This document shows positions 1 to 64,000 of a stretch of 64,000 bases of DNA, piece after piece. How positions within the stretch are numbered: position 1 is the first letter of the stretch; the number at the start of each line of letters is the position of its first letter. This DNA comes from Methylophilus rhizosphaerae (lineage in GTDB: Bacteria; Pseudomonadota; Gammaproteobacteria; Burkholderiales; Methylophilaceae), in the NCBI RefSeq assembly GCF_900100975.1, contig NZ_FNFX01000001.1:313820-377819 (forward strand), in the 5' to 3' direction. The translations under genes were made by a program, and so were the position numbers. The notes below the pieces were generated by a model that ran no database searches, was not told the origin of the DNA, and was given only the letters and a program-made list of their open reading frames with translations.

Positions 1-456
1 ATTTACAGATAAAGAACCAAACCCTGCACGTGCAATGTCATTTACCTCGAAGTACTGTGTACCTGCTGTATCAGGATCCCAATCCGCATCATATGCTGTA
101 AAGCGTGCACCAAAGATGCAAGAGGTTTTAGCTGCATTTCTCCATACCCGATCTAAAACATAACCGACAGTTACGCCGTTGATGGTCGCACTGCGTGTTT
201 TGGACGCAGCTAATGTATAACCAGCCCCAGTCGGATCTGCAGACTCGCTTGTTGGAAATACGGCACAAGTATTGTTAGCAGTAGTAGTTGGTAAAGTTGG
301 GATGCTAGATCCAAAATTCCCAGTGGTATTGCACGAGGTATAAGCCGAGCTGGTGAATCCAGTAGTCGGAATCGCCACTAATCCAGTAGCCATACTCTGC
401 ATAGAAATAAAACTCAAAGCACCTAACACTGCAAGTTTAATCGTTACACTTTTCAT
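1..456 (-). CDS. Secreted hypothetical protein, C-terminus outside the window
   Basis: The frame is open from the ATG at 456 to the window edge (152 codons, no stop), so only the N-terminal part is visible. A strong AGGAG ribosome-binding site lies 6-7 bases upstream. Residues 1-23 form a classic signal peptide (basic start, hydrophobic core, M-A-T cleavage region). The mature part is rich in Thr, Ser, Ala and Gly and has four Cys in the visible portion, which fits an exported or surface protein. I do not recognise a family. The mature N-terminus resembles the short ORF at 575-709 (shared pattern A-T-x-L-V-x-I-P-x-x-G-F-x-x-S-A-Y). It is preceded by the conserved element at 491-553 and lies downstream of the TonB receptor on the same strand. 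Confidence 0.72.
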   Translation of the reverse strand, partial: MKSVTIKLAVLGALSFISMQSMATGLVAIPTTGFTSSAYTSCNTTGNFGSSIPTLPTTTANNTCAVFPTSESADPTGAGYTLAASKTRSATINGVTVGYVLDRVWRNAAKTSCIFGARFTAYDADWDPDTAGTQYFEVNDIARAGFGSLSVN

Positions 457-490
457 AATTACTCCTTTGAGACATTTTGCAAAGCACTGA

Positions 491-553
491 GGTAGCCTGC
501 ATCACCCATTCCCACACCCTTCTAGCCCCTCGTCAGTTCTAAGCAAGGTGTGG
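491..553 (-). promoter_or_regulatory. Conserved leader element A, probable structured RNA
   Basis: This element sits 34 nt upstream of the ATG at 456 and is read on the minus strand. It has three parts: a 7-bp stem (547-553 with 512-518, all seven pairs), a 25-nt loop block (522-546), and a 3' block at 491-511. The loop block matches element B (751-813) at 22 of 25 positions. Between this element and the start codon a CUUUG/CAAAG hairpin could partly cover the AAAGGAG ribosome-binding site. I could not match it to a known riboswitch class from memory. Confidence 0.55.
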
Positions 554-574
554 CAAATTTCTAGTACAAATACT

Positions 575-709
575 TTAAAAAAACATTAAGGCGTAAGCCG
601 ACTCACTGAAACCAGCAACTGGTATCACGACCAGCTCTGTTGCAAAAGCAAATGTTGTATTGAACGCACATAGTCCCAAAACTGCCATCGCCAAAATCAG
701 TTCTTTCAT
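575..709 (-). CDS. Short secreted peptide, truncated paralogue of the 1-456 protein
   Basis: A 44-residue ORF starts with ATG at 709 after a GGGAG ribosome-binding site. It has a signal peptide (residues 1-23, ending F-A-F-A) and a mature start A-T-E-L-V-V-I-P, which matches the start of the 1-456 protein at about 11 of 18 positions. The similarity stops at the residues S-A-Y, after which the frame ends quickly (L-M-F-F, stop). It is either the stump of a duplicated gene that lost its body or a genuine short secreted peptide. The intact ribosome-binding site and conserved upstream element suggest it could still be translated. Confidence 0.5.
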   Translation of the reverse strand: MKELILAMAVLGLCAFNTTFAFATELVVIPVAGFSESAYALMFF

Positions 710-750
710 CTTCTACTCCCTGGAAAAAGGTACAATAAGCAAGCATTTGT

Positions 751-813
751 GGCTGCCCGCATCACGGATTTCCGTCATTTCTGGTCCCTCGTAAGTTCTA
801 AGCAAATCACGGG
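751..813 (-). promoter_or_regulatory. Conserved leader element B, probable structured RNA
   Basis: This is the second copy of the element at 491-553. It lies 41 nt upstream of the ATG at 709 and downstream of the TonB receptor stop. The 25-nt loop block (781-805) is nearly identical to that of element A. The flanking 7-nt arms (806-812 and 772-778) differ from element A at five of seven positions on each side but still pair at six of seven positions. That is the pattern expected of a conserved RNA stem. A local ACGG/CCGU hairpin could compete with the long stem. Confidence 0.55.
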
Positions 814-909
814 AATTTAATCAAGGTACGCCACAAATGCCCTTTTTCATGCTCCCCAGAAGTTAACTAAACTCACGCAAGTTTTCACTAGGAGTTTTTC
901 CCGCCTGTA

Positions 910-3900
910 TTAATCCGGCTGGAAATGCCAATTCAAGCTAAACCAGACTCCCCTTGGTGCCCCTGGCGAAATAAAATTCGTGCTACGCCAGTCTGCTGAA
1001 TTATGGTTATAACCATCAGGCCCGATATTGCCTAACACGCTTGGTGAAAAAGGATTTCTCCCCAGACGTCCAGCCGTAAAGTACTCTTTATCAAATAAGT
1101 TGGTGACAAGTACAGTAGCCGTCCACTCTTTATTGAAGCGATAACTGCTTTGCAAGTTAAAAGTCGCATAACCAGGCGCCTTGCCTGGGTTAGTGGTAGG
1201 CGCTAATGTGCGGGTATACACCTCGGTCATGGTTGTACCATTTCCGCTACCATCATCTACCTGTCGAAAGGCGGTGAAAGTTCGTGAAACACCCACCTGA
1301 TGCTCGTTATTCTCGTTGCCGCGCATAAAACTATCAGAATGCGCGACCATAGTCAGACCCACATTCCAGTTGTCAGTCAAGTCATAGCTCAGGCTAGCAT
1401 TCAGGTTGTGTAGTGAAACACCAGGCATACGATCACCAGGCTTAACATTAATGACACCCTCGCCCAATGTATTCACAGTTCTAGAGCTACTGTTATCTTC
1501 ACTGAACATCAGAAAATCATCCTGAAAGGTAGCATCGGTCAAACCGTAATTCAGCCCCCAATGCAACCGATCAATATTGCCTTTAAAACCTGCTTCAAGC
1601 CCACGACGACGAGTTTTACCCACTGTGTCAAAGAATCCTCGCCCGTTGCTAATGGCCACAAAATAGATGTCGTCCTTGAGATCGGTTTGATACGCGTTGA
1701 TATTCCATTGCGTGTTTTCACCCCATGTACCTCTCATCCCAACTTCATAACTGGTTGCTTTAATTTGCGGAAGATATGGGTCACCTGACAGGGTGGTTGG
1801 TAAGGTGCACTGGCGATTTTCGGCAATACTTTTGGGCACTTCATAAACATTACCATTGCCATCGGATTGAAAAACACCTGAAGGTCTATGATCCAAAGCA
1901 CAACCAAGCTCAATCACACTGGGAACACGCGTACCTTGTGCCACATTAGCGTAAATATTTAAATCAGGCCTGGCTTGCCAACTTGCCCCCAACTGCGGAT
2001 TGAAAGAGTTGAATTTAAACTTCTCAGTTTCCGCACTATCTAGTGCATTGGTGATTCTAGGTGTGGTGTATTGTGTGGAAACGCCGGTACAAGCTGGGTC
2101 AGTACAAATATTGTAACTATCAGGATAGCCAATGACATCGCCAATTTCATAGGCACCTATGCCACGTCGTGCAGCAATCTTGTTTTTTGTTTGCGTATCA
2201 TTATAACGGCCTGACATGCTGAAGTGCCAGTTATCGACGGGGCTCCAGGTTTCACTAAAATAGATGCTCTTAGTAGTTTGGGTCCCTGAGAAATCGTTAT
2301 TACTAATCCACTGATCTGCGCCTACAAACATGGGGTGAATATCATCAGGAGCCAAATAAGCATTACGCTGTGCATCCAGTAAGCCTAGACGTTGCTTATT
2401 CGCATAAGTGGCATCAGCAGCATCTATGGACGCACCAACCATAAACTTATGATGGTCAAGATTCCAGTTAAACTGAACTGACCCGCCATTAGTCACTTGG
2501 TCTATCTGATTATCGGTAAATATAGCTGTTGGGATGTAATATTTTTTACCGGTATCGGGATCAACTTCGTATACTACCCCCCCTGTTCCACTACCAGCGC
2601 CATCCACAGTAGCGATAGTGTTGGAATTAGGCGCAAAATATGAAAAAGCCCCATCCATTGTAGCTTTATCTCGTAATTGAGTAGCTAAACAATTTGCGTT
2701 GTTAGTTGGGGCAGTAAAAATAACAAAATTTTTATAATTGACCCCTCCCACAGTTGAGTAGTACCAGTTTTGATCCGAGAAATAAATATTTTCCCCCGGA
2801 GCCGTAGGAAAGCGTCTTAAACTCAAATCACCTGAAAAATAAGACTCTTCACCGCCAAATGTTGTACCTGAATAGTCTGGAGCACTTCCATGGGCAGCAC
2901 CATCAACACCAGTATTTCGATTGTAAATTTTATTTTCGTAAAAATTTCTCCAAAAAGTAAACTGCTCCGTAACAGCATTTACATAGTACTGAGGTAACTC
3001 TTGATTGAACTCTCCTAATGAAAAATCAGCAGTTCCATTTGCAAAATAATCTAGTACTAGCGGACTACTAAAGAAATCATAACCATCAGCCTCACTTACT
3101 GACACCACTACATAATCAGGCAACCCATATTTATTGTTCGCACTACTGTTAAATAAACAGGTATATTGCTCAGTAGAGGAGGGGATACGGCGCGCAAGGG
3201 CATCATCTTCAATACCCATAAACGCATCTGCCCCTACCTGATGACGGCGGCTATTTCTGCGATAAACCTGACCTGTAATACTGAAAGTTTCCGTTGCCTG
3301 AAATGCACCTGATAACTGGAATTGAGCTAAGTTATTATCGGTTTTATCAGGTGCGGTAAAGATACTTGTCGGATCTTGAGCGTACATCTCATTAGGTAAT
3401 AAACCATTACCGGTCAATTTCGTTTGCACGAGTAACGTACTCAAATTTAAATCCAGTCTATCCCCTCGATAACTGGCCTTACCAAAAGCCTGATTAACTC
3501 TGCTGGGTGAGTTCTGTCGCCAGCCATCCTCCAGAAAAAAGTTGCCCGCACCAAACAAAGCAAGCTCACCATTATTCCAGCCCCCCTCAACTTGGAGTTG
3601 TTTGCGGCCAAATGAACCAGTGAGAATATCAACGTCGGCACCAGCGTTATTGAAACCATCTTTGGTTTTCAGTGAGAAAGCGCCGCCAAGTGTATTTAAC
3701 CCAAATATCGGATTGGAACCGGGAAACACATCTATGCTAGCCAATGCATTTAAAGGCAGCATGTCCCAGTTCACCACATCGCCAAATGGTTCGTTTACTC
3801 GGATACCATCAATAAACACGCTCAAACCTTGCGGCGTACCAATCTGCGGACCAGCAGTAAAACCACGATATTGCACATCCATCTGGAATGGGTTGCCTTG

Positions 3901-4470
3901 GTAATCATTCACCGTGACTGATTGCAATTTACGGTTCATTAAATCCGTAATGCTCAATGAGTGAGCTTCTTTAATCTCTTGTGCAGAAATGCTTTGTACG
4001 TTGCCAGGGATTTCTTCTTTGGTTAAGCCCAAACCTGGCAGTGGGCCGACTTCATAGAAGCGTTTGGCGCGCACTTCGACTTTATCCACTTGCACGCTTT
4101 TGTCTTCAGCTTTGGGTGGTGCTTTTTGAATAAACACGGCATCGCCTTCGTTTTTAGAAATCAGACCGCTCTCCCCTAATACCCTGCGCAAGGCTTCTTG
4201 GCGCGTCATGCGACCACGCACCTCCGGTGCGGTTTTACCTGCAACAAGGTCGTTAGGGAAAGAAATGCTCATGCCCGTGCTTTTTCCCAGATCGTGCAAC
4301 GAATTTGCAAGGGGTTGCCTTGGAATATCAATATTGACCGGAACACTGAACGTCTCCTCTTGCTGTTTTGGCAACTGCGTATTCAACACTTCAGCCTGCG
4401 CCCCATGCACTGATACCACCCCCAACACTGCTACGATGGTGTGCAGTGTTTTTATATTTTTGACTTTCAT
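910..4470 (-). CDS. TonB-dependent receptor with STN signalling domain (FecA type)
   Basis: This is an outer-membrane active transporter of 1186 residues. From the N-terminus it has: a signal peptide (cleavage near A-Q-A, residue 26); an STN domain around residues 45-115, used by FecA-type receptors to signal to a FecR anti-sigma protein; a TonB-box-like stretch near 128-135; a plug domain around 155-270 with a typical F-I-D-G-I-R-V-N element; and a beta-barrel to the end. The ATG at 4470 follows an AGAGGAG ribosome-binding site. It is much longer than usual FecA-like receptors (about 700-850 residues). The excess lies mainly around residues 425-640, rich in Asn, Tyr and Gly and coded by AT-richer DNA, probably large extracellular loops. 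The substrate is unknown (iron chelate, cobalamin, lanthanide chelate or polymer are possible). The likely FecI/FecR partners are at 9006-10515, beyond the toxin-antitoxin island. Confidence 0.9.
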   Translation of the reverse strand: MKVKNIKTLHTIVAVLGVVSVHGAQAEVLNTQLPKQQEETFSVPVNIDIPRQPLANSLHDLGKSTGMSISFPNDLVAGKTAPEVRGRMTRQEALRRVLGESGLISKNEGDAVFIQKAPPKAEDKSVQVDKVEVRAKRFYEVGPLPGLGLTKEEIPGNVQSISAQEIKEAHSLSITDLMNRKLQSVTVNDYQGNPFQMDVQYRGFTAGPQIGTPQGLSVFIDGIRVNEPFGDVVNWDMLPLNALASIDVFPGSNPIFGLNTLGGAFSLKTKDGFNNAGADVDILTGSFGRKQLQVEGGWNNGELALFGAGNFFLEDGWRQNSPSRVNQAFGKASYRGDRLDLNLSTLLVQTKLTGNGLLPNEMYAQDPTSIFTAPDKTDNNLAQFQLSGAFQATETFSITGQVYRRNSRRHQVGADAFMGIEDDALARRIPSSTEQYTCLFNSSANNKYGLPDYVVVSVSEADGYDFFSSPLVLDYFANGTADFSLGEFNQELPQYYVNAVTEQFTFWRNFYENKIYNRNTGVDGAAHGSAPDYSGTTFGGEESYFSGDLSLRRFPTAPGENIYFSDQNWYYSTVGGVNYKNFVIFTAPTNNANCLATQLRDKATMDGAFSYFAPNSNTIATVDGAGSGTGGVVYEVDPDTGKKYYIPTAIFTDNQIDQVTNGGSVQFNWNLDHHKFMVGASIDAADATYANKQRLGLLDAQRNAYLAPDDIHPMFVGADQWISNNDFSGTQTTKSIYFSETWSPVDNWHFSMSGRYNDTQTKNKIAARRGIGAYEIGDVIGYPDSYNICTDPACTGVSTQYTTPRITNALDSAETEKFKFNSFNPQLGASWQARPDLNIYANVAQGTRVPSVIELGCALDHRPSGVFQSDGNGNVYEVPKSIAENRQCTLPTTLSGDPYLPQIKATSYEVGMRGTWGENTQWNINAYQTDLKDDIYFVAISNGRGFFDTVGKTRRRGLEAGFKGNIDRLHWGLNYGLTDATFQDDFLMFSEDNSSSRTVNTLGEGVINVKPGDRMPGVSLHNLNASLSYDLTDNWNVGLTMVAHSDSFMRGNENNEHQVGVSRTFTAFRQVDDGSGNGTTMTEVYTRTLAPTTNPGKAPGYATFNLQSSYRFNKEWTATVLVTNLFDKEYFTAGRLGRNPFSPSVLGNIGPDGYNHNSADWRSTNFISPGAPRGVWFSLNWHFQPD

Positions 4471-4521
4471 CCCAATCCCTCTCCTCTATGTAGACTCATC
4501 TGATGAAGAGGCAAAACCCTG

Positions 4522-4534
4522 ACGTTATTAACGT
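4522..4534. promoter_or_regulatory. Palindrome upstream of the TonB receptor
   Basis: ACGTTATTAACGT is a perfect 6-bp inverted repeat around a single central T. It lies about 50 bases upstream of the receptor start codon (4470), where a transcription factor could act. No regulator is assigned. Confidence 0.3.
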
Positions 4535-4650
4535 AACTTTACATAAATAGTGTATGATGCAGATGCGAATTATTCAGATGAACAGATATCCGCTTGCATT
4601 AAAGATGCTGTTCATATTTCGCGATTGATATCTACATGACATCACTGGGA

Positions 4651-4684
4651 TTGACATGTCCCATTTTGGGACTATAATTATTGT
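4651..4684 (+). promoter_or_regulatory. higBA promoter with operator nested in the spacer
   Basis: A consensus sigma-70 promoter is visible: TTGACA at 4651-4656, a 16-bp spacer, and TATAAT at 4673-4678. The spacer contains the perfect inverted repeat GTCCCA-TTT-TGGGAC (4658-4672), and GACATGTC (4653-4660) overlaps the -35 box. A repressor bound here would exclude RNA polymerase, as expected for autorepression by a HigA antitoxin. The -10 box ends only 6 bases before the toxin ATG, so the transcript would start at or next to the start codon (leaderless). Confidence 0.7.
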
Positions 4685-4990
4685 ATGCGAATCATTGCCG
4701 TGAGCTATCTACGCTCATTCTGGGAGAAGAACCTAAATGCAGAGCAGCATTTAAAGTCGTGGATTGATGAGGTGAAACAGGCAAATTGGAGTCAACCGAC
4801 AGATATCAAAGACCAATATCGTAACGCCAGCATCCTCAAGAACCGCCGGGTAGTCTTCAACATCAAGGGCAATGACTATCGATTAGTGGTCTCAGTGGCG
4901 TATCGCTACCAGGCCATCTATGTGAAGTTCATCGGCACGCACGCCGAATACGATCTGATTAATGCCGAAACCGTTGAGATGGAGCACTGA
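4685..4990 (+). CDS. higB: HigB-type mRNA interferase toxin
   Basis: This 101-residue protein has the HigB_toxin layout of E. coli YgjN/HigB: an N-terminal helix, a central Y-R-N-A-S-I-L-K-N-R-R-V-V-F-N-I stretch, the G-N-D-Y-R-L-V-V strand, and a C-terminal F-I-G-T-H-A-E-Y-D motif. Proteins of this family cleave mRNA on the ribosome and are neutralised by HigA. The ATG at 4685 is the first in frame and lies directly behind the -10 box, with no ribosome-binding site visible. The antitoxin gene starts one base after this stop codon, in the toxin-first order typical of higBA. Confidence 0.88.
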   Translation: MRIIAVSYLRSFWEKNLNAEQHLKSWIDEVKQANWSQPTDIKDQYRNASILKNRRVVFNIKGNDYRLVVSVAYRYQAIYVKFIGTHAEYDLINAETVEMEH

Positions 4991-4991
4991 G

Positions 4992-5378
4992 ATGGAAATT
5001 CGTCCAATTTACACAGAAGCTGACTACAAGACTGCCCTACATGAGGTGTCTGCTTATTTTGACAGGGAGCCTGAGCCAAACACTCCTGACGGTGACCGAT
5101 TTGAAATACTGCTGACCTTGGTAGAAGCATACGAAGCAAAACATTTCCCTATCGACTTGCCTGATCCAGTCGAGGCCATCAAATTTCGTATGGAACAGGC
5201 AGGCCTTGGACCGAAGGATTTAGTACCAGCGATTGGTCGATTGAACCGTGTTTATGAAGTGCTCAACCGTAAAAGACCATTGACTCTCAATATGATATGG
5301 AATCTCCATGAAAAACTTGGTATTCCTGCCGAGTGCTTAATTCAACCACCCAAGCATCGTATTACAGCTCAATCCTAA
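4992..5378 (+). CDS. higA: HigA-type antitoxin with helix-turn-helix
   Basis: This 128-residue protein starts at the ATG at 4992, one base after the higB stop. An in-frame upstream start inside higB (4962) is less likely. The N-terminal half is acidic and helical and, by analogy to E. coli HigA, binds the toxin. The C-terminal half carries an Xre-like helix-turn-helix (about residues 70-118: G-P-K-D-L-V-P-A-I-G-R followed by V-L-N-R-K-R-P-L-T-L). It should bind HigB and repress the promoter through the palindrome at 4658-4672. Confidence 0.87.
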   Translation: MEIRPIYTEADYKTALHEVSAYFDREPEPNTPDGDRFEILLTLVEAYEAKHFPIDLPDPVEAIKFRMEQAGLGPKDLVPAIGRLNRVYEVLNRKRPLTLNMIWNLHEKLGIPAECLIQPPKHRITAQS

Positions 5379-5548
5379 TTTGTATCAGATAGTTGTAATC
5401 AATCACTGATATGAATACCTGATTCAAGTTATTCCGCTTGCTACATGAAAAATCACCAAGTTTTCACTTGACGGTTAGTGTCGCAACAGCCTTAAAATGC
5501 GCGTACATATCGGACTTGGGGCTGCTTAAACCTGAAGCACTGCCGATA

Positions 5549-5580
5549 TTTATCGGCGTCCATCTGCGGTTCATTAAACA
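5549..5580. repeat. Degenerate interspersed repeat upstream of an antitoxin gene
   Basis: TTTATCGGCGTCCATCTGCG and the bases after it resemble one arm of the repeat family seen complete at 29090-29121 and 41418-41447. It ends 13 bases before the ATG at 5594, so it forms part of the leader of that gene. A related copy in the same orientation lies at 6051-6090. Confidence 0.5.
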
Positions 5581-5593
5581 GGGGGGAAGTAAT

Positions 5594-6040
5594 ATGAAAA
5601 AGACTCACGTTAACAAACTCGCAGCATTTGATACCGCAGCGTATTTGACCAGCGAAACCGCGATTGCGGCTTATTTGACCGATATTATTGAAGCGAATGA
5701 CCCTGGCCTACTGGCAGATGCGCTAGGCACCATTGCCCGCACACGCGGCATGTCAGAAATTGCCAATGAAACCGGGATTGGCCGCACTGCCCTTTATAAA
5801 GCTCTGCGCTCTGACAGTGCCCCCCGCTTTGACACCATTAACAAAGTCTGCCAGGCATTAGGCCTGCAACTCATTGTACAACCGCAAGATGCTAGTATCT
5901 ACGGCGTGCCAGATGAGGAAAACCCTGAATTGACGGCCAACGACTTCAAACAGATGCGCCCCCTGGAGGAGTTCTTAGCCGAACTAAACCTAACGACACC
6001 ACCAAAAAAACCGACTAATAAGCATAAAAAAGCCGCTTGA
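5594..6040 (+). CDS. Orphan Xre-family antitoxin (HI1420-like) with extra C-terminal motif
   Basis: I start this at the ATG at 5594, behind a GGGGGGAAG ribosome-binding site, rather than at the upstream in-frame start at 5438, which has no support. The protein is 148 residues. Residues ~10-105 match the addiction-module antidote family of H. influenzae HI1420: F-D-T-A-A-Y-L, then A-L-G-T-I-A-R-T-R-G-M, then a helix-turn-helix I-G-R-T-A-L-Y-K-A-L. These normally follow an HI1419/RelE-type toxin gene, but none is present. Residues ~112-132 (N-P-E-L-T-A-N-D-F-K) resemble a toxin-binding segment of BrnA-like antitoxins, and the tail is Lys-rich. The gene is bracketed by two same-orientation repeat copies (5549-5580, 6051-6090). 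Confidence 0.78.
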   Translation: MKKTHVNKLAAFDTAAYLTSETAIAAYLTDIIEANDPGLLADALGTIARTRGMSEIANETGIGRTALYKALRSDSAPRFDTINKVCQALGLQLIVQPQDASIYGVPDEENPELTANDFKQMRPLEEFLAELNLTTPPKKPTNKHKKAA

Positions 6041-6050
6041 GCAGGGTTAT

Positions 6051-6090
6051 TTTATCAGCGTGCATTGGCGCTCATCTGCGGTTTATTAAG
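6051..6090. repeat. Degenerate interspersed repeat, second copy in the toxin-antitoxin island
   Basis: TTTATCAGCGTGCATTGGCG followed by CTCATCTGCGGTTTATTAAG is a diverged, slightly longer copy of 5549-5580 in the same orientation. It again ends just upstream of a small antitoxin-like gene (ATG at 6114). The two copies form direct repeats around the 5594-6040 gene. Confidence 0.5.
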
Positions 6091-6113
6091 CTGGGAAAGA
6101 AAGACCAAACTTT

Positions 6114-6329
6114 ATGAAAAAACAGCTGCACGACATTGACAATGTACCGGAACAGACTGTTGAACTCACCAAAAGACTGAAATCAATTGATCGGATCGCC
6201 CCACAACTGACCATAGAACATTCAAGCAGTCAACGAATTGGAGTCATCAAAGGAAAACTTGCAATTCCCGATACGATTGATGCACATAATGAAGAAGTGC
6301 TGCGGCTGTTTACAGGCGCTCCCGCATAA
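6114..6329 (+). CDS. Small antitoxin-like protein (VapB/Phd-type tail), orphan
   Basis: This 71-residue protein starts at the ATG at 6114, with GGGAAAGAAAG upstream as the ribosome-binding region. Its C-terminal half (R-I-G-V-I-K-G-K-L-A-I-P, then D-T-I-D-A-H-N-E-E-V and L-F) has the pattern common at the end of small antitoxins paired with PIN or RelE-type toxins, where it clamps the toxin. No toxin ORF follows: the next genes are mazEF. It may be a leftover antitoxin or one acting in trans. The assignment rests on the C-terminal pattern only. Confidence 0.5.
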   Translation: MKKQLHDIDNVPEQTVELTKRLKSIDRIAPQLTIEHSSSQRIGVIKGKLAIPDTIDAHNEEVLRLFTGAPA

Positions 6330-6367
6330 CACCACGCTTGGTGATTTTATCCACCTACCCACAAATA

Positions 6368-6406
6368 TCCTACTTTAATAAAACAATAAGTTATACTAAA
6401 ATAGGA
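6368..6406 (+). promoter_or_regulatory. mazEF promoter region with inverted repeat
   Basis: TCCTACTTTA (6368-6377) and TAAAATAGGA (6397-6406) are inverted copies matching at 9 of 10 positions. A TATACT -10-like box (6392-6397) lies between and into the second arm. It is placed about 30-60 bases upstream of the mazE ATG, where the AbrB-type antitoxin would be expected to autoregulate. Confidence 0.45.
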
Positions 6407-6431
6407 CAAGCTCAAAAACCTGGAGACTGCA

Positions 6432-6677
6432 ATGTTTCAAACCTTACGAAAAGCGGGTGGATCACTCGTCATGACCGTGCCAAAAACTTTTATTGATCAG
6501 AATGGGCTTGGTGAAGGCTCACAAGTAAAACTACATTTGCTTGGTGCAAAGATGACGGTTGAGGCACCTACCAGGCCACGTTATAGCTTGGCCGACCTGA
6601 TGGCTGAAATGCCGGAAGGATTACCGCGTGTCGAGGGCTGGGATGAAATTCCCTCGGTGGGCCTGGAGAACATGTGA
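6432..6677 (+). CDS. mazE: MazE/AbrB-family antitoxin
   Basis: This 81-residue protein has an N-terminal swapped-hairpin AbrB domain (residues ~1-48: L-R-K-A-G-G-S-L-V-M-T-V-P-K then L-G-E-G-S-Q-V). The C-terminal segment (L-A-D-L-M-A-E-M-P-E-G-L-P) should wrap around the toxin. The ATG at 6432 follows a CTGGAG ribosome-binding site. The stop TGA overlaps the toxin start (TGATG), indicating translational coupling. It resembles the chromosomal ChpS/PemI branch. Confidence 0.85.
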   Translation: MFQTLRKAGGSLVMTVPKTFIDQNGLGEGSQVKLHLLGAKMTVEAPTRPRYSLADLMAEMPEGLPRVEGWDEIPSVGLENM

Positions 6678-7024
6678 TGGCATACGTGCCAAACCGTGGA
6701 GACCTCGTGCATCTCGATTTCGACCCTGCATCAGGATGGGAAATGAAAGGCCCTCACTTTGGCCTTGTATTGAGTGGAAAAGTCTTCAATCAACAAGGTT
6801 TGGCATTGGTTTGTCCGATTTCCCAGGGCGCTGCAGCGGCCTCACGCACGTATGGGACAGTAGTGACACTTATGGGGGCAGGAACCGATACTCAAGGCGC
6901 AATACATTGCCATCAGTTGAAATCGCTGGATTGGCGCGCGCGAAATGTACACCTAAAGGAAACCGTGCCGCAATATATAGTAGATGAGGCTTTAGCCAGA
7001 ATCGAAGCCATTCTTTTTGAATAA
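6677..7024 (+). CDS. mazF: MazF/PemK-family endoribonuclease toxin
   Basis: This 115-residue protein has the MazF fold signature: Y-V-P-N-R-G-D-L-V-H-L-D-F near the start, G-P-H-F-G-L-V-L-S, then C-P-I-S-Q and the Q-L-K-S-L-D-W segment. Family members cut single-stranded mRNA at short motifs. I chose the ATG at 6677, which overlaps the mazE stop by one base. A GTG one codon earlier is possible. It forms a two-gene operon with mazE. Confidence 0.88.
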   Translation: MAYVPNRGDLVHLDFDPASGWEMKGPHFGLVLSGKVFNQQGLALVCPISQGAAAASRTYGTVVTLMGAGTDTQGAIHCHQLKSLDWRARNVHLKETVPQYIVDEALARIEAILFE

Positions 7025-7095
7025 AAATCCAGTGCCCATTTTCGATGGCGCCCGCCCGTATCGAAACAACAGGTTATGCATGGCGAGCCAGGATC

Positions 7096-8373
7096 TCACT
7101 TGAATGAGTGACCGTTTTCTTTAAATAATTGGTGCTGGAACCTTTGTGTATTGCTTGCGATGTGCTGATGTAACCGATCTATCATGGTTTTCTCTGTACC
7201 AGGAGAAGCGATTGCATTCATTTCTTCTGCAACAGCACTCAAGGTAGCCAGTAAGTTGACCGCAATATCTTCGGCGACGGTGAGTATGTATTTTGATTTA
7301 GATCCCCACGACCTGGCCATTTGCGTGACTTGATCTTGATGAATGTTTGATGGCTTATTTTCGCCGCCAATATTGAATGCAAATTTTCGGGACAGTCCAG
7401 GGTAGACTGAGGTGGAAAGTATGTCATAGAACGGTGTTAGCCTCACCTCACCTTCAGCGGTGTAATAGATGGATAGATTTTTTGCATGGCTATCGTTATT
7501 GCCTACGTAAAGATTAAAAAATAGCCACTGAATAAACCTTTTCGTGTCCGCGGCAGTTACGCCACACTCTTGAAGCATCTCCCGACATCTCAGCAGCGTT
7601 GGGCCACCATCTGACTCATATTTAGTTGTCGACGGTTTTCCATCGATCTGACATAAGTCTAGCTGGTGTAGTCGTTTAATCCGTCCGTGAGTGTCTATAG
7701 TTCTGTCATATCTTTTAATGACACATGCCTTTGCGATTGGTTGATAACTAACCTCGGCCACGCCTAACCCCAAGCGATCAGCGAGTGTCATGGTACAGGT
7801 TTCATTAATGGCCGATGCCCAAACGCCTTCCACATCCCTGATATCAGGTTTAATAATATAGGTAGATGGGGCGCTGCCCAGAGGCAGGAGAAGATTTCCA
7901 TCATGGTCGATATGTATACTGAGTTTTCTTTGTGCACCAGCTAATGAGACTCTAAGTCCATCCTCTTCCTGGATTGTGCGAATAATCCCTTGCTGGTGGG
8001 TGAATTCTTCCGCGATATCCTGCCAGGTGATCGGTTGGTATTGTGGAGGCTGTGGTGTTTCATCATCAGGTAAAATAGTGAGATCACTTGCGGTATCACC
8101 ACCTATCACACTCAATAGGCCAAATGTGGAAGTGGCTTGATGTTTAAGTTTTAATAATTCCCGAATGCCAGCTTCAGGAAGCAGATTCTCAAAATAGGAC
8201 TCAACAGCTGCTCCAGAATGCTCTGCCTGAGATAGAGGTAATTGGGGTGATATGCCAGTGTGATGATTGCTCTGCCATTGATGGGCGTAAATAAACTTAA
8301 TGGGCGTTTCATTCATTAATGTTCCGACCAAGTCACCCTCTCTATAGACGCCAAGCTTTTTAACTGTAGCCAT
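7096..8373 (-). CDS. hipA: HipA-family Ser/Thr kinase toxin
   Basis: This 425-residue protein has an N-terminal HipA domain (residues ~1-105) and a C-terminal kinase domain. Key elements are: the nucleotide-binding segment around S-L-A-G-A-Q-R-K; the catalytic motif G-N-N-D-S-H-A-K-N-L, where Asp is the expected general base; and the metal-binding F-Y-D-I-L-S. In E. coli HipA phosphorylates glutamyl-tRNA synthetase and causes growth arrest and persistence. Its start overlaps the hipB stop by one base. All catalytic elements look intact. Confidence 0.9.
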   Translation of the reverse strand: MATVKKLGVYREGDLVGTLMNETPIKFIYAHQWQSNHHTGISPQLPLSQAEHSGAAVESYFENLLPEAGIRELLKLKHQATSTFGLLSVIGGDTASDLTILPDDETPQPPQYQPITWQDIAEEFTHQQGIIRTIQEEDGLRVSLAGAQRKLSIHIDHDGNLLLPLGSAPSTYIIKPDIRDVEGVWASAINETCTMTLADRLGLGVAEVSYQPIAKACVIKRYDRTIDTHGRIKRLHQLDLCQIDGKPSTTKYESDGGPTLLRCREMLQECGVTAADTKRFIQWLFFNLYVGNNDSHAKNLSIYYTAEGEVRLTPFYDILSTSVYPGLSRKFAFNIGGENKPSNIHQDQVTQMARSWGSKSKYILTVAEDIAVNLLATLSAVAEEMNAIASPGTEKTMIDRLHQHIASNTQRFQHQLFKENGHSFK

Positions 8374-8621
8374 TAATAGCGACCTTTTCTCTGTATGACC
8401 ATTTCCAGCCCAAGGGTATCTAATACATCTAATACCTTCTGAAGCTGTACTGTAGGTTTCCCGTTTTCCAACTCAACAATAAAACGATTACCTGTATTGG
8501 CCAAACCTGAAATGTCTGCCTGAGTCATTTTTTGTGCAACTCTAAACGTACGCACGAAACTACCCAAGTCTTGGGTAGATTTTATAGTCACAGACTGAAT
8601 TGGCTTGTTGATGTTATCCAT
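8373..8621 (-). CDS. hipB: HipB-family antitoxin and repressor
   Basis: This 82-residue Xre-type helix-turn-helix protein (L-G-S-F-V-R-T-F-R-V-A-Q, then M-T-Q-A-D-I-S-G-L-A, then E-L-E-N-G-K-P-T) is encoded immediately upstream of hipA. It should neutralise HipA and repress the operon by binding the three ATTACC-N4-GGTAAT palindromes that begin 18 bases upstream of its start codon. Confidence 0.9.
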   Translation of the reverse strand: MDNINKPIQSVTIKSTQDLGSFVRTFRVAQKMTQADISGLANTGNRFIVELENGKPTVQLQKVLDVLDTLGLEMVIQRKGRY

Positions 8622-8638
8622 GATAATGCGCCTAGAAT

Positions 8639-8755
8639 ATTACCTAACGGTAATATAGTACATGATTAGATATGCTTTGCAATCACTTAATTACCGTTAG
8701 GTAATATTTTCATTTTCTTTGCTTTATGAATATCTTTAAATTACCTTTCGGTAAT
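8639..8755 (-). promoter_or_regulatory. Three hipBA operators at helical spacing
   Basis: There are three perfect palindromes ATTACC-N4-GGTAAT: 8639-8654 (core TAAC), 8690-8705 (GTTA) and 8740-8755 (TTTC). Their centres are 51 and 50 bp apart, close to five helical turns, so bound dimers would lie on the same face of the DNA. E. coli HipB also uses several spaced palindromes. Between 8756 and the fecR end at 9006 I see no convincing gene. Confidence 0.75.
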
Positions 8756-9005
8756 TTCTAATCATCAAGATTCAGGGATGCATAAGTACGGGATAGAGGG
8801 CTTGAAAGAAGAATACGTGATCGCTACAGCGGGAGAACCGCGTTGACAAACACTGTTAGACTCTCATTGAATTAAAGCTGTCATCAAACAGACATAGACA
8901 TCCAAACTTTGCCTAGTGTTTTTTCCACTGAAACGCCAGTCGATGTGGTTTTACAGGCCAACGCTTTATCCTCATTGGCCTGACCCAAATCCGTCTGATA
9001 CCTTG

Positions 9006-10007
9006 TTAATTCTGCTGGCTATCGATCAGCGTATATTGCGCCGTCTCTTTTACCGAGACAGGCGCAATATTGGGCAGGCCACGCAAGAACTGTTCAATAT
9101 CCTGGATATTGATATCCGCCGAAATATTGCGCAGCTGTTTGCCTTGTGTCTCCACAGGTTTGAGGCGATAGCGTGAAACGGTGGTTGCGATTTCGCCCAC
9201 ACTGGCCCGGTCAAATACCAGGCGGCCATCAAGAAAGGCAAAGGCATCGGAAGCTGGGCGGTTGACCAGCACGGTGGCATGATTGGGGTAGACTTCAAGC
9301 ACCTGGTCATTGGTGATGATGCGCGACTCGACAGGTGCATCCTGCACAGAGGGTCGTAGCTGCTTAGGTTCCACTTTGACGCGCCCATGATCGACGCTGA
9401 TACGCACCAAACCATCCAGGCGATTCACGGCAAAGCGGGTACCTAGTACGGTAATCGTGGCCGTATCGGTCTCCACCACAAAAGGTCGCTGCGGATCTTT
9501 TGTCACCTCAAACACGGCCTCCCCTTCCTTAAGCAGCACATGGCGCTGGTGGCGGTAATAGGTGACCTCCATTTTGCTCCTGGCACTTAATGCCACACGT
9601 GTGCCATCATCCAGTGTTTTAAGGGCAATTTGCCCCACCGGGTTTTGGGCTGCCATCTGCATGACAGGGGCGGCCTGCCAATCCTGGTACTGGTGATAGA
9701 ACAGCATGCCCATGACACTGAACAGGAAAATGGCGAACACTTGCCCTACACGGCGCTGCCGGGCCTTGCGCCTGGTCTCCTGCGTTAAAAAGGTATGCTG
9801 TTCGGCCGCATCTGCCAGGCTGGCGAGAGATTCAGTGGAATTGAGCTGATGCATGGCCCGAGTGATGCTGTCATATTCGGCAGCATGCCGGGGATCTTCG
9901 GCCAGCCATTGTTTAAACGCTTTATACTCTGCCGGATTGTACGGCTCCCGCATATGCAGGTACCAGCGGGCAGCCATTTCACTGAGTGAAAGCGGTTTGG
10001 CAGGCAT
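9006..10007 (-). CDS. fecR: FecR-family anti-sigma / signal transducer
   Basis: This 333-residue protein has: an N-terminal cytoplasmic sigma-binding region (residues ~1-65: M-A-A-R-W-Y-L-H, then W-L-A-E-D-P-R-H-A-A-E-Y); one transmembrane helix around 92-110; the periplasmic FecR domain (~125-225); and a C-terminal STN-like domain (~250-330: F-L-D-G-R-L-V-F, then I-A-T-T-V-S-R-Y). It would receive the signal from an STN-containing TonB receptor and control the FecI-type sigma factor encoded four bases upstream. No receptor follows it directly. The nearest one on the same strand is at 910-4470. Confidence 0.9.
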   Translation of the reverse strand: MPAKPLSLSEMAARWYLHMREPYNPAEYKAFKQWLAEDPRHAAEYDSITRAMHQLNSTESLASLADAAEQHTFLTQETRRKARQRRVGQVFAIFLFSVMGMLFYHQYQDWQAAPVMQMAAQNPVGQIALKTLDDGTRVALSARSKMEVTYYRHQRHVLLKEGEAVFEVTKDPQRPFVVETDTATITVLGTRFAVNRLDGLVRISVDHGRVKVEPKQLRPSVQDAPVESRIITNDQVLEVYPNHATVLVNRPASDAFAFLDGRLVFDRASVGEIATTVSRYRLKPVETQGKQLRNISADINIQDIEQFLRGLPNIAPVSVKETAQYTLIDSQQN

Positions 10008-10011
10008 CGTA

Positions 10012-10515
10012 CTAATTTGCCAGGGATTGCTGGAATGCCCGGATATCCAGCATGGCGCGGATCAAGTGCTTTTCAACCATATTCACGCTGATTTCAAGGT
10101 GTACCGCGATTTCCCGCTGTTTCATTTCATCCACATGATACATCCAGAACACCTGGCGGCATTTGATTGGGAGCAAGTCGATAATGCGTTGCAGGTGAAA
10201 AAGCTTTTGCCGGGTCTCATAGAGCTGTTCGGGCGAACATTCCAGGATCAGGGCCGTTTCGTCTATATGCTCTTCATCGACAAAACGCATTCTGTAGCGA
10301 AACTCATCCACCAGCAAGTGGTTCACTATGCCATTCAGATAGGCTTGCGGGGATTCTTCCCTGGCCGGATGGCTGGATACGGCAAAATACACCAGCGCAT
10401 CATGCAGAATATCCTTGGCTTTTTGTACGCATGCCGTCCGGCGACCAATACGCTTAAGCACATCGGTATAAGCCCACTGTAAATCAACGCCGCACCATGC
10501 CAGGGTTTCGCTCAT
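10012..10515 (-). CDS. fecI: FecI-family ECF sigma factor
   Basis: This is an ECF sigma-70 factor of about 167 residues. Region 2 is visible as L-H-D-A-L-V-Y-F, A-Y-L-N-G-I-V-N-H-L-L-V-D-E-F-R-Y-R. Region 4 is visible as L-L-P-I-K-C-R-Q-V-F-W-M-Y, M-K-Q-R-E-I-A-V-H-L-E-I-S-V-N-M-V-E-K-H. I use the ATG at 10515. An in-frame ATG at 10530 would add five residues. It is paired with fecR and probably activates transcription of a TonB receptor gene. The 265 bases upstream (10516-10780) are AT-rich, with no further gene seen. Confidence 0.88.
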   Translation of the reverse strand: MSETLAWCGVDLQWAYTDVLKRIGRRTACVQKAKDILHDALVYFAVSSHPAREESPQAYLNGIVNHLLVDEFRYRMRFVDEEHIDETALILECSPEQLYETRQKLFHLQRIIDLLPIKCRQVFWMYHVDEMKQREIAVHLEISVNMVEKHLIRAMLDIRAFQQSLAN

Positions 10516-10780
10516 ATTGCACCACCACATTTTTTACAATCGCACTATTGATTGCAAAACACGTGCCATTACATTTTTTTTGCAATAAGCGATTGATTCT
10601 CAATTAAAAAATTATGAGCGGCGAATTTTTACCGGTTAACTTGCGGCTGAATTAAACCAGATTTAAAAGAATTGGTTGAATGGAACCACCAGAATTTTGC
10701 CCCTAATGCCTTTGGCAGGGGAAGCGAATAAAATATAAATAGGCACATATTCAACCCAGGCTTGCCCGCATTCGCCCGCC

Positions 10781-11419
10781 CTACTCTGTTTCGATCAGGC
10801 CGTGCTTCATTGCCAGCCTGACCATTTCCACCGGGCTGCTGACAGACAACTTTTGCTTGATCAAGGTGTAGTAATTAGCCACCGTTTTCTGGCTGATTTT
10901 CAGCGTGTCTGCCACCTCTTCGACCCGCTTGCCGGCTGCCAGCAGGCGGAAAACCTCAAATTCCCTGGCGGTCAGTTGCTGTAACGGATTATTTTCACCG
11001 ATTAAGGTTTGCAACGCGATTTTCTGGGCCACTTCGGGGCTCAGGAAGGTCTTGCCTCTGGAGACATGCAGGACGGCCTGTAGCAGGTCATCTGCCACAC
11101 CGGTTTTGGTGACATAGCCTTTCACACCAGCTTTCAGGGCTTGTGCCGCGAAAGAAACAGCTTCATGCATGGAAAAAATGACAATGCGCGCATTCGGGTA
11201 GCGTTGCAAAATACGCTTGGCGGCTTCCAGCCCGCCCATGCCGGGCATGGAAATATCCATCAATACCACATCCGGTTTTACCTCGCCATATAGTTGGTAA
11301 GCCAGCTCGCCCGTCTCGGCCTCGGCCACAATCTCTATCGATTTATGGCTTTCAAGTAGCCGCCGCAAGCCTGAACGTACCACGGTATGATCATCTACCA
11401 ACACGACTTTAATCGTCAT
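10781..11419 (-). CDS. NarL/UhpA-family response regulator
   Basis: This 212-residue protein has an N-terminal receiver domain with the phospho-acceptor Asp55 (L-M-D-I-S-M-P-G), an acidic pair (V-D-D, residues 8-10), and a C-terminal LuxR-type helix-turn-helix (L-T-A-R-E-F-E-V-F-R-L-L-A-A-G, then T-L-K-I-S-Q-K-T-V-A-N-Y). Its start overlaps the kinase stop by four bases (ATGA), so the pair is translationally coupled. The target genes are not evident. Confidence 0.9.
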   Translation of the reverse strand: MTIKVVLVDDHTVVRSGLRRLLESHKSIEIVAEAETGELAYQLYGEVKPDVVLMDISMPGMGGLEAAKRILQRYPNARIVIFSMHEAVSFAAQALKAGVKGYVTKTGVADDLLQAVLHVSRGKTFLSPEVAQKIALQTLIGENNPLQQLTAREFEVFRLLAAGKRVEEVADTLKISQKTVANYYTLIKQKLSVSSPVEMVRLAMKHGLIETE

Positions 11420-12792
11420 GTCGCTGCCTCCCCGAATGTACCTGCTTGAGTGAACTGCACCTCTATGCGCGTCCCCTGCCCCGGTATACTTTTAATTTGC
11501 ATACGTCCCCTTAACCCTTCCACACGCTCTTGCATCCCTGCCAACCCATAACCACGACTTTGCGCAGAGGGATCAAATCCGCGACCATCATCTTCTATTG
11601 CCATATACAAACCTTCTTCCCTATTCGCGACCTCAATCGTCACTTTGTTTGCCGCTGCATGTTTGCTGATATTCGTCAGGCATTCCTGCAAAATGCGGTA
11701 TACGGTGACAGACACCGATTCATCCGGTTGCAACAGATCGCTGGAAATCACATTCACGACAATGACACTGCGATGCCTATCCTGCCAGTGGTGAATCAGT
11801 TCGGTCAGTGCCAGGCTCAATCCCAGTTCATCCAGCACACGTGGCCGCAGGCGGGCCAGTAAATCCTGGATGGTAAACATCATCTGCCTGGTAATGCTGG
11901 CGATCGCCTGTGCGCTTTCCCGCGCAACCGTCAGCTTCTTCGCGGCAACCATTGCACTGGCATCGATATGCACCGCTGTCAGGTATTGCCCTATTTCATC
12001 ATGCAAATCGCGGGCCAGTTTTTTACGCTCTTCTTCCTGCAAGTGAATAATCTGCTGCGTTAACCGGTGATTGTTGCGGATACTTTGCTCCAGCGTGCTT
12101 GCCATCCGGTTGAATTTATCGCTGATCTCCCGCAATTCGACCTGTTCGAAACTAGGTAGCCGGCTTTGATATTCGCCATGCTCAATCTGGTTCAAGCCAT
12201 GAATAATCTGCTTGACTGGCTGAAAGGTGGAGCGTACTGCCAGATACACAAAAACCAGGACGCTCAAGCCAAATAGCCCTACGATTGCCAGCAGGCCGGC
12301 GGTATCATCCCATATCTCCCGCAATTCGAAAGTCGGGTCTGGCGTAATCACCAGTTCACCGATAAAACGGCCATTTAGAATAATATTCTTGCGCTTTGGC
12401 TCTTGCAGCACGCTCGAAATATCCAGCAGTTTCACAAACCACTCTGGTGGGTCTTCTCCATCATGCACTACACGGACTGAACGGTTCGATTCCCGTAAAT
12501 GCCCATTATTATCAAAAAAATCTATTTTCAAGTGGCGGATATTCACCAGTTGCTCCAGCCGGAAAATAGTGATTTTTCCATCTCCGCCCCGATTCAGCCA
12601 GCCAAAATCCGTCATGTAATGCGCGATCTCGGCATCCAGCAAATGAATGACCAGGCTGGTAGTCGACTCGACTTCAGCCAGCACATCTTCACGTGCATTT
12701 TTAATCACCGACATTGCCCAGGATAACAACAACCCTACCAGCAATAAACTGATAATCAGGTGGAGCTTGGTCTGCAGACTTAATGATTTCAT
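11416..12792 (-). CDS. NarX/UhpB-type sensor histidine kinase
   Basis: This 458-residue membrane kinase has TM1 at ~11-28, a periplasmic sensor region ~29-165, TM2 around 166-187, and a HAMP domain after it. A HisKA_3 dimerisation domain carries the phospho-acceptor His in A-R-D-L-H-D-E-I-G-Q. The HATPase domain ends with D-D-G-R-G-F-D and G-L-A-G-M-Q-E-R-V. This H-box type pairs with LuxR-family regulators, in agreement with its neighbour. The signal is unknown. Confidence 0.9.
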   Translation of the reverse strand: MKSLSLQTKLHLIISLLLVGLLLSWAMSVIKNAREDVLAEVESTTSLVIHLLDAEIAHYMTDFGWLNRGGDGKITIFRLEQLVNIRHLKIDFFDNNGHLRESNRSVRVVHDGEDPPEWFVKLLDISSVLQEPKRKNIILNGRFIGELVITPDPTFELREIWDDTAGLLAIVGLFGLSVLVFVYLAVRSTFQPVKQIIHGLNQIEHGEYQSRLPSFEQVELREISDKFNRMASTLEQSIRNNHRLTQQIIHLQEEERKKLARDLHDEIGQYLTAVHIDASAMVAAKKLTVARESAQAIASITRQMMFTIQDLLARLRPRVLDELGLSLALTELIHHWQDRHRSVIVVNVISSDLLQPDESVSVTVYRILQECLTNISKHAAANKVTIEVANREEGLYMAIEDDGRGFDPSAQSRGYGLAGMQERVEGLRGRMQIKSIPGQGTRIEVQFTQAGTFGEAAT

Positions 12793-13035
12793 AGCCGGGG
12801 ATGATACTAGCGAGCCTCATTCAAAAGCAATGAGGAATTTTCCCGGCCTGATAGGAAGACAAGATATGTTGGCACTGTCAGCGAGGCGGAAGAGCACAAG
12901 AGGAAGCAGGAAAAATCAATGAGATACCCTGTCCAGTAACCCCATAATCTGCCAGTGTCCCGGCAGATTCAAGATAGAGATGCATGGCTAAACTGTTCGT
13001 GCACGCCCTGGCCCCTACCTTTTGGCTGAACAAAC

Positions 13036-13062
13036 AAAAAACCAGCTAAGTAGCTGGTTTTT
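13036..13062 (-). terminator. Terminator after the tRNA cluster
   Basis: AAAAACCAGC and GCTGGTTTTT form an inverted repeat with a short loop and T-runs on both strands. It lies just downstream of the tRNA-Leu gene on the minus strand. Confidence 0.75.
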
Positions 13063-13073
13063 AAAGGATATTT

Positions 13074-13160
13074 TGGTGCCCGGAGCCGGAATCGAACCGG
13101 CACAGCCGTTAAGCCGAGGGATTTTAAGTCCCTTGTGTCTACCAGTTTCACCATCCGGGC
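13074..13160 (-). tRNA. tRNA-Leu (UAA)
   Basis: This 87-nt gene has an encoded CCA, a long variable arm, and the anticodon loop C-T-T-A-A-A-A with anticodon TAA. The acceptor stem GCCCGGA pairs with TCCGGGC. It is the last gene of a four-tRNA cluster read on the minus strand. Confidence 0.95.
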
Positions 13161-13239
13161 GGTAGCTCTGACAAGCTGCGTATTCTACCACCCTGAAAAA
13201 GTTTGCCTAGCTTAGGATGCAACGCACTTGAGAGAAATC

Positions 13240-13315
13240 TGGAGCGGGAAACGAGTCTCGAACTCGCGACCTCAACCTTGGCAAGGTTGCGCTCTACCAA
13301 CTGAGCTATTCCCGC
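13240..13315 (-). tRNA. tRNA-Gly (GCC)
   Basis: This 76-nt gene has an encoded CCA, acceptor GCGGGAA and anticodon GCC. Its sequence is identical to the tRNA-Gly at 13456-13531. Confidence 0.96.
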
Positions 13316-13320
13316 ATATC

Positions 13321-13394
13321 TGGAGGCGCGAGCCGGAGTCGAACCGGCCTAAACGGCTTTGCAGGCCGCGGCATAACCGCTTTGCTATCGCGCC
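13321..13394 (-). tRNA. tRNA-Cys (GCA)
   Basis: This 74-nt gene has an encoded CCA, acceptor GGCGCGA and anticodon GCA. It lies between the two identical tRNA-Gly copies. Confidence 0.96.
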
Positions 13395-13455
13395 AGAACC
13401 AACAACATAAAAACAACTTATGTTAAAAAGGGAAAGCTGCGCTTTCCCCGAAATT

Positions 13456-13531
13456 TGGAGCGGGAAACGAGTCTCGAACTCGCGACCTCAACCTTGGCAA
13501 GGTTGCGCTCTACCAACTGAGCTATTCCCGC
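13456..13531 (-). tRNA. tRNA-Gly (GCC), second identical copy
   Basis: It has the same 76-nt sequence as 13240-13315, with encoded CCA. It is first in the cluster and starts about 75 bases after the pgsA terminator hairpin. Confidence 0.96.
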
Positions 13532-13608
13532 GTATTTCCTTGCGTCATGCATCGTAAGGAAGCTGGCATTTTAATGATTTTTGACCCGGTGTCAAGGAAG
13601 TTTTTTTA

Positions 13609-13639
13609 AAAAAGCATTCTTTATTGCAAATGCTTTTTT
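13609..13639 (-). terminator. Terminator of the uvrC-pgsA operon
   Basis: Read on the minus strand, AAAAAAGCATT and AATGCTTTTTT form an inverted repeat that begins at the pgsA stop codon and ends in a T-run. Confidence 0.65.
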
Positions 13640-14238
13640 CAGATGGTTTCACGGATGGCGGGCCAGGCAGCGCGCAGGTAATAGCCCATGGAAATCAATG
13701 TCAGCAAAGCGGCAATCACTATCAACCACTCTCCTATCCACTGGATGTTCAAACCAAGCAGCGGGTCGTACCAGAGTAACAGCACGATGGCGATCATTTG
13801 TGCTGCGGTTTTTACCTTGCCAACCATGGCGACGGCCACATTGGCGCTTTTACCTATGCTGGCCATCCATTCGCGCAAGGCACTGATGGCAATTTCGCGG
13901 CCGATGATAATCAGGGCGACTACGGCACCGACACGATGAAGCTCAACCAGCACAATCAGCGCAGCCGCTACCATTAACTTGTCAGCAACCGGATCAAGAA
14001 AAGCACCGAATTTGGACATCTGCTGGTATTTACGCGCCCAGTAACCGTCCAGCCAATCCGTCAGCGCAGCCAGGATAAAGACCGAAGAGGCAATCAGGTT
14101 CACCCAGTGAGCAGGAATGCCTTCTGAGGTGATGGCGTGCGCTGGCAGGTAGAAGATGCCGACGAATACCGGAATCATGGCGATACGCAGCAAGGTTAAT
14201 AGATTGGGAACGGTCCACATATGTCTGTTTCTTGTCAT
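13639..14238 (-). CDS. pgsA: CDP-diacylglycerol--glycerol-3-phosphate 3-phosphatidyltransferase
   Basis: This is an inner-membrane enzyme of phosphatidylglycerol synthesis. The protein is about 199 residues and shows the CDP-alcohol phosphotransferase signature D-G-x2-A-R-x8-G-x3-D-x3-D (D-G-Y-W-A-R ... G-A-F-L-D-P-V-A-D). It has several hydrophobic helices and starts W-T-V-P-N-L-L-T-L-L-R, typical of PgsA. The start may be the ATG at 14238 or the one six codons later (14220). It lies 15 bases after uvrC, the same order as in many proteobacteria. Confidence 0.93.
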   Translation of the reverse strand: MTRNRHMWTVPNLLTLLRIAMIPVFVGIFYLPAHAITSEGIPAHWVNLIASSVFILAALTDWLDGYWARKYQQMSKFGAFLDPVADKLMVAAALIVLVELHRVGAVVALIIIGREIAISALREWMASIGKSANVAVAMVGKVKTAAQMIAIVLLLWYDPLLGLNIQWIGEWLIVIAALLTLISMGYYLRAAWPAIRETI

Positions 14239-14253
14239 GATGCACGGAGCAGG

Positions 14254-16053
14254 TTAATGCAGGCGCTCGTAAATGGTTTGCGCCAATGCCGGACTAATGC
14301 CCTCCACCTGGGCAATTTCATCTATGCTAGCACTTTTTATCCCATCCAGGCCACCAAAACGCATCAGCAGCGCCTTGCGCCGCTTGGCGCCCACGCCCTC
14401 TATTTCTTCCAGGCTTGAAGTCACCCGTGCCTTGGCCCGCTTGGCGCGGTGCCCGGTAATGGCAAAACGGTGGGCTTCATCACGGATTTGCTGCAACAAG
14501 TGCAAACCCGTATTATCCATGGGCAGGTTCAACATTTCGCCCGTATCGGAAAAAATCATGGTTTCCAGGCCGGGTTTGCGTTCTTCGCCTTTGGCAATAC
14601 CCACCAGCAGAATATCGTCCAGACCGACCTCCTGCATCACTTCCATGGCAACACCCAGCTGGCCTTTGCCGCCGTCGATAAAAACCAGGTCTGGCCGCTT
14701 GCCTTCGCCGGCCGCCACTTTTTTATAGCGCCGCGTCAAGACATCGCGCATCGCAGCATAATCATCGCCAGGCGTAATGCCGGTGACGTTATAGCGGCGG
14801 TATTCGCTGTTCTGCATATCGCCACGGTCAAACACCACGCAGCTACCGACCGTGGCTTCGCCCATGGTATGACTGATATCGAAACACTCGATCCGCTCTG
14901 TGCTTTCGGCCAGGTTGAGTGCTTCACGCAGGGCAAGCAATCGTGCCTGCTGGTTGGCCGAAGTCGCCAGTCTTTGCTGCAAGGCCAATTCGGCATTGGT
15001 TTGTGCCATTTTCAGCCAGACTTTTTTATCGCCAATGGCATTGGTCAACACCCGTATTTTCCGTCCGGCCAGTTCACTCAGCATGTTTTCAAATGCGGTT
15101 TTATCGACTTCTGCGCCACATACCAGCAACGGCGGTGTATTTTGCGCCACATAATATTGCGTCATAAAGGCTTCTACTGTTTCGACAAGGTCTGCATCCT
15201 GGCTGTTTTTCGGGAAGAAACTTTTATCACCCAAGTGGCGGCCACCACGAATCATGACCAGGTTAATGCAATGCTGGCCCTGGATATCCGCACAGGCAAT
15301 CACATCGGCATCACTGACACTGAAATCACTGACAAACTGCTTGGCCTGTACCTGGCGCAAAGCCTGCATGCGGTCACGCAAGACAGCAGCCTGTTCATAC
15401 TCCATATTGTCAGCCGCCTGGTTCATTTCATCGCCCAGGGCGTCGATCACTTCACTGGTTTTGCCCAACAGGAACATGGCCGCATGCCGTACATCGTGTG
15501 CGTAATCCTCTTCAGAAATCAGGCGGACACAAGGCGCGGTACAACGTGCAATCTGGTATTGCAGGCAGGGTCGCGAGCGGTTGGCAAAAACGGTGTTTTC
15601 ACAGGTGCGCAACTTGAATACCTTTTGCAGCAACTGGATGCTTTCCCGCACGGCTGGCGAATTGGGAAATGGCCCGAAATACTGGTGCCCTTTACGCTGC
15701 GTGCCGCGATGGAACGCCAGGCGTGGAAATGCATCGCCCGTGAGCGTGATGTAAGGATAAGACTTGTCGTCGCGGAACAAGACGTTGTAACGCGGCATCA
15801 GCCCTTTAATCAGGTTGTTTTCCAGCAGCAGCGCTTCGGCTTCCGAGCGTGTCACCGTGGTTTCGATATGGTTGATTTGCGACACCATCATTTTGGTGCG
15901 CGGGCTGGCAAGATTCTTGTTAAAGTAACTGGAGACCCGTTTTTTCAGGTCTTTGGCCTTGCCGACATAAATCACCGTGTTTTCCGCATTCAGCATGCGG
16001 TACACACCGGGTAAATTGGGCAGGTTCTTGAGTATCGGCTTGGGGTCAAACAT
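14254..16053 (-). CDS. uvrC: Excinuclease ABC subunit C
   Basis: This nucleotide-excision-repair endonuclease has 599 residues (E. coli 610). It has an N-terminal GIY-YIG domain (G-V-Y-R-M-L, then V-I-Y-V-G-K-A-K-D-L), a central UvrB-binding UVR motif (~200-235), an RNase H-like C-terminal nuclease (I-E-C-F-D-I-S-H; V-F-I-D-G-G-K-G-Q), and helix-hairpin-helix motifs at the end (I-E-G-V-G-A-K-R-R). It makes the two incisions around a lesion together with UvrAB. Confidence 0.97.
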   Translation of the reverse strand: MFDPKPILKNLPNLPGVYRMLNAENTVIYVGKAKDLKKRVSSYFNKNLASPRTKMMVSQINHIETTVTRSEAEALLLENNLIKGLMPRYNVLFRDDKSYPYITLTGDAFPRLAFHRGTQRKGHQYFGPFPNSPAVRESIQLLQKVFKLRTCENTVFANRSRPCLQYQIARCTAPCVRLISEEDYAHDVRHAAMFLLGKTSEVIDALGDEMNQAADNMEYEQAAVLRDRMQALRQVQAKQFVSDFSVSDADVIACADIQGQHCINLVMIRGGRHLGDKSFFPKNSQDADLVETVEAFMTQYYVAQNTPPLLVCGAEVDKTAFENMLSELAGRKIRVLTNAIGDKKVWLKMAQTNAELALQQRLATSANQQARLLALREALNLAESTERIECFDISHTMGEATVGSCVVFDRGDMQNSEYRRYNVTGITPGDDYAAMRDVLTRRYKKVAAGEGKRPDLVFIDGGKGQLGVAMEVMQEVGLDDILLVGIAKGEERKPGLETMIFSDTGEMLNLPMDNTGLHLLQQIRDEAHRFAITGHRAKRAKARVTSSLEEIEGVGAKRRKALLMRFGGLDGIKSASIDEIAQVEGISPALAQTIYERLH

Positions 16054-16091
16054 GCGCGTATTTTACACGCATGTTTGCGGGTTGGCAGGCG

Positions 16092-16271
16092 TCAGCCAAG
16101 CAGTTCACCGCCGATCGCCCAGTCTTCGAACTCCACTTCCTCAAAGACGATATACGTGTAATTGGCCGGTTTATGCGCATGTTTGGTCAGTGTTTCGGTG
16201 ATTTCCTTGGCAATTTGCTTTTTCTGCTCCTTGGTCACAGAGCCGGCCAGTTTGACGTTGACAAAAGGCAT
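16092..16271 (-). CDS. 4-oxalocrotonate tautomerase-family protein
   Basis: This is a 59-residue ORF with a good GGAGAG ribosome-binding site. It begins M-P-F-V-N-V-K-L: Pro2, which becomes the N-terminal catalytic proline after Met removal, is present. The length and the K-K-Q-I-A-K-E-I-T helix fit the small tautomerase family. The C-terminal half (E-F-E-D-W-A-I-G-G-E-L-L) resembles the stand-alone tautomerases found in many proteobacteria outside degradation operons. The substrate is unknown. Confidence 0.8.
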   Translation of the reverse strand: MPFVNVKLAGSVTKEQKKQIAKEITETLTKHAHKPANYTYIVFEEVEFEDWAIGGELLG

Positions 16272-16325
16272 AATGATCTCTCCTTTGAATGATAATGAAC
16301 TGTGGCGCCAGGGCTTGGTACAGTG

Positions 16326-17021
16326 TTAATGCGTATGCCCTGTGCCGCCACGCCAGATATCCCTGATCAGGTTCAGGGTAACCACCAGCAGCAACACCGA
16401 AATCAGGATGGACAAGATGGGGTCAATGGCCATCCAGCCAGTGAAGTAAATCACGGCACCCGCCACCACGGCTGCCACAGATCCCAGTAAATCACCCAGC
16501 ACGTGCAAAAAGGCTGCGCGGTGATTCAGGCTGGCATCACCGCCATGATGATGGTGCTGGTGATGCATATGTCTGGCCACAAAGATATTCACCAGCAAGC
16601 CCAGCGTGGCAATGACGCCGACGTAGCCACCAGCAACAGAAACCGGGTGGCTGAGCCGCTCCACGGCTTCAATGATAATCCAGATGGCCACCCCCAGCAT
16701 GGAAAGCGCATTAATCATGGACACCCGCCGCTCCAATTGGCTGGAAGCGTCATTGTGCCGTGTTTGATGCGCTGCCCACATGGCCAGGCCGAGCGCGACT
16801 ACGTCGAACAGCATATGCCAGGCATCACTGAGCAAAGCCAGTGATTGCGTCCAGACACCGCCAACAAATTCGACAATGGTAAAAATACTGATTGCCAGGA
16901 AAGGGACCAAGAACGGGTTGCCATGCGCATGGTCATGAGGCGCTTCCTGCTGCGCTGGCTGGTGTGACTGGCAGCATGCTTTAACGTCAGGCTGTTCCAT
17001 AGGGGCTTGATGATTTTTCAT
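16326..17021 (-). CDS. Cation diffusion facilitator transporter, short form
   Basis: This 231-residue CDF (zinc/cobalt/cadmium exporter) family protein has six predicted transmembrane helices. The metal-site motifs are L-L-S-D-A-W-H-M-L-F-D in TM2 and L-H-V-L-G-D-L-L-G-S in TM5. A His-rich loop (H-M-H-H-Q-H-H-H-H) sits between TM4 and TM5, and a His/Cys-bearing N-terminus precedes TM1. It ends shortly after TM6, so the cytoplasmic C-terminal domain found in most ~300-residue CDF proteins is missing. No frameshift is evident; the stop is preceded by G-T-G-H-T-H. Confidence 0.85.
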   Translation of the reverse strand: MKNHQAPMEQPDVKACCQSHQPAQQEAPHDHAHGNPFLVPFLAISIFTIVEFVGGVWTQSLALLSDAWHMLFDVVALGLAMWAAHQTRHNDASSQLERRVSMINALSMLGVAIWIIIEAVERLSHPVSVAGGYVGVIATLGLLVNIFVARHMHHQHHHHGGDASLNHRAAFLHVLGDLLGSVAAVVAGAVIYFTGWMAIDPILSILISVLLLVVTLNLIRDIWRGGTGHTH

Positions 17022-17119
17022 GCTTGCATGCTAAAGCAATTTGGCCTGTTTTCACAATAGGGTACAAAACGAAATTGCAGCATTGTGACTTATAATGGCG
17101 GCTGTTCAAGAGTGATGCC

Positions 17120-17959
17120 ATGTTAAGTTACCGCCACGCCTTTCACGCCGGCAATCATGCCGATGTCCTCAAACATTGGGTTTATAGCCTGGTACTAGAC
17201 TATTTCAACCAGAAAGACAAACCTTACTGGGTGGTGGATACCCATGCCGGCGCGGGGATTTACCGCCTGGATGCGGCGGTCGCCAATAAAACGGCGGAAT
17301 ATATGGACGGGATTGCCAGGCTGCAAAATACCAAAGTGCCCGCCGCGTTTGAGCCTTACCTGCAAGCCGTTTCTGCGACGCATAGGGATAGCGGCAATGA
17401 GACTTATCCCGGTTCACCGGTGATCGCCAGCCATTTCTTGAGATCCACCGACAAATTGCGCCTGTTTGAGCTGCATCCGGCAGATGCCCCCTTGCTTGAG
17501 CAACATTTTAACGGCCAGAAAAGACAGGTCTCTATCCAGGTCAAGGATGGTTTCGAAGGTGTTAAAGCCTGTTTGCCACCACCAACCAAGCGCGGCGTGG
17601 TGCTGATAGACCCGCCCTATGAGGTCAAGCAGGATTACGCCCATGTGGTGAATTGCCTCAAAGACAGTTTGAAACGGTTTGCCACAGGTACTTACCTGGT
17701 GTGGTACCCCCGCCTGCAGCGGCCTGAGCCGCAGCAAATGCTGGATCAATTACGCAATTTGAATACGGATTACCTGCATATCTGCCTAGATGTGCAGGCA
17801 CCCAGTGCTGAAGGTTTCGGCATGCACGGTAGTGGCATGTGGGTGATTAACCCACCCTGGACATTGCGCCAGTCAGTCGAACCGCACCTGGCCTGGCTGG
17901 CACAAACACTGGCGCAGGACGCAAATGCACGTGCCTGGTGCGAAGGCCAGCAACGCTAA
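17120..17959 (+). CDS. rlmJ: 23S rRNA (adenine2030-N6)-methyltransferase
   Basis: This 279-residue protein (E. coli RlmJ 280) begins with the diagnostic L-S-Y-R-H-A-F-H-A-G-N-H-A-D-V-L-K-H and carries the amino-methyltransferase motif D-P-P-Y-E. It uses S-adenosylmethionine to methylate A2030 of 23S rRNA. It stands alone on the plus strand between two minus-strand genes. Confidence 0.95.
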   Translation: MLSYRHAFHAGNHADVLKHWVYSLVLDYFNQKDKPYWVVDTHAGAGIYRLDAAVANKTAEYMDGIARLQNTKVPAAFEPYLQAVSATHRDSGNETYPGSPVIASHFLRSTDKLRLFELHPADAPLLEQHFNGQKRQVSIQVKDGFEGVKACLPPPTKRGVVLIDPPYEVKQDYAHVVNCLKDSLKRFATGTYLVWYPRLQRPEPQQMLDQLRNLNTDYLHICLDVQAPSAEGFGMHGSGMWVINPPWTLRQSVEPHLAWLAQTLAQDANARAWCEGQQR

Positions 17960-17967
17960 TACGACGA

Positions 17968-19149
17968 CTAATAACGGATGCGTACACGGCGAGCCTGGTC
18001 TACATGGTCTGCGATACGTACATCGAATGTACTGACAGCAATGGTTTGCCTGGTGGCCGTTTGAATGCGCACCCGCCATTCCCCGTCGCTCAGGTTGGTT
18101 TTATAGGTATAGCCACGATAGCCACTGTCGCGCCCGCCAGCCAGCGAGAAGCCGGGAGTAGACATGCTGACCCAGCGCCCCGCCACTTTCTTCTGCCAGT
18201 CATGTACCAGCCTGGTATGCAAGCCCTGTGGTGCGAACACAGCCGAAAAACACACCAGTTTCTGCCCCGGCTGCAAGGAAAAATGGTCACTATCCACCCG
18301 CCAGAAATTCCACCACGGGGATTTTTCCACCGTCATCCAGTAGCCCTGTGGTGACTTCTCCAGATCATACGCAATCACCACGGCCTGTTTTACCAGCGGT
18401 ACCGGCGGAATCATGTCTGCACGGTAAGCCAGCATTAATAGCCCGGCAATTACCCACACCGGCCAGATACGCCCGGTATGATGCGGCGCACGCTGGTATA
18501 ACAGAAAAGTGATCGCGGCCCCTAACAGCGTGCTTAAATAAAACCAGGCAGCATGCACACTGCCAAACAGGAAAGGGAAAGCAAAATTACACCATAAAAT
18601 GGAACATAAGCCGAACATGCTCCAGCACAGGCTGAAACGCCGGTATTCACTTTCCATAAATTCGTTCGCGATCAGTAATACGCCCAGTATCAGGGTCACT
18701 ACCCAGGCCAGGCCATTACTGGAGCTTTTAAAATACAGGATAAACAAGGCGCTCAGTACACTGCCAAACAGGAATTGTAATATCCAGTATGGCCAGTCCT
18801 GCACCGGCCAGCCTGCAATTTTGCGCTGTATCCATGGCCAGGACAGCACTCGCTGTCCCAGGCGCGTGGCACCTGCAATCGGCTCAGCCAGGTGATACAT
18901 CAAGATTGCTGCCACCAGCAGGTACAGGGCAAAAGTCACCATATCCAGTACCGCCACTTTTTTACCTATGGTGATGGCATCCCAGGCAAATCCACCGATA
19001 AAAAAGGTAATCGGTAACAAAGCCTTGGTGCGTGCCAGGCATAGAGATAGTAGAGATGGCTGGTCGGGATCGGGAGCGGTCATCATCGGGTCAGGCATCG
19101 TCAGGCTCGGGACATCCACAGAACATTGCTGTTTTTTATCATATCCCAT
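17968..19149 (-). CDS. DUF5924/DUF2914 membrane protein
   Basis: This 393-residue protein has a variable cytoplasmic start, about eight hydrophobic helices over residues ~45-265, and a soluble C-terminal domain of ~100 residues ending R-V-R-I-R-Y. The C-terminal pattern (a W-V-S-M-S-T-P-G-F-S stretch and W-R-V-R-I-Q-T) fits the DUF2914 fold as I remember it, with DUF5924 for the membrane part. The function is unknown. It stops 9 bases from the end of rlmJ (convergent). Confidence 0.7.
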   Translation of the reverse strand: MGYDKKQQCSVDVPSLTMPDPMMTAPDPDQPSLLSLCLARTKALLPITFFIGGFAWDAITIGKKVAVLDMVTFALYLLVAAILMYHLAEPIAGATRLGQRVLSWPWIQRKIAGWPVQDWPYWILQFLFGSVLSALFILYFKSSSNGLAWVVTLILGVLLIANEFMESEYRRFSLCWSMFGLCSILWCNFAFPFLFGSVHAAWFYLSTLLGAAITFLLYQRAPHHTGRIWPVWVIAGLLMLAYRADMIPPVPLVKQAVVIAYDLEKSPQGYWMTVEKSPWWNFWRVDSDHFSLQPGQKLVCFSAVFAPQGLHTRLVHDWQKKVAGRWVSMSTPGFSLAGGRDSGYRGYTYKTNLSDGEWRVRIQTATRQTIAVSTFDVRIADHVDQARRVRIRY

Positions 19150-19314
19150 AATGATGAGTACCGGACAGATGTAAAGCGTAAAGCTTCTTCTATTATCAAA
19201 AGGGGCCTGTTAAACTTTAAGTTATCTTAAGAAAAAGTCGTTATATGTATTCAACGGGAAGATATATGGGCAATCCCTCTCTGGACATGAAGTGATTCAG
19301 GCACACAATCAGGC

Positions 19315-21486
19315 ATGCGTGATTTATTCAGACAATTAAAAGATAAAGTAACCGAAATTAAATCTGTCAGTAATGAAACTGAACAGGCGTTAATTCGCGT
19401 GACTTTTGTCAGCTTTATCACGCTGTACCTGCTTTTCAATCACAGCGATATTGAACCGGTGGCAGTCTGCCTGCTTTACCTGGGCTGCGGTTTCCTGATG
19501 CTGTTCAACATTTTGCGTAATCCGCAGAAAAATGAAAGACGCCAGTGGATAGCCATGATCATGGATATTACGGCTACTTCGCTGGAGCAAATGATCTCCG
19601 GCGCCATGGCCGGTATATTCATTGGTATCTACCTGTGGCTGATTATCGGTTATGGCCTGCGTTATGGCACCAAATTCTTCAAAGGCTGTTATGCCCTCAG
19701 CCTGATCGGCTTCAGCCTCACGCTTTACCTGAGCCCTTACTGGAACCAGCACTTGCACGTGGCGTATGGTTTCCTGCTGACCTTGCTGCTGGTTCCCCCA
19801 CATACCTTGCGCCTGCAAATCAGCCTGGAAAAAGCAACCAAGCTGGCTGATGAAGCCAACGAGGCCAAAACCAACTTCCTTTCCAATATCAGCCATGAAA
19901 TGCGGACACCGCTCAACGGCATTATTGGCGCCAGTGAATTGCTGGTGCAATCGCGGCTGGACCAGAAACAGTCGGAGTTACTGAAAATGGTAGGCACCTC
20001 TGCCACCAGCCTGAAAAAACTGATCAATGATGTGCTGGATATCAGCAAAATCGAAAAGGGCAAGATAGACCTGGAAGAGATTTCCTTTTTCCTGCCTGAC
20101 CTGATCCAGCGACTGCAGCTGATGTTCCAGCTGGAGGTAGAACGCAAACAGTTATGGTTGCGCTTTCACCTTGATCCCGCGGTAGAACGGCATTACACGG
20201 GCAGTCTGCATCATCTTGAACAGGTCTTGATGAACCTGGTGGCAAATGCGATTAAATTTACGCAGCATGGTGGCGTCGATGTCACGGTAGGCATCCGGCA
20301 AAGCCATCTCCATACCAGCCTGCTGAAGTTCAGCATCCGGGATACCGGCATAGGCATCAAGCCGGATGCGCTACCGTATATTTTTGACAGTTTCACCCAG
20401 GCTGACAGCAGCATTACCAGACGTTATGGCGGCACTGGCCTGGGCACCTCGATTGCCAAACAGCTGGTCGAATTGATGGGCGGGCACATTCATGTTTCCA
20501 GTGACGAAGCCAGCGGGACCACTTTTGAGGTGATTCTGCCATTGAGCCATGCCGAGGCCGCGGACCAGGTAGCCCTGGAGGAAATGAACCTGACCGGCAC
20601 CTCCAACGTGGTGCCATTGAGCAGCCATACCAAATTCCGCAAGAAAATCCGTGTCCTGATCGCGGATGATAATGTGGTCAACCGCATGATCCTGAATGAA
20701 ACGCTGCAAAGAATGCACTGTGTGGTAAAAGCGGCGGAAAATGGTGACGAAGCACTGGATGCACTGGAGCATCACCAGTTTGACCTGATGATCCTCGATT
20801 ACAACATGCCGGAAATGAACGGCCTGGAAGTCTTCAATATCTATCACGCGCTACCTGGCAGCAAACCGTTACGCACGGTGATATTAACGGCCGATGCCAC
20901 CAAAACCACACAAGATCGCTGTTTGCGCGCCGGTGTTTACCAGGTGCTCACCAAACCGGTGGTTTCCAGGCAGATTCAGGCACTGATAGAGACCGTTGGG
21001 CGGACCATGGACACGGAAAGCATCGCACTGCCTGTACCTGCTACGCACGCAGCGTCCAGGCCAGTGCAGGTAAACACACCTGCTTCCCCGGCAGTTATCA
21101 CCACACTGACGCCTGGTAGCGAGCCCATGCTGGACAGCAACCGCATGGCGCATTTGTTAAAACTGGGCGGTAGCGAAGCCTTCCTGCATCGACTGATTAC
21201 GGAATTTATCGACACCACGGATGACCTGATGCGGGTACTGGGCACAGAGTGCCTGGACCTCAACTTTGAGCATGTGCACAAACTGGCGCACATGCTGGCC
21301 GGGGAATCCGCCAATATGGGCCTGATGCCACTCAGCAAGCAGAGCCGCCGCCTCTTGGGCCTGGCAATGGAGGATGCCCCCATGATTTCAGGGCTATACC
21401 AGGCCGTGATGGATGCCTATGAAGAGACGCGTGCGCAATTGCATCAATATCGCAGCACGCTTTCTTCAAAACGCTCAAATAAATAA
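19315..21486 (+). CDS. rpfC: RpfC-like hybrid sensor histidine kinase (DSF receptor type)
   Basis: This 723-residue protein has the domain order of Xanthomonas RpfC. An N-terminal sensor of about five transmembrane helices (~25-165) is followed by HisKA with phospho-acceptor His194 (N-I-S-H-E-M-R-T-P-L-N-G) and a HATPase domain. A receiver domain has Asp495 (M-I-L-D-Y-N-M-P-E-M-N-G), and a C-terminal Hpt domain has His659 (A-H-M-L-A-G-E-S). RpfC binds diffusible signal factor (cis-2-unsaturated fatty acids) at the membrane and relays phosphate to an HD-GYP regulator, RpfG. No rpfG lies in this window. It converges with the rpfF-like gene, whose stop is 25 bases away. The assignment to RpfC rather than a generic BarA-like hybrid kinase rests on architecture plus this neighbour. 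Confidence 0.8.
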   Translation: MRDLFRQLKDKVTEIKSVSNETEQALIRVTFVSFITLYLLFNHSDIEPVAVCLLYLGCGFLMLFNILRNPQKNERRQWIAMIMDITATSLEQMISGAMAGIFIGIYLWLIIGYGLRYGTKFFKGCYALSLIGFSLTLYLSPYWNQHLHVAYGFLLTLLLVPPHTLRLQISLEKATKLADEANEAKTNFLSNISHEMRTPLNGIIGASELLVQSRLDQKQSELLKMVGTSATSLKKLINDVLDISKIEKGKIDLEEISFFLPDLIQRLQLMFQLEVERKQLWLRFHLDPAVERHYTGSLHHLEQVLMNLVANAIKFTQHGGVDVTVGIRQSHLHTSLLKFSIRDTGIGIKPDALPYIFDSFTQADSSITRRYGGTGLGTSIAKQLVELMGGHIHVSSDEASGTTFEVILPLSHAEAADQVALEEMNLTGTSNVVPLSSHTKFRKKIRVLIADDNVVNRMILNETLQRMHCVVKAAENGDEALDALEHHQFDLMILDYNMPEMNGLEVFNIYHALPGSKPLRTVILTADATKTTQDRCLRAGVYQVLTKPVVSRQIQALIETVGRTMDTESIALPVPATHAASRPVQVNTPASPAVITTLTPGSEPMLDSNRMAHLLKLGGSEAFLHRLITEFIDTTDDLMRVLGTECLDLNFEHVHKLAHMLAGESANMGLMPLSKQSRRLLGLAMEDAPMISGLYQAVMDAYEETRAQLHQYRSTLSSKRSNK

Positions 21487-21510
21487 TCAGGCACCTTCTA
21501 AGCCCTGGCA

Positions 21511-22464
21511 CTATTGGTTTACCGCCTGCTGTAGCACTTCGGTTTGCAAGGCTGGCTCGGCAACATCCTCCTGGCTTGGGAATAAGCGTGACTGGGCACG
21601 ATAGAACCGGTCCATGACTTTCAGATCCCGTTCAGTGAGCCTCAGCGCGTTCTCTACCCAAACATTCACGATATCTTCCAGTTCACTATAGGCCAAAGGA
21701 TTGACTCTGGCTTTGGCTTTCTGCGCAGATAAAAAGCCCTCAGCCTGTTTGCTGTTTTTATGGATAAACGCCTGTACAGCCTGTTCTCCCTGCCCTTCAT
21801 CCACCACAATGTCGATCAACCCCATTTCCAGGCATTGCTCGGCGGTAAAACGCTCGCAACCCAAGATCATCTTGTCAGCCACCGCCATGCCTGCCTTGCG
21901 CGCAATAAAGCTGTAAGCGCCCATGCCGGGAATCATATTAAAAAACAGTTCCGGAAAGCAGAAAACTGACTGGCGTTCCGCGATCAGTACATCGCTGGTC
22001 AGCGCCGCCTCTATGCCGGCCCCCAGCACTTCACCTTGCAATAACGAGATTTTGGTCACATGATCCAGCTCGAAGCGGAAAGCGCGTTGTGCTACCACAT
22101 CAATACTCAGTTTGGCATAGACTTGTAATTGGGCCCTATCTTTATTGCGGATAGCCGTGGCCATCTTCTGCAAATCCCCCCCCATATTGAAATAACCAGG
22201 CGTGGCTGACGCAAATACCGAATAACGGATAGGCAGCACCTCATCACTATCCGTTTGCACATATCCCCCGCTACGCCGGATATCTTCATGATGCGTATGC
22301 AGGTCCACCAGCAGCGCATGGTTAATGCAAGGGATACGCTGCGGCTGGTGCAGATAACTCCATAATGTCTGCTGTGCCGCATCAAAGCGGCAAAACACCT
22401 GACCATAATCATGTGCCAGCAAACGATGTTGATAATTAACTAATCCTTGCTCAAACGGTTTCAT
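21511..22464 (-). CDS. rpfF: RpfF-like enoyl-CoA hydratase/thioesterase (DSF synthase)
   Basis: This crotonase-fold enzyme would make diffusible signal factor by dehydrating 3-hydroxyacyl-ACP and releasing the cis-2-enoic acid. I start it at the ATG at 22464 because AAGGAG lies 6 bases upstream. The longer frame to 22509 lacks this. The protein is 317 residues. The oxyanion region is L-Q-G-E-V-L-G-A-G. The candidate catalytic glutamates are Glu152 (G-I-E-A-A-L) and Glu172 (F-P-E-L-F-F), 20 residues apart, exactly as Glu141 and Glu161 in Xanthomonas RpfF. P-G-M-G-A-Y-S-F follows, also RpfF-like. It is convergent with the rpfC-like kinase. Confidence 0.83.
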   Translation of the reverse strand: MKPFEQGLVNYQHRLLAHDYGQVFCRFDAAQQTLWSYLHQPQRIPCINHALLVDLHTHHEDIRRSGGYVQTDSDEVLPIRYSVFASATPGYFNMGGDLQKMATAIRNKDRAQLQVYAKLSIDVVAQRAFRFELDHVTKISLLQGEVLGAGIEAALTSDVLIAERQSVFCFPELFFNMIPGMGAYSFIARKAGMAVADKMILGCERFTAEQCLEMGLIDIVVDEGQGEQAVQAFIHKNSKQAEGFLSAQKAKARVNPLAYSELEDIVNVWVENALRLTERDLKVMDRFYRAQSRLFPSQEDVAEPALQTEVLQQAVNQ

Positions 22465-22598
22465 GTGCTTCTCCTTGGACATTAAAAAAGTCATGTGATG
22501 GTTATCCATCGCGCGATGGACGCTGACAACACATCATAATCAAAAGTACAGGAGACGATTTGCCTTTTACAGTTGCAAGGATGTTTCAGCCCGGAAAC

Positions 22599-22622
22599 AA
22601 AAAAGGGGCCTCAGCCCCTTTT
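22599..22622 (-). terminator. Terminator downstream of acnB
   Basis: AAAAGGGGC, CTCA, GCCCCTTTT form a GC-rich hairpin flanked by A and T runs, 20 bases after the acnB stop on the minus strand. Confidence 0.85.
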
Positions 22623-22641
22623 CCATACCGTACAAAAACAG

Positions 22642-25251
22642 TCAGGCCGTTTCTTGAATCGGGATCACTTTTCTTACATTTTGCAGGGAACCTGCATATT
22701 GTGTCATCTGGTCAAAATTGAGGTATTTGTAAATCTCTGCCGTATTGGTCAGCTTGGTGCCCAGCGTATCCAGGTACTCCTGCACGGTCGGCATCCTGCC
22801 CAGCTTGGCGCAGACAGCTGCCAGCTCAGCCGAGCCCAGGTAAACACGCGCATCCTTGCCCATACGGTTATCAAAGTTACGGGTAGAAGTGGAGAACACG
22901 GTGGCTTTGTCCGCTACACGTGCCTGGTTCCCCATACATAATGAACAACCCGGCACTTCGGTGCGCGCACCAGCCACGCCAAAAGTGGAATAAACGCCTT
23001 CAGCCCTTAATTGCGCCTCATCCATCCGCGTTGGTGGTGCAATCCATAAACGCGTCGGGATGCTACCTGCGCCTTCCAGCACTTTACCTGCCGCACGGTA
23101 ATGGCCGATATTGGTCATGCAGCTACCGATAAACACTTCGTCAATCTTGTCGCCTACCACGGCTGACAAAGGCTTGATATCGTCCGGGTCATTCGGGCAT
23201 GCCACCAAAGGCTCAGTAATTGTCTTCAAATCAATTTCGATCACATGTGCATATTCAGCATCCGCATCCGGTTGCAGCAACTCCGGTTTTTCCAGCCACG
23301 CTTTCATGCTGGCAATGCGGCGTTCCAGCGTACGCGCATCGGCATAACCGTTTTCTATCATGTTCTGCATCAGCACGATATTGGAGTTCAGGAATTCGAT
23401 GACAGGCTCTTTATTCAGCAACACGGTACAACCGTTGGCGGAACGCTCGGCAGAAGCATCCGCCAGTTCAAATGCCTGTTCCACCTTCAGGTCAGGCAAG
23501 CCTTCGATTTCCAGCACACGGCCGTTAAATACGTTTTTCTTGCCCTGCTTGCCGACCGTCAGTGTGCCTTCCTTGATCGCGGCATAAGGAATGGCATTCA
23601 CCAGGTCACGCAAAGTGATGCCTGGTTGCATTTCGCCTTTAAAACGCACCAGCACAGACTCCGGCATATCCAGTGGCATCGCACCGGTGGCAGCCGCAAA
23701 CGCAACTAAACCGGAACCGGCGGGAAAGCTGATACCAATCGGGAAACGCGTATGCGAGTCACCGCCGGTACCCACGGTATCCGGCAGGATCAGGCGGTTC
23801 AGCCAAGAGTGAATCACGCCATCACCGGCACGCAGGCTGACGCCGCCACGGCTGGACATAAACTCTGGTAACTCGTGTTGCAGTTTGATATCCACGGGCT
23901 TCGGATAAGCAGCGGTATGGCAGAAGCTTTGCATCACCAGGTCAGCACTAAAACCCAGGCAAGCCAGTTCTTTCAGTTCATCACGTGTCATGCCGCCCGT
24001 GGTATCTTGCGAACCCACGGTGGTCGCTTTTGGTTCGCAGTAAGTGCCTGGACGAACCCCCATATCTTTCGGCAAACCACAGGCACGTCCTACCATTTTC
24101 TGTGCCAGGGTATACCCTTTGCCAGTCTCCCTGGCCGGTGCAGGTTTGATAAATACATCGGTTTCCGGCAAATTGAGCGCCTTACGCGCGTTCGCAGTCA
24201 GGCCACGGCCAATAATTAACGGAATACGGCCACCGGCACGCACTTCATCCGGCAGCGTGATCGGGGTCATTTCAAAAGTCGCCAGCACTTCGCCCGAGGC
24301 TGACAATACTTTTCCTTCAAATGGCCTGATTACAATCACGTCCCCGGTATTCAGCCTGGAGACGTCACATTGAATCGGCAACGCACCGGAATCTTCCGCG
24401 GTATTGAAGAAAATAGGTGCAATCTTGCTACCGAGAATCACGCCACCGGTACGCTTGTTAGGGATAAAGGGGATATCATCACCCATCCACCATTGCACGG
24501 AGTTAATCGCCGATTTACGGGAGGAACCGGTACCGACCACATCGCCAACATAAGCCAGTGGCAGCCCTTTTTGTTTCAGGCTTTCAATGGTGCTTAAACC
24601 ATCTGCCATGCGGTTGACCAGCATGGCTTTGGCATGCAATGGAATATCCGGACGGCTCCAGGCATCCTGCGCCGGGCTCAGGTCATCGGTATTGGTTTCG
24701 CCATCCAGCTTGAACACGACCACTTTGATTTCTTCTGCCAGGGCAGGCTTGCTGGTAAACCATTCAGCATTCGCCCAGGATTCCATCAAGGCTTTGGCAT
24801 GCGGATTGCCTGCTTTCATTTTGGCATCCACATCGTGGAAGGCATCAAACATCAGGATAGTCGTCGCCAGGGCTTTGACTGCCTGTGGTGCCAGCGGCGT
24901 ATCCAGTAATGCCACCAGGGCCTGTACGTTATAGCCACCCAGCATGGTGCCCAGCAATTCAACCGCCTTTTCAGCGCTGACTAATGGCGAGCTGGCTTTA
25001 CCATTGGCCACATCAGCCAGGAATGCCGCTTTGACATAAGCCGCCTGGTCTACCCCCGCAGGCACGCGGTTTTGCAACAAGTCAGTTAATAATGCCTCCT
25101 GGCCAGCCGGCGGATTTTTTAATAATTCAACCAGGGCGGCCACTTGCTCTGCATTCAGCGGCAAGGGAGGCAGGTTCTGCGCGGCGCGCTCTTTTACGTG
25201 GGTATCGTATGCTTGTAACATGGTTCGTTCAGCTCTATCAATCAGACTCAA
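22642..25251 (-). CDS. acnB: Aconitate hydratase B
   Basis: This [4Fe-4S] TCA-cycle enzyme has 869 residues (E. coli AcnB 865). It starts with the HEAT-like helical domain typical of the B type, followed by the swivel domain and the three aconitase domains. Cluster cysteines occur in S-F-C-H-T-A and in C-S-L-C-M-G-N-Q-A. In propionate metabolism AcnB-type enzymes hydrate 2-methylaconitate to 2-methylisocitrate. No prpF or acnD appears here, so this enzyme may serve both the citrate and methylcitrate cycles with prpD. It ends the minus-strand half of the carbon cluster. Confidence 0.97.
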
Positions 25252-25373
25252 GGTTGGTAAGGGTGGACCAGCACCATGGGCTGGCCGCGAAATATTCCGT
25301 TATTATAATTCAGTCCCCCCTGCCGCATGTGAATTGTGTGCCACATTCCGGCATAGCGGCGCCTCAACCAGCA

Positions 25374-25697
25374 CTATTGGGCGCTGGTTCCGTATAGCTG
25401 TTTGGCAAATGGTGTGCCGCAACTTTTACCGCTGGCAGACGACTCCCATTTATCCAGTAATGCTTTTTCATACCCTTTGCCATGCTGCTTTTCCAGGTAG
25501 GCACGTACTTCAAATACATCGGCAAAACCGTTATGGTCACTATCCATCAGCGCAACCTGGTCTTCCAGTGAAGGCCCCTGGTAACGCCCCTCGCGGGTAA
25601 AATATTCCAGCGCAGACTCTGCATATACGGGCAAAGCCAGCCCCAGCATCAGGCATGCCCCGAGTGACCGCAATATCCCGTTGTCTACATTCATCAT
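25374..25697 (-). CDS. Secreted single EF-hand protein
   Basis: This 107-residue protein starts at the ATG at 25697 (or the ATG next to it, 25694) after a GAGG ribosome-binding site. A signal peptide covers residues 1-26 (V-Y-A cleavage). One canonical 12-residue EF-hand loop occupies residues 52-63 (D-S-D-H-N-G-F-A-D-V-F-E), with oxygen ligands at positions 1, 3, 5, 9 and 12 and Gly at 6. It would bind Ca2+ or possibly a lanthanide in the periplasm. It lacks the Pro at loop position 2 and the multiple hands of lanmodulin. A perfect CRP-type palindrome lies about 56-71 bases upstream. Confidence 0.75.
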   Translation of the reverse strand: MMNVDNGILRSLGACLMLGLALPVYAESALEYFTREGRYQGPSLEDQVALMDSDHNGFADVFEVRAYLEKQHGKGYEKALLDKWESSASGKSCGTPFAKQLYGTSAQ

Positions 25698-25752
25698 ACT
25701 GTCCTCTGTTTATTAAGTATGACCTATCTTTCATTAAATCATGCCAGGTCTC

Positions 25753-25768
25753 TGTGATCTGGCTCACA
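25753..25768. promoter_or_regulatory. CRP-like site upstream of the EF-hand gene
   Basis: TGTGATCTGGCTCACA is a perfect TGTGA-N6-TCACA palindrome, the E. coli CRP consensus. It lies in the 76-base gap between the fumarase stop and the EF-hand protein start. Confidence 0.5.
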
Positions 25769-25773
25769 TGGTG

Positions 25774-27279
25774 CTATACCGCATGCAGGGCAATTTTTTT
25801 CTTCCATTGTGCCGGCCCGGTATTGTGCACGGATTCGCCATTGGCGCTCACAGCCACGGTGACCGGCATATCTACCACCTCAAACTCGTAAATGGCCTCC
25901 ATGCCCAGGTCTTCAAAGGCCAGGACGCGGGATTTTTTAATCGCCTTGCTGACCAGGTAAGCGGCCCCACCGACCGCCATCAGGTAGACGGATTTATGCC
26001 TGGCAATCTCCGCCAATGCCTCTTCACCGCGTTCAGCCTTACCGATGGAACCCAGCAGGCCGGTATTCAGCATCATATCGGTATAGCTATCCATGCGTGT
26101 AGCCGTGGTTGGTCCGGCCGGGCCAACCGCCTCATCGCGCACCGCATCTACCGGGCCAACGTAGTAAATAAAGCGGTTATTGAAATCCACAGGCAATGGC
26201 TCGCCTTTGTCCAGCATGGTTTTAATACGTTTGTGTGCGGCATCCCGCCCGGTCAGGATTTTGCCGGTCAACAGCAAGGTATCACCGGTTTTCCAGGTGT
26301 GTGTTTCTTCACGTGTCACCGTTTCCAGGTTGACCCGTTTGGCTTGCGGGCTCGGTGTCCAGTGCACATCAGGATAAATATCCGGGTTGGGTGGCGCCAG
26401 TTCTGCTACACCGGAACCATCCAGCGTGAAATGCACATGCCGCGTTGCAGCACAATTGGGAATAATCGCGACCGGCAGGCTGGCGGCATGGGTGGGATAA
26501 TCCAGGATTTTTACATCCAGCACCGTGGTTAAGCCGCCCAGGCCTTGCGCACCTATCCCTAACTGGTTGACCTTCTCATACAGTTCCAGCCGCAGCTCTT
26601 CAATGCGGTTCTGCGCACCACGTGCCTGCAGTGCCTGGATATCAATCGGCTGCATCAGGGATTCTTTCGCCAGTAGCATGGCTTTTTCTGCGCTACCGCC
26701 TATGCCTATGCCCAGCATGCCCGGCGGGCACCAGCCGGCGCCCATCTTGGGCACCACTTCCAGCACCCAGTCAACAATGCTTTCATTCGGATTGAGCATG
26801 ACCAGTTTGGATTTATTCTCGGAGCCACCGCCTTTGGCCGCAATCTGGATATCCACCTTGTCACCGGCGACCATTTCCACATGGGTAATGGCCGGTGTAT
26901 TGTCCCTGGTGTTTTTACGTGCACCGGCCGGATCATTCACAATCGAAGCGCGCAAGGTATTATCCGGGTGCAGATAGGCGCGGCGCACGCCTTCATTAAC
27001 CATGTCTTCCAGCGTCATATCGCCTTCAAACTGTGCCTGCATGCCGACTTTGACAAACGCCACCACAATGCCGGTATCCTGGCACAAGGGCCGCTTGCCT
27101 TCTGCACACATGCGTGAATTGGTCAGAATCTGTGCAATCGCATCCTTGGCGGCGGGCGATTGCTCTTTCTCGTAAGCCACGGCCAGCGCCCGGATGTAAT
27201 CTTCCGGGTGGTAATAAGAGATATATTGCAGGGCATCGGCAATACTCTCAATAAAATCTTGGGTCTTGATCAGGGCCAT
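25774..27279 (-). CDS. fumA: Class I (iron-sulfur) fumarate hydratase
   Basis: This 501-residue enzyme interconverts fumarate and malate. It is homologous to the oxygen-sensitive class I fumarases: the N-terminal alpha part contains L-C-Q-D-T-G-I, and the C-terminal beta part follows. It is close in size to one-chain FumA/FumB (~548). The 46-base gap to the acyl-CoA synthetase gene suggests a common transcript. It connects succinate dehydrogenase to malic enzyme in this cluster. Confidence 0.94.
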   Translation of the reverse strand: MALIKTQDFIESIADALQYISYYHPEDYIRALAVAYEKEQSPAAKDAIAQILTNSRMCAEGKRPLCQDTGIVVAFVKVGMQAQFEGDMTLEDMVNEGVRRAYLHPDNTLRASIVNDPAGARKNTRDNTPAITHVEMVAGDKVDIQIAAKGGGSENKSKLVMLNPNESIVDWVLEVVPKMGAGWCPPGMLGIGIGGSAEKAMLLAKESLMQPIDIQALQARGAQNRIEELRLELYEKVNQLGIGAQGLGGLTTVLDVKILDYPTHAASLPVAIIPNCAATRHVHFTLDGSGVAELAPPNPDIYPDVHWTPSPQAKRVNLETVTREETHTWKTGDTLLLTGKILTGRDAAHKRIKTMLDKGEPLPVDFNNRFIYYVGPVDAVRDEAVGPAGPTTATRMDSYTDMMLNTGLLGSIGKAERGEEALAEIARHKSVYLMAVGGAAYLVSKAIKKSRVLAFEDLGMEAIYEFEVVDMPVTVAVSANGESVHNTGPAQWKKKIALHAV

Positions 27280-27320
27280 GGTGTTCTGAAAAATTAGGTG
27301 TTCTTGAAAAACGCTTGTCG

Positions 27321-28970
27321 TTAGCGGGCGCTGCTTTTCATATAAGCAATCGAAGGGCTGACATCTTTACGCAGGATTTTACCATTTTTGGTGCGGGGAA
27401 ATTCCTTCGCCAGGTAAACTGTTTTCGGTGCCTTGTACGCTGCCAGGTGCTGTTTGCCAAAGGTAACCAGCTCATCTGCCTGTATTTCAACCTCCGGTTT
27501 GGGAATCACATAAATCACCACCAGCAATTTATCTTTCTCCAGTTCCTCGCCTACTGCGGCGCAATCTGCGACCGCTGGGTGCCCTTTATACACCCGCTCA
27601 ATCTCGTAAGGGGACACGCGGTAACCGAAGCTCTTGATAATGTCATCCTTGCGCCCGAGGAACCAGAGATAGCCATCGGCATCGTATTTGGCGTAATCGC
27701 CAGTGAAGAAATAACCATCATGTTTATATTTGGTGGTTTCTTCCGGTAAATTCCAGTAGCTCAGGAATAAGCCCGGATCGCTATCCGGCACGCAAATCAT
27801 GCCCTCCTCGCCTTCAGCCACCGGTTCACGTGTTTCAGGATTCAGCAACACGATAGCGTGACCTGGCTGTGGAAAACCGGCAGAGCCAGCACGAATCGGG
27901 CGGTAAATGCTTTGCGACAAATAGTAAGAAAACTCGCTCATGCCGACTGCTTCATAAATATCCAGCCCGAAACGCTCACGCCATTGCATTAGCACTTCAT
28001 CCGATAAGTGTTCACCGGCGCTCATAAAATGACGCACGCTGAGAATATCGGCCTGAGTGGCCCTGGTTTTCTGCAGCAATTGGCGATAAATCGTCGGTAC
28101 ACCAATAAAGATGGTAGCTTTATGCTTGGCAATCAAGTCCAGCCATTTTTGTGCATCATTTTTACCTTCATGGACAATGACCGTTTTACCGAGATACAAA
28201 GGATCCATCAGGCCGGTACCCAGCACATAAGTCCAGTTGAACTTGCCGGAATGCATGATACGGTCTTGCAACTGGTCACTGTAATTGAACCAGTATCCTG
28301 CCGCAGGTTGGCGACCCAGCAAGGCACGGTGCGCATGCAATACGCCTTTGGGATAACCTGTGGTGCCCGAGGTATATACCAGGTATGCCGCATCTTCGGC
28401 AAGGGTTTGATAAGCAGGTTGTATATTTCCCACTGCCGCTAACGCTGCATCCAGCGACAAAACATTGAAACCCTCAACGGGTGTCACTTGCCCATTAAGC
28501 TGCGTCAACAGGATATGTTTCAGGTTGGGTGTCTGGGTAATATTGTTTTGCATCTTGGCTGACATGCCAGCCCAGGCCGCTGCATCTGTGACTAACACAA
28601 CCGCACCAGAATCTTTAGCCAGATACGCCACCTCCTCCGCCGTCAGCAAGGTAGAAGTAGGCACTGAAATAGCCCCTGTTTTCATGGTACCTAAAAAGGC
28701 GATCGGGTAATCCAGGCTATTAGGTAAACGGATCAGCACACGGTCGCCCGGTTGCACCCCCAGATCACGCAATACCTGCGCAAAGCGGTCAGTACGATCA
28801 GCCAGTTCAGCGAAAGTAATCGTACTGGTACCAAAGGTATCATCCTCCACGATCATAGCGATCTCATCAGCCTTGGCTGTTCCAAGATGACGGTCGCTAC
28901 AAGCGACACCAATATTAAATAGCTCCGGGATTTTCCATTGCCATTGTGGATAAGGAGTTAGCTGTGTCAT
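27321..28970 (-). CDS. AMP-forming acyl-CoA synthetase, probably for a short-chain acid
   Basis: This 549-residue adenylate-forming ligase starts at the ATG at 28970, preceded by GAAAGG. The upstream in-frame start at 28991 is less likely. Motifs are the P-loop-like Y-T-S-G-T-T-G-Y-P-K-G, the A5 region F-T-G-D-Y, and the C-terminal catalytic lysine in K-N-G-K-I-L-R-K. It resembles benzoate/acetyl-CoA ligase-type enzymes more than PrpE or Acs proper. Given methylcitrate-cycle neighbours, activation of propionate or another short acid is a reasonable inference. The substrate cannot be read from the sequence. Confidence 0.85.
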   Translation of the reverse strand: MTQLTPYPQWQWKIPELFNIGVACSDRHLGTAKADEIAMIVEDDTFGTSTITFAELADRTDRFAQVLRDLGVQPGDRVLIRLPNSLDYPIAFLGTMKTGAISVPTSTLLTAEEVAYLAKDSGAVVLVTDAAAWAGMSAKMQNNITQTPNLKHILLTQLNGQVTPVEGFNVLSLDAALAAVGNIQPAYQTLAEDAAYLVYTSGTTGYPKGVLHAHRALLGRQPAAGYWFNYSDQLQDRIMHSGKFNWTYVLGTGLMDPLYLGKTVIVHEGKNDAQKWLDLIAKHKATIFIGVPTIYRQLLQKTRATQADILSVRHFMSAGEHLSDEVLMQWRERFGLDIYEAVGMSEFSYYLSQSIYRPIRAGSAGFPQPGHAIVLLNPETREPVAEGEEGMICVPDSDPGLFLSYWNLPEETTKYKHDGYFFTGDYAKYDADGYLWFLGRKDDIIKSFGYRVSPYEIERVYKGHPAVADCAAVGEELEKDKLLVVIYVIPKPEVEIQADELVTFGKQHLAAYKAPKTVYLAKEFPRTKNGKILRKDVSPSIAYMKSSAR

Positions 28971-29000
28971 GTTACAACCTTTCAAATTCAAACCTGCGAT

Positions 29001-29121
29001 TTAACCGCCGATGAACGCGGATAAACGCCGATACAACCTATTTAGTATCTTTAAAAATATGCATGCAGTTAAATGGGCTCCATTTTCACATCGGCGTGCA
29101 TCTGCGTTCATCGGCGGTTAA
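29001..29121. repeat. Inverted pair of interspersed repeats
   Basis: TTAACCGCCGATGAACGCGG and following bases (29001-29033) are mirrored by 29090-29121, which ends TTCATCGGCGGTTAA. The 56-base spacer is AT-rich. The unit recurs at 39097-39183, 41299-41447 and, degenerate, at 5549-5580 and 6051-6090. It could fold as a long hairpin between two genes of the cluster. Confidence 0.8.
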
Positions 29122-29157
29122 TTCTTGAAGTTAGCTATCTCCAAGGTAGCCAATGTT

Positions 29158-30288
29158 TTAAAGCAAAATGCCATAAGGCCAGTTCTGGCGTACTACTTGC
29201 GCCGGCATCAACTGCAGCACATGCAAGGCAAACTCCATATCGCTGGTTTTCAGCGCCCGCAACGCATGCGCCCGTAACAAGGTCTGCAAGGCCTTACCAA
29301 ACATGGGTGGATCCAGCATCTCGCCTTCAAACTTGATCGCCCCACCCAGCAGTGCATCCGCTTCAATCGCCGCCTTCAGGATCGCCACCTTCTGATTAAT
29401 TTCCGTCGGTGATGGCGTATAAGCAGTCTTGCACAAATGGATATGCCCAGGATGAATCACCTGTTTGCCGGTCAGGCCCATGGCTGCTTCCTGGCAGGCG
29501 TGCTTGTAGACCACGCGTGACTCGTTATCGCCATGCAAATCCAGCCAGCGGCGTACGTCATGCGGCTCTACAAATTTGTCCGGCATGATGTTGCTGCCTA
29601 TCAGGGTTTCCACCCCGCCAATCACCCCTTTACCGGCGATCCTGGCCTCAAAAATCAGTTGGTTGATAAAGTAAAACAGTTCTTCAATCCAGTGCTCAGG
29701 TGTGATGTGTATGCCCAGCGCCTTGGAAAAATCGTGAATCCCGAACACCACGTGCTTCACTGTGTCGTACTGCATCAGGTCAGGCGCGATTTTGAGTGAT
29801 TTCGGATGCTCGATAATCGGCTGTATTGTGATGTGCGGATTGATACTGATCAGGAAGCTGGATAAATCCCGCACTTCCGCTGCGCCATAAGATTCACCGG
29901 CTTTGGCCAGCATCACCACATCGATATACTCACCCATATCGCGCACCAGTTTCATGTCTTCTTCGTACTCATCGGTACGGAAAGAATTGGCGCGGATGGC
30001 AATCGTCACGCGTTCGTTGACCTTGCGCAGTTTTGGTAACTCCTGCCGCAACAGGGTACGACTCATTTCCTTCTGACGACAGCCATCTTCCAGGTCAAAA
30101 ATCAGGGTATGCGCATTAGTAAAATGGGCATGCTTGACCATGCGGTTGGCCGCCTGCTCCATATCCTCATAAATACCGAGGCTGGGTGCGTATTTCACTG
30201 GCGGGTAATACAGTTGTATGCCTGGCCAGTAATCGCCCAGGGCGCTGGCATCCAGCGTGATTGGCTCTTCCCCCATATGCTGCATCAT
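29158..30288 (-). CDS. HpcH/CitE-family lyase (malyl-CoA/citramalyl-CoA lyase-like)
   Basis: This 376-residue protein has the HpcH/HpaI aldolase fold. The metal-site residues are present: F-D-L-E-D-G-C, I-I-E-H-P and G-I-H-D-F. Members cleave or form beta-hydroxyacyl-CoA esters such as malyl-CoA, beta-methylmalyl-CoA or citramalyl-CoA. The start overlaps the sdhE stop by four bases, so it belongs to the sdh operon. It is one of three such paralogues in this cluster. The acyl-CoA substrate is not determined. Confidence 0.85.
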   Translation of the reverse strand: MMQHMGEEPITLDASALGDYWPGIQLYYPPVKYAPSLGIYEDMEQAANRMVKHAHFTNAHTLIFDLEDGCRQKEMSRTLLRQELPKLRKVNERVTIAIRANSFRTDEYEEDMKLVRDMGEYIDVVMLAKAGESYGAAEVRDLSSFLISINPHITIQPIIEHPKSLKIAPDLMQYDTVKHVVFGIHDFSKALGIHITPEHWIEELFYFINQLIFEARIAGKGVIGGVETLIGSNIMPDKFVEPHDVRRWLDLHGDNESRVVYKHACQEAAMGLTGKQVIHPGHIHLCKTAYTPSPTEINQKVAILKAAIEADALLGGAIKFEGEMLDPPMFGKALQTLLRAHALRALKTSDMEFALHVLQLMPAQVVRQNWPYGILL

Positions 30289-30581
30289 GCGGTTTCCTGT
30301 TCTGCCGATGGCCGGCTCGCTCTTAGTTTTTCCAATACAACCGCCTGTGGCTCCCGCAGCGGCGGCCTGCCTGCCGTGTGTGTATCCTGTATCAGTTCCC
30401 AGAACACGTTATCCGGTAATTCCAGCAAGGCATCCAGTTGACCCATTTCCGCCATGGTCAGGCCACTGAAATGCTCGCTGACAAAACGTTGCAGGACGAT
30501 ATCCAGTTCCAGCATGCCACGGCGGCAACGCCACGCCAGCCGCCGCTGTTCTGCTTCACGTAAAATTTCTGCGTTCAACAT
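30285..30581 (-). CDS. sdhE: Succinate dehydrogenase FAD assembly factor
   Basis: This 98-residue protein carries the SdhE/YgfY signature R-R-G-M-L-E-L-D followed by a helical region (L-L-E-L-P-D-N-V-F-W). SdhE promotes covalent flavinylation of SdhA. It lies 11 bases after sdhB, in the expected place. Confidence 0.93.
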   Translation of the reverse strand: MLNAEILREAEQRRLAWRCRRGMLELDIVLQRFVSEHFSGLTMAEMGQLDALLELPDNVFWELIQDTHTAGRPPLREPQAVVLEKLRASRPSAEQETA

Positions 30582-30592
30582 GCCATCCCTCC

Positions 30593-31339
30593 TTACAACA
30601 CCTTGATACCAAATATCTTTTTGCTAGGCTTATGCTGCGTATGTTCTTTGGCTTTTTCGATTTTCAAATTCTTGATTGCCGCAATGGCCGCATTTGGATT
30701 GAGTTTTTTCGGGCAGACATCGGTACAGTTCATGATGTTATGGCAACGGTACAAACGGTAAGGGTCTTCCAGGTTTTCCAGGCGTGCTTCCTGCTCCTGG
30801 TCACGGCTATCGGCAATGAAACGGTAGGCCTGTATCAGGCCGGCTGGCCCGACAAATTTGTCCGGATTCCACCAGAAACTGGGGCATGAGGTGGTGCAGG
30901 CACCGCATAAAATGCATTCATATAAACCATCCAGTTTGGCACGGTCTTCCGGGCTTTGCAGGCGCTCGGTTTCGGGTGGCGGCTCGTGGTTTTGCAGGTA
31001 CGGCATGACTGAATGGTAGTTATCGAAGAACTGCGTCATATCCACCACCAGGTCACGGATCACCGGCAAGCCAGGCATGGGGCGTAACACGACCGGCTCC
31101 TGTAAATCTTCCAGCTTGGTGATACAGGCGAGGCCGTTTTTGCCGTTGATATTCATGGCATCGCTGCCGCAGACACCTTCACGGCACGATTTGCGCATGC
31201 TCAGGGTGTCATCGACTACTTTGAGGCGCATAAGCGCATCCAGCAGCATCTGGTCGCTGTCTTCCAATTCGATGTCGTAGTCCTGCATATAGGGCTTTTT
31301 GTCTACGTCCGGATTAAACCGGTAGATGGAAAAACGCAT
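30593..31339 (-). CDS. sdhB: Succinate dehydrogenase iron-sulfur subunit
   Basis: This 248-residue protein has the three cluster motifs: C-R-E-G-V-C-G-S-D with C at the end of K-N-G-L-A-C ([2Fe-2S]), C-I-L-C-G-A-C ([4Fe-4S]), and C-H-N-I-M-N-C-T-D-V-C-P ([3Fe-4S]). It passes electrons from SdhA to the membrane quinone site. It follows sdhA with a one-base gap. Confidence 0.97.
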   Translation of the reverse strand: MRFSIYRFNPDVDKKPYMQDYDIELEDSDQMLLDALMRLKVVDDTLSMRKSCREGVCGSDAMNINGKNGLACITKLEDLQEPVVLRPMPGLPVIRDLVVDMTQFFDNYHSVMPYLQNHEPPPETERLQSPEDRAKLDGLYECILCGACTTSCPSFWWNPDKFVGPAGLIQAYRFIADSRDQEQEARLENLEDPYRLYRCHNIMNCTDVCPKKLNPNAAIAAIKNLKIEKAKEHTQHKPSKKIFGIKVL

Positions 31340-31340
31340 A

Positions 31341-33131
31341 TCAATACACCCTTTTCTTCAGCTCGAATGGTTCTACACTTAATGGTTTGAGCCGTACCGG
31401 TTTGTAAGCCAGTTTTTGCCCGTCAGCAAAATATAATGAATGGCTCAGCCAGTGGACATCATCCCGCTCCGGGTAATCTTCCCTGGCATGTGCGCCACGG
31501 CTTTCCTGGCGCGCATTTGCTGCATGCATGGTGGCCAATGCCACTTGCATCAGGTTGTCCAGTTCCAGTGCCTCAACACGTGCGGTATTAAATACTTTGC
31601 TCTTGTCAGTAATCCGCAGATGCTGCGCCTGTTCGGCGACTTGTTGGATTGCATCAACACCACTTTCCAGTAACTCAGGAAAGCGGAATACCCCGCAATG
31701 TTTCTGCATGGTTTGCCGCATGGCCTGACCTGTTTCCGCCACAGTGGCACCGGCAGTAGCAGTTTCCAGTCGATTCACGCGTGCCAGCGTGGCATCTGTA
31801 GCATTGGCGGGCAATGGTTTGTGCGCTTTAGCAGCTGCAATATCGGCAGCCATTTTGTCGCCAGCAGCTTTGCCAAATACCACCAGATCCAGCAGTGAAT
31901 TGGAACCCAGCCGATTGGCGCCATGCACGGAAACACAGGCGCACTCACCCACGGCATACAACCCGTTCACTATTTTTTCAGACTGACCATCGTGCACGAC
32001 TACCTGGCCATCCAGATTGGTAGGAATACCACCCATCATGTAATGCGCGGTCGGTACCACCGGGATAGGGTCATTGGTCGGATCTACGCCAGCAAAGGTC
32101 TTGGCAATTTCGCGAATGCCAGGCAAACGCTTGCTGATAATGTCTTCACCCAAGTGGTCCAGTTTGAGATAAACCGCATCTTTATATTTGCCAACACCGC
32201 GTCCTTCTTTGATTTCGGTCGCCATGGCGCGCGAGACGACGTCACGGCTGGCCAGGTCTTTCGCGCTTGGCGCATAACGCTCCATAAAACGCTCGCCATC
32301 GCCATTGACCAGGTAACCCCCTTCGCCACGCACGCCTTCAGTAATCAGCACACCGGCATTCAATACGCCAGTCGGGTGAAACTGCCAGAACTCCATATCC
32401 TGTAATGGCAAGCCGGCACGTGCCGCCATCCCCAGGCCATCGCCGGTATTGATATAGGCATTGGTACTGGCCTGGAAAATACGGCCACCGCCACCGGTGG
32501 CCAGCATGGTTGCCTTGGCATGGATGACATGGATATCGCCGGTTTCAATTTCCAGCGCAATCACCCCCAGCACATCACCATCGCTATCGCGGATTAAATC
32601 CAGTGCAAACCATTCGATCAGGAACTGGGTATTGGCTTTAACATTGCGCTGATACAAGGTATGCAGCATGGCATGGCCGGTACGGTCAGCCACAGCGCAA
32701 GTACGTGAAATCGGTTTTTCCCCAAAGTTACGCGTCATGCCACCAAACGGGCGCTGGAAGATGCGGCCATTTTCCAGCCTGTCAAACGGCATACCGAAAT
32801 GTTCCAGCTCAATGATGGCCTTGGCGGCGTTACTGCACATAAACTCGATCGCATCCTGGTCGCCCAGGTAATCCGAGCCTTTAATGGTGTCGTACATATG
32901 CCATAGCCAGTTGTCGTCGGAGACATTCCCCAGGGCTGCCGCGATGCCGCCCTGCGCTGCCACGGTATGCGAACGGGTAGGAAAGACTTTGGATAGCACG
33001 GCCACATCTGCGCCGGATTCCGCCAGTTGCAAGGCGGCACGCAACCCGGCACCACCGCCACCGACGATGACGGCATCTACCTGATGATGCTGAATATTAC
33101 TTGCACCTGTCGTATTGCTTAAAGCGGCCAT
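31341..33131 (-). CDS. sdhA: Succinate dehydrogenase flavoprotein subunit
   Basis: This 596-residue flavoprotein oxidises succinate to fumarate. I start it at the ATG at 33131, preceded by AAGGTGA; the frame to 33215 lacks such support. The FAD-binding dinucleotide motif is V-G-G-G-G-A-G-L-R. The covalent FAD-linking His is in [10 protein letters not shown], and the substrate-site region is [10 protein letters not shown]. It is part of the operon malic enzyme-sdhCDAB-sdhE. Confidence 0.97.
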
Positions 33132-33142
33132 GCACTCACCTT

Positions 33143-33496
33143 TTAAAAATCCATTCCAAACAAAATCCACAGCACTGCCAGCGCATTGCCGCAAACGGCG
33201 ATATTCACCAGCCACTGCAACACGAACCTGCTCCCCAAATGCGGCACGTAATCGCGCAATACATCACGTACGCCCAGCCAGGCATGCATCAGCATGCAGA
33301 TAAAAAACCACAACGTGAGCAAACGCCACCACAAAGGTGAAAATACTGCCACCCAGGCTGCATAATCCTGTGGTGCCAGCCATAACACGCGCACCCAGAA
33401 CAGCAATAATACGATTGCCATCGACAGCGCACATAGCCGCTGGGTCAGCCACAATCGCATACCCGGGTATCTGGCGGTGAGTAATTCAAATAACAT
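33143..33496 (-). CDS. sdhD: Succinate dehydrogenase membrane anchor subunit
   Basis: This 117-residue protein has three transmembrane helices. The segment [13 protein letters not shown] is the conserved quinone/heme-side region of SdhD. It lies between sdhC and sdhA with 9-11 base gaps. Confidence 0.92.
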
Positions 33497-33505
33497 GCCA
33501 GCCTT

Positions 33506-33895
33506 CTACCAGATGGCGCAGATCACAAACAACATGGTGAAGGCCACCAGCCCAAGAACCACACGGCTGGAAAAGCGCGCTTTTTGCAGCGTGGTCATCC
33601 AGTGCACATCCATGGCCAGGTGACGGATCCCGGCATAAAAATGGTGAAAAAAAGCCCAGGCAAGTCCGGTCAGAAGTAACTTGACCGGCCACTGCTGTAG
33701 TTGCGCCGACACTGCCAGGTAGCCTTGCTCGTTACGCAATGAGAGATAAAGCGTCCATAACAATAATGGCTGTACCAGGAACAGAATCACCCCACTGGCG
33801 CGGTGCATGATCGACACCACGGCATTGATCGGTAAACGAATCGTGAATAAATTCAGATTCTTTGGGCGCTGCTTTTTCGGCTTCTGGACAATCAT
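33506..33895 (-). CDS. sdhC: Succinate dehydrogenase cytochrome b556 subunit
   Basis: This 129-residue membrane subunit has three helices. S-I-M-H-R-A-S-G is the quinone-site signature, and H-H-F-Y-A-G-I-R-H provides the heme-ligand histidine. It starts 6 bases after the malic enzyme stop, so the two genes are co-transcribed. Confidence 0.94.
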   Translation of the reverse strand: MIVQKPKKQRPKNLNLFTIRLPINAVVSIMHRASGVILFLVQPLLLWTLYLSLRNEQGYLAVSAQLQQWPVKLLLTGLAWAFFHHFYAGIRHLAMDVHWMTTLQKARFSSRVVLGLVAFTMLFVICAIW

Positions 33896-33901
33896 GCCTG
33901 C

Positions 33902-35104
33902 TTACTCGCCTTTGCTGGCTGCCTGCGCTACCGCCCCTGCGACAAATGCCATCAGGCGTGGGTCGAATGGTTTGGGGATAATGTAATCCTTGCCAAACGA
34001 CAGTGATTGCAACTGGTAGGCATCCAGCACCTGCTGCGGCACAGGCTCACGTGCCAACGCACTCAATGCGTGTGCCGCAGCCACTTTCATCTCTTCGGTA
34101 ATCTGCCTGGCCTGCGCATCCAGCGCACCGCGGAACAGATAGGGAAAACACAAGGCGTTATTCACCTGATTGGGGAAATCACTACGCCCAGTCGCCATAA
34201 TCACGTCATCGCGGACGGCGAATACCTGGCTGGGTAAAATCTCGGGATCAGGGTTCGCCAGCGCAAAAATAACCGGCCTGGCAGCCATTGAACCGACCAA
34301 CTCAGGTGGCAGGCCATTTTTGGCAGAGACGCCAATAAACACATCGGCCCCCTGCATGGCATCTGCCAGGGTTTTAACGGGGCCTGGCGCAATGGCCAGC
34401 TCGCGATTGTTGTCATGCAAATCATCGCGGCTGGTATCCAGGATACCTTTGCGATCAACCATCGTAATATCCGTTGCGCCCATACGCTTGAGTAGCCTAG
34501 CACAGGAGCAACCCGCCGCGCCCGCGCCTAAAAACACAATCCTGGCGCGGGGCAACGTTTTGCCTTGGAGATCCAGCGCATTCAGTAAGGCAGCCGCCAC
34601 AATCACGGCCGTGCCGTGCTGGTCGTCATGAAAGACCGGGATATCCAGCCGTTTTTTCAATTCGTTTTCGATGTAAAAACAGTGTGGTGCCGCAATATCT
34701 TCCAGGTTGATGCCGCCAAACGTCGGCGCAATATTCACCACCGTCTGGATAAACTCGTCCGGCGTGGCGGCATTCACTTCAATATCAAACACATCAATGC
34801 CGGCAAAACGCTTGAACAGTATTCCCTTGCCTTCCATCACCGGTTTGCCCGCCAGTGCGCCGACATTACCCAGCCCCAGCACTGCCGTGCCGTCGGTAAT
34901 CACCGCCACCAGGTTACCCTTGTTGGTGTATTTATAAGCGTTGGCCGGATCCGCTTCAATTTCACGCACTGGTGCAGCCACGCCTGGTGTATATGCCAGG
35001 GACAAATCCTGCTGTGTCGCACAAGGTTTGGACGACTCCACGCTCAGTTTCCCGGGCTTGGGAAACTGATGGTAATCCAGTGCGCGCTGCTTTAAATCGT
35101 CCAT
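33902..35104 (-). CDS. Malic enzyme, short form without phosphotransacetylase domain
   Basis: This 400-residue oxidative decarboxylase converts malate to pyruvate. It shows the Y-T-P-G-V-A-A-P-V motif, the catalytic-Lys region, the metal-binding H-D-D-Q-H-G-T-A stretch, and a Rossmann motif (F-L-G-A-G-A-A-G-C-S). NADP-type MaeB proteins of proteobacteria are usually ~760 residues with a C-terminal Pta-like domain, which is absent here. The cofactor cannot be decided. It heads the sdh operon and supplies pyruvate from succinate-derived malate. Confidence 0.93.
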   Translation of the reverse strand: MDDLKQRALDYHQFPKPGKLSVESSKPCATQQDLSLAYTPGVAAPVREIEADPANAYKYTNKGNLVAVITDGTAVLGLGNVGALAGKPVMEGKGILFKRFAGIDVFDIEVNAATPDEFIQTVVNIAPTFGGINLEDIAAPHCFYIENELKKRLDIPVFHDDQHGTAVIVAAALLNALDLQGKTLPRARIVFLGAGAAGCSCARLLKRMGATDITMVDRKGILDTSRDDLHDNNRELAIAPGPVKTLADAMQGADVFIGVSAKNGLPPELVGSMAARPVIFALANPDPEILPSQVFAVRDDVIMATGRSDFPNQVNNALCFPYLFRGALDAQARQITEEMKVAAAHALSALAREPVPQQVLDAYQLQSLSFGKDYIIPKPFDPRLMAFVAGAVAQAASKGE

Positions 35105-35179
35105 TTCCGAATCTCTTTTCTCTTAGATGTCCGTCCCACGCTCCAACAAGACTTTTCAAAATGCATTTTCAAAAGTCGC

Positions 35180-35917
35180 CTATTCCAGTTCGCTCATGTA
35201 GTGATGGTCATCCGTCAAACAGAATCCCAGCCGCCACTCCATCGGCCGGTCGCCATAGGTAAAAGATACGCGTTCCACACTCAGCAGCGGATACCCTTCC
35301 TTCAACCCCAGGGAACTGGCGACTTCTGCACTGGCCGCCACGGCCTTGATACGCTCTTCGGCGCGTATCATGCGGATGCCGAACTGGGATTCGTACATGC
35401 TGTACATGGAGCCATTACTCTCTTCCACCTTGGCGCGATTAAGCCCTTTAAACGGCGCTGCCGGCACCACAATATAGTCATAAATCAATGGACGGCCGGA
35501 AAACGTCAGCAAACGCTTTACTTCTATGGTCGTGGCGCCGGCCTTGATTTCCAGCACCTTGCCGGTATGCACATTGGCCTTGCTTTTCACGCAGGAAAGA
35601 AATTCGTTCTGCAATAGTTCCTTCTGGCCACTTTCTGCCGTCAGCCTCAGGAAACGCAACCTGACATCATCCTGGTTATGGGTGGCGACAAATGTACCCT
35701 TGCCCTGGCGGCGGATCAGGATGTTTTCAGTGGCAAGGCTATCAATCGCCTTGCGTACCGTGCCCTGGCTGACTTTATAACGCTGCGCCAGTTCGATTTC
35801 ACTCGGAATCATGTCGCCGGGCCGCCACTCCCCGCCAATCAGGCTTTGTGTCAGCAAGACTTTGATCTGGTCATATAGCGGCCGGTAACTTGGCGACCCA
35901 AACGACTTATCTACCAT
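35180..35917 (-). CDS. GntR-family regulator with UTRA effector domain
   Basis: This 245-residue HutC-subfamily protein has an N-terminal winged helix (residues ~10-75: I-P-S-E-I-E-L-A-Q-R-Y-K-V-S-Q-G-T-V-R-K-A) and a C-terminal UTRA ligand-binding domain. I start at the ATG at 35917, behind GGAG, rather than a TTG five codons upstream. It sits between the malic enzyme-sdh operon and the divergent propionyl-CoA genes and next to the palindrome at 36037-36061. That makes it the likely regulator of both arms, perhaps sensing a cluster metabolite. Confidence 0.9.
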   Translation of the reverse strand: MVDKSFGSPSYRPLYDQIKVLLTQSLIGGEWRPGDMIPSEIELAQRYKVSQGTVRKAIDSLATENILIRRQGKGTFVATHNQDDVRLRFLRLTAESGQKELLQNEFLSCVKSKANVHTGKVLEIKAGATTIEVKRLLTFSGRPLIYDYIVVPAAPFKGLNRAKVEESNGSMYSMYESQFGIRMIRAEERIKAVAASAEVASSLGLKEGYPLLSVERVSFTYGDRPMEWRLGFCLTDDHHYMSELE

Positions 35918-36036
35918 AAGTAAAAACTCCAATCAGTAAAAGTACCAGGCAACAACCGCATGAACGACATGCGGAAACCTCTTTCGTACTGCTTAATTTA
36001 TTTATATCCCAGCCTCATTATCGTGTCAACTGTTTT

Positions 36037-36093
36037 ATATCTTATATAAGACATAAGATATTTATTGACAGACATTTTTTTATCATGAATAAT
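36037..36093. promoter_or_regulatory. GntR operator candidate and plus-strand promoter
   Basis: ATATCTTAT (36037-36045) and ATAAGATAT (36053-36061) are perfect inverted arms with 7 bases between. The overlapping TCTTATATAAGA (36040-36051) is itself a perfect palindrome. Just downstream are TTGACA (36065-36070) and, after 17 bases, AATAAT (36088-36093), a plausible sigma-70 promoter for the plus-strand genes. The operator touches the upstream edge of the -35 box. Confidence 0.7.
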
Positions 36094-36123
36094 TTGCCCA
36101 ACCCTTCCAGAAAAGGAAACGCA

Positions 36124-37005
36124 ATGTCATATCCACTGAGACCCAGGCGCTCCATGCTCTACGTTCCCGGATGCAACACGCATTACCTGGATCGCGCACG
36201 CACGCTGGCAGCCGATTCAGTGATCCTGGATCTGGGTGACCCGATCCTGGTTGATGCCAAGATTCAATCACGTGACAACGTAGTACAAGCCGTGAAGCAA
36301 GGGGGTTACGGCAAACGTGAGGTGGTCATCCGCGTCAACGACCTGGACTCCATCTGGGGGCACGATGATATTAAAGCGGTCGCCACCGTCGGTGCCGATG
36401 CCATTCTGTTCCCCAATATTGAATCCCGCGAAGATGTATTGCGCGCCCAGCAATTACTGGATGACGCCGGTGGCAAAGATGTCCCCATGATGGTCATGAT
36501 AGAAAGCCCGCTCGCAGTATTGAATGTCAAGGAAATTGCCGCCGCCTCCGAACGCGTGATCTGTATGGTGATGGCGACCTCAGACTTGATTTCCCAGCTG
36601 CATGCGCGCGTCACGCACGAGCGCTCGGCTATCCTGACCTCACTTTCGCTGGTGATCCTGGCGGCGCGTGCATATGGCAAAGGCGTGATTGACGGTATTA
36701 CCAGCGACTTCAAGAACATGCATTCGTTTGAATATGCCTGCCGCCTCGGGCGAGATATCGGTATGGATGGCAAATCGCTGGTGCATCCGGCACAGATTGC
36801 CTATTGCAATGATGCCTATACACCACAACGGGCCGAAGTGGCACATGCCCGGCTGATTATCAAGGCGCTCAAAGAAGCCAACGAAGCCGGCCATGGCACG
36901 GTTGTCGTCAATGACAAACTGGTGGAACATCATCACATCAAGGCCGCACAGCGCCTGATCCGGCTGGCTGAAGCCATCAGCGAACTGGAAGAAGAGTTTA
37001 TTTAA
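36124..37005 (+). CDS. HpcH/CitE-family lyase with altered metal-site motif
   Basis: This 293-residue protein starts at the ATG at 36124 behind AAAGGAAAC; an in-frame ATG at 36085 lies inside the promoter. The family start R-R-S-M-L-Y-V-P-G is present, as are M-I-E-S-P-L-A-V (metal Glu) and A-T-S-D-L (metal Asp). The usual D-L-E-D-A/G segment reads D-L-G-D-P, so the conserved Glu of that motif is missing. It is first in the plus-strand operon before the mesaconyl-CoA hydratase-like gene, as malyl-CoA lyase genes often are. The altered motif makes the reaction uncertain. Confidence 0.82.
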   Translation: MSYPLRPRRSMLYVPGCNTHYLDRARTLAADSVILDLGDPILVDAKIQSRDNVVQAVKQGGYGKREVVIRVNDLDSIWGHDDIKAVATVGADAILFPNIESREDVLRAQQLLDDAGGKDVPMMVMIESPLAVLNVKEIAAASERVICMVMATSDLISQLHARVTHERSAILTSLSLVILAARAYGKGVIDGITSDFKNMHSFEYACRLGRDIGMDGKSLVHPAQIAYCNDAYTPQRAEVAHARLIIKALKEANEAGHGTVVVNDKLVEHHHIKAAQRLIRLAEAISELEEEFI

Positions 37006-37027
37006 AGACACAGCAAAGGAGCTTGCC

Positions 37028-38086
37028 ATGCAAAACAAAATCCATGCGGGTCATTTCTTTGAAGACTTCAAACTGCACGAAGTCATCCATCACGCCACGC
37101 CACGCACCATTACGGCCGGCGATTGTTCGCTGTACATTGCCCTGACCGGTGCCCGCAATCCGCTGCATTGCAGCGAACCACTGGCCCGGTCACTGGGTTA
37201 TCCTTCGGCACCGGTCGATGATTTGCTGGCCTTTCATATCGCGTTTGGCAAAACCGTGCCGGATATTTCAGTCAATGCCATTGCCAACCTGGGCTATGCC
37301 GATATGCGTTTCCTGCAACCGGTCTATGTCGGCGACACACTGGCTACTTCCAGTGAAGTCATCGGCCTGAAACAGAATTCCAGCGGTAAAAGCGGTGTGG
37401 TCTGGGTGCATTCCACCACCGTCAACCAGCATCAGCAACCGGTCTTAAGCTGGGTACGCTGGGTCATGGTGCATAAAAAGAACCAGGATGCGCCAGCACC
37501 AGACACCGTGATACCGGAACTGCCTGAATTTGTCGCGCCGGAATTGCTTTCCGTCCCCGCGCATTTCACCATGCAACCCACACTGGCGGCGGCTACCGGC
37601 GGCCAGTACTGGTGGGAGGATTACGCAGTAGATGAATGCATGCGTCACCCGTCCGGCCTGACCATTAATGAGAGTGACCACACCATGGCAACGCACCTGT
37701 ACCAGAACAATGCGCGCCTGCACTTTGATGCGCACCTGATGAAAAGCACGCCGCAAGGCCAGTGCCTGGTCTATGGCGGCGTCATCATGTCCGCCTGCAA
37801 GGCACTCAGTTATGAAGGCCTGGAAAATGCCATTGCCATCCTGGCGATTAATGGTGGCAGCCACGCCAATCCCAGTTATGCCGGTGACACCATTTACTGC
37901 ATGACCAAGGTACTGGACAAGTGGGCCCTGCCCCATCCCGGCCTCGGTGCCTTGCGCCTGCGCATGGTCGGCGTCAAAAATATCCCGCCCGCCACACTGG
38001 AAAACATCAAAACCGCGCAGGGCTACCATCCGCACGTAGTGCTCGATCTCGATTACACCGTTCTTATTCCACGCAAAGGAAATTAA
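37028..38086 (+). CDS. Mesaconyl-CoA hydratase-like double-hotdog protein
   Basis: This 352-residue MaoC-family protein has two hotdog halves (~1-155 and ~185-350). The first half (T-A-G-D-C-S-L-Y-I-A-L-T-G-A-R, then S-A-P-V-D-D-L-L-A-F-H) and N-L-G-Y-A-D-M-R-F match the mesaconyl-CoA hydratase (beta-methylmalyl-CoA dehydratase) family as I recall it from the ethylmalonyl-CoA and 3-hydroxypropionate pathways. It lies 22 bases after the CitE-like gene and 3 bases before the next. It would interconvert beta-methylmalyl-CoA and mesaconyl-CoA. Confidence 0.8.
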   Translation: MQNKIHAGHFFEDFKLHEVIHHATPRTITAGDCSLYIALTGARNPLHCSEPLARSLGYPSAPVDDLLAFHIAFGKTVPDISVNAIANLGYADMRFLQPVYVGDTLATSSEVIGLKQNSSGKSGVVWVHSTTVNQHQQPVLSWVRWVMVHKKNQDAPAPDTVIPELPEFVAPELLSVPAHFTMQPTLAAATGGQYWWEDYAVDECMRHPSGLTINESDHTMATHLYQNNARLHFDAHLMKSTPQGQCLVYGGVIMSACKALSYEGLENAIAILAINGGSHANPSYAGDTIYCMTKVLDKWALPHPGLGALRLRMVGVKNIPPATLENIKTAQGYHPHVVLDLDYTVLIPRKGN

Positions 38087-38089
38087 ACC

Positions 38090-39094
38090 ATGGCAGTCCA
38101 TCCCAACCAGGCACTTTTTGGTGGCGAAAAACCTTTCCGGGTCATTCCGGCCTGCGAGCATTTTGCCGGTAGTGAGAAACTGATGCTGAAAGCGCTGTCA
38201 CTGCAGGATTCCGCCAGCCCGAACGGGATAGGTGCGGTATTCGATGTCACCTGTGACTGTGAAGACGGCGCGGCCAGCGGGCAGGAACAGGCGCACGCCG
38301 AGATGATTGTCCGCGTGCTGAACTCCGACGCCAACCAATACAAAATGGCCGGCGCACGTATCCATGACTACACGCATCCGCACTGGAAACAGGATATCGA
38401 CATCCTGGTAGGAGGTGCCGGGAATGTACTAAGTTACATCACCATCCCGAAATGCACTGATATTGCCCAGGCACGTGAAATGATTGCCTATATCCAGCAA
38501 ATAGCCAGGCAGCATGGCATTTCCCGCGAAATCCCGGTACATCTCCTGATCGAAACCCACGGTGCCTTGCGGCAGGTGCATGAGATTGCACAACTGCCAT
38601 GGTTGCAGGTGCTGGATTTCGGCCTGATGGATTTTGTCAGCGCCCACCACGGTGCCATCCCGGCCAGTGCCATGCGTAGTCCGGGGCAATTCGAGCACAA
38701 GCTGCTGGCGCGTGCCAAAACTGAAGTGGTCGCCGCTGCCCTGGCGAATGGCCTGATTCCGGCCCACAACGTGACGCTGGACCTGAAAAATGCCGAAGTG
38801 ACCTACGGCGATGCTTTCCATGCCCGCAACGAATTTGGCTTTATGCGCATGTGGAGCATTTACCCAACGCAGATACAGGCCATTGTCGATGCCATGAAAC
38901 CTAATTTTGATGAAGTGACGGATGCCGCCAATATCTTGCTGGCCGCACAAGCCGCCGACTGGGGGCCGATCCAGTATGCCGGTGAACTGCACGACCGCGC
39001 CACTTACCGTTATTTCTGGGAAGTATTGCAGAAAGCCCGGCAAACCGGCGTTGCCATGCCGCAAGAGGCTAAACAGGCTTTCTTTTCCGTTTGA
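38090..39094 (+). CDS. HpcH/HpaI aldolase/citrate-lyase family protein, second type
   Basis: This 334-residue protein has intact metal-site elements: C-D-C-E-D-G-A, L-I-E-T-H-G and D-F-G-L-M-D-F. This subtype is commonly encoded next to sdh and gntR genes in betaproteobacteria such as Burkholderia, in agreement with its place here. It probably acts on a malyl-, methylmalyl- or citramalyl-CoA-type ester, but no substrate is established for this subtype that I can name. It is coupled to the preceding gene. Confidence 0.82.
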   Translation: MAVHPNQALFGGEKPFRVIPACEHFAGSEKLMLKALSLQDSASPNGIGAVFDVTCDCEDGAASGQEQAHAEMIVRVLNSDANQYKMAGARIHDYTHPHWKQDIDILVGGAGNVLSYITIPKCTDIAQAREMIAYIQQIARQHGISREIPVHLLIETHGALRQVHEIAQLPWLQVLDFGLMDFVSAHHGAIPASAMRSPGQFEHKLLARAKTEVVAAALANGLIPAHNVTLDLKNAEVTYGDAFHARNEFGFMRMWSIYPTQIQAIVDAMKPNFDEVTDAANILLAAQAADWGPIQYAGELHDRATYRYFWEVLQKARQTGVAMPQEAKQAFFSV

Positions 39095-39096
39095 TA

Positions 39097-39183
39097 TTAA
39101 CCGCCGATAAACGCAGATGCACGCAGATAAAAATATAAGATCAATGACTTATTTTTATCTTGTTTGAAAATATCGGCGGTTAA
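39097..39183. repeat. Inverted interspersed repeat with inner hairpin
   Basis: TTAACCGCCGATAAACGCAG and following bases (39097-39129) pair with TATCGGCGGTTAA (39171-39183). Inside, GATAAAAATATAAG and CTTATTTTTATC form a second stem. It starts just after the preceding gene's stop codon, so it may serve as its transcript end. Confidence 0.75.
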
Positions 39184-39210
39184 ATAGAATTTAATTTTAA
39201 AAGGCTCACC

Positions 39211-40089
39211 ATGCAATCATCCAACACCCCAGGCGCGCGTTTCCGCACGGCGCTGGCAGCTGAACAGCCACTGCAAATCATAGGTGCGATTAATGCCTAT
39301 CACGCCATGCTGGCCACACAATCCGGCTTCAAAGCCATCTATTTATCTGGTGGCGGGGTTGCCGCCGGCTCACTGGGACTGCCTGACCTGGGTATTTCCA
39401 GCCTCGAAGATGTACTGGTCGATGTACGCCGCATCACCGATGCCGTGGATACGCCGTTGCTGGTGGATATTGATACCGGTTTTGGCGGTGCGTTCAATAT
39501 TGCGCGCACCATCAAAAGTGTTGCCAAGGCAGGCGCAGCAGCCGTACATATTGAAGACCAGGTCAGCGCCAAACGCTGTGGACACCGCCCCAACAAGGCG
39601 ATTGTCAGCCTGGATGAAATGGTGGACCGCATCAAAGCTGCGGTAGATGCCAAGCCTTACGATGACTTTGTTGTCATGGCACGCACTGACGCACTGGCGG
39701 TAGAAGGCCTGCAATCGGCGATTGACCGTGCCTGCGCCTGCGTAGAAGCCGGTGCCGACATGATTTTTCCCGAAGCAATGACGGAATTGGCCATGTACCG
39801 GCAGTTTGTCGATGCCGTCAAGGTACCGGTGCTGGCCAATATCACTGAATTCGGTGCCACGCCTTTATTCACGGTGGATGAACTGGCCACTGCCGGTGTC
39901 GGCATGGCGTTATACCCATTGTCTGCCTTCCGCGCCATGAACCAGGCAGCCCTCAAGGTATATCAGGGCGTACGCAAGGATGGCACCCAGAAAAACGTGC
40001 TGGATCTGATGCAGACACGTGCTGATCTATATGAGCACCTCGGTTATCACGCCTTTGAACAGAAACTAGACGCGCTGTATAAAAAATAA
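39211..40089 (+). CDS. prpB: 2-methylisocitrate lyase
   Basis: This 292-residue isocitrate-lyase-superfamily enzyme (E. coli PrpB 296) splits 2-methylisocitrate into pyruvate and succinate. The catalytic motif K-R-C-G-H and the metal-binding D-I-D-T-G-F-G region are present, with the typical L-S-G-G-G-V-A near the start. It is the first of prpBCD, separated from prpC by 31 bases. Confidence 0.97.
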
Positions 40090-40120
40090 GCGCACGCGAC
40101 CAGAAACAAGGAGGTTTGTC

Positions 40121-41290
40121 ATGAATACCACCACTGATCCTACTACCCCCGTCACTGAAGCTCCCAAACGCAAAAAAGGCGTGGCTTTGGCAGGCGTGGC
40201 TGCAGGGACCACGGCCATTTGTACCGTGGGTCATAGCGGTAATGACTTGCATTACCGTGGTTACGATATCATCGAACTGGCAAAACACGCTACGTTCGAA
40301 GAAGTCGCTTATTTGCTGATACACGGCGAGCTGCCCACCCGGCCACAACTCACCGCCTATCATCAAAAGCTCAAAAAGCTGCGCGGCCTGCCCAGTGCAC
40401 TTAAAACCGTACTGGAACAGATTCCTGCCAATGCGCATCCCATGGATGTGATGCGCACGGGTTGCTCCATGCTGGGGACACTGGAACCGGAAGCTGTTGA
40501 CCGCAATACAGCGGGTGCGCAAGCACTGGGTGACCGCCTGATTGCGTGTTTCGGATCTATCCTCATTTACTGGTACCACTTCAGCCATCGAGGTGCCCGC
40601 ATTGACGTAGAAACTGACGATGACTCGATTGCAGCACACTTCCTGCATATATTGCATGGCAAGAAACCATCCGAGCTGCATATCAAGGCCATGAACACTT
40701 CACTGGTGCTCTACGCCGAGCACGAGTTCAACGCGTCTACTTTCACCTCACGCGTCATTGCCGGGACCTTGTCTGACCTGTATTCCTGCATCACCGGCGC
40801 CATTGGTGCCCTGCGTGGCCCCAAACACGGTGGCGCCAACGAGGCGGCAATGGAAATTATCGAGCGCTACCAGGATCCGGATGAGGCTGAAGCCGACATC
40901 CGGGCCCGTATGGCACGCAAGGAAATCATTATCGGCTTTGGCCATCCGGTCTACACCATTGCCGACCCGCGTAATGAGTCGATTAAAGCTGTCAGCAAAT
41001 CATTGTGTGAAGATGCCGGCAATATGCAACTGTTTGATATCTCGGCCCGGATTGAAGAAATCATGTGGCATGAGAAAAAAATGTTCCCTAATCTCGACTG
41101 GTACAGTGCTTCCAGCTATCACATGATGGGCATCCCGACCGGCATGTTCACGCCTATCTTCGTGATCTCACGCACTACCGGCTGGGTGGCGCATGCGATT
41201 GAGCAACGCGTAGACAACAAGATTATCCGTCCAAACGCTGAATATAATGGCCCGGATAACAGGCCATTCATTTCACTGGATAACCGATAA
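40121..41290 (+). CDS. prpC: 2-methylcitrate synthase
   Basis: This 389-residue citrate-synthase-family enzyme condenses propionyl-CoA with oxaloacetate. Typical features are G-L-A-G-V-A-A-G-like start ([10 protein letters not shown]), S-H-R-G-A-R, the catalytic His in F-G-H-P-V-Y, and the C-terminal [10 protein letters not shown]. An AAGGAGG ribosome-binding site lies 9 bases upstream. Length and position behind prpB favour methylcitrate synthase over GltA. Confidence 0.95.
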
Positions 41291-41298
41291 AAAGCCAT

Positions 41299-41447
41299 TT
41301 AACCGCCGATGAACACAGATAAACGCAGATAAAACCATCTCAAAACCACTGCAAAATCAAAGTGCCAATGTTGACTCCACGCAAAACAAAAGCCACTGCT
41401 TAAAAAGCAGGATAGATTTATCGGCGTTTATCTGTGTTCATCGGCGG
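41299..41447. repeat. Inverted pair of interspersed repeats between prpC and prpD
   Basis: TTAACCGCCGATGAACACAG and following bases (41299-41331) are mirrored at 41418-41447 (TGTGTTCATCGGCGG), almost base for base. The 86-base spacer has no ORF. It fills most of the 199-base gap inside the prp operon. Confidence 0.85.
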
Positions 41448-41489
41448 ACAAAAATATTTCTCACTATTCACAAGGACTGCAACTACATC

Positions 41490-42950
41490 ATGTCATCACA
41501 TATTTCCAACGTACGCCCCGATCCAGATCAGGTCATCGTCGATATTGCCAACTATGTAGCAGATTTTGAAATTAACTCCACCGAGGCCTACGATACGGCC
41601 CGCAACTGTCTGATAGATACGCTGGGCTGTGGTTTTGAAGCGCTGGATTACCAGGCCTGTACCAAATTACTGGGGCCGGTGATTGCTGGTACGGTAGTAC
41701 CAAATGGCGCCAAAGTGCCAGGTACCTCTTACCAGCTGGATCCTATCCTGGCAGCCTTCAACATTGGCGCCATGATCCGCTGGCTGGACTTCAACGACAC
41801 CTGGCTGGCAGCTGAATGGGGCCACCCTTCTGACAACCTGGGCGGTATCCTGGCCTCTGCCGATTATATATCGCGTAAAAACGTGGCCGAAGGCAAAGCG
41901 CCGCTGACCATGAAAGAGGTGCTCACCGCCATGATCAAGGCACATGAAATCCAGGGGGTGCTGGCACTGGAAAACAGCTTTAACCGTGTGGGCCTGGACC
42001 ATGTCATCCTGGTCAAGATCGCATCTACGGCTGTGGTGACCAAATTATTAGGTGGTCACAGGCAAGATATTATCAACGCCGTTTCTAACGCGTTTGTTGA
42101 TGGCCAAAGCCTGCGCACCTACCGCCACAGTCCCAATACGGGTTCACGTAAATCGTGGGCTGCAGGTGACGCCACCTCTCGCGCCGTCCGCCTGGCCTGG
42201 ATGACACTGCAAGGTGAAATGGGTTATCCAAGCGCGCTGACGGCGAAGACCTGGGGCTTTTATGATGTGCTGTTCAAAGGCAATGCCTTCAAGTTCCAGC
42301 GCCCTTACGGCAGTTACGTGATGGAGCAGGTATTGTTCAAAATCTCCTTCCCGGCAGAATTCCATGCACAAACGGCCGTGGAATGTGCGTTCCAGCTCAA
42401 CAAGGAAGTGGGTAATCGCCTGCAATCGCTGGATGATATCGCCAATATCGAGAAAATCGTCATCACCACCCATGAATCGGCGATTCGCATTATCGATAAA
42501 ACCGGCCCGATGAATAACCCGGCTGACCGCGACCACTGTATTCAATACATGGCTGCCGTCGGCCTGCTCAAAGGCAGCCTGACTGCACTGGACTACGAAG
42601 ACGAAGCCGCCGCAGATCCACGCATTGATGCGTTACGCGAGAAAATGGCCTGCGTAGAGAAAGCCGAATATACACGTGACTACCTGGATCCGGAAAAACG
42701 CTCGATTGCCAACGCAATCCAGATTTTCTTTAAAGATGGTTCACAATCCAGCAATATCGCCGTGGAATACCCGATCGGCCATCGCCGTCGCCGTGGCGAA
42801 GGCATTCCGGAACTGGTAAAGAAATTCAAAACCAATCTGGCACGCCGCTTCGATGCGACCAGGCAAGCCGAGATTCTGGCCTTGTGCCAGGATCAGCACA
42901 CACTGGAATCAACGCCGGTGCATGTATTTGTTGATATGCTCGCCGTCTAG
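41490..42950 (+). CDS. prpD: 2-methylcitrate dehydratase
   Basis: This 486-residue MmgE/PrpD-family enzyme (E. coli PrpD 483) shows [12 protein letters not shown] near the start, W-L-D-F-N-D-T-W, and [10 protein letters not shown]. It dehydrates 2-methylcitrate to 2-methylaconitate. It completes the methylcitrate cycle with prpC, prpB and acnB. Confidence 0.97.
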
Positions 42951-42970
42951 CCTGGCGACTGGTGACCCTT

Positions 42971-42988
42971 AGGCACCGTCAGGTGCCT
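42971..42988 (+). other. Hairpin after prpD
   Basis: AGGCACCGTCAGGTGCCT is a 7-bp stem (AGGCACC/GGTGCCT) without a following T-run, 20 bases after the prpD stop. It may protect the transcript's 3' end before the true terminator at 43034-43060. Confidence 0.45.
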
Positions 42989-43033
42989 TGCTGATTACCC
43001 AGTTCACATATTGTCCCGCGCAGGTAACAGTAT

Positions 43034-43060
43034 AAAAAAAGCGCCTGACGGCGCTTTTTT
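43034..43060. terminator. Bidirectional terminator between prpD and pgl
   Basis: AAAAAAAGCGCC, TGAC, GGCGCTTTTTT has a GC stem with A and T runs on both sides. It can end prpD (plus) and pgl (minus). Confidence 0.88.
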
Positions 43061-43081
43061 GTTGACCCTCGGGATATTGGG

Positions 43082-43768
43082 TTATTTCAGCGTGACGCCA
43101 AAGCAATATACATCCACACCGTTCGGTGACTGGATCAGGGTTGCCGGAATCGCAACGCCGTTACGCCAGTGATCGACAGCCTCCTGTTTACCCGCCCCTG
43201 TCACCAGGAACATCACTTCATGCGTATTATTCAAACGCTGCTGGCTGATGGTAATGCGGTCTGCCGGTGGCTTGGGAGAGTTGTAGACTGGCACCGCATC
43301 CGCGCTGTTGTCCACCACTTGCCCCGGGAACAGGCTGGCCGTATGCCCATCTTCACCCAGTCCCAGAATCACCAGGTCAAAGGTGCGCACACCTTTCAGG
43401 GTTTCAGCGTATGCTTTGGCACCTGCCACATTGCCCAATTCTGCAGGGATATCATGAATCTGGCTCGGTGGAATCGCCACATGATCCAGCCAGGCCTCAC
43501 GCGCCATTTTACTGTTCCGCTCGACATGATCGACGGGCAGGCAGCGGTCATCATTATGGTAAACATGCCATTTGGACCAGTCTGCATCGGCCTTGGCCAG
43601 CAATTGGTATACGGCTTTGGGCGTGCTGCCGCCAGCCAGTACGATCAGGAAGTCACCATATTTTGCAATCGCTTCATCCGCTGCTTTTAAAATGCGCTGT
43701 AACGCTGCCTGATTGATTTCATCCTGGGATGAGAAAGTGTGCCAACGTGCTTGAGGGTTCAAAGACAT
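43082..43768 (-). CDS. pgl: 6-phosphogluconolactonase
   Basis: This 228-residue DevB-type lactonase hydrolyses 6-phosphogluconolactone. I start it at the ATG at 43768, with AGG 8-10 bases upstream; the frame to 43828 gives an atypical extension. The signature stretches L-A-G-G-S-T-P-K-A-V-Y, D-D-R-C-L-P and L-G-L-G-E-D-G-H-T-A-S-L-F-P are present. It is divergent from gnd-zwf, completing the oxidative hexose-phosphate branch. Confidence 0.95.
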   Translation of the reverse strand: MSLNPQARWHTFSSQDEINQAALQRILKAADEAIAKYGDFLIVLAGGSTPKAVYQLLAKADADWSKWHVYHNDDRCLPVDHVERNSKMAREAWLDHVAIPPSQIHDIPAELGNVAGAKAYAETLKGVRTFDLVILGLGEDGHTASLFPGQVVDNSADAVPVYNSPKPPADRITISQQRLNNTHEVMFLVTGAGKQEAVDHWRNGVAIPATLIQSPNGVDVYCFGVTLK

Positions 43769-43800
43769 AGAAAACCTGTAAAAAACAATACAAAACAACA

Positions 43801-43838
43801 AATGCAGCCTTTCAGTCGCTGGCTGCATTTGCTATAAT
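43801..43838 (+). promoter_or_regulatory. pgl-gnd intergenic palindrome and promoter
   Basis: AATGCAGCC (43801-43809) and GGCTGCATT (43821-43829) are perfect inverted arms, 11 bases apart. They abut an extended -10 box TGCTATAAT (43830-43838) pointing towards gnd. The arrangement suggests an operator covering the -35 zone of the gnd promoter. The regulator is unknown. Confidence 0.5.
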
Positions 43839-43952
43839 TATACCCGACTCGACACGATAATTCTGCAAAATTATCAAATTACCCCGTTCGGGTTCATGCC
43901 ATCCAAAAGATGGGTGTTTCAATAACTGTCCTTACACCATAGGAAAATCCGC

Positions 43953-44861
43953 ATGAAATTAGCAATGATCGGCTTGGGCAAAATGGGCGGCAACATGGCT
44001 GCACGTTTACTCCGTCACAAAATCAACGTAGTTGGTTTTGACTTTAATACCGAATTCGTCAACAAACTGGTACAAAACGAAGGTTTGGAAGCAGCAACCT
44101 CAGTTGCTGATGCAGTGAGCAAACTCGAAGGCCAGAAAATTGTCTGGCTGATGTTGCCAGCCGGTGAAATCACCGAAAATCAAATCAAAGACCTCATCCC
44201 GCTGCTGAACAAAGGCGACATCATCGTCGACGGCGGCAACTCCAACTACAAACACAGCCAGCGCCGTGGCGCAATGCTGGCCGAACACGGTATCGGCTTT
44301 ATCGACTGCGGTACTTCCGGTGGTGTGTGGGGCCTGGAAAACGGCTACTGCCTGATGTACGGCGGTGAAAAACAATATGCAGACGTATTGGCACCTTATG
44401 CACAGGCATTGACCCATGCAGACCGTGGCTGGGCACACGTTGGTCCAGTTGGCTCCGGTCACTTCACCAAAATGATCCATAACGGTATCGAATACGGCAT
44501 GATGCAGGCATTTGCTGAAGGCCTGGACCTGATCAAGGGTAAAGAAGACTTCAACCTGGATCTGGCGCAAATCACTGAATTGTGGCGCCATGGTTCCGTG
44601 GTCCGTAGCTGGTTGCTGGACCTGACAGCCGAAGCGCTGAAAGGTGACCAGAAACTGGAAGCGATCGCGCCTTACGTGGCCGACTCCGGTGAAGGCCGCT
44701 GGACCGTGGTTGAAGCGGTTGAGCAAGGTGTTGCTGCTCCGGTACTGACTGTCGCACTGCAGGCCCGTTTCAGAAGCCAGGATGCAAAAGGCTACAGCTA
44801 CAAGCTGCTATCCCTGATGCGTAATGCCTTCGGCGGCCACGCAGTGAAATCATCCAAGTAA
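43953..44861 (+). CDS. gnd: 6-phosphogluconate dehydrogenase, short NAD-type
   Basis: This 302-residue decarboxylating dehydrogenase is the short, ~300-residue class rather than the ~470-residue E. coli type. The Rossmann motif is G-L-G-K-M-G-G-N-M-A. The second strand ends V-G-F-D-F-N: an Asp there, instead of the N-R-T of NADP enzymes, favours NAD+. In RuMP methylotrophs this enzyme and zwf drive cyclic formaldehyde oxidation. It is followed by its own terminator, then zwf. Confidence 0.93.
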   Translation: MKLAMIGLGKMGGNMAARLLRHKINVVGFDFNTEFVNKLVQNEGLEAATSVADAVSKLEGQKIVWLMLPAGEITENQIKDLIPLLNKGDIIVDGGNSNYKHSQRRGAMLAEHGIGFIDCGTSGGVWGLENGYCLMYGGEKQYADVLAPYAQALTHADRGWAHVGPVGSGHFTKMIHNGIEYGMMQAFAEGLDLIKGKEDFNLDLAQITELWRHGSVVRSWLLDLTAEALKGDQKLEAIAPYVADSGEGRWTVVEAVEQGVAAPVLTVALQARFRSQDAKGYSYKLLSLMRNAFGGHAVKSSK

Positions 44862-44867
44862 TAACAC

Positions 44868-44892
44868 AACCTCTCTTAACGAGAGGTTTTTT
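44868..44892 (+). terminator. Terminator after gnd
   Basis: AACCTCTC, TTAAC, GAGAGGTT followed by a T-run is an 8-bp stem directly after the gnd stop. Confidence 0.85.
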
Positions 44893-44983
44893 GCTTATTG
44901 CCACTGATTTTAAAGACCAATAGTTTTAAACATATGGGAAAGGCCTGCCCTTTCCCGTTTACATTTTTATCTTAAGGCTAGAA

Positions 44984-46459
44984 ATGACAAATAAAATTGA
45001 TCCATGCACCCTGGTATTGTTTGGCGCGAGTGGCAACCTGGCCCGCGTTAAACTGTATCCTGGTTTGTTCAGGCTAGACCTGCTGGGCCGCCTGCCTGAT
45101 GACATGAAAATTATCGGCGTTGGCCGCCAAGTGGTTGATCTGGACGCCTGGCGTGCAGATATCAAATCCATGCTGGATACCAAATTCAAAAAAGGCTATG
45201 ACCAGAAAGTCTTCGAGCGCTTTATCGCCCGTAACTTCTACCATGCCAATCCGCCAACCGATCCTGACGCTTTCAATAAACTGAAAGCAACCCTGAGCGA
45301 CGAAAAAACATTCCCGCAGAACCTGGCTTACTTCCTGTCTGTGCGTCCTGTTGATTTCGCCCCAGTGGTTGAATCCCTGGCCAATGTTGGCCTGACCCAG
45401 GAAGACAAATACTGGCGCCGTGTGGTGATCGAGAAGCCATTTGGTACCGATCTGCCCTCTGCCAAAGAATTGCAGGCCGCGATCACCAAACACCTGAAAG
45501 AAAGCCAGATCTACCGTATCGACCACTACCTGGGCAAATCCGCGCTGCAAAACATCTTGCTGCAACGCTTTACCAACACAGTGTTAGAGCCAATCTGGAA
45601 CAACCAGTACATCGACCACGTACAAATCACCAACACCGAAATGCTGGGTGTAGGCGACCGTACGCAGTTCTATGACAGCACTGGCGCATTGCGTGACATG
45701 CTGCAAAGCCACATTTTGCAGACACTGGCACTGACTGCCATGGAGCAGCCAAAAGACTTGTCTCCAGAAGGTGTACGCGACGCGAAGATCAAGCTGCTGG
45801 AGCAGATCCGTCCGATCCCGGTCAACGAACTGGAAAAACACGCATTCCGCGCGCAGTATGCTGCCGGCGAAATCAATGGCGAAAAAGTGCCTGGCTATCT
45901 GGAAGAGCTGGGCAACAAGGACAGCGTGGTCGAAACCTATGCCGCATTGAAATTGTTTATCGACAATCCTCGCTGGAAAGGTGTGCCTTTCTATATCCGC
46001 ACCGCCAAACGCTTGCATGAAGCCGATACACGGATTTCCATCCGCTTCAAGAAAGCGCCATTGCAGATCAATAACCAGGACCAGAACTGGCTCATCATTG
46101 GTATCCAGCCACGCGAATGCATCAAGCTGGAAATCCAGTCCAAGATTCCTGGCCTGGACGTGCAAACCCGCACTATCCAGCTGGATGCCGCCAACCGCTG
46201 GGATAGCGATGACTCCGTAGATGCCTACGAAGCCTTGTTGCTGAACCTGATGCAAGGTGATAACTCCAACTACCTGCACATTTCTGAAGCTGAAGCGCAA
46301 TGGCGCCTGGTGGACCCGGTCGTCAAAGCCTGGGCGGAAGACAGGAAGCCGGTTTACCAGTACCCTGCTGGCAGCCGTGACCCTGAAGCTTCCAAAGTCA
46401 TTTTTGAAGCCGAAGACCAGTTCTGGCGTTACAGCATCGAACTGGGCGGCGACAAATAA
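44984..46459 (+). CDS. zwf: Glucose-6-phosphate 1-dehydrogenase
   Basis: This 491-residue enzyme (E. coli Zwf 491) has the nucleotide-binding start L-F-G-A-S-G-N-L-A and the active-site motif R-I-D-H-Y-L-G-K. It oxidises glucose-6-phosphate to the lactone used by pgl. It is the last gene of the gnd-zwf block. Confidence 0.97.
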   Translation: MTNKIDPCTLVLFGASGNLARVKLYPGLFRLDLLGRLPDDMKIIGVGRQVVDLDAWRADIKSMLDTKFKKGYDQKVFERFIARNFYHANPPTDPDAFNKLKATLSDEKTFPQNLAYFLSVRPVDFAPVVESLANVGLTQEDKYWRRVVIEKPFGTDLPSAKELQAAITKHLKESQIYRIDHYLGKSALQNILLQRFTNTVLEPIWNNQYIDHVQITNTEMLGVGDRTQFYDSTGALRDMLQSHILQTLALTAMEQPKDLSPEGVRDAKIKLLEQIRPIPVNELEKHAFRAQYAAGEINGEKVPGYLEELGNKDSVVETYAALKLFIDNPRWKGVPFYIRTAKRLHEADTRISIRFKKAPLQINNQDQNWLIIGIQPRECIKLEIQSKIPGLDVQTRTIQLDAANRWDSDDSVDAYEALLLNLMQGDNSNYLHISEAEAQWRLVDPVVKAWAEDRKPVYQYPAGSRDPEASKVIFEAEDQFWRYSIELGGDK

Positions 46460-46559
46460 ATTTTGGTGAACCCTCGCGGTCATTTGCATAAATAATCGCC
46501 AAAAATTCACAAAATTTTTGCAAAACTGGCAGCATTTGTTGTTATTATTTGCACCTACT

Positions 46560-46587
46560 AAAAGCGGAGTTTAAACTCCGCTTTTTT
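46560..46587 (+). terminator. Terminator after zwf
   Basis: AAAAGCGGAG, TTTAAA, CTCCGCTTTTTT is a stable stem with a T-run, 100 bases after zwf and 45 before dcd. Confidence 0.88.
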
Positions 46588-46631
46588 CTCTTTATTGCTA
46601 GTGAATCAACACGCTAAGACTGGATAACGGA

Positions 46632-47201
46632 ATGAGCATTAAGTCGGATAAATGGATACGCAGGATGGCTGAACAACACGGCATGATTGAGCCGTTTTCA
46701 CCTGAACTGGTGCGTGAATCGAATGGCGAGAAAATCGTGTCCTATGGCACCTCTTCCTACGGTTACGATATCCGCTGTGCCGATGAATTCCGCGTGTTCA
46801 CCAATATTAATAGCACCATTGTGGACCCCAAACAGTTTGATCCGCAATCGTTTGTCGAAGTCTCAGGCAAAGGCTACTGCGTGATCCCGCCCAACTCGTT
46901 TGCGCTGGCGCGCACGGTTGAATATTTCCGTATCCCGCGCTCGGTATTGACAGTCTGCCTGGGTAAATCAACGTATGCCCGCTGTGGCATTATTGTGAAC
47001 GTCACCCCCTTTGAACCAGAATGGGAAGGCTATGTCACACTGGAATTCAGCAACACCACTCCACTACCCGCCAAAATCTATGCTGGCGAAGGCTGCGCCC
47101 AGGTGTTGTTTTTTGAATCTGATGAAGTCTGCGAAACCAGCTACAAAGACCGTGGCGGCAAATACCAAGGGCAGGTTGGTGTCACTCTGCCAAAAATATA
47201 A
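46632..47201 (+). CDS. dcd: dCTP deaminase
   Basis: This 189-residue enzyme (E. coli 193) makes dUTP from dCTP. It shows S-S-Y-G-Y-D-I-R, the catalytic-Glu region [11 protein letters not shown], and the C-terminal Y-Q-G-Q-V-G-V-T. It stands alone with a terminator before it and a hairpin after it. Confidence 0.97.
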
Positions 47202-47234
47202 GCCTCCATTGAAAAGCAAGCCCACATTTAACAC

Positions 47235-47273
47235 AAAGGCACGGAGTAAAAGCATGGCTTTCTCAGTGCCTTT
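47235..47273 (+). other. Long hairpin between dcd and the decarboxylase gene
   Basis: AAAGGCAC (47235-47242) pairs with GTGCCTTT (47266-47273). Inside, GAG and AAAGC pair with GCTTT and CTC around an ATG loop, giving one long stem. It ends about 30 bases before the decarboxylase ATG. It could end dcd transcription or act as a leader structure for the next gene. Confidence 0.5.
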
Positions 47274-47304
47274 GCATTTTCAGTGACAAGTAAGGATTCA
47301 TTGA

Positions 47305-49551
47305 ATGAAATTTAGATTCCCAGTCGTCATCATTGACGAAGACTTCCGCTCCGAAAACTCATCCGGCCTTGGCATCCGTGTGCTAGCCAAAGCGATAGAA
47401 GAAGAAGGTGCCGAAGTATTAGGTGTGACCAGCTACGGCGACCTGACCTCATTTGCACAGCAGCAGAGCCGTGCGTCAGCATTTATCCTTTCAATCGATG
47501 ATGAGGAAATCGTCGAGGAAAAGCCGGAAGCGATTGAACAACTGCGTAATTTTGTGCAGGAAATTCGTTACCGCAATGAAGAAATCCCGATCTTCCTGCA
47601 TGGCGAAACACGCACCAGCCGCCATATCCCGAACGATGTATTGCGCGAGCTGCACGGTTTTATCCACATGAACGAAGATACGCCGGAATTTGTGGCGCGC
47701 CTGATTATCCGTGAAGCCAAAGCCTACCTGGATAGCCTGCCCCCGCCCTTCTTCAAGGCCCTGACACATTACGCGGCAGATGGCTCCTACTCCTGGCACT
47801 GCCCTGGCCACTCCGGTGGCGTAGCGTTCCTGAAATCACCTGTGGGCCAGATGTTCCACCAGTTTTTCGGTGAAAATATGCTGCGCGCTGACGTGTGCAA
47901 CGCCGTAGACGAGTTAGGGCAATTGCTTGACCATACCGGTCCGGTTGCTGCTTCAGAGCGTAATGCGGCGCGTATCTATAACTGCGACCATTTGTACTTT
48001 GTGACCAACGGTACCTCAACGTCCAACAAGATCGTCTGGAACTCGACCGTTGCGCCGGGCGACATCGTGGTGGTCGACCGCAATTGCCATAAATCCGTGC
48101 TGCACTCCATTATCATGACCGGCGCCATTCCGGTATTCCTGATGCCAACGCGTAATCACTTCGGTATTATCGGGCCGATTCCAAAAAGCGAATTTGCCTG
48201 GGAAAACATCCAGAAGAAAATCGAACGCAACCCGTTTGCGACTGACAAGAATGCCAAGCCGCGTGTTTTGACGATTACGCAATCGACTTATGACGGTGTG
48301 TTGTACAACGTCGAAGAGATCAAGGAAATGCTGGACGGCAAGATCGACACCCTGCATTTCGACGAAGCCTGGTTACCGCACGCGACTTTCCATGATTTCT
48401 ATGGTGATTACCATGCAATCGGTGCAGATCGCCCGCGTTGTAAAGAATCCATGGTGTTTTCTACCCAGTCCACTCATAAATTGCTGGCTGGCCTGAGCCA
48501 GGCCTCGCAAATCCTGGTGCAGGATGCCCAGGACAACCATCTGGACAGGGATTTATTCAATGAGGCCTACCTGATGCACACTTCCACCAGCCCGCAATAC
48601 TCGATTATTGCCAGCTGCGACGTGGCTGCGGCCATGATGGAGGCACCTGGCGGGACTGCGCTGGTTGAAGAGTCGCTGAAAGAAGCACTGGATTTCCGCC
48701 GTGCCATGCGCAAGGTCGACGAAGAATGGGGCACTGACTGGTGGTTCAAGGTATGGGGCCCGAACGATCTGTCTGAAGATGGCCTGGAAGAGCGCGATGC
48801 CTGGATGCTGAAAGCCAATGAGCGCTGGCACGGTTTCGGCAACCTGGCCGAAGGCTTCAACATGCTGGACCCGATCAAAGCCACCATCATCACTCCGGGG
48901 CTGGATGTCGATGGCGAGTTTTCCAGCGAGTTTGGCATTCCTGCTGCCATCGTCACCAAATACCTGGCAGAACATGGCGTCATTGTTGAGAAAACCGGCC
49001 TCTACTCATTCTTTATCATGTTCACCATCGGCATTACCAAAGGCCGCTGGAACACCATGGTAGCGGCTTTACAGCAATTTAAAGACGACTACGACAAAAA
49101 CCATCCATTATGGAAAGTACTGCCAGAGTTTGTACAGAAACATCCGCGTTATGAGCGTATCGGCCTGAAAGATTTGTGTACGCAAATCCATGAAGTCTAC
49201 AAAGCCAATGACGTGGCACGCCTGACCACCGAAATGTACCTGTCAGACATGGTGCCTGCCATGAAACCGACCGATGCCTTCTCGAAAATGGCCCACCGCA
49301 AGATAGAGCGCGTCGCAATCGACGACCTGGAAGATCGCGTCACTGCGGTATTGCTGACGCCCTACCCGCCAGGTATTCCCTTGCTGATCCCGGGGGAGCG
49401 CTTTAACAAAGTGATTGTGAATTACCTCAAGTTTGCACGTGAATTCAACGAAAAATTCCCGGGCTTTGAGACCGATAACCATGGGTTGGTGAAACAGGTG
49501 GTGGATGGTAAAGCTGAATATTTTGTTGATTGCGTCAAGCAGGAAGATTAA
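47305..49551 (+). CDS. Orn/Lys/Arg decarboxylase, PLP fold I (AdiA/LdcC-like)
   Basis: This 748-residue protein has an N-terminal receiver-like wing domain (~1-130), a PLP-dependent major domain with the lysine in T-Q-S-T-H-K-L-L-A-G-L-S, an F-D-E-A-W-L-P-H-A metal/cofactor region, and the C-terminal domain. The family decarboxylates arginine, lysine or ornithine to polyamines or their precursors. Length and D-E-A-W-L-P-H-A point to the arginine/lysine side. The exact substrate is uncertain. There is no antiporter neighbour, so a biosynthetic role is likelier than acid resistance. Confidence 0.88.
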   Translation: MKFRFPVVIIDEDFRSENSSGLGIRVLAKAIEEEGAEVLGVTSYGDLTSFAQQQSRASAFILSIDDEEIVEEKPEAIEQLRNFVQEIRYRNEEIPIFLHGETRTSRHIPNDVLRELHGFIHMNEDTPEFVARLIIREAKAYLDSLPPPFFKALTHYAADGSYSWHCPGHSGGVAFLKSPVGQMFHQFFGENMLRADVCNAVDELGQLLDHTGPVAASERNAARIYNCDHLYFVTNGTSTSNKIVWNSTVAPGDIVVVDRNCHKSVLHSIIMTGAIPVFLMPTRNHFGIIGPIPKSEFAWENIQKKIERNPFATDKNAKPRVLTITQSTYDGVLYNVEEIKEMLDGKIDTLHFDEAWLPHATFHDFYGDYHAIGADRPRCKESMVFSTQSTHKLLAGLSQASQILVQDAQDNHLDRDLFNEAYLMHTSTSPQYSIIASCDVAAAMMEAPGGTALVEESLKEALDFRRAMRKVDEEWGTDWWFKVWGPNDLSEDGLEERDAWMLKANERWHGFGNLAEGFNMLDPIKATIITPGLDVDGEFSSEFGIPAAIVTKYLAEHGVIVEKTGLYSFFIMFTIGITKGRWNTMVAALQQFKDDYDKNHPLWKVLPEFVQKHPRYERIGLKDLCTQIHEVYKANDVARLTTEMYLSDMVPAMKPTDAFSKMAHRKIERVAIDDLEDRVTAVLLTPYPPGIPLLIPGERFNKVIVNYLKFAREFNEKFPGFETDNHGLVKQVVDGKAEYFVDCVKQED

Positions 49552-49608
49552 CTGACTTTACAACTGGCACGATGAATCTCGGCATCAGATAGTTTTTAAG
49601 ATCACCTT

Positions 49609-49748
49609 TCGTCCTTAGGCGACCTTCTTTTTATGCTTATCTACAAGAAAGAACGGTCGCCTAAAGGCGAAATAAATGCTTCATCAATCCAGATCGTAAT
49701 GAATAGCAACTGCAATCTGGATAAGCAAAGTAACTCGCCAAGAGGCGA
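49609..49748. repeat. Cluster of small palindromes in a 316-base gene-free stretch
   Basis: A unit TCGCC-N4-GGCGA occurs at 49657-49670 and 49735-49748, with a one-base variant at 49609-49622. The first two copies also form the imperfect 16-bp arms of a larger hairpin (49609-49624 with 49655-49670, 14 of 16 paired). ATCCAGAT/ATCTGGAT (49687-49694, 49715-49722) adds another stem. No ORF is convincing in 49552-49867. This looks like a REP-like element or a structured transcript. Confidence 0.55.
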
Positions 49749-49867
49749 AAAGAAACGCCACATAGACACACAAACCCTGTCAATGCAAAAGCCTTAAAGA
49801 ATTACCTTCACATCAACGCTCTGCAGGCTTGATGAAACGAGCATTGACCCGCGAACAACAATCTTAA

Positions 49868-50350
49868 CTACGTCCGCTGATACACCAGATCACTATAATG
49901 CAAGCCATTGGCTGAGGTATGCGCCTCCTCACTCACCAGTTGCCAGTCATGCATTTCCATTTGCGGAAAGAACGCATCCCCACCGACATGCGCATAGACC
50001 CGCGTAATATACAGCCGCGTCACATAAGCCAATCCTTGCGCATACATCTCGGCCCCCCCGATCAGAAACGGTTCTTCATCCCCTGCGCATGCAGCCAGTG
50101 CCTCCGGTAACGAGTGTACGATTTTGGCGCCTTCCACTTTGTATTCAGGATCACGCGTCACAATCACTGTCGTCCGTCCAGGCAGCAAGCGGCCGAGCGA
50201 CTCATAGGTTTTACGGCCCATAATAATATGATGACCCATGGTGAGCTGCTTGAAACGCTTGAGGTCTTCCGGCAAATGCCAGGGTAACTGGTTGTTGTGG
50301 CCGATCACACGGTTATCCGCGTGGGCGACGATCAGGGAAAGTGATTGCAT
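49868..50350 (-). CDS. folA: Dihydrofolate reductase
   Basis: This 160-residue enzyme (E. coli 159) reduces dihydrofolate with NADPH. It starts L-S-L-I-V-A-H-A-D-N-R-V-I-G and has N-N-Q-L-P-W-H-L-P-E-D-L-K-R-F, with the substrate-binding acid (E) in the L-P-E-D position. G-H-H-I-I-M-G-R-K-T-Y-E-S and I-G-G-A-E-M-Y follow. Confidence 0.96.
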   Translation of the reverse strand: MQSLSLIVAHADNRVIGHNNQLPWHLPEDLKRFKQLTMGHHIIMGRKTYESLGRLLPGRTTVIVTRDPEYKVEGAKIVHSLPEALAACAGDEEPFLIGGAEMYAQGLAYVTRLYITRVYAHVGGDAFFPQMEMHDWQLVSEEAHTSANGLHYSDLVYQRT

Positions 50351-50360
50351 AGGCCAATTC

Positions 50361-50900
50361 CTAAAAGGCTGACAGGCGTTTCAAGTCGTCAATGATGGCC
50401 TGGCTATGCCCGTCAGGATTCACATTGCTGTATGTCTGCGCAACCATGCCTTGCGGATCAATAATAAATGTCATGCGTTTGGCGGCCTGGAAGACAATCA
50501 GGTCAAACAGGGCACCATAAGCCTGCGCAACCTGGCCGCGGGTATCCGCCAGCAACGGGAATGGCAAGCGATGCTTGCTGGTAAAGCTGGCATGGCTGGC
50601 GACAGTGTCAACACTGATGCCTACCACTTCAGCCCCCAAAGCATGAATTTGCTGAATATCGTCACGGAAGTGGCAGGCCTCGCGGGTACAGCCTGGTGTA
50701 TCGTCTTTGGGGTAGAAATAAATCACCAGCCAATGCCCTTGCCAGTCCGACAGCTGGCGCGTGTTTCCCTGTGCATCTGGCAAGCTGAAAGCCGGTGCCT
50801 TCATGCCCACATTCAACCGGGTAGATGGCTGCTGGTACTGGCGATATCCCCATACGGCCAGCCACAATAACAGTCCATACATGATCAGTTTCACGAGCAT
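50361..50900 (-). CDS. Membrane-anchored Bcp-type peroxiredoxin
   Basis: This 179-residue protein starts at the ATG at 50900 behind AGAGGAAAAG. Residues ~3-20 form a hydrophobic helix without a clear signal-peptidase site, so the thiol peroxidase domain is probably tethered on the periplasmic side. The peroxidatic Cys is in D-T-P-G-C-T-R-E, and a second Cys five residues later (E-A-C-H-F) is the atypical 2-Cys resolving partner of Bcp. It lies 10 bases upstream of folA on the same strand. Confidence 0.88.
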   Translation of the reverse strand: MLVKLIMYGLLLWLAVWGYRQYQQPSTRLNVGMKAPAFSLPDAQGNTRQLSDWQGHWLVIYFYPKDDTPGCTREACHFRDDIQQIHALGAEVVGISVDTVASHASFTSKHRLPFPLLADTRGQVAQAYGALFDLIVFQAAKRMTFIIDPQGMVAQTYSNVNPDGHSQAIIDDLKRLSAF

Positions 50901-51016
50901 TGCTTTTCCTCTCTTACCACGGTTGAGTCGTTGACGCATCAAGCTGCTTATTGTACCTTAATCCGCCATCTCCCTTTTTAAGGCTCGCACAAACGCCCGA
51001 AGTATTGCAGCAACCT

Positions 51017-52840
51017 ATGAATAATGAAGCCATTGAAAAACTGCTGAAACTGATTGCCCAGGACCCGCAAAGATGGGATGCGTATCAGCGACTGGCCGGG
51101 TTGATGCTGCAGAACAACGAATTTCATGCTGCCGAACAATATCTGCTGCAAGCGATCCACTTGCGCCCGGATAACCTGCAATTGCGTTTGCAACTGGCGA
51201 ATTTGCATATGCGCACCCAGCAATTTGCGGCGGCACACGAGCACTACAAGCAGGCCATTAAACTGGATTCCAGGCAGGCGCAGCTCTATTACCTGGATGC
51301 CCGTGCACTGAAAAACCTGGGACGCACGCAGGAAGCCATCTTGCGCCTGCGCACGGTCACCAAACTGGATCCGCAGCATATCCAGGCATTTAACGAATGT
51401 GTGGATCTGATGCTGCAGTCACAGCAACTTGAAAAAGCCGCCGAAGTATTGAAACAGGCGGTCACCGCGCATCCTGAATATGCCCACTTCCACTACCGCC
51501 TTGGCGTTTTGCATCAGCAATTACAAGCGCCGACTGAGGCGCTGGCCTGCATGAATGCAGCCATCAGGATTCAAGCGGATTTTGCCGAAGCGCATCACCA
51601 GCGTGCATTGATCCTGCAGTTGCAGGGGCAACGCGAAGAAGCACTACGCGCTTTTCACCATGCGATCGCCCATCAACCGAATTTGCCCGTACCTTATAAC
51701 AATCGCGGTGTCGTCTTATGCCAGTTGGGAAAATATCCGGAAGCGATTGCAGATTTCCGCCAGGCATTAAAACTAAATGCCAGCTATGCCTCTGCCTATT
51801 GCAACCTGGGATTAGCTTTATATGAAAACGGTGACACTGCAGAAGCTTACCAGTGCCTGGAAACCGCAATCACACATGCGCCCACCCATGCGCAGGCACG
51901 CTATTACCTGAGCATGCTCAAACTGGCGCGCGGCGAATACGAAGCCGGTTGGCCCATGTATGAATCACGCTGGCAGGTACTGCCTGCCGCTCCCTTGCCG
52001 GACCGGCAACTGTTATGGCCCGGAAATACCTCCTTGCTTGGTAAAACCATCCTGCTCCTGGCAGAACAGACGCTGAGTGATACTTTACAGTTTTGCCGCT
52101 ATATTGCCCTGGTCAAGACATTCAAGCCTAACCAGCTCATCGTGGCTGTGCCTGACGCACTGTTTAATCTGTTTAATGAAATGTGGGCACATGATGGGGC
52201 CATCCAGGTCATTCGACAGGATGGCCGTCCGCTGCCGCATTTTGATACATACTGCCCCATGCTCAGCCTGCCAGCGGCATTCAGCACATTGGCAGACACC
52301 ATTCCTGCCACGCTGCCATATCTGCAGGTTGCCGAGCGGCATCAACAGCCATGGCAACAATTGCTTGGCCCGGCCAGGCGGTTACGGATTGGCCTGAACT
52401 GGTGTGGCGACGAGCACAACAAATATGATCATTTGCGCAGCATTCCGCTGTACCTGATGGCACCGTTATTGCAGATGGAAGTTGAATGGCATAGCCTGCA
52501 GAAAGCGTTCCGGCGGGAAGACCACATCATGCTCAAGCGTTTCCCCATGCTGGAATGCCATCATCCGTCATTGTCCGACCTGACAGATACCGCCGGCCTG
52601 ATCATGCAAATGGATTTAGTGATTTCGGTGGATACTGCCGTCGCACATTTAGCGGCAGCATTAGGCAAGCGGGTGTGGTTATTATTGCCGCAACAAGCCC
52701 ATTTCCGCTGGCTGCAACAAGCCGAAACCTGCCCATGGTATCCAAATATGCGCCTGTTCAGGCAGTCCCCCGGTACGGCCTGGGAAAGCGTGATTGACCA
52801 CGTCCACCAGGCCATCACCGATGAACTGGCCGGCAGGTAA
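51017..52840 (+). CDS. TPR protein with C-terminal GT9-like glycosyltransferase domain
   Basis: This 607-residue protein starts at the ATG at 51017; an upstream TTG frame to 50951 is unsupported. Residues ~1-340 are about nine tetratricopeptide repeats (for example A-I-H-L-R-P-D-N-L, Y-N-N-R-G-V-V-L-C-Q-L). Residues ~350-600 resemble the ADP-heptose/GT9-like fold often fused to TPRs in betaproteobacteria: R-I-G-L-N-W-C-G, V-I-S-V-D-T-A-V-A-H-L-A-A-A-L-G-K and W-Y-P-N-M-R-L-F-R. It may modify a surface polymer or protein. The acceptor is unknown. Confidence 0.83.
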   Translation: MNNEAIEKLLKLIAQDPQRWDAYQRLAGLMLQNNEFHAAEQYLLQAIHLRPDNLQLRLQLANLHMRTQQFAAAHEHYKQAIKLDSRQAQLYYLDARALKNLGRTQEAILRLRTVTKLDPQHIQAFNECVDLMLQSQQLEKAAEVLKQAVTAHPEYAHFHYRLGVLHQQLQAPTEALACMNAAIRIQADFAEAHHQRALILQLQGQREEALRAFHHAIAHQPNLPVPYNNRGVVLCQLGKYPEAIADFRQALKLNASYASAYCNLGLALYENGDTAEAYQCLETAITHAPTHAQARYYLSMLKLARGEYEAGWPMYESRWQVLPAAPLPDRQLLWPGNTSLLGKTILLLAEQTLSDTLQFCRYIALVKTFKPNQLIVAVPDALFNLFNEMWAHDGAIQVIRQDGRPLPHFDTYCPMLSLPAAFSTLADTIPATLPYLQVAERHQQPWQQLLGPARRLRIGLNWCGDEHNKYDHLRSIPLYLMAPLLQMEVEWHSLQKAFRREDHIMLKRFPMLECHHPSLSDLTDTAGLIMQMDLVISVDTAVAHLAAALGKRVWLLLPQQAHFRWLQQAETCPWYPNMRLFRQSPGTAWESVIDHVHQAITDELAGR

Positions 52841-52846
52841 AAGCAC

Positions 52847-53689
52847 TCACTCCATGGATAAGGATGGCGCGCCCACAATGTGCATGGCGCGCGTTACGTC
52901 CACATGCAGCAATTGCGCAATGTCTTTGTAGTCATCAGGCAATGCGGCATTTTGCCAGCCGTCGGCAGAATGCCTGGCCAGATTCACCGCCAGTTGCACA
53001 TTACGTGCACGTGGCAGGTACGCCCGTTGTTCATTCATCAGATCTGTCAGCAACGAAGGCAAATTAAAGACACGGACCAGCTCGGCTTGCAAATCGATAA
53101 TCCGGAACCCCAGCACCTCCTGCTGCACCACGCGGCTACGCAAGGTTTTATCCGCTGCCTGGCGCCGGCTGATTTCATTCATGGCCTGCGGGTTAAAACA
53201 CCACATCAGCATTTCAGCAAAGTCGTACAGTGAGGCTGCCACACGCACCTCTTCAGCGCGCAGATCCATCAGGTGGGCGGCAAACTCGGCCGCGAAATAA
53301 CCGGCACGATGCGCGCGCACCATCAATTTCAGTAAATCCACTAGGGAGGAGGCATGTTGGCTCAAGACATCCTCCACATGCGGCACAGTAGGAATCTGCT
53401 CGAAAAACGTGCTGGTACCCATCATGATAATCGCCTGCTCCACCTGAGCCAGGTCATGCAGTTGATGACGACTACGGTGATTGTTGGCATAGGCCAGTAC
53501 TTTAAATGTCATCAGGGGGTCATTGATGACTACCCGCGTGATATCGCGCACACCGGTCTCTTCTTCCCGCGCATGCAGCTGTGCCAGCTCCCTGGCCGTC
53601 TGCCGCAAGACGGGAATATCGGCATTTTCAAAGAACCTGACCCAGTCGGCAATATTCCGGTTTGCGCTTGCTTCAGTGAGTGTCACCAT
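52847..53689 (-). CDS. HDOD domain signalling protein
   Basis: This protein is about 280 residues. I use the ATG at 53689, preceded by AGGAG; longer in-frame starts at 53713 and 53788 are possible. Residues ~20-215 form an HDOD domain (P-V-L-R-Q-T-A-R-E-L, then D-P-L-M-T-F-K-V-L-A-Y-A-N, then A-I-I-M-M-G-T-S-T-F), a degenerate HD fold without enzymatic residues that scaffolds signalling in bacteria. The partner is unknown. It is convergent with the TPR gene. Confidence 0.85.
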   Translation of the reverse strand: MVTLTEASANRNIADWVRFFENADIPVLRQTARELAQLHAREEETGVRDITRVVINDPLMTFKVLAYANNHRSRHQLHDLAQVEQAIIMMGTSTFFEQIPTVPHVEDVLSQHASSLVDLLKLMVRAHRAGYFAAEFAAHLMDLRAEEVRVAASLYDFAEMLMWCFNPQAMNEISRRQAADKTLRSRVVQQEVLGFRIIDLQAELVRVFNLPSLLTDLMNEQRAYLPRARNVQLAVNLARHSADGWQNAALPDDYKDIAQLLHVDVTRAMHIVGAPSLSME

Positions 53690-53922
53690 CCGAATCGCTC
53701 CTGCTTGTTTCATCCGCCCGAGTATAAAATATGGCGCCCCTGCCCCATAGGTTAATGAACTACATAATTCCTTGCCTGTTTCCATCATGGCGCAACTGTT
53801 TTAACGGCGTAAAAGCCCTGTTTCTTTAGCTATCAGGCACAAATGGCTATGTTAAAATACAGCTTTTAGTTATTCTTGTTGAAATCAGGCGACCAGTGCC
53901 CGTATTTCACGGCCCCAAGCTT

Positions 53923-54717
53923 ATGGCAATTATTTTGCATACCCCTGAAGAAATAGAGAAAATGCGCGTGGCAGGCCGGTTGGCTGCCGAGGTGCTGGAT
54001 TACATCACACCACATGTTGTCGCGGGCGTCACTACCAACCAGCTGGACAAGTTATGCCATGACTACATTGTCGATGTGCAGCATGCGATTCCTGCGCCAT
54101 TGAACTATGCGCCTGACGGGCATACGCCTTACCCCAAATCGATTTGCACCTCGATCAACCAGCAGATCTGCCATGGTGTCCCCAGTGAAAAAGAACTCAA
54201 GAACGGCGATATCGTCAATCTCGACATTACGGTCATTAAAGACGGTTACCACGGCGATACATCACGCATGTTTATGGTCGGCAATGTGTCGCCACAGGCC
54301 AAACGCCTGTGTGAAATCACCTACCAGGCCATGTGGCGTGGCATTGAAAAAGTCAAACCTGGCAATACGCTGGGTGATATCGGTTATGCCATTCAGTCTT
54401 TTGCCGAGAGAAACGGCTACAGCATTGTGCGTGAATTCTGTGGTCATGGCATAGGCAAGAAATTCCACTGCGATCCGCAGGTGCTGCACTATGGCAAACC
54501 CGGTGCTGGCGTCACCCTCAAGCCCGGCATGATGTTTACCATTGAACCGATGATCAATGCCGGCCGCCGCGACATCAAATTCATGCCGGATGGCTGGACC
54601 GTGGTAACCAAGGACCGCAGCTTGTCTGCCCAATGGGAACACACCGTGCTGGTCACAGAAGATGGTTTTGAGATCATGACCGTATCTACCGGCACACCTC
54701 CGCGTCCGGCCGCATAA
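53923..54717 (+). CDS. map: Methionine aminopeptidase, type I
   Basis: This 264-residue enzyme (E. coli 264) removes initiator Met. The start A-I-I-L-H-T-P-E-E-I-E-K-M-R marks the ATG at 53923; a GTG-started frame to 53896 is unlikely. The metal ligands are in N-L-D-I-T-V, G-D-T-S-R-M, C-G-H-G-I-G, T-I-E-P-M and E-H-T-V-L. It lies 11 bases before glnD. rpsB and tsf, often near map, are not in this window. Confidence 0.96.
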   Translation: MAIILHTPEEIEKMRVAGRLAAEVLDYITPHVVAGVTTNQLDKLCHDYIVDVQHAIPAPLNYAPDGHTPYPKSICTSINQQICHGVPSEKELKNGDIVNLDITVIKDGYHGDTSRMFMVGNVSPQAKRLCEITYQAMWRGIEKVKPGNTLGDIGYAIQSFAERNGYSIVREFCGHGIGKKFHCDPQVLHYGKPGAGVTLKPGMMFTIEPMINAGRRDIKFMPDGWTVVTKDRSLSAQWEHTVLVTEDGFEIMTVSTGTPPRPAA

Positions 54718-54728
54718 ATGCTGCACCC

Positions 54729-57302
54729 ATGACCGTGATTGCCAAAGAACAACTCAGGCACTGGCGTGAGTCGTTACAACTGGCACGCCGGCACATCGCC
54801 CAAACCTACCTGGCCAAACCACAGGCAAAACGCCTGCTACAGCAACACACCCGCCTGCTTGACCAGTTGTTACGCAACATTTGGCAAACCTATGCATTAC
54901 CAGCCACGGTCAGCCTGATTGCGGTTGGTGGTTATGGCCGGGGCGAGATGTTTCCCCACTCAGATATCGACCTGCTGATCCTGATGCCAGACAACAGCGA
55001 TCAGCTGTTGCAAACAGAAATCGAGTCCCTGATCGGCACCTTATGGGATATTGGCCTGAACATCGGCCATAGTGTACGTACGCTTGAAGAATGCCTGGAT
55101 GAGGCTTTGCGGGATGTCACTATCATGACCAACCTGCTGGAAGCACGCTGCTTGACCGGCCATAAAGCTGTCTTTAAAACATTGATGCAATCGCTGCATG
55201 CGCAACTGGATCCGTCGCGATTCTTTACTGAAAAGTTACGTGAGCAACAAATCCGTCACGCAAAATTTCACGATACCGCTTATAACCTGGAGCCGAATAT
55301 CAAGGAAAGCCCGGGTGGTCTGCGTGACTTGCATATGATTTTGTGGGTGGCCAGCAGCCAGCAATTGGGCAGCGACTGGCAACACCTGATGCAGGCTGGC
55401 TTGCTGAATGGCGCCCAAGCGCGCCAAATCAGGCAACACGAACGCCTGTTGCAGAATCTGCGTATCCGCCTGCACTTGCTGGCCGAGCGACGCGAAGACC
55501 GGCTGGTCTTTGATTTCCAGAATACCCTGGCTGACCAGATGGGTTACCAGACCAATGCGCAGAAGCGGGCCAGCGAACAATTGATGCAAGGGTTTTACCG
55601 TAGCGCCAAAGCCATCATCATTGAAAACGAGGTGCTGCTGAAACTGATGCATGCACGCATCAGCCCGCCTGAAACAGCAGCGACGCCAGTTGACGAAGAT
55701 TTTACGTTATCCCAGGGATTGCTCAGTGCCCGCGCGCCAGACCTGTTCCAACGTAAGCCAGAAGCCATCCTGCGCTGCTTCCAACTGTTGCAGCAACATG
55801 TGTCGATAGCAGGATTCAGTGCTCCGCTGGTCAGGGCATTGCAGGCGGCACAATCACTGATTAACCGTGATTTCCGTCAACGCCCCTTGCATAAAGCCTT
55901 GTTTCTGCAAATACTGCAAAGCCGCGAAGGCGTGCACCGCAGTTTACGGCGCATGACACGCTACGGTATCCTGGGACGCTATATCCCGGCCTTTGGGCGG
56001 GTCAGCGCACAAATGCAGCATGACCTGTTTCATGTCTATACCGTCGATGAGCACACGTTGAATGTGCTGCGCAACCTGCGCCGGTTTGCCAAACCCGACC
56101 TGCAACATGAATTCCCGCTATGCAGCCAGTTGTTTGCAGCCTTCAATCAGCCGTATTTATTGTACCTGGCGGCAATTTTTCATGATATCGCCAAAGGCCG
56201 TGGCGGCGATCACTCGCTGCTGGGCACCCTGGATGCCAGGCGCTTTTGCCAGAAACATGGCCTGCCCAAGGCAGATACCGAACTGGTCGCCTGGCTGGTG
56301 GCATCGCACCTGAAACTTTCCAGTACGGCGCAGAAATCTGATTTGTCTGACCCCGAGGTCATTGAACGTTTTGCACAACTGGTGGGTTCTGAATCCCGCC
56401 TGACAGCCTTATACCTGCTGACGGTCGCGGATATCCGCGCCACCAGTCCCAATGTCTGGAATGCCTGGAAAGCCAAATTACTGGAAAGCCTGTTTTTACA
56501 GACGCGCCGCGTATTGCAGCAATCGCTGGATACTGAAGCCCAGCTCAGCCTGCGTAAACAGGAAGTGCTGCAAAAACTAAGCAGCTTTAATTTGAAAGAA
56601 CATTCGGTCCAGCCTTTGTGGCAAGCCTTCGGGGCCAACTATTTCCAGCGCTTTGATAGTGATGAGATCGCCTGGCAGAGCCGTTTGCTCATCCCGCACC
56701 AGTTGACGCAGGCAGCGATTGTACGTGCACGCCTCAGCCCTAGCGGCGACGGTATTCAGGTGATGATTTACAGCCCTGACCAGAAAGAGGTTTTTGCACG
56801 GATCTGCCATTTCTTTGGCAGCATGCAATACAACATTGTGCAGGCTAAAATTTATACGACAGCCCATAGCTATGCGCTGGATAACTTCATCGTCCTGGAA
56901 CCTAAAACACACCAGGTCAGTTATAACGGCTTACTGAAACATATCGAACAGGGCTTGACTGATCAACTCTGCCACACAGTCCCCATGCCATCACCGATTC
57001 ATGGCCGTGTCAGCCGGCAAGTCAAACATATGCCTATCCCGACGCAAGTCAGCATACGCCCTGTCAGTGCCCACCATGACTACCTGCAGCTACAGCAACT
57101 GGACGTGGTCGCCAATGACAGGCCCGGCCTGCTGGCCAATATGGCGCTCATCCTGCTCCACCATGACGTGGCCTTGCATCATGCAAAGGTCAATACATTA
57201 GGCAATCGCGTTGAAGACAGCTTCCTGATTTCGGCCAGCGACGGCCAGCCGCTGAGCGAGACGCAGATGATTGCCTTGCAGGCAGCATTCAGCAAGCTCT
57301 GA
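54729..57302 (+). CDS. glnD: PII uridylyltransferase/uridylyl-removing enzyme
   Basis: This 857-residue nitrogen sensor modifies GlnB/GlnK. The domains are: an N-terminal nucleotidyltransferase (G-G-Y-G-R-G-E-M-F-P-H-S-D-I-D-L-L); a central HD domain for deuridylylation (F-H-D-I-A-K-G-R-G-G-D-H); and two C-terminal ACT domains that bind glutamine (V-A-N-D-R-P-G-L-L in the last). It overlaps no neighbour but is tightly placed after map. Confidence 0.97.
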   Translation: MTVIAKEQLRHWRESLQLARRHIAQTYLAKPQAKRLLQQHTRLLDQLLRNIWQTYALPATVSLIAVGGYGRGEMFPHSDIDLLILMPDNSDQLLQTEIESLIGTLWDIGLNIGHSVRTLEECLDEALRDVTIMTNLLEARCLTGHKAVFKTLMQSLHAQLDPSRFFTEKLREQQIRHAKFHDTAYNLEPNIKESPGGLRDLHMILWVASSQQLGSDWQHLMQAGLLNGAQARQIRQHERLLQNLRIRLHLLAERREDRLVFDFQNTLADQMGYQTNAQKRASEQLMQGFYRSAKAIIIENEVLLKLMHARISPPETAATPVDEDFTLSQGLLSARAPDLFQRKPEAILRCFQLLQQHVSIAGFSAPLVRALQAAQSLINRDFRQRPLHKALFLQILQSREGVHRSLRRMTRYGILGRYIPAFGRVSAQMQHDLFHVYTVDEHTLNVLRNLRRFAKPDLQHEFPLCSQLFAAFNQPYLLYLAAIFHDIAKGRGGDHSLLGTLDARRFCQKHGLPKADTELVAWLVASHLKLSSTAQKSDLSDPEVIERFAQLVGSESRLTALYLLTVADIRATSPNVWNAWKAKLLESLFLQTRRVLQQSLDTEAQLSLRKQEVLQKLSSFNLKEHSVQPLWQAFGANYFQRFDSDEIAWQSRLLIPHQLTQAAIVRARLSPSGDGIQVMIYSPDQKEVFARICHFFGSMQYNIVQAKIYTTAHSYALDNFIVLEPKTHQVSYNGLLKHIEQGLTDQLCHTVPMPSPIHGRVSRQVKHMPIPTQVSIRPVSAHHDYLQLQQLDVVANDRPGLLANMALILLHHDVALHHAKVNTLGNRVEDSFLISASDGQPLSETQMIALQAAFSKL

Positions 57303-57329
57303 TCGCCAGTGAGTCATTTGCTGTGGGCG

Positions 57330-57605
57330 CTACTCAAATTGGTAGTGTTTGCGTAACGGTTTTTTCACTTCCCACACACATGCCAGGCCGCTGGCAAACG
57401 TCACCAGGTCGCCCGCCTGGAAACTCACAGGCTGGCCGCCATTGTCAGGCGTGACCGTCACTTCCCCTTCCAGGATATAGGCAACTTCCGTGCTGCTGTA
57501 TTGCCATGTAAACGTGGATACCTCTTTACTCCAGGTTGGCCACTGCTTGACACCCAGCGCAGCCAATTGCTCTGCAGAAGGTTTTTCAACCGTAATCTGG
57601 CACAT
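57330..57605 (-). CDS. Small cupin-fold protein
   Basis: This is a 91-residue single-domain cupin (cupin_3 type): Y-I-L-E-G-E-V-T-V-T-P, then F-Q-A-G-D-L-V-T-F, then C-V-W-E-V-K. The usual metal-binding histidines are mostly absent, as in this cupin subgroup. The function is unknown. It is clearly paralogous to the cupin at 58306-58581, and the two flank the pagL gene. The ATG at 57605 is preferred over 57632. Confidence 0.8.
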   Translation of the reverse strand: MCQITVEKPSAEQLAALGVKQWPTWSKEVSTFTWQYSSTEVAYILEGEVTVTPDNGGQPVSFQAGDLVTFASGLACVWEVKKPLRKHYQFE

Positions 57606-57757
57606 CTTTTTACTCCTGTCTGACTGTCGCATTTATACCAATTTCAGCACTTTTAGACTGGGCAATATCATCAAGATTCAACTGATCGCACTTTTGGCTG
57701 TTATATTTCAACTGGACTTTTCTTTTTTAACCTTACTTACGTCCCATGCTAGCAATA

Positions 57758-58237
57758 ATGAAAAAAAATACTTTTGTTACGCTCATGTTTACTGCCTCAA
57801 TGTCATTTAACACACACGCAGATACTTTAGGCCTTGCTCTCGGTAGCTACGATATAGACGGTTCTCATTCCGCCGCAGATTTCCGTTTGGATTATGAGTA
57901 TGGCCATCCGGTCTGGCTGGAAAACCTGAAGCCGTGGCTGGGCGCAGAAGCCACTATGGATGGGAGCCTGTGGCTTGGGGGCGGCTTGTTATACGACTGG
58001 CAGTTTGCAGATAGCTGGCACCTGAAGCCAGGCATAGGAGCAGGCTATTATAGCCGTGGCAGCAGCGATCTCGATTTGGGTCATCCGATCGAATTCCGCT
58101 CCCAGCTGGAAATTGCCAAGGATATCAACTCGAACAACAGCCTGGGGCTGGCTATCAGCCATTTATCCAATGCCAATCTGGATAAGGAAAACCCGGGTGT
58201 TGAAGTGCTGAACGTGTATTGGCACTATCACTTCTGA
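57758..58237 (+). CDS. pagL: Lipid A 3-O-deacylase (PagL family)
   Basis: This is a small outer-membrane beta-barrel enzyme of 159 residues from the ATG at 57758; an ATG four codons upstream is possible. It has a signal peptide (~1-21, T-H-A cleavage region), then alternating strands. The catalytic His and Ser are in S-H-L-S-N-A-N, with a conserved Glu following in G-V-E-V-L-N. The protein ends Y-W-H-Y-H-F with a terminal aromatic residue, as outer-membrane barrels do. It would remove the 3-linked acyl chain from lipid A. Confidence 0.88.
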   Translation: MKKNTFVTLMFTASMSFNTHADTLGLALGSYDIDGSHSAADFRLDYEYGHPVWLENLKPWLGAEATMDGSLWLGGGLLYDWQFADSWHLKPGIGAGYYSRGSSDLDLGHPIEFRSQLEIAKDINSNNSLGLAISHLSNANLDKENPGVEVLNVYWHYHF

Positions 58238-58253
58238 ATCGACCGGCCAAAAT

Positions 58254-58280
58254 AAAAAACCCTGCAATGCAGGGTTTTTT
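58254..58280. terminator. Bidirectional terminator between pagL and the second cupin gene
   Basis: AAAAAACCCTGC, AAT, GCAGGGTTTTTT forms a hairpin with A and T runs on both sides, serving pagL (plus) and the cupin gene (minus). Confidence 0.85.
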
Positions 58281-58305
58281 ATTGAATATTGACTACACCC
58301 TCTGA

Positions 58306-58581
58306 TTAGAAGTGTTTGTAGTGTTTTTTCAATTGCTTGACCACTTCCCACTGGGATTTCAAGCCTTTTGGAAACTCAACATAGTCACCCGCCTTGATGG
58401 TGACAGTGTCACCACCTTGTGGCGTCACTTTGAACTCGCCTTCCAGTACGTAGGCTTTTTCAGTCATGGTGAAATCCAGGGGGAATTTGGAAGGTGGGCA
58501 ATCCCAGGTGTTCCAGCTTGTTACGCCCAGTTCTTTCAGTTTTTCCTGGGATGGGTTATGGTCGATGATGATTTGTGTCAT
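58306..58581 (-). CDS. Small cupin-fold protein, second paralogue
   Basis: This 91-residue single-domain cupin has Y-V-L-E-G-E-F-K-V-T-P, I-K-A-G-D-Y-V-E-F-P-K-G and W-E-V-V-K-Q-L-K-K-H-Y. It matches the 57330-57605 protein along its length (both end K-H-Y plus two or three residues). A good ribosome-binding site (AAGGAAACG) precedes the ATG. The function is unknown. Confidence 0.82.
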   Translation of the reverse strand: MTQIIIDHNPSQEKLKELGVTSWNTWDCPPSKFPLDFTMTEKAYVLEGEFKVTPQGGDTVTIKAGDYVEFPKGLKSQWEVVKQLKKHYKHF

Positions 58582-58622
58582 GACGTTTCCTTAAAATGTA
58601 ATGAATAAAACCCGCAAATGAA

Positions 58623-58644
58623 AATGCCGCAATCCTGCGGCATT
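58623..58644 (-). terminator. Terminator after tRNA-Ser
   Basis: AATGCCGC, a 6-base loop, then GCGGCATT, followed on the minus strand by TT. It lies just past the tRNA-Ser 3' end. Confidence 0.7.
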
Positions 58645-58650
58645 CATGTA

Positions 58651-58740
58651 TGGCGGAAGAGGTGAGATTCGAACTCACGGAGGGCGTGAACCCTCGACAG
58701 TTTTCAAGACTGTTGCATTAAACCGCTCTGCCACTCTTCC
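58651..58740 (-). tRNA. tRNA-Ser (UGA)
   Basis: This 90-nt gene has an encoded CCA, a long variable arm, anticodon TGA in the loop C-T-T-G-A-A-A, and acceptor GGAAGAG paired with CTCTTCC. Confidence 0.96.
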
Positions 58741-58765
58741 CGAAAGGGCGCATTATAGCAAACAA

Positions 58766-59299
58766 TCAGTCATCTGGAAGCGTCATGCCAGGAAAAAGTA
58801 CATCATTAAAGCCAAATTTAGTCATATCCCGGACACGCATGGGGTAGAGAATACCGAAAAGATGGTCGCACTCATGCTGTACCACCCGGGCATGAAAGCC
58901 GCTCACGGTGCGATCGATCAGGTTCCCCTGCGGGTCAAATCCACGGTAACGCAACTGGCTGAACCGTGGTACCAGGCCGCGCATGCCGGGCACGGAGAGG
59001 CAACCTTCCCAGCCCTCCTCTTCCTCATCGCCAACAGGTGTGAGTTCAGGATTGATCAGGATGGTGAACGGCACTTCTTCGGCATCCGGATAACGCGGGT
59101 TTTTGCCAACGCCGAACATGACGACCTGCAAGCTGACACCGATCTGCGGCGCAGCAATGCCAGCGCCGCTCATATGCGTCATAGTGTCATGCATATCCTG
59201 GATCAATGCATGCAGTTCGGGCGTATCAAACCTGCTGACTTTATCCGCTGCCTGGTACAGCAGCGGATCGCCCATTCTCAAGACGGTTTTAATCGCCAT
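58766..59299 (-). CDS. def: Peptide deformylase
   Basis: This 177-residue metalloenzyme removes the formyl group from nascent proteins. The ATG at 59299 has GGAGG at the right distance. The three motifs are [18 protein letters not shown], and Q-H-E-C-D-H-L, which supplies two metal histidines. An acidic insertion (G-D-E-E-E-E-G) precedes the second motif. It lies 35 bases after the phosphorylase gene, probably co-transcribed. Confidence 0.96.
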
Positions 59300-59333
59300 T
59301 GACAACCTCCATCACACTTAAAACGCCGGACTG

Positions 59334-60089
59334 CTACGCGCTGAGGCACTCGTGTTCGGACAGATAATGCGCAATGATGTGACACACTTTATCCATGGTC
59401 TGTTGCAGCAAAGGCATCACTTGGTCAAAGTGGATCGCTTGCTCACTATCACCCCGCCCGGCCGCGAAATTGGCCACCGGGCAAATCGCGGCATAGGCCA
59501 CGCCCAGCTCCCGCGCCAGTGCGGCTTCCGGCATGCCGGTCATGCCAACGATGGCGGCACCATCCCGCTCATAGCGGTCAATTTCCGCCGCCGTTTCCAG
59601 CCGCGGCCCCTGCACGCAGGCATAAACACCACCATCCACTACCGGGCAACCGGCAGCAACCGCAGCTTGCAGGCAGCGCTCACGCATGGCCTGCGAATAA
59701 GGCTGGGTGAAATCGATGTGCCTGACCGGCAACTCCACGCCATCATGATAGGTATTATCCCGGCCATAGGTGTAATCCAGTATCTGACCAGGCAATACGA
59801 TATCTCCCGGCACTAGGTTGCGTGTAATGCCGCCCACGGTCGCCACCGCAAGCAGGTTTCTCACACCCACCGAATGCAATGCCCATACATTTGCCCGGTA
59901 ATTCACCGCATGCGGCGGAATGGTATGCCCGCCCCCATGCCGCGCCAGGAATACCACTTCCTTGCCATTGACTTCACCAAACACCAATGGCTGCGAAGGA
60001 TTGCCATAAGGCGTACGCACAATCAGGCGTTTTGAAATCTTCAGATTGGTCAGCTCCGTCAGCCCGGTCCCCCCGATAATGCCTAACAT
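59334..60089 (-). CDS. Methylthioadenosine/methylthioinosine phosphorylase family
   Basis: This 251-residue purine-nucleoside-phosphorylase-fold enzyme has I-G-G-T-G-L at the phosphate site, A-R-H-G-G-G-H-T-I-P-P-H, and V-G-M-T-G-M-P-E-A-A-L-A-R-E. It salvages 5'-methylthioadenosine, or the deaminated methylthioinosine as in Pseudomonas, to methylthioribose-1-phosphate. The choice between the two substrates cannot be settled here. Polyamine synthesis, hinted at by the decarboxylase at 47305, would supply the substrate. Confidence 0.88.
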   Translation of the reverse strand: MLGIIGGTGLTELTNLKISKRLIVRTPYGNPSQPLVFGEVNGKEVVFLARHGGGHTIPPHAVNYRANVWALHSVGVRNLLAVATVGGITRNLVPGDIVLPGQILDYTYGRDNTYHDGVELPVRHIDFTQPYSQAMRERCLQAAVAAGCPVVDGGVYACVQGPRLETAAEIDRYERDGAAIVGMTGMPEAALARELGVAYAAICPVANFAAGRGDSEQAIHFDQVMPLLQQTMDKVCHIIAHYLSEHECLSA

Positions 60090-60175
60090 TCCATCATCTC
60101 CAACATTCAGTATTCTTTATCACTTGTTAATCTGCAAGACGTAAGCGTATCACGGATTTATGGCATACTTAAGCC

Positions 60176-61045
60176 ATGCAAGCCTTTTCCAAGCCAGAGA
60201 TCGCACCGGTCAGCCTGACTCTGGCAGATACCCATTATGAGAATTTCCCGGTGGCCTCCCTGCTGTTACCACCGCATCTGCGTCATGCAGTCAGCGTGAT
60301 CTACCAGTTTGCGCGTGAGGCAGACGATATTGCCGATGAAGGTGATGCCAGTGAATCTGAACGATTAAAGGATTTACAAGGTTACGAAGATGAGCTGTTA
60401 CTGATCCAGGCTTATATCCAGCCGGAACGCCCGCTGTTTAAAACACTGCAGCAAGTAGTCAGGGCCCACACACTGGACATTCAGTCACTGCTGGATTTAA
60501 TCAACGCCTTTAAACAGGATGTAGTCAAAACCCGCTATGCCGATTTTGCGGAGTTGCTGGATTACTGTCGCCGCTCGGCCAACCCCGTCGGGCGATTGAT
60601 GCTGCAACTGTATGCCAGCGATACCGCACAAAACCGTCATTGGTCTGACCAGATATGCACGGCGCTACAACTGATCAATTTTTACCAGGATATCGCCATA
60701 GACCTGCAGAAGCATGACCAGAGTGGGCGTATTTATTTATGCCTGGATGAAATGCAGGCAGCGGGCATCACTGAACAGGATTTGCGCAATCAGCGCCAGG
60801 ATGCTGCCTGGCAGGCATTCTTTTTGTACAATGTAGCCCGCGCTGAACATATGCTGCTGGCTGGCAAGCCATTGGGCCGCCACCTGCCGGGCCGCATCGG
60901 CCTGGAACTGCGCATGATAGTCGCCGGTGGCGAGCGTATTATTCACAAACTGAAACGCTGCCATGGCGATATTTACCATCACCGTCCTACCCTCAATGCT
61001 TTTGACTGGCCGGTTATTTTTCTAAAAGCCCTGTTTAAACAATGA
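60176..61045 (+). CDS. hpnC: Squalene synthase-family protein HpnC
   Basis: This 289-residue all-alpha prenyl-condensing enzyme starts with the HpnC-typical H-Y-E-N-F-P-V-A-S and has the aspartate-rich motif E-A-D-D-I-A-D-E. HpnC converts presqualene diphosphate to hydroxysqualene. Its stop overlaps the hpnD start by four bases. It is the first gene of the hpnCDE operon. Confidence 0.94.
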   Translation: MQAFSKPEIAPVSLTLADTHYENFPVASLLLPPHLRHAVSVIYQFAREADDIADEGDASESERLKDLQGYEDELLLIQAYIQPERPLFKTLQQVVRAHTLDIQSLLDLINAFKQDVVKTRYADFAELLDYCRRSANPVGRLMLQLYASDTAQNRHWSDQICTALQLINFYQDIAIDLQKHDQSGRIYLCLDEMQAAGITEQDLRNQRQDAAWQAFFLYNVARAEHMLLAGKPLGRHLPGRIGLELRMIVAGGERIIHKLKRCHGDIYHHRPTLNAFDWPVIFLKALFKQ

Positions 61046-61878
61046 CCCCGCAACAATACTGCCAGCAGAAAACCAGACAAAGCGGCTCCAGCTTTACCCT
61101 GAGTTTCCTGTTCCTGCCCAAGCATAAACGTGCAGCCATGACGGCACTTTATGCCTTCTGCCGTGAAGTCGATGATGTGGTGGATGAATGTACCGACTAC
61201 CAGATTGCGCAAACCAAGCTGCAATGGTGGAAGCAGGAGGTACACCGTTTATTCCATGAAGTACCGCAGCATCCGGTAACCCAGGCACTCAAACCCGTCG
61301 TAGAGCAATTCTCCCTGCAAGAGCAGCACTTCATCGAAATCATTGATGGCATGCAGATGGATACCCAATACAACCGTTATGCCGATTTCGAGCAACTGGC
61401 CTTGTATTGCTATCGCGTTGCCAGCGTCGTTGGCCTGCTTTCGGCGCAAATTTTCGGCTATAGCGATAAATCCACCCTGGGTTATGCGCATGATCTGGGG
61501 CTGGCCTTCCAGCTCACCAATATCATCCGCGATATCGGTGAAGATGCCAGGCGTGGGCGCCTGTACCTGCCGCTGGACGAGCTGGAAAAAGCCGGTGTAA
61601 CAGAACAACAGCTATTGCAAAGCCAGGCCTCCCCGCAAACACAAGCCTTGCTGCTCAAACAGATTGAACGTGCAGAACTGTTCTACGACAAGGCGATGAA
61701 CCAGTTACCTGCCGCCGATATCAGGCCGCAATTGCCCGGCCTGATGATGGCAGCCATTTACCGTGCCCTGCTGCAGGAAATCAAGCAGGACCCCAACCTG
61801 GTACTCACGCATAAAATTGTGCTGCCGCCATTCAGGAAGCTCAAACTGGCACTGGGCGCATGGTTTAAATACCGCTAA
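61042..61878 (+). CDS. hpnD: Presqualene diphosphate synthase HpnD
   Basis: This 278-residue enzyme joins two farnesyl diphosphates. It shows S-F-L-F-L-P, F-C-R-E-V-D-D-V-V-D-E (first Asp motif), and the second motif N-I-I-R-D-I-G-E-D-A. It is translationally coupled to hpnC. Confidence 0.94.
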   Translation: MTPQQYCQQKTRQSGSSFTLSFLFLPKHKRAAMTALYAFCREVDDVVDECTDYQIAQTKLQWWKQEVHRLFHEVPQHPVTQALKPVVEQFSLQEQHFIEIIDGMQMDTQYNRYADFEQLALYCYRVASVVGLLSAQIFGYSDKSTLGYAHDLGLAFQLTNIIRDIGEDARRGRLYLPLDELEKAGVTEQQLLQSQASPQTQALLLKQIERAELFYDKAMNQLPAADIRPQLPGLMMAAIYRALLQEIKQDPNLVLTHKIVLPPFRKLKLALGAWFKYR

Positions 61879-61899
61879 CCAGGACAAGTAATCCCGGGA

Positions 61900-63210
61900 A
61901 TGAGCAAACACACGCATTCTTGCCGTCATATCGCCATTGTGGGCGCCGGGCTGGCTGGACTTTCTGCAGCGATCAGGCTACTTCAACAAGGCCACCAGGT
62001 AGTGTTATTCGACGCAGCGCCCCAGGCTGGTGGCCGGGCACGTGGCATATTGCATGATCAGGCCGTCATCGATAATGGCCAGCACCTGTGCCTGGGGGCT
62101 TACCATGCCACACTGGCCTTGCTACGCGAGGCTGACTTGAACGCAGAACAAGTTTTTACGCGTGTGCCATTGGCCTTGCATATGCACAATGGCCCGCAGC
62201 GCATGTCCCTGGTCACACCGGCTTGCTTGCCCGCCCCGCTGCATGTGTTATGGGGACTGATGACTGCACGTGGCCTGGCCCTCACCGATAAATGGCACGC
62301 CATACGCTGGATGCTGTCTTTAAAGAAACATGCGTTCAGGCTGACACAAGACATCACCGTTGAGTCGCTGCTCAAGCAAGGCCGGCAAACGGATACAGTG
62401 ACCAGGATGTTATGGGAACCGTTATGCCTGGCGGCTTTAAATACGCCACTCGCGACGGCCAGCGCCCAGGTATTCCTGAATATATTGCATGACAGTTTTC
62501 AACAGCGCCGGTCTGACAGTGACTTCCTGATTATCAAGTCCGACCTGTCCAGCACCTTGATTGAACCATTAATGGAGAAAGTTTCGGCACTAGGTGGCCA
62601 GGTTTGCCTGCGCACAGCGGTTGTTTCGGTCAGACATGAAAGCGGGAAATGCATCGTGGAAACGGCACAAGCGCAACAGTCATTTGATGATGTCATTCTG
62701 GCGGTCGGGCCACATCAGCTTAAAACCATCGTCAGTGGTTTGCCGCTACCATCATTCGATTACCAACCGATTACCACTGTCTATTTGCAATATCCTTCCG
62801 CCACCCGGCTGCCCCATGCAGTGATGGGGCTTTGCCACGGCATCGCGCAATGGGCTTTTGATCGTGGTCCATGCTGCAACCAGCCAGGGCTGCTGGCCAT
62901 TGTGATCAGCGCACATGGCCCACTGCCCAGCGATAAACTCCTATTGATCCGGCAGTGCATTACCGAATTAAACCAAGCCCTGTCAGCCTACGGCATGCAC
63001 CTGGACCAGCCTCCGCTCTGGACACAAGTCATTACCGAAAAACGCGCTACCTTCAGTTGTACGCCTGGCCTGCAACGGCCACACACCACGACGGTACAGC
63101 CGCATATTTACCTGGCAGGCGATTATATCGCCTGCCCTTATCCGGCCACCATCGAAAGCGCGGTGAGCAGTGGTTTCGCTGCTGCAGGGCAGCTATCAGC
63201 TGCTCATTAA
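61900..63210 (+). CDS. hpnE: Hydroxysqualene dehydroxylase HpnE
   Basis: This 436-residue FAD-dependent amine-oxidase-fold enzyme has the N-terminal V-G-A-G-L-A-G-L-S-A-A and G-G-R-A-R motifs and the C-terminal L-A-G-D-Y FAD segment. It reduces hydroxysqualene to squalene, finishing the three-step route. No squalene-hopene cyclase is in the window, so the final product (hopanoids or other) is open. Confidence 0.94.
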   Translation: MSKHTHSCRHIAIVGAGLAGLSAAIRLLQQGHQVVLFDAAPQAGGRARGILHDQAVIDNGQHLCLGAYHATLALLREADLNAEQVFTRVPLALHMHNGPQRMSLVTPACLPAPLHVLWGLMTARGLALTDKWHAIRWMLSLKKHAFRLTQDITVESLLKQGRQTDTVTRMLWEPLCLAALNTPLATASAQVFLNILHDSFQQRRSDSDFLIIKSDLSSTLIEPLMEKVSALGGQVCLRTAVVSVRHESGKCIVETAQAQQSFDDVILAVGPHQLKTIVSGLPLPSFDYQPITTVYLQYPSATRLPHAVMGLCHGIAQWAFDRGPCCNQPGLLAIVISAHGPLPSDKLLLIRQCITELNQALSAYGMHLDQPPLWTQVITEKRATFSCTPGLQRPHTTTVQPHIYLAGDYIACPYPATIESAVSSGFAAAGQLSAAH

Positions 63211-63267
63211 ACCGCCGCTGTTAAAAGCGCTATCCGCTTTAACAGCGACTTTAATACAGCTTGCCGA

Positions 63268-64000
63268 TTACCCACGTAGCAAATCGATTGCCTGCTCCAG
63301 TCGATCAATCGCATCAATATGCAACCCAGATACACCGCCTTTTGGCGCATTGGCTTTGGGGATGATGGCATGGGTGAATCCCAGTTTGGCCGCTTCTTTC
63401 AAACGTTCCTGACCGCGCTGCACCGGGCGCACCTCCCCGGCCAGGCCGACTTCACCGAATACAACTAACTTGTGAGGCAATGGTTTATTTTTGAGGGAGG
63501 AGACAATCGCCAGCAATACCGCCAGATCGACGGCTGGCTCACTGATTTTGACACCGCCGACCGCATTGATAAACACATCCTGGTCATAACAGGCCACACC
63601 GGCATGCCTATGCAGCACGGCCAGCAACATCGCCAGGCGGTTTTGTTCCAGGCCTACACACAGGCGCTTGGGGTTAGGTGCATGTGCGGTATCCACCAAT
63701 GCCTGAATCTCGACCAGTAAAGGTCGCGTACCTTCTTGCGTGACAGTGATACACGAGCCAGGCACGGGTGCGTCATGATGCGATAAAAACAATGCTGATG
63801 GATTGCTGACCTCGCGTAATCCCTTTTCGGTCATGGCGAACACGCCAAGCTCATTCACGGCGCCAAAACGGTTTTTAAAGGCGCGGATCAGGCGAAAACT
63901 CGAATTCTGGTCGCCTTCGAAGTAGAGCACGCTATCGACAATATGCTCCAGCACGCGCGGTCCGGCCAGCGAACCTTCCTTGGTGACATGGCCCACCAGT
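63268..64000 (-). CDS. radA: DNA repair protein RadA, N-terminus outside the window
   Basis: The visible ~243 residues are the C-terminal half of RadA (Sms), a branch-migration helicase in recombinational repair. They include the RadA-specific K-N-R-F-G motif and the Lon-like C-terminal domain (G-V-K-I-S-E-P-A-V-D-L-A-V). The frame stays open to the window edge, so the zinc finger and Walker A part lie beyond. It is convergent with hpnE. Confidence 0.94.
   Translation of the reverse strand, partial: LVGHVTKEGSLAGPRVLEHIVDSVLYFEGDQNSSFRLIRAFKNRFGAVNELGVFAMTEKGLREVSNPSALFLSHHDAPVPGSCITVTQEGTRPLLVEIQALVDTAHAPNPKRLCVGLEQNRLAMLLAVLHRHAGVACYDQDVFINAVGGVKISEPAVDLAVLLAIVSSLKNKPLPHKLVVFGEVGLAGEVRPVQRGQERLKEAAKLGFTHAIIPKANAPKGGVSGLHIDAIDRLEQAIDLLRG

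Follow-up and report, generated by a model that had tools for sequence, protein, structure and literature searches.

The 64,000-nt stretch of Methylophilus rhizosphaerae DNA analysed here, hereafter the window, carries on the minus strand of its first part a gene for a TonB-dependent receptor, followed by two copies of a putative structured RNA element, each ahead of a gene or gene remnant for an exported protein (Table 1). The receptor has an STN-like N-terminus that scores 24.7 bits, below the Pfam cut-off of 28.4, and its comparison with PDB sequences returned three siderophore or metallophore receptors at E-values (best 2.1e-5) too weak to name a substrate. The initial annotation of this DNA had placed the two elements before two secreted paralogues; this description fits gene A, whose 308-aa product has a signal-peptide-like start, but not gene B, of which only a 44-aa remnant is left. 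On the far side of the receptor, genes for a HigB toxin, an HI1420-type antidote, MazE/PemK and HipA adjoin it (Pfam; window 4685-7024 on the plus strand and 7096-8373 on the minus strand).

Table 1. Coordinates of the receptor gene, RNA elements and exported-protein genes in the window
Feature	Position	Strand	Remarks
Gene A, first part of the reading frame (308-aa protein, signal-peptide-like N-terminus)	1..456	-	Runs past the window edge; best match to protein profile A3 in its own genome
Element A, whole RNA	479..579	-	101 nt; diverged copy; model R1 54.2 bits
H4 hairpin of element A, degenerate	479..500	-	Read and aligned
Central arm P2/P3 of element A (CCACACCTT..AAGGGTGTGG, TTAG..CTAG)	512..553	-	Covarying stem of the initial annotation
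Gene B, 44-aa paralogue remnant	575..709	-	Counterpart in genome G008 has 306 aa
Element B, whole RNA	739..846	-	108 nt; downstream of the TonB-receptor gene, ahead of the gene B remnant; model R1 79.7 bits; in alignments A1 and A2
H4 hairpin of element B (GCGGGC..GCTTGC), then TTATTGTA	739..760	-	Terminator-like by consensus scan
H4 loop of element B (CCACAAAT)	745..752	-	Partner of the H1 loop
H1 loop of element B (ATTTGTGG)	831..838	-	Complementary to the H4 loop; pair 13-181 significant under the tree-based null
TonB-dependent receptor, 1186 aa	910..4470	-	Directly upstream; Pfam barrel 4.3e-37, Plug 4.7e-16

Direct reading reproduced the core of what had been described for the two elements. 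The 25-nt blocks TTGCTTAGAACTGACGAGGGGCTAG (element A) and TTGCTTAGAACTTACGAGGGACCAG (element B) are identical at 22 of 25 positions, the 7-nt arms pair at 7/7 positions in A (CACACCT with GGGTGTG, one of them G-U) and at 6/7 in B (CCGTGAT with ATGACGG), and the elements as first drawn end 34 and 41 nt ahead of the ATGs at 456 and 709. Their boundaries (491-553 and 751-813) proved too short, because both end hairpins of the RNA lie at or past those ends and the element is thus longer in both directions. What had been noticed is the middle of a longer RNA, a real observation that was understated. Element A is the more degenerate copy, with a shortened 5' hairpin and weak complementarity between its terminal loops; its counterpart in genome G008 lies at L002:2578-2677.

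Architecture and range of the RNA family

A 19-mer scan of named genomes found 31 stretches. In 25 of them the remainder of the element is present as well; these come from Methylophilus, Methylobacillus, Methylovorus, Methylotenera, unclassified relatives and a metagenome-assembled genome labelled Gammaproteobacteria (L035). The other six (L033, L043, L044, L052, L054 and L061) lacked the rest of the element by eye, were read as chance and were left out of the first alignment. That alignment (A1) holds 35 copies, from which covariance model R1 was built; since both window copies are among these 35, their R1 scores are no test of the model. A second alignment (A2) takes in 55 copies with E<=1e-6 from 45 sources, namely the 35 and 20 further ones, and an additional copy (L120:8960, 37.7 bits) was counted for gene context and left out of A2.

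Across the 55 aligned copies the element measures 100-132 nt and folds, in order, into a 5' hairpin (H1), a long covarying arm (P2/P3) and a nearly invariant 3' hairpin (H4). In the 35-copy alignment, H1 reads GGGC-ATTTGTGaact-GCCC in the strongest cases; P2, to which the stem first noticed in the window belongs, pairs AATTCAaCCGCAAC with GTTGYGGTGAATT; P3 pairs TTAG with CTAA around a conserved loop, AACTYACRAGG; and H4 reads GCAGGC-AGCCACAAAT-GCCTGC, after which come ATTNTA, the SD sequence and the start codon.

With window positions 451-853 as query, a plain DNA search found matches in 29 of the 149 related genomes (E<=0.001), and many of the matches centred on query positions 89-123, corresponding to window 765-731, outside the coordinates first given for the elements. 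R1 matched 40 of 187 Methylophilaceae genomes with one to three matches per genome at E<=0.001; we discounted one match (33.5 bits, genome G211), which falls within a frame that looks, by reading, like an ABC transporter, leaving 39 genomes. A profile of the secreted protein (A3) likewise matched 40 of the 187 genomes, one of them (G011) weakly (2.1e-7), and the remaining 39 are the same 39 genomes that carry R1. In wider samples, searched with stricter Infernal filters that lose weak matches, R1 was found in 7 of 399 genomes of the order, all of the same family and none outside it, and in 1 of 369 genomes of the class, the source genome itself. The Gammaproteobacteria-labelled assembly L035 (NVVP01000017.1) carries three tandem element-plus-gene units in a cluster that is Methylophilaceae-like.

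No Rfam 15 family accounts for the element, which the initial annotation had likewise been unable to place in a known class. At the curated gathering scores, Rfam 15 recognises five tRNAs in the window and nothing for the element; permissive scans gave no match at E<=5 in window 1-1000 and none at E<=1 in loci L073, L074, L077 and L097. A literature search covering titles and the beginnings of abstracts found nothing there that points to this element. Together these results describe a conserved and, to judge from its alignments, structured RNA without an Rfam match and with a narrow range in the samples searched.

Covariation, strand and loop-loop pairing

The claim of a covarying stem before the two genes held up and can be extended, as related genomes contain many more copies with compensatory changes. 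Among the 55 copies, 153 paired cells changed on both sides compared with 49.4 in shuffled alignments, and the covariation score was 0.283 against 0.143; neither value was reached in any of 500 shuffles. Overall, 86.8% of cells were paired (78.8% shuffled), 23 pairs varied on both sides compared with 15.9 after shuffling, and pairing fell to 29-43% when the partner was shifted by 1-3 columns. P2 cells were 86-88% paired, with 13 of the 14 P2 pairs changed on both sides; H4 cells were 97.5% paired and H1 cells only 73%.

We also applied a tree-based null in the manner of R-scape, with random substitutions on a FastTree tree and APC-corrected G scores. Restricted to the 36 proposed pairs, the test gave 9 pairs at E<0.05 with all 55 copies (seven in P2, pair 92-133 in P3 and the loop pair 13-181) and 8 pairs with the 47 copies left after dropping 8 odd ones. 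None of the H1 pairs was significant in this structure-set test, the best being 6-41 (E 0.20 and 0.09). When all 5,671 column pairs were tested, none reached E<0.05 with 300 null alignments and one did with 60; 7 of the 10 top-scoring column pairs fall within the proposed structure. Because P2 and P3 were drawn from 35 of the same sequences, the tree result for these helices is support and not an independent test.

The balance of G-U wobbles and A-C mismatches bears on the strand. On the sense strand, G-U outnumbers A-C in P2 (58:10), H4 (22:6), P3 (13:7) and H1 (20:13), and this asymmetry argues that the folded molecule is most likely the sense-strand RNA. Lower-scoring R1 matches occur at 21 places on the opposite strand, as expected because the element is a near-palindrome.

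The loops of H1 and H4 are complementary in sequence and covary. Their pairing was proposed on the 35 copies, in which pair 13-181 is always G-C, and is absent from R1. Among the 20 further copies, 9 have G-C at this pair, 7 A-U and 1 G-U, while 2 are unpaired there and 1 has a gap; 7 of the 20 show compensatory changes within the loop-loop pairing, for instance ATTTATG with CATAAAT in both L130 copies and ATTATGG with CCATAAT in L141. Altogether 113 of 128 loop-loop cells are paired in these copies, compared with 37 of 107 to 47 of 126 (35-38%) when the partner is slid by 1-2 columns. An unbroken complementary run of at least 6 between the 5' end and the H4 loop occurs in 43 of the 55 copies, a count taken without a chance control. 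The loops of L134:7147 pair only out of register, and those of window copy A pair poorly.

An extended duplex between the 5' and 3' ends in place of the two hairpins is thermodynamically favoured in many copies yet opposed by column 6. Covariation of this column is seen with the position that it faces in H1 (6-41, p 0.006), but not with the one opposite it in the duplex (6-190, p 0.60), a pattern that favours a pair of hairpins in contact through their loops over a single long helix. Two copies, L106:8912 and L105:7194, point toward the duplex instead, as their H4 is damaged and the outer duplex pairs are kept; they make it ambiguous which state, hairpins or duplex, is selected.

Gene context and the exported proteins

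Of 56 copies, 47 are followed by a secreted-protein gene or its remnant, 4 by an RTX gene and 5 by neither, so that 51 stand directly ahead of, and share the strand of, a secreted-protein or RTX gene. Spacing to this gene is nearly fixed: among the 47 of 54 copies that could be scored (seven have no SD/start match), the start codon lies 22-31 nt past the element in 46, and at 25 or 26 nt in 27, the exception being a copy 58 nt ahead of an RTX gene. The extra copies between a secreted paralogue and an RTX gene (L134:7147-7256, L114:6404-6516, L130:6120-6230 and L131:9481-9594) precede the start of the RTX gene by 26, 58, about 90 and about 120 nt, a looser spacing than that for secreted-protein genes. 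The five copies with neither gene behind them (L107:7334-7447, L125:7894-8023, L102:10812-10922, L105:6947-7054 and L105:7194-7306), three of which sit right behind a receptor-like gene, were possibly orphaned by loss of the following gene.

For 33 of 54 rows, the nearest upstream gene is receptor-like, with a frame length of about 840-1290 aa and a gap of -3 to 175 nt between its stop codon and the element; in the other rows it is a secreted paralogue (10), another large protein (3), or none, unresolved or too far away (8, including three L035 rows). The proposed link to a TonB receptor is thus borne out as one of position, and anything beyond position is conjecture. Pfam confirmed the cluster receptors of the window and of L130, and RTX genes in L130 and the window genome. 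Some tandem arrays have a separate element copy for every exported-protein gene, and sometimes for the RTX gene too; in L035 the receptor is followed by three successive element-paralogue pairs and then by an RTX-like frame. Many second paralogues among the A3 matches have no R1 match ahead of them.

In L130, Pfam identifies a sigma-70-region-4 protein and a FecR-like protein ahead of the receptor, and frames that by reading have a similar size and start precede the receptor in L105, L107, L108 and L125. The toxin-antitoxin genes of the window occupy the place of L130's sigma factor and FecR pair. A PrtD-type exporter follows the cluster in the window genome, and T2SS genes follow it in L117.

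The exported protein has no Pfam or NCBIfam match, and its profile matched PDB sequences at E>=1.2 only. The structure predicted for the 313-aa M. methylotrophus homologue is mostly beta (mean pLDDT 80.0), and a fold search with this model, not one of the window's own protein, gave no PDB match at E<=0.001. Distant relatives of the protein were found in 9 genomes outside the family; a search with R1 of nine loci, from 7 of those 9 genomes plus G011 and a second G050 locus, gave a single match at chance level (E 0.51, L189). G011, where the gene lies beside another TonB receptor, and G050 hold weak distant relatives without the element, with a PEP-CTERM signal in one tested protein each. Distant relatives stand in tandem at L190:5908-8612 and L191:6628-8428, where the one protein tested at each locus carries a PEP-CTERM signal; the L190 set follows a TonB-receptor gene without the RNA element. 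These occurrences suggest a wider family of receptor-linked exported proteins.

Candidate mechanisms and comparison with known systems

The spread of R1 among relatives, the compensatory changes and the near-fixed distance to the downstream gene all agree with the original suggestion of a cis-regulatory RNA. From this comparative evidence we consider the element very probably a structured RNA that controls the gene behind it in cis, and it probably sets how much exported protein is made. It could do so by attenuation, RNA processing or ribosome access, on which the 3' end of the element offers some information. At least 5 T occur in the 8 nt after H4 in 29 of 56 copies, compared with 8.3 expected from shuffled tails; TTTT occurs within the first 9 nt of the tail in only 10 of 56; of 54 tails, 51 have A at position 3 and 47 have A at position 8; and two scans for terminators returned 2 and 1 matches, near the 1.1 and 0.9 of shuffles. 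The conserved A residues and the scarcity of TTTT make H4 at best a poor terminator.

A hairpin that covers the ribosome-binding site, which had been raised for element A, is not a feature of the family: the mean predicted probability that the SD sequence is unpaired is 0.50 with and 0.50 without the element (47 copies), and it is 0.40 and 0.41, respectively, in window copy A. As predicted SD accessibility is unaltered by the element, we rejected SD sequestration as a general mechanism. Two further candidates were dropped: a short upstream ORF through the 3' part, read by eye, because the P2-H4 linker varies in codon and frame, and a CsrA-type site in the P3 loop, because several copies have no GG.

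A switch-like arrangement may be envisaged in which the receptor and exported-protein genes share a transcript and the RNA folds while it is made. H4, with the U-rich stretch behind it, would then form a leaky barrier shortly before the ribosome-binding site, either a weak attenuator or an element acting on the 5' end or on ribosome access; a factor at the conserved P3 loop could stabilise or break the pairing of the H1 and H4 loops and so change the barrier, and the amount of exported protein would come to differ from that of the receptor. We put forward this modulation of an H4 barrier by loop-loop contact tentatively, as a plausible mechanism that falls a little short of an even chance.

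The same position could serve an element that senses nothing. A constitutive RNase-processing or mRNA-stability element would protect a 5' end so that the exported-protein mRNA outlasts the receptor mRNA, in keeping with the intercistronic position and a gap to the receptor stop that shrinks to -3 nt, the AU-rich conserved tail right behind a stable hairpin, the separate copies per gene in some tandem arrays and before the four RTX genes, and the absence of SD sequestration. Conservation of the H4 and P3 loops and covariation between the terminal loops exceed what a generic stabilising hairpin needs, and we regard this explanation as credible but on balance unlikely.

The most specific form of the switch reading is that the family is a new class of conditional RNA switch, in which two terminal hairpins, touching through their loops, would enclose a long arm that serves as sensor. 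Such a switch would respond to the substrate of a signalling TonB receptor, or to the receptor's state, and set the amount of exported protein that their common operon yields, so that uptake and secretion would be coupled in methylotrophs. Taken with all these parts, it is an improbable conjecture. Somewhat more doubtful still is a protein-binding leader, on which a regulatory protein, possibly a product of the operon, would sit at the P3 loop or H4 and control translation; the near-invariant H4, the conserved apical loop of P3 and the narrow taxonomic range would suit such a leader, but the identity of any binding protein is speculation.

The hexamer ATTNTA just past H4 (e.g. window 731-738) is conserved beyond T-richness and reads on the opposite strand as a -10-like box, TANAAT. 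Were it part of a promoter, an antisense RNA would run through the element. The boxes match TATAAT at a mean of 4.5 of 6 positions, the best -35 match averages 3.1 of 6 compared with 2.6 in shuffles (54 tails, of which the two from the window, L145, were read with an offset of one base), and one scan match, TTTTCA-18-TACAAT, occurs in L111. The -35 signal is nonetheless weak, promoter-like matches do not exceed shuffles (3 vs 2.2 in L111, 0 vs 1.7 in the window) and the excess of G-U over A-C speaks for folding of the sense strand, making an antisense promoter very unlikely. Least credible of all is a DNA-level element, either a mobile inverted repeat (MITE or REP/BIME) or an attC-like recombination site, for although H1 and H4 are near reverse complements, that is, inverted copies, and weaker R1 matches lie on the opposite strand, a genome holds at most three R1 matches, the G-U bias falls on one strand, and the copies are not dispersed at unrelated loci but stand, in 51 of 56 cases, directly before secreted-protein or RTX genes and on their strand.

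Set against known systems, the preferred reading, a cis-acting control RNA, has several partial counterparts. Hairpins between genes of an operon that stabilise or process the transcript raise the expression of one gene within it. They share the position of the present element and a possible effect on the relative expression of neighbours, but here the loops are conserved in sequence, covariation extends over about 110 nt, and the element recurs before successive genes in some arrays. The has hemophore operon comprises FecI/FecR-like regulators, a signalling TonB receptor, a secreted protein and a T1SS. The order of regulators, receptor, exported protein and PrtD-type exporter is similar in the present clusters, whose exported protein, unlike that of the has operon, has a Sec-type-looking N-terminus and no PDB fold match; a literature search for hasR, hasA and stem-loop together found no paper.

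Like riboswitches, the element appears to be a conserved structured RNA close before a gene, and it resembles the orphan cis-regulatory motifs in Rfam (riboswitch candidates) in its covariation, short distance to the start codon and single gene context. It differs from them in lying between genes, often right behind the receptor stop codon, and not at a promoter-proximal 5' end. Guanidine-II and purine riboswitches likewise have two hairpins with pairing loops (see also PMC7544219), whereas the hairpins here flank a long third arm and have no Rfam match.

The RNA family is tied to a single uncharacterised receptor and secretion cluster of Methylophilaceae, some of them named cultured strains, which makes testable both the signal to which this cluster answers and how bacteria uncouple the amounts of a receptor and an exported protein encoded by neighbouring genes. 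If the element responds to a ligand, it would constitute a new riboswitch class; if not, it would be a compact device for balancing an operon. Its kind, a cis-acting structured mRNA element, is known; its architecture and gene setting are new to the extent of these searches.
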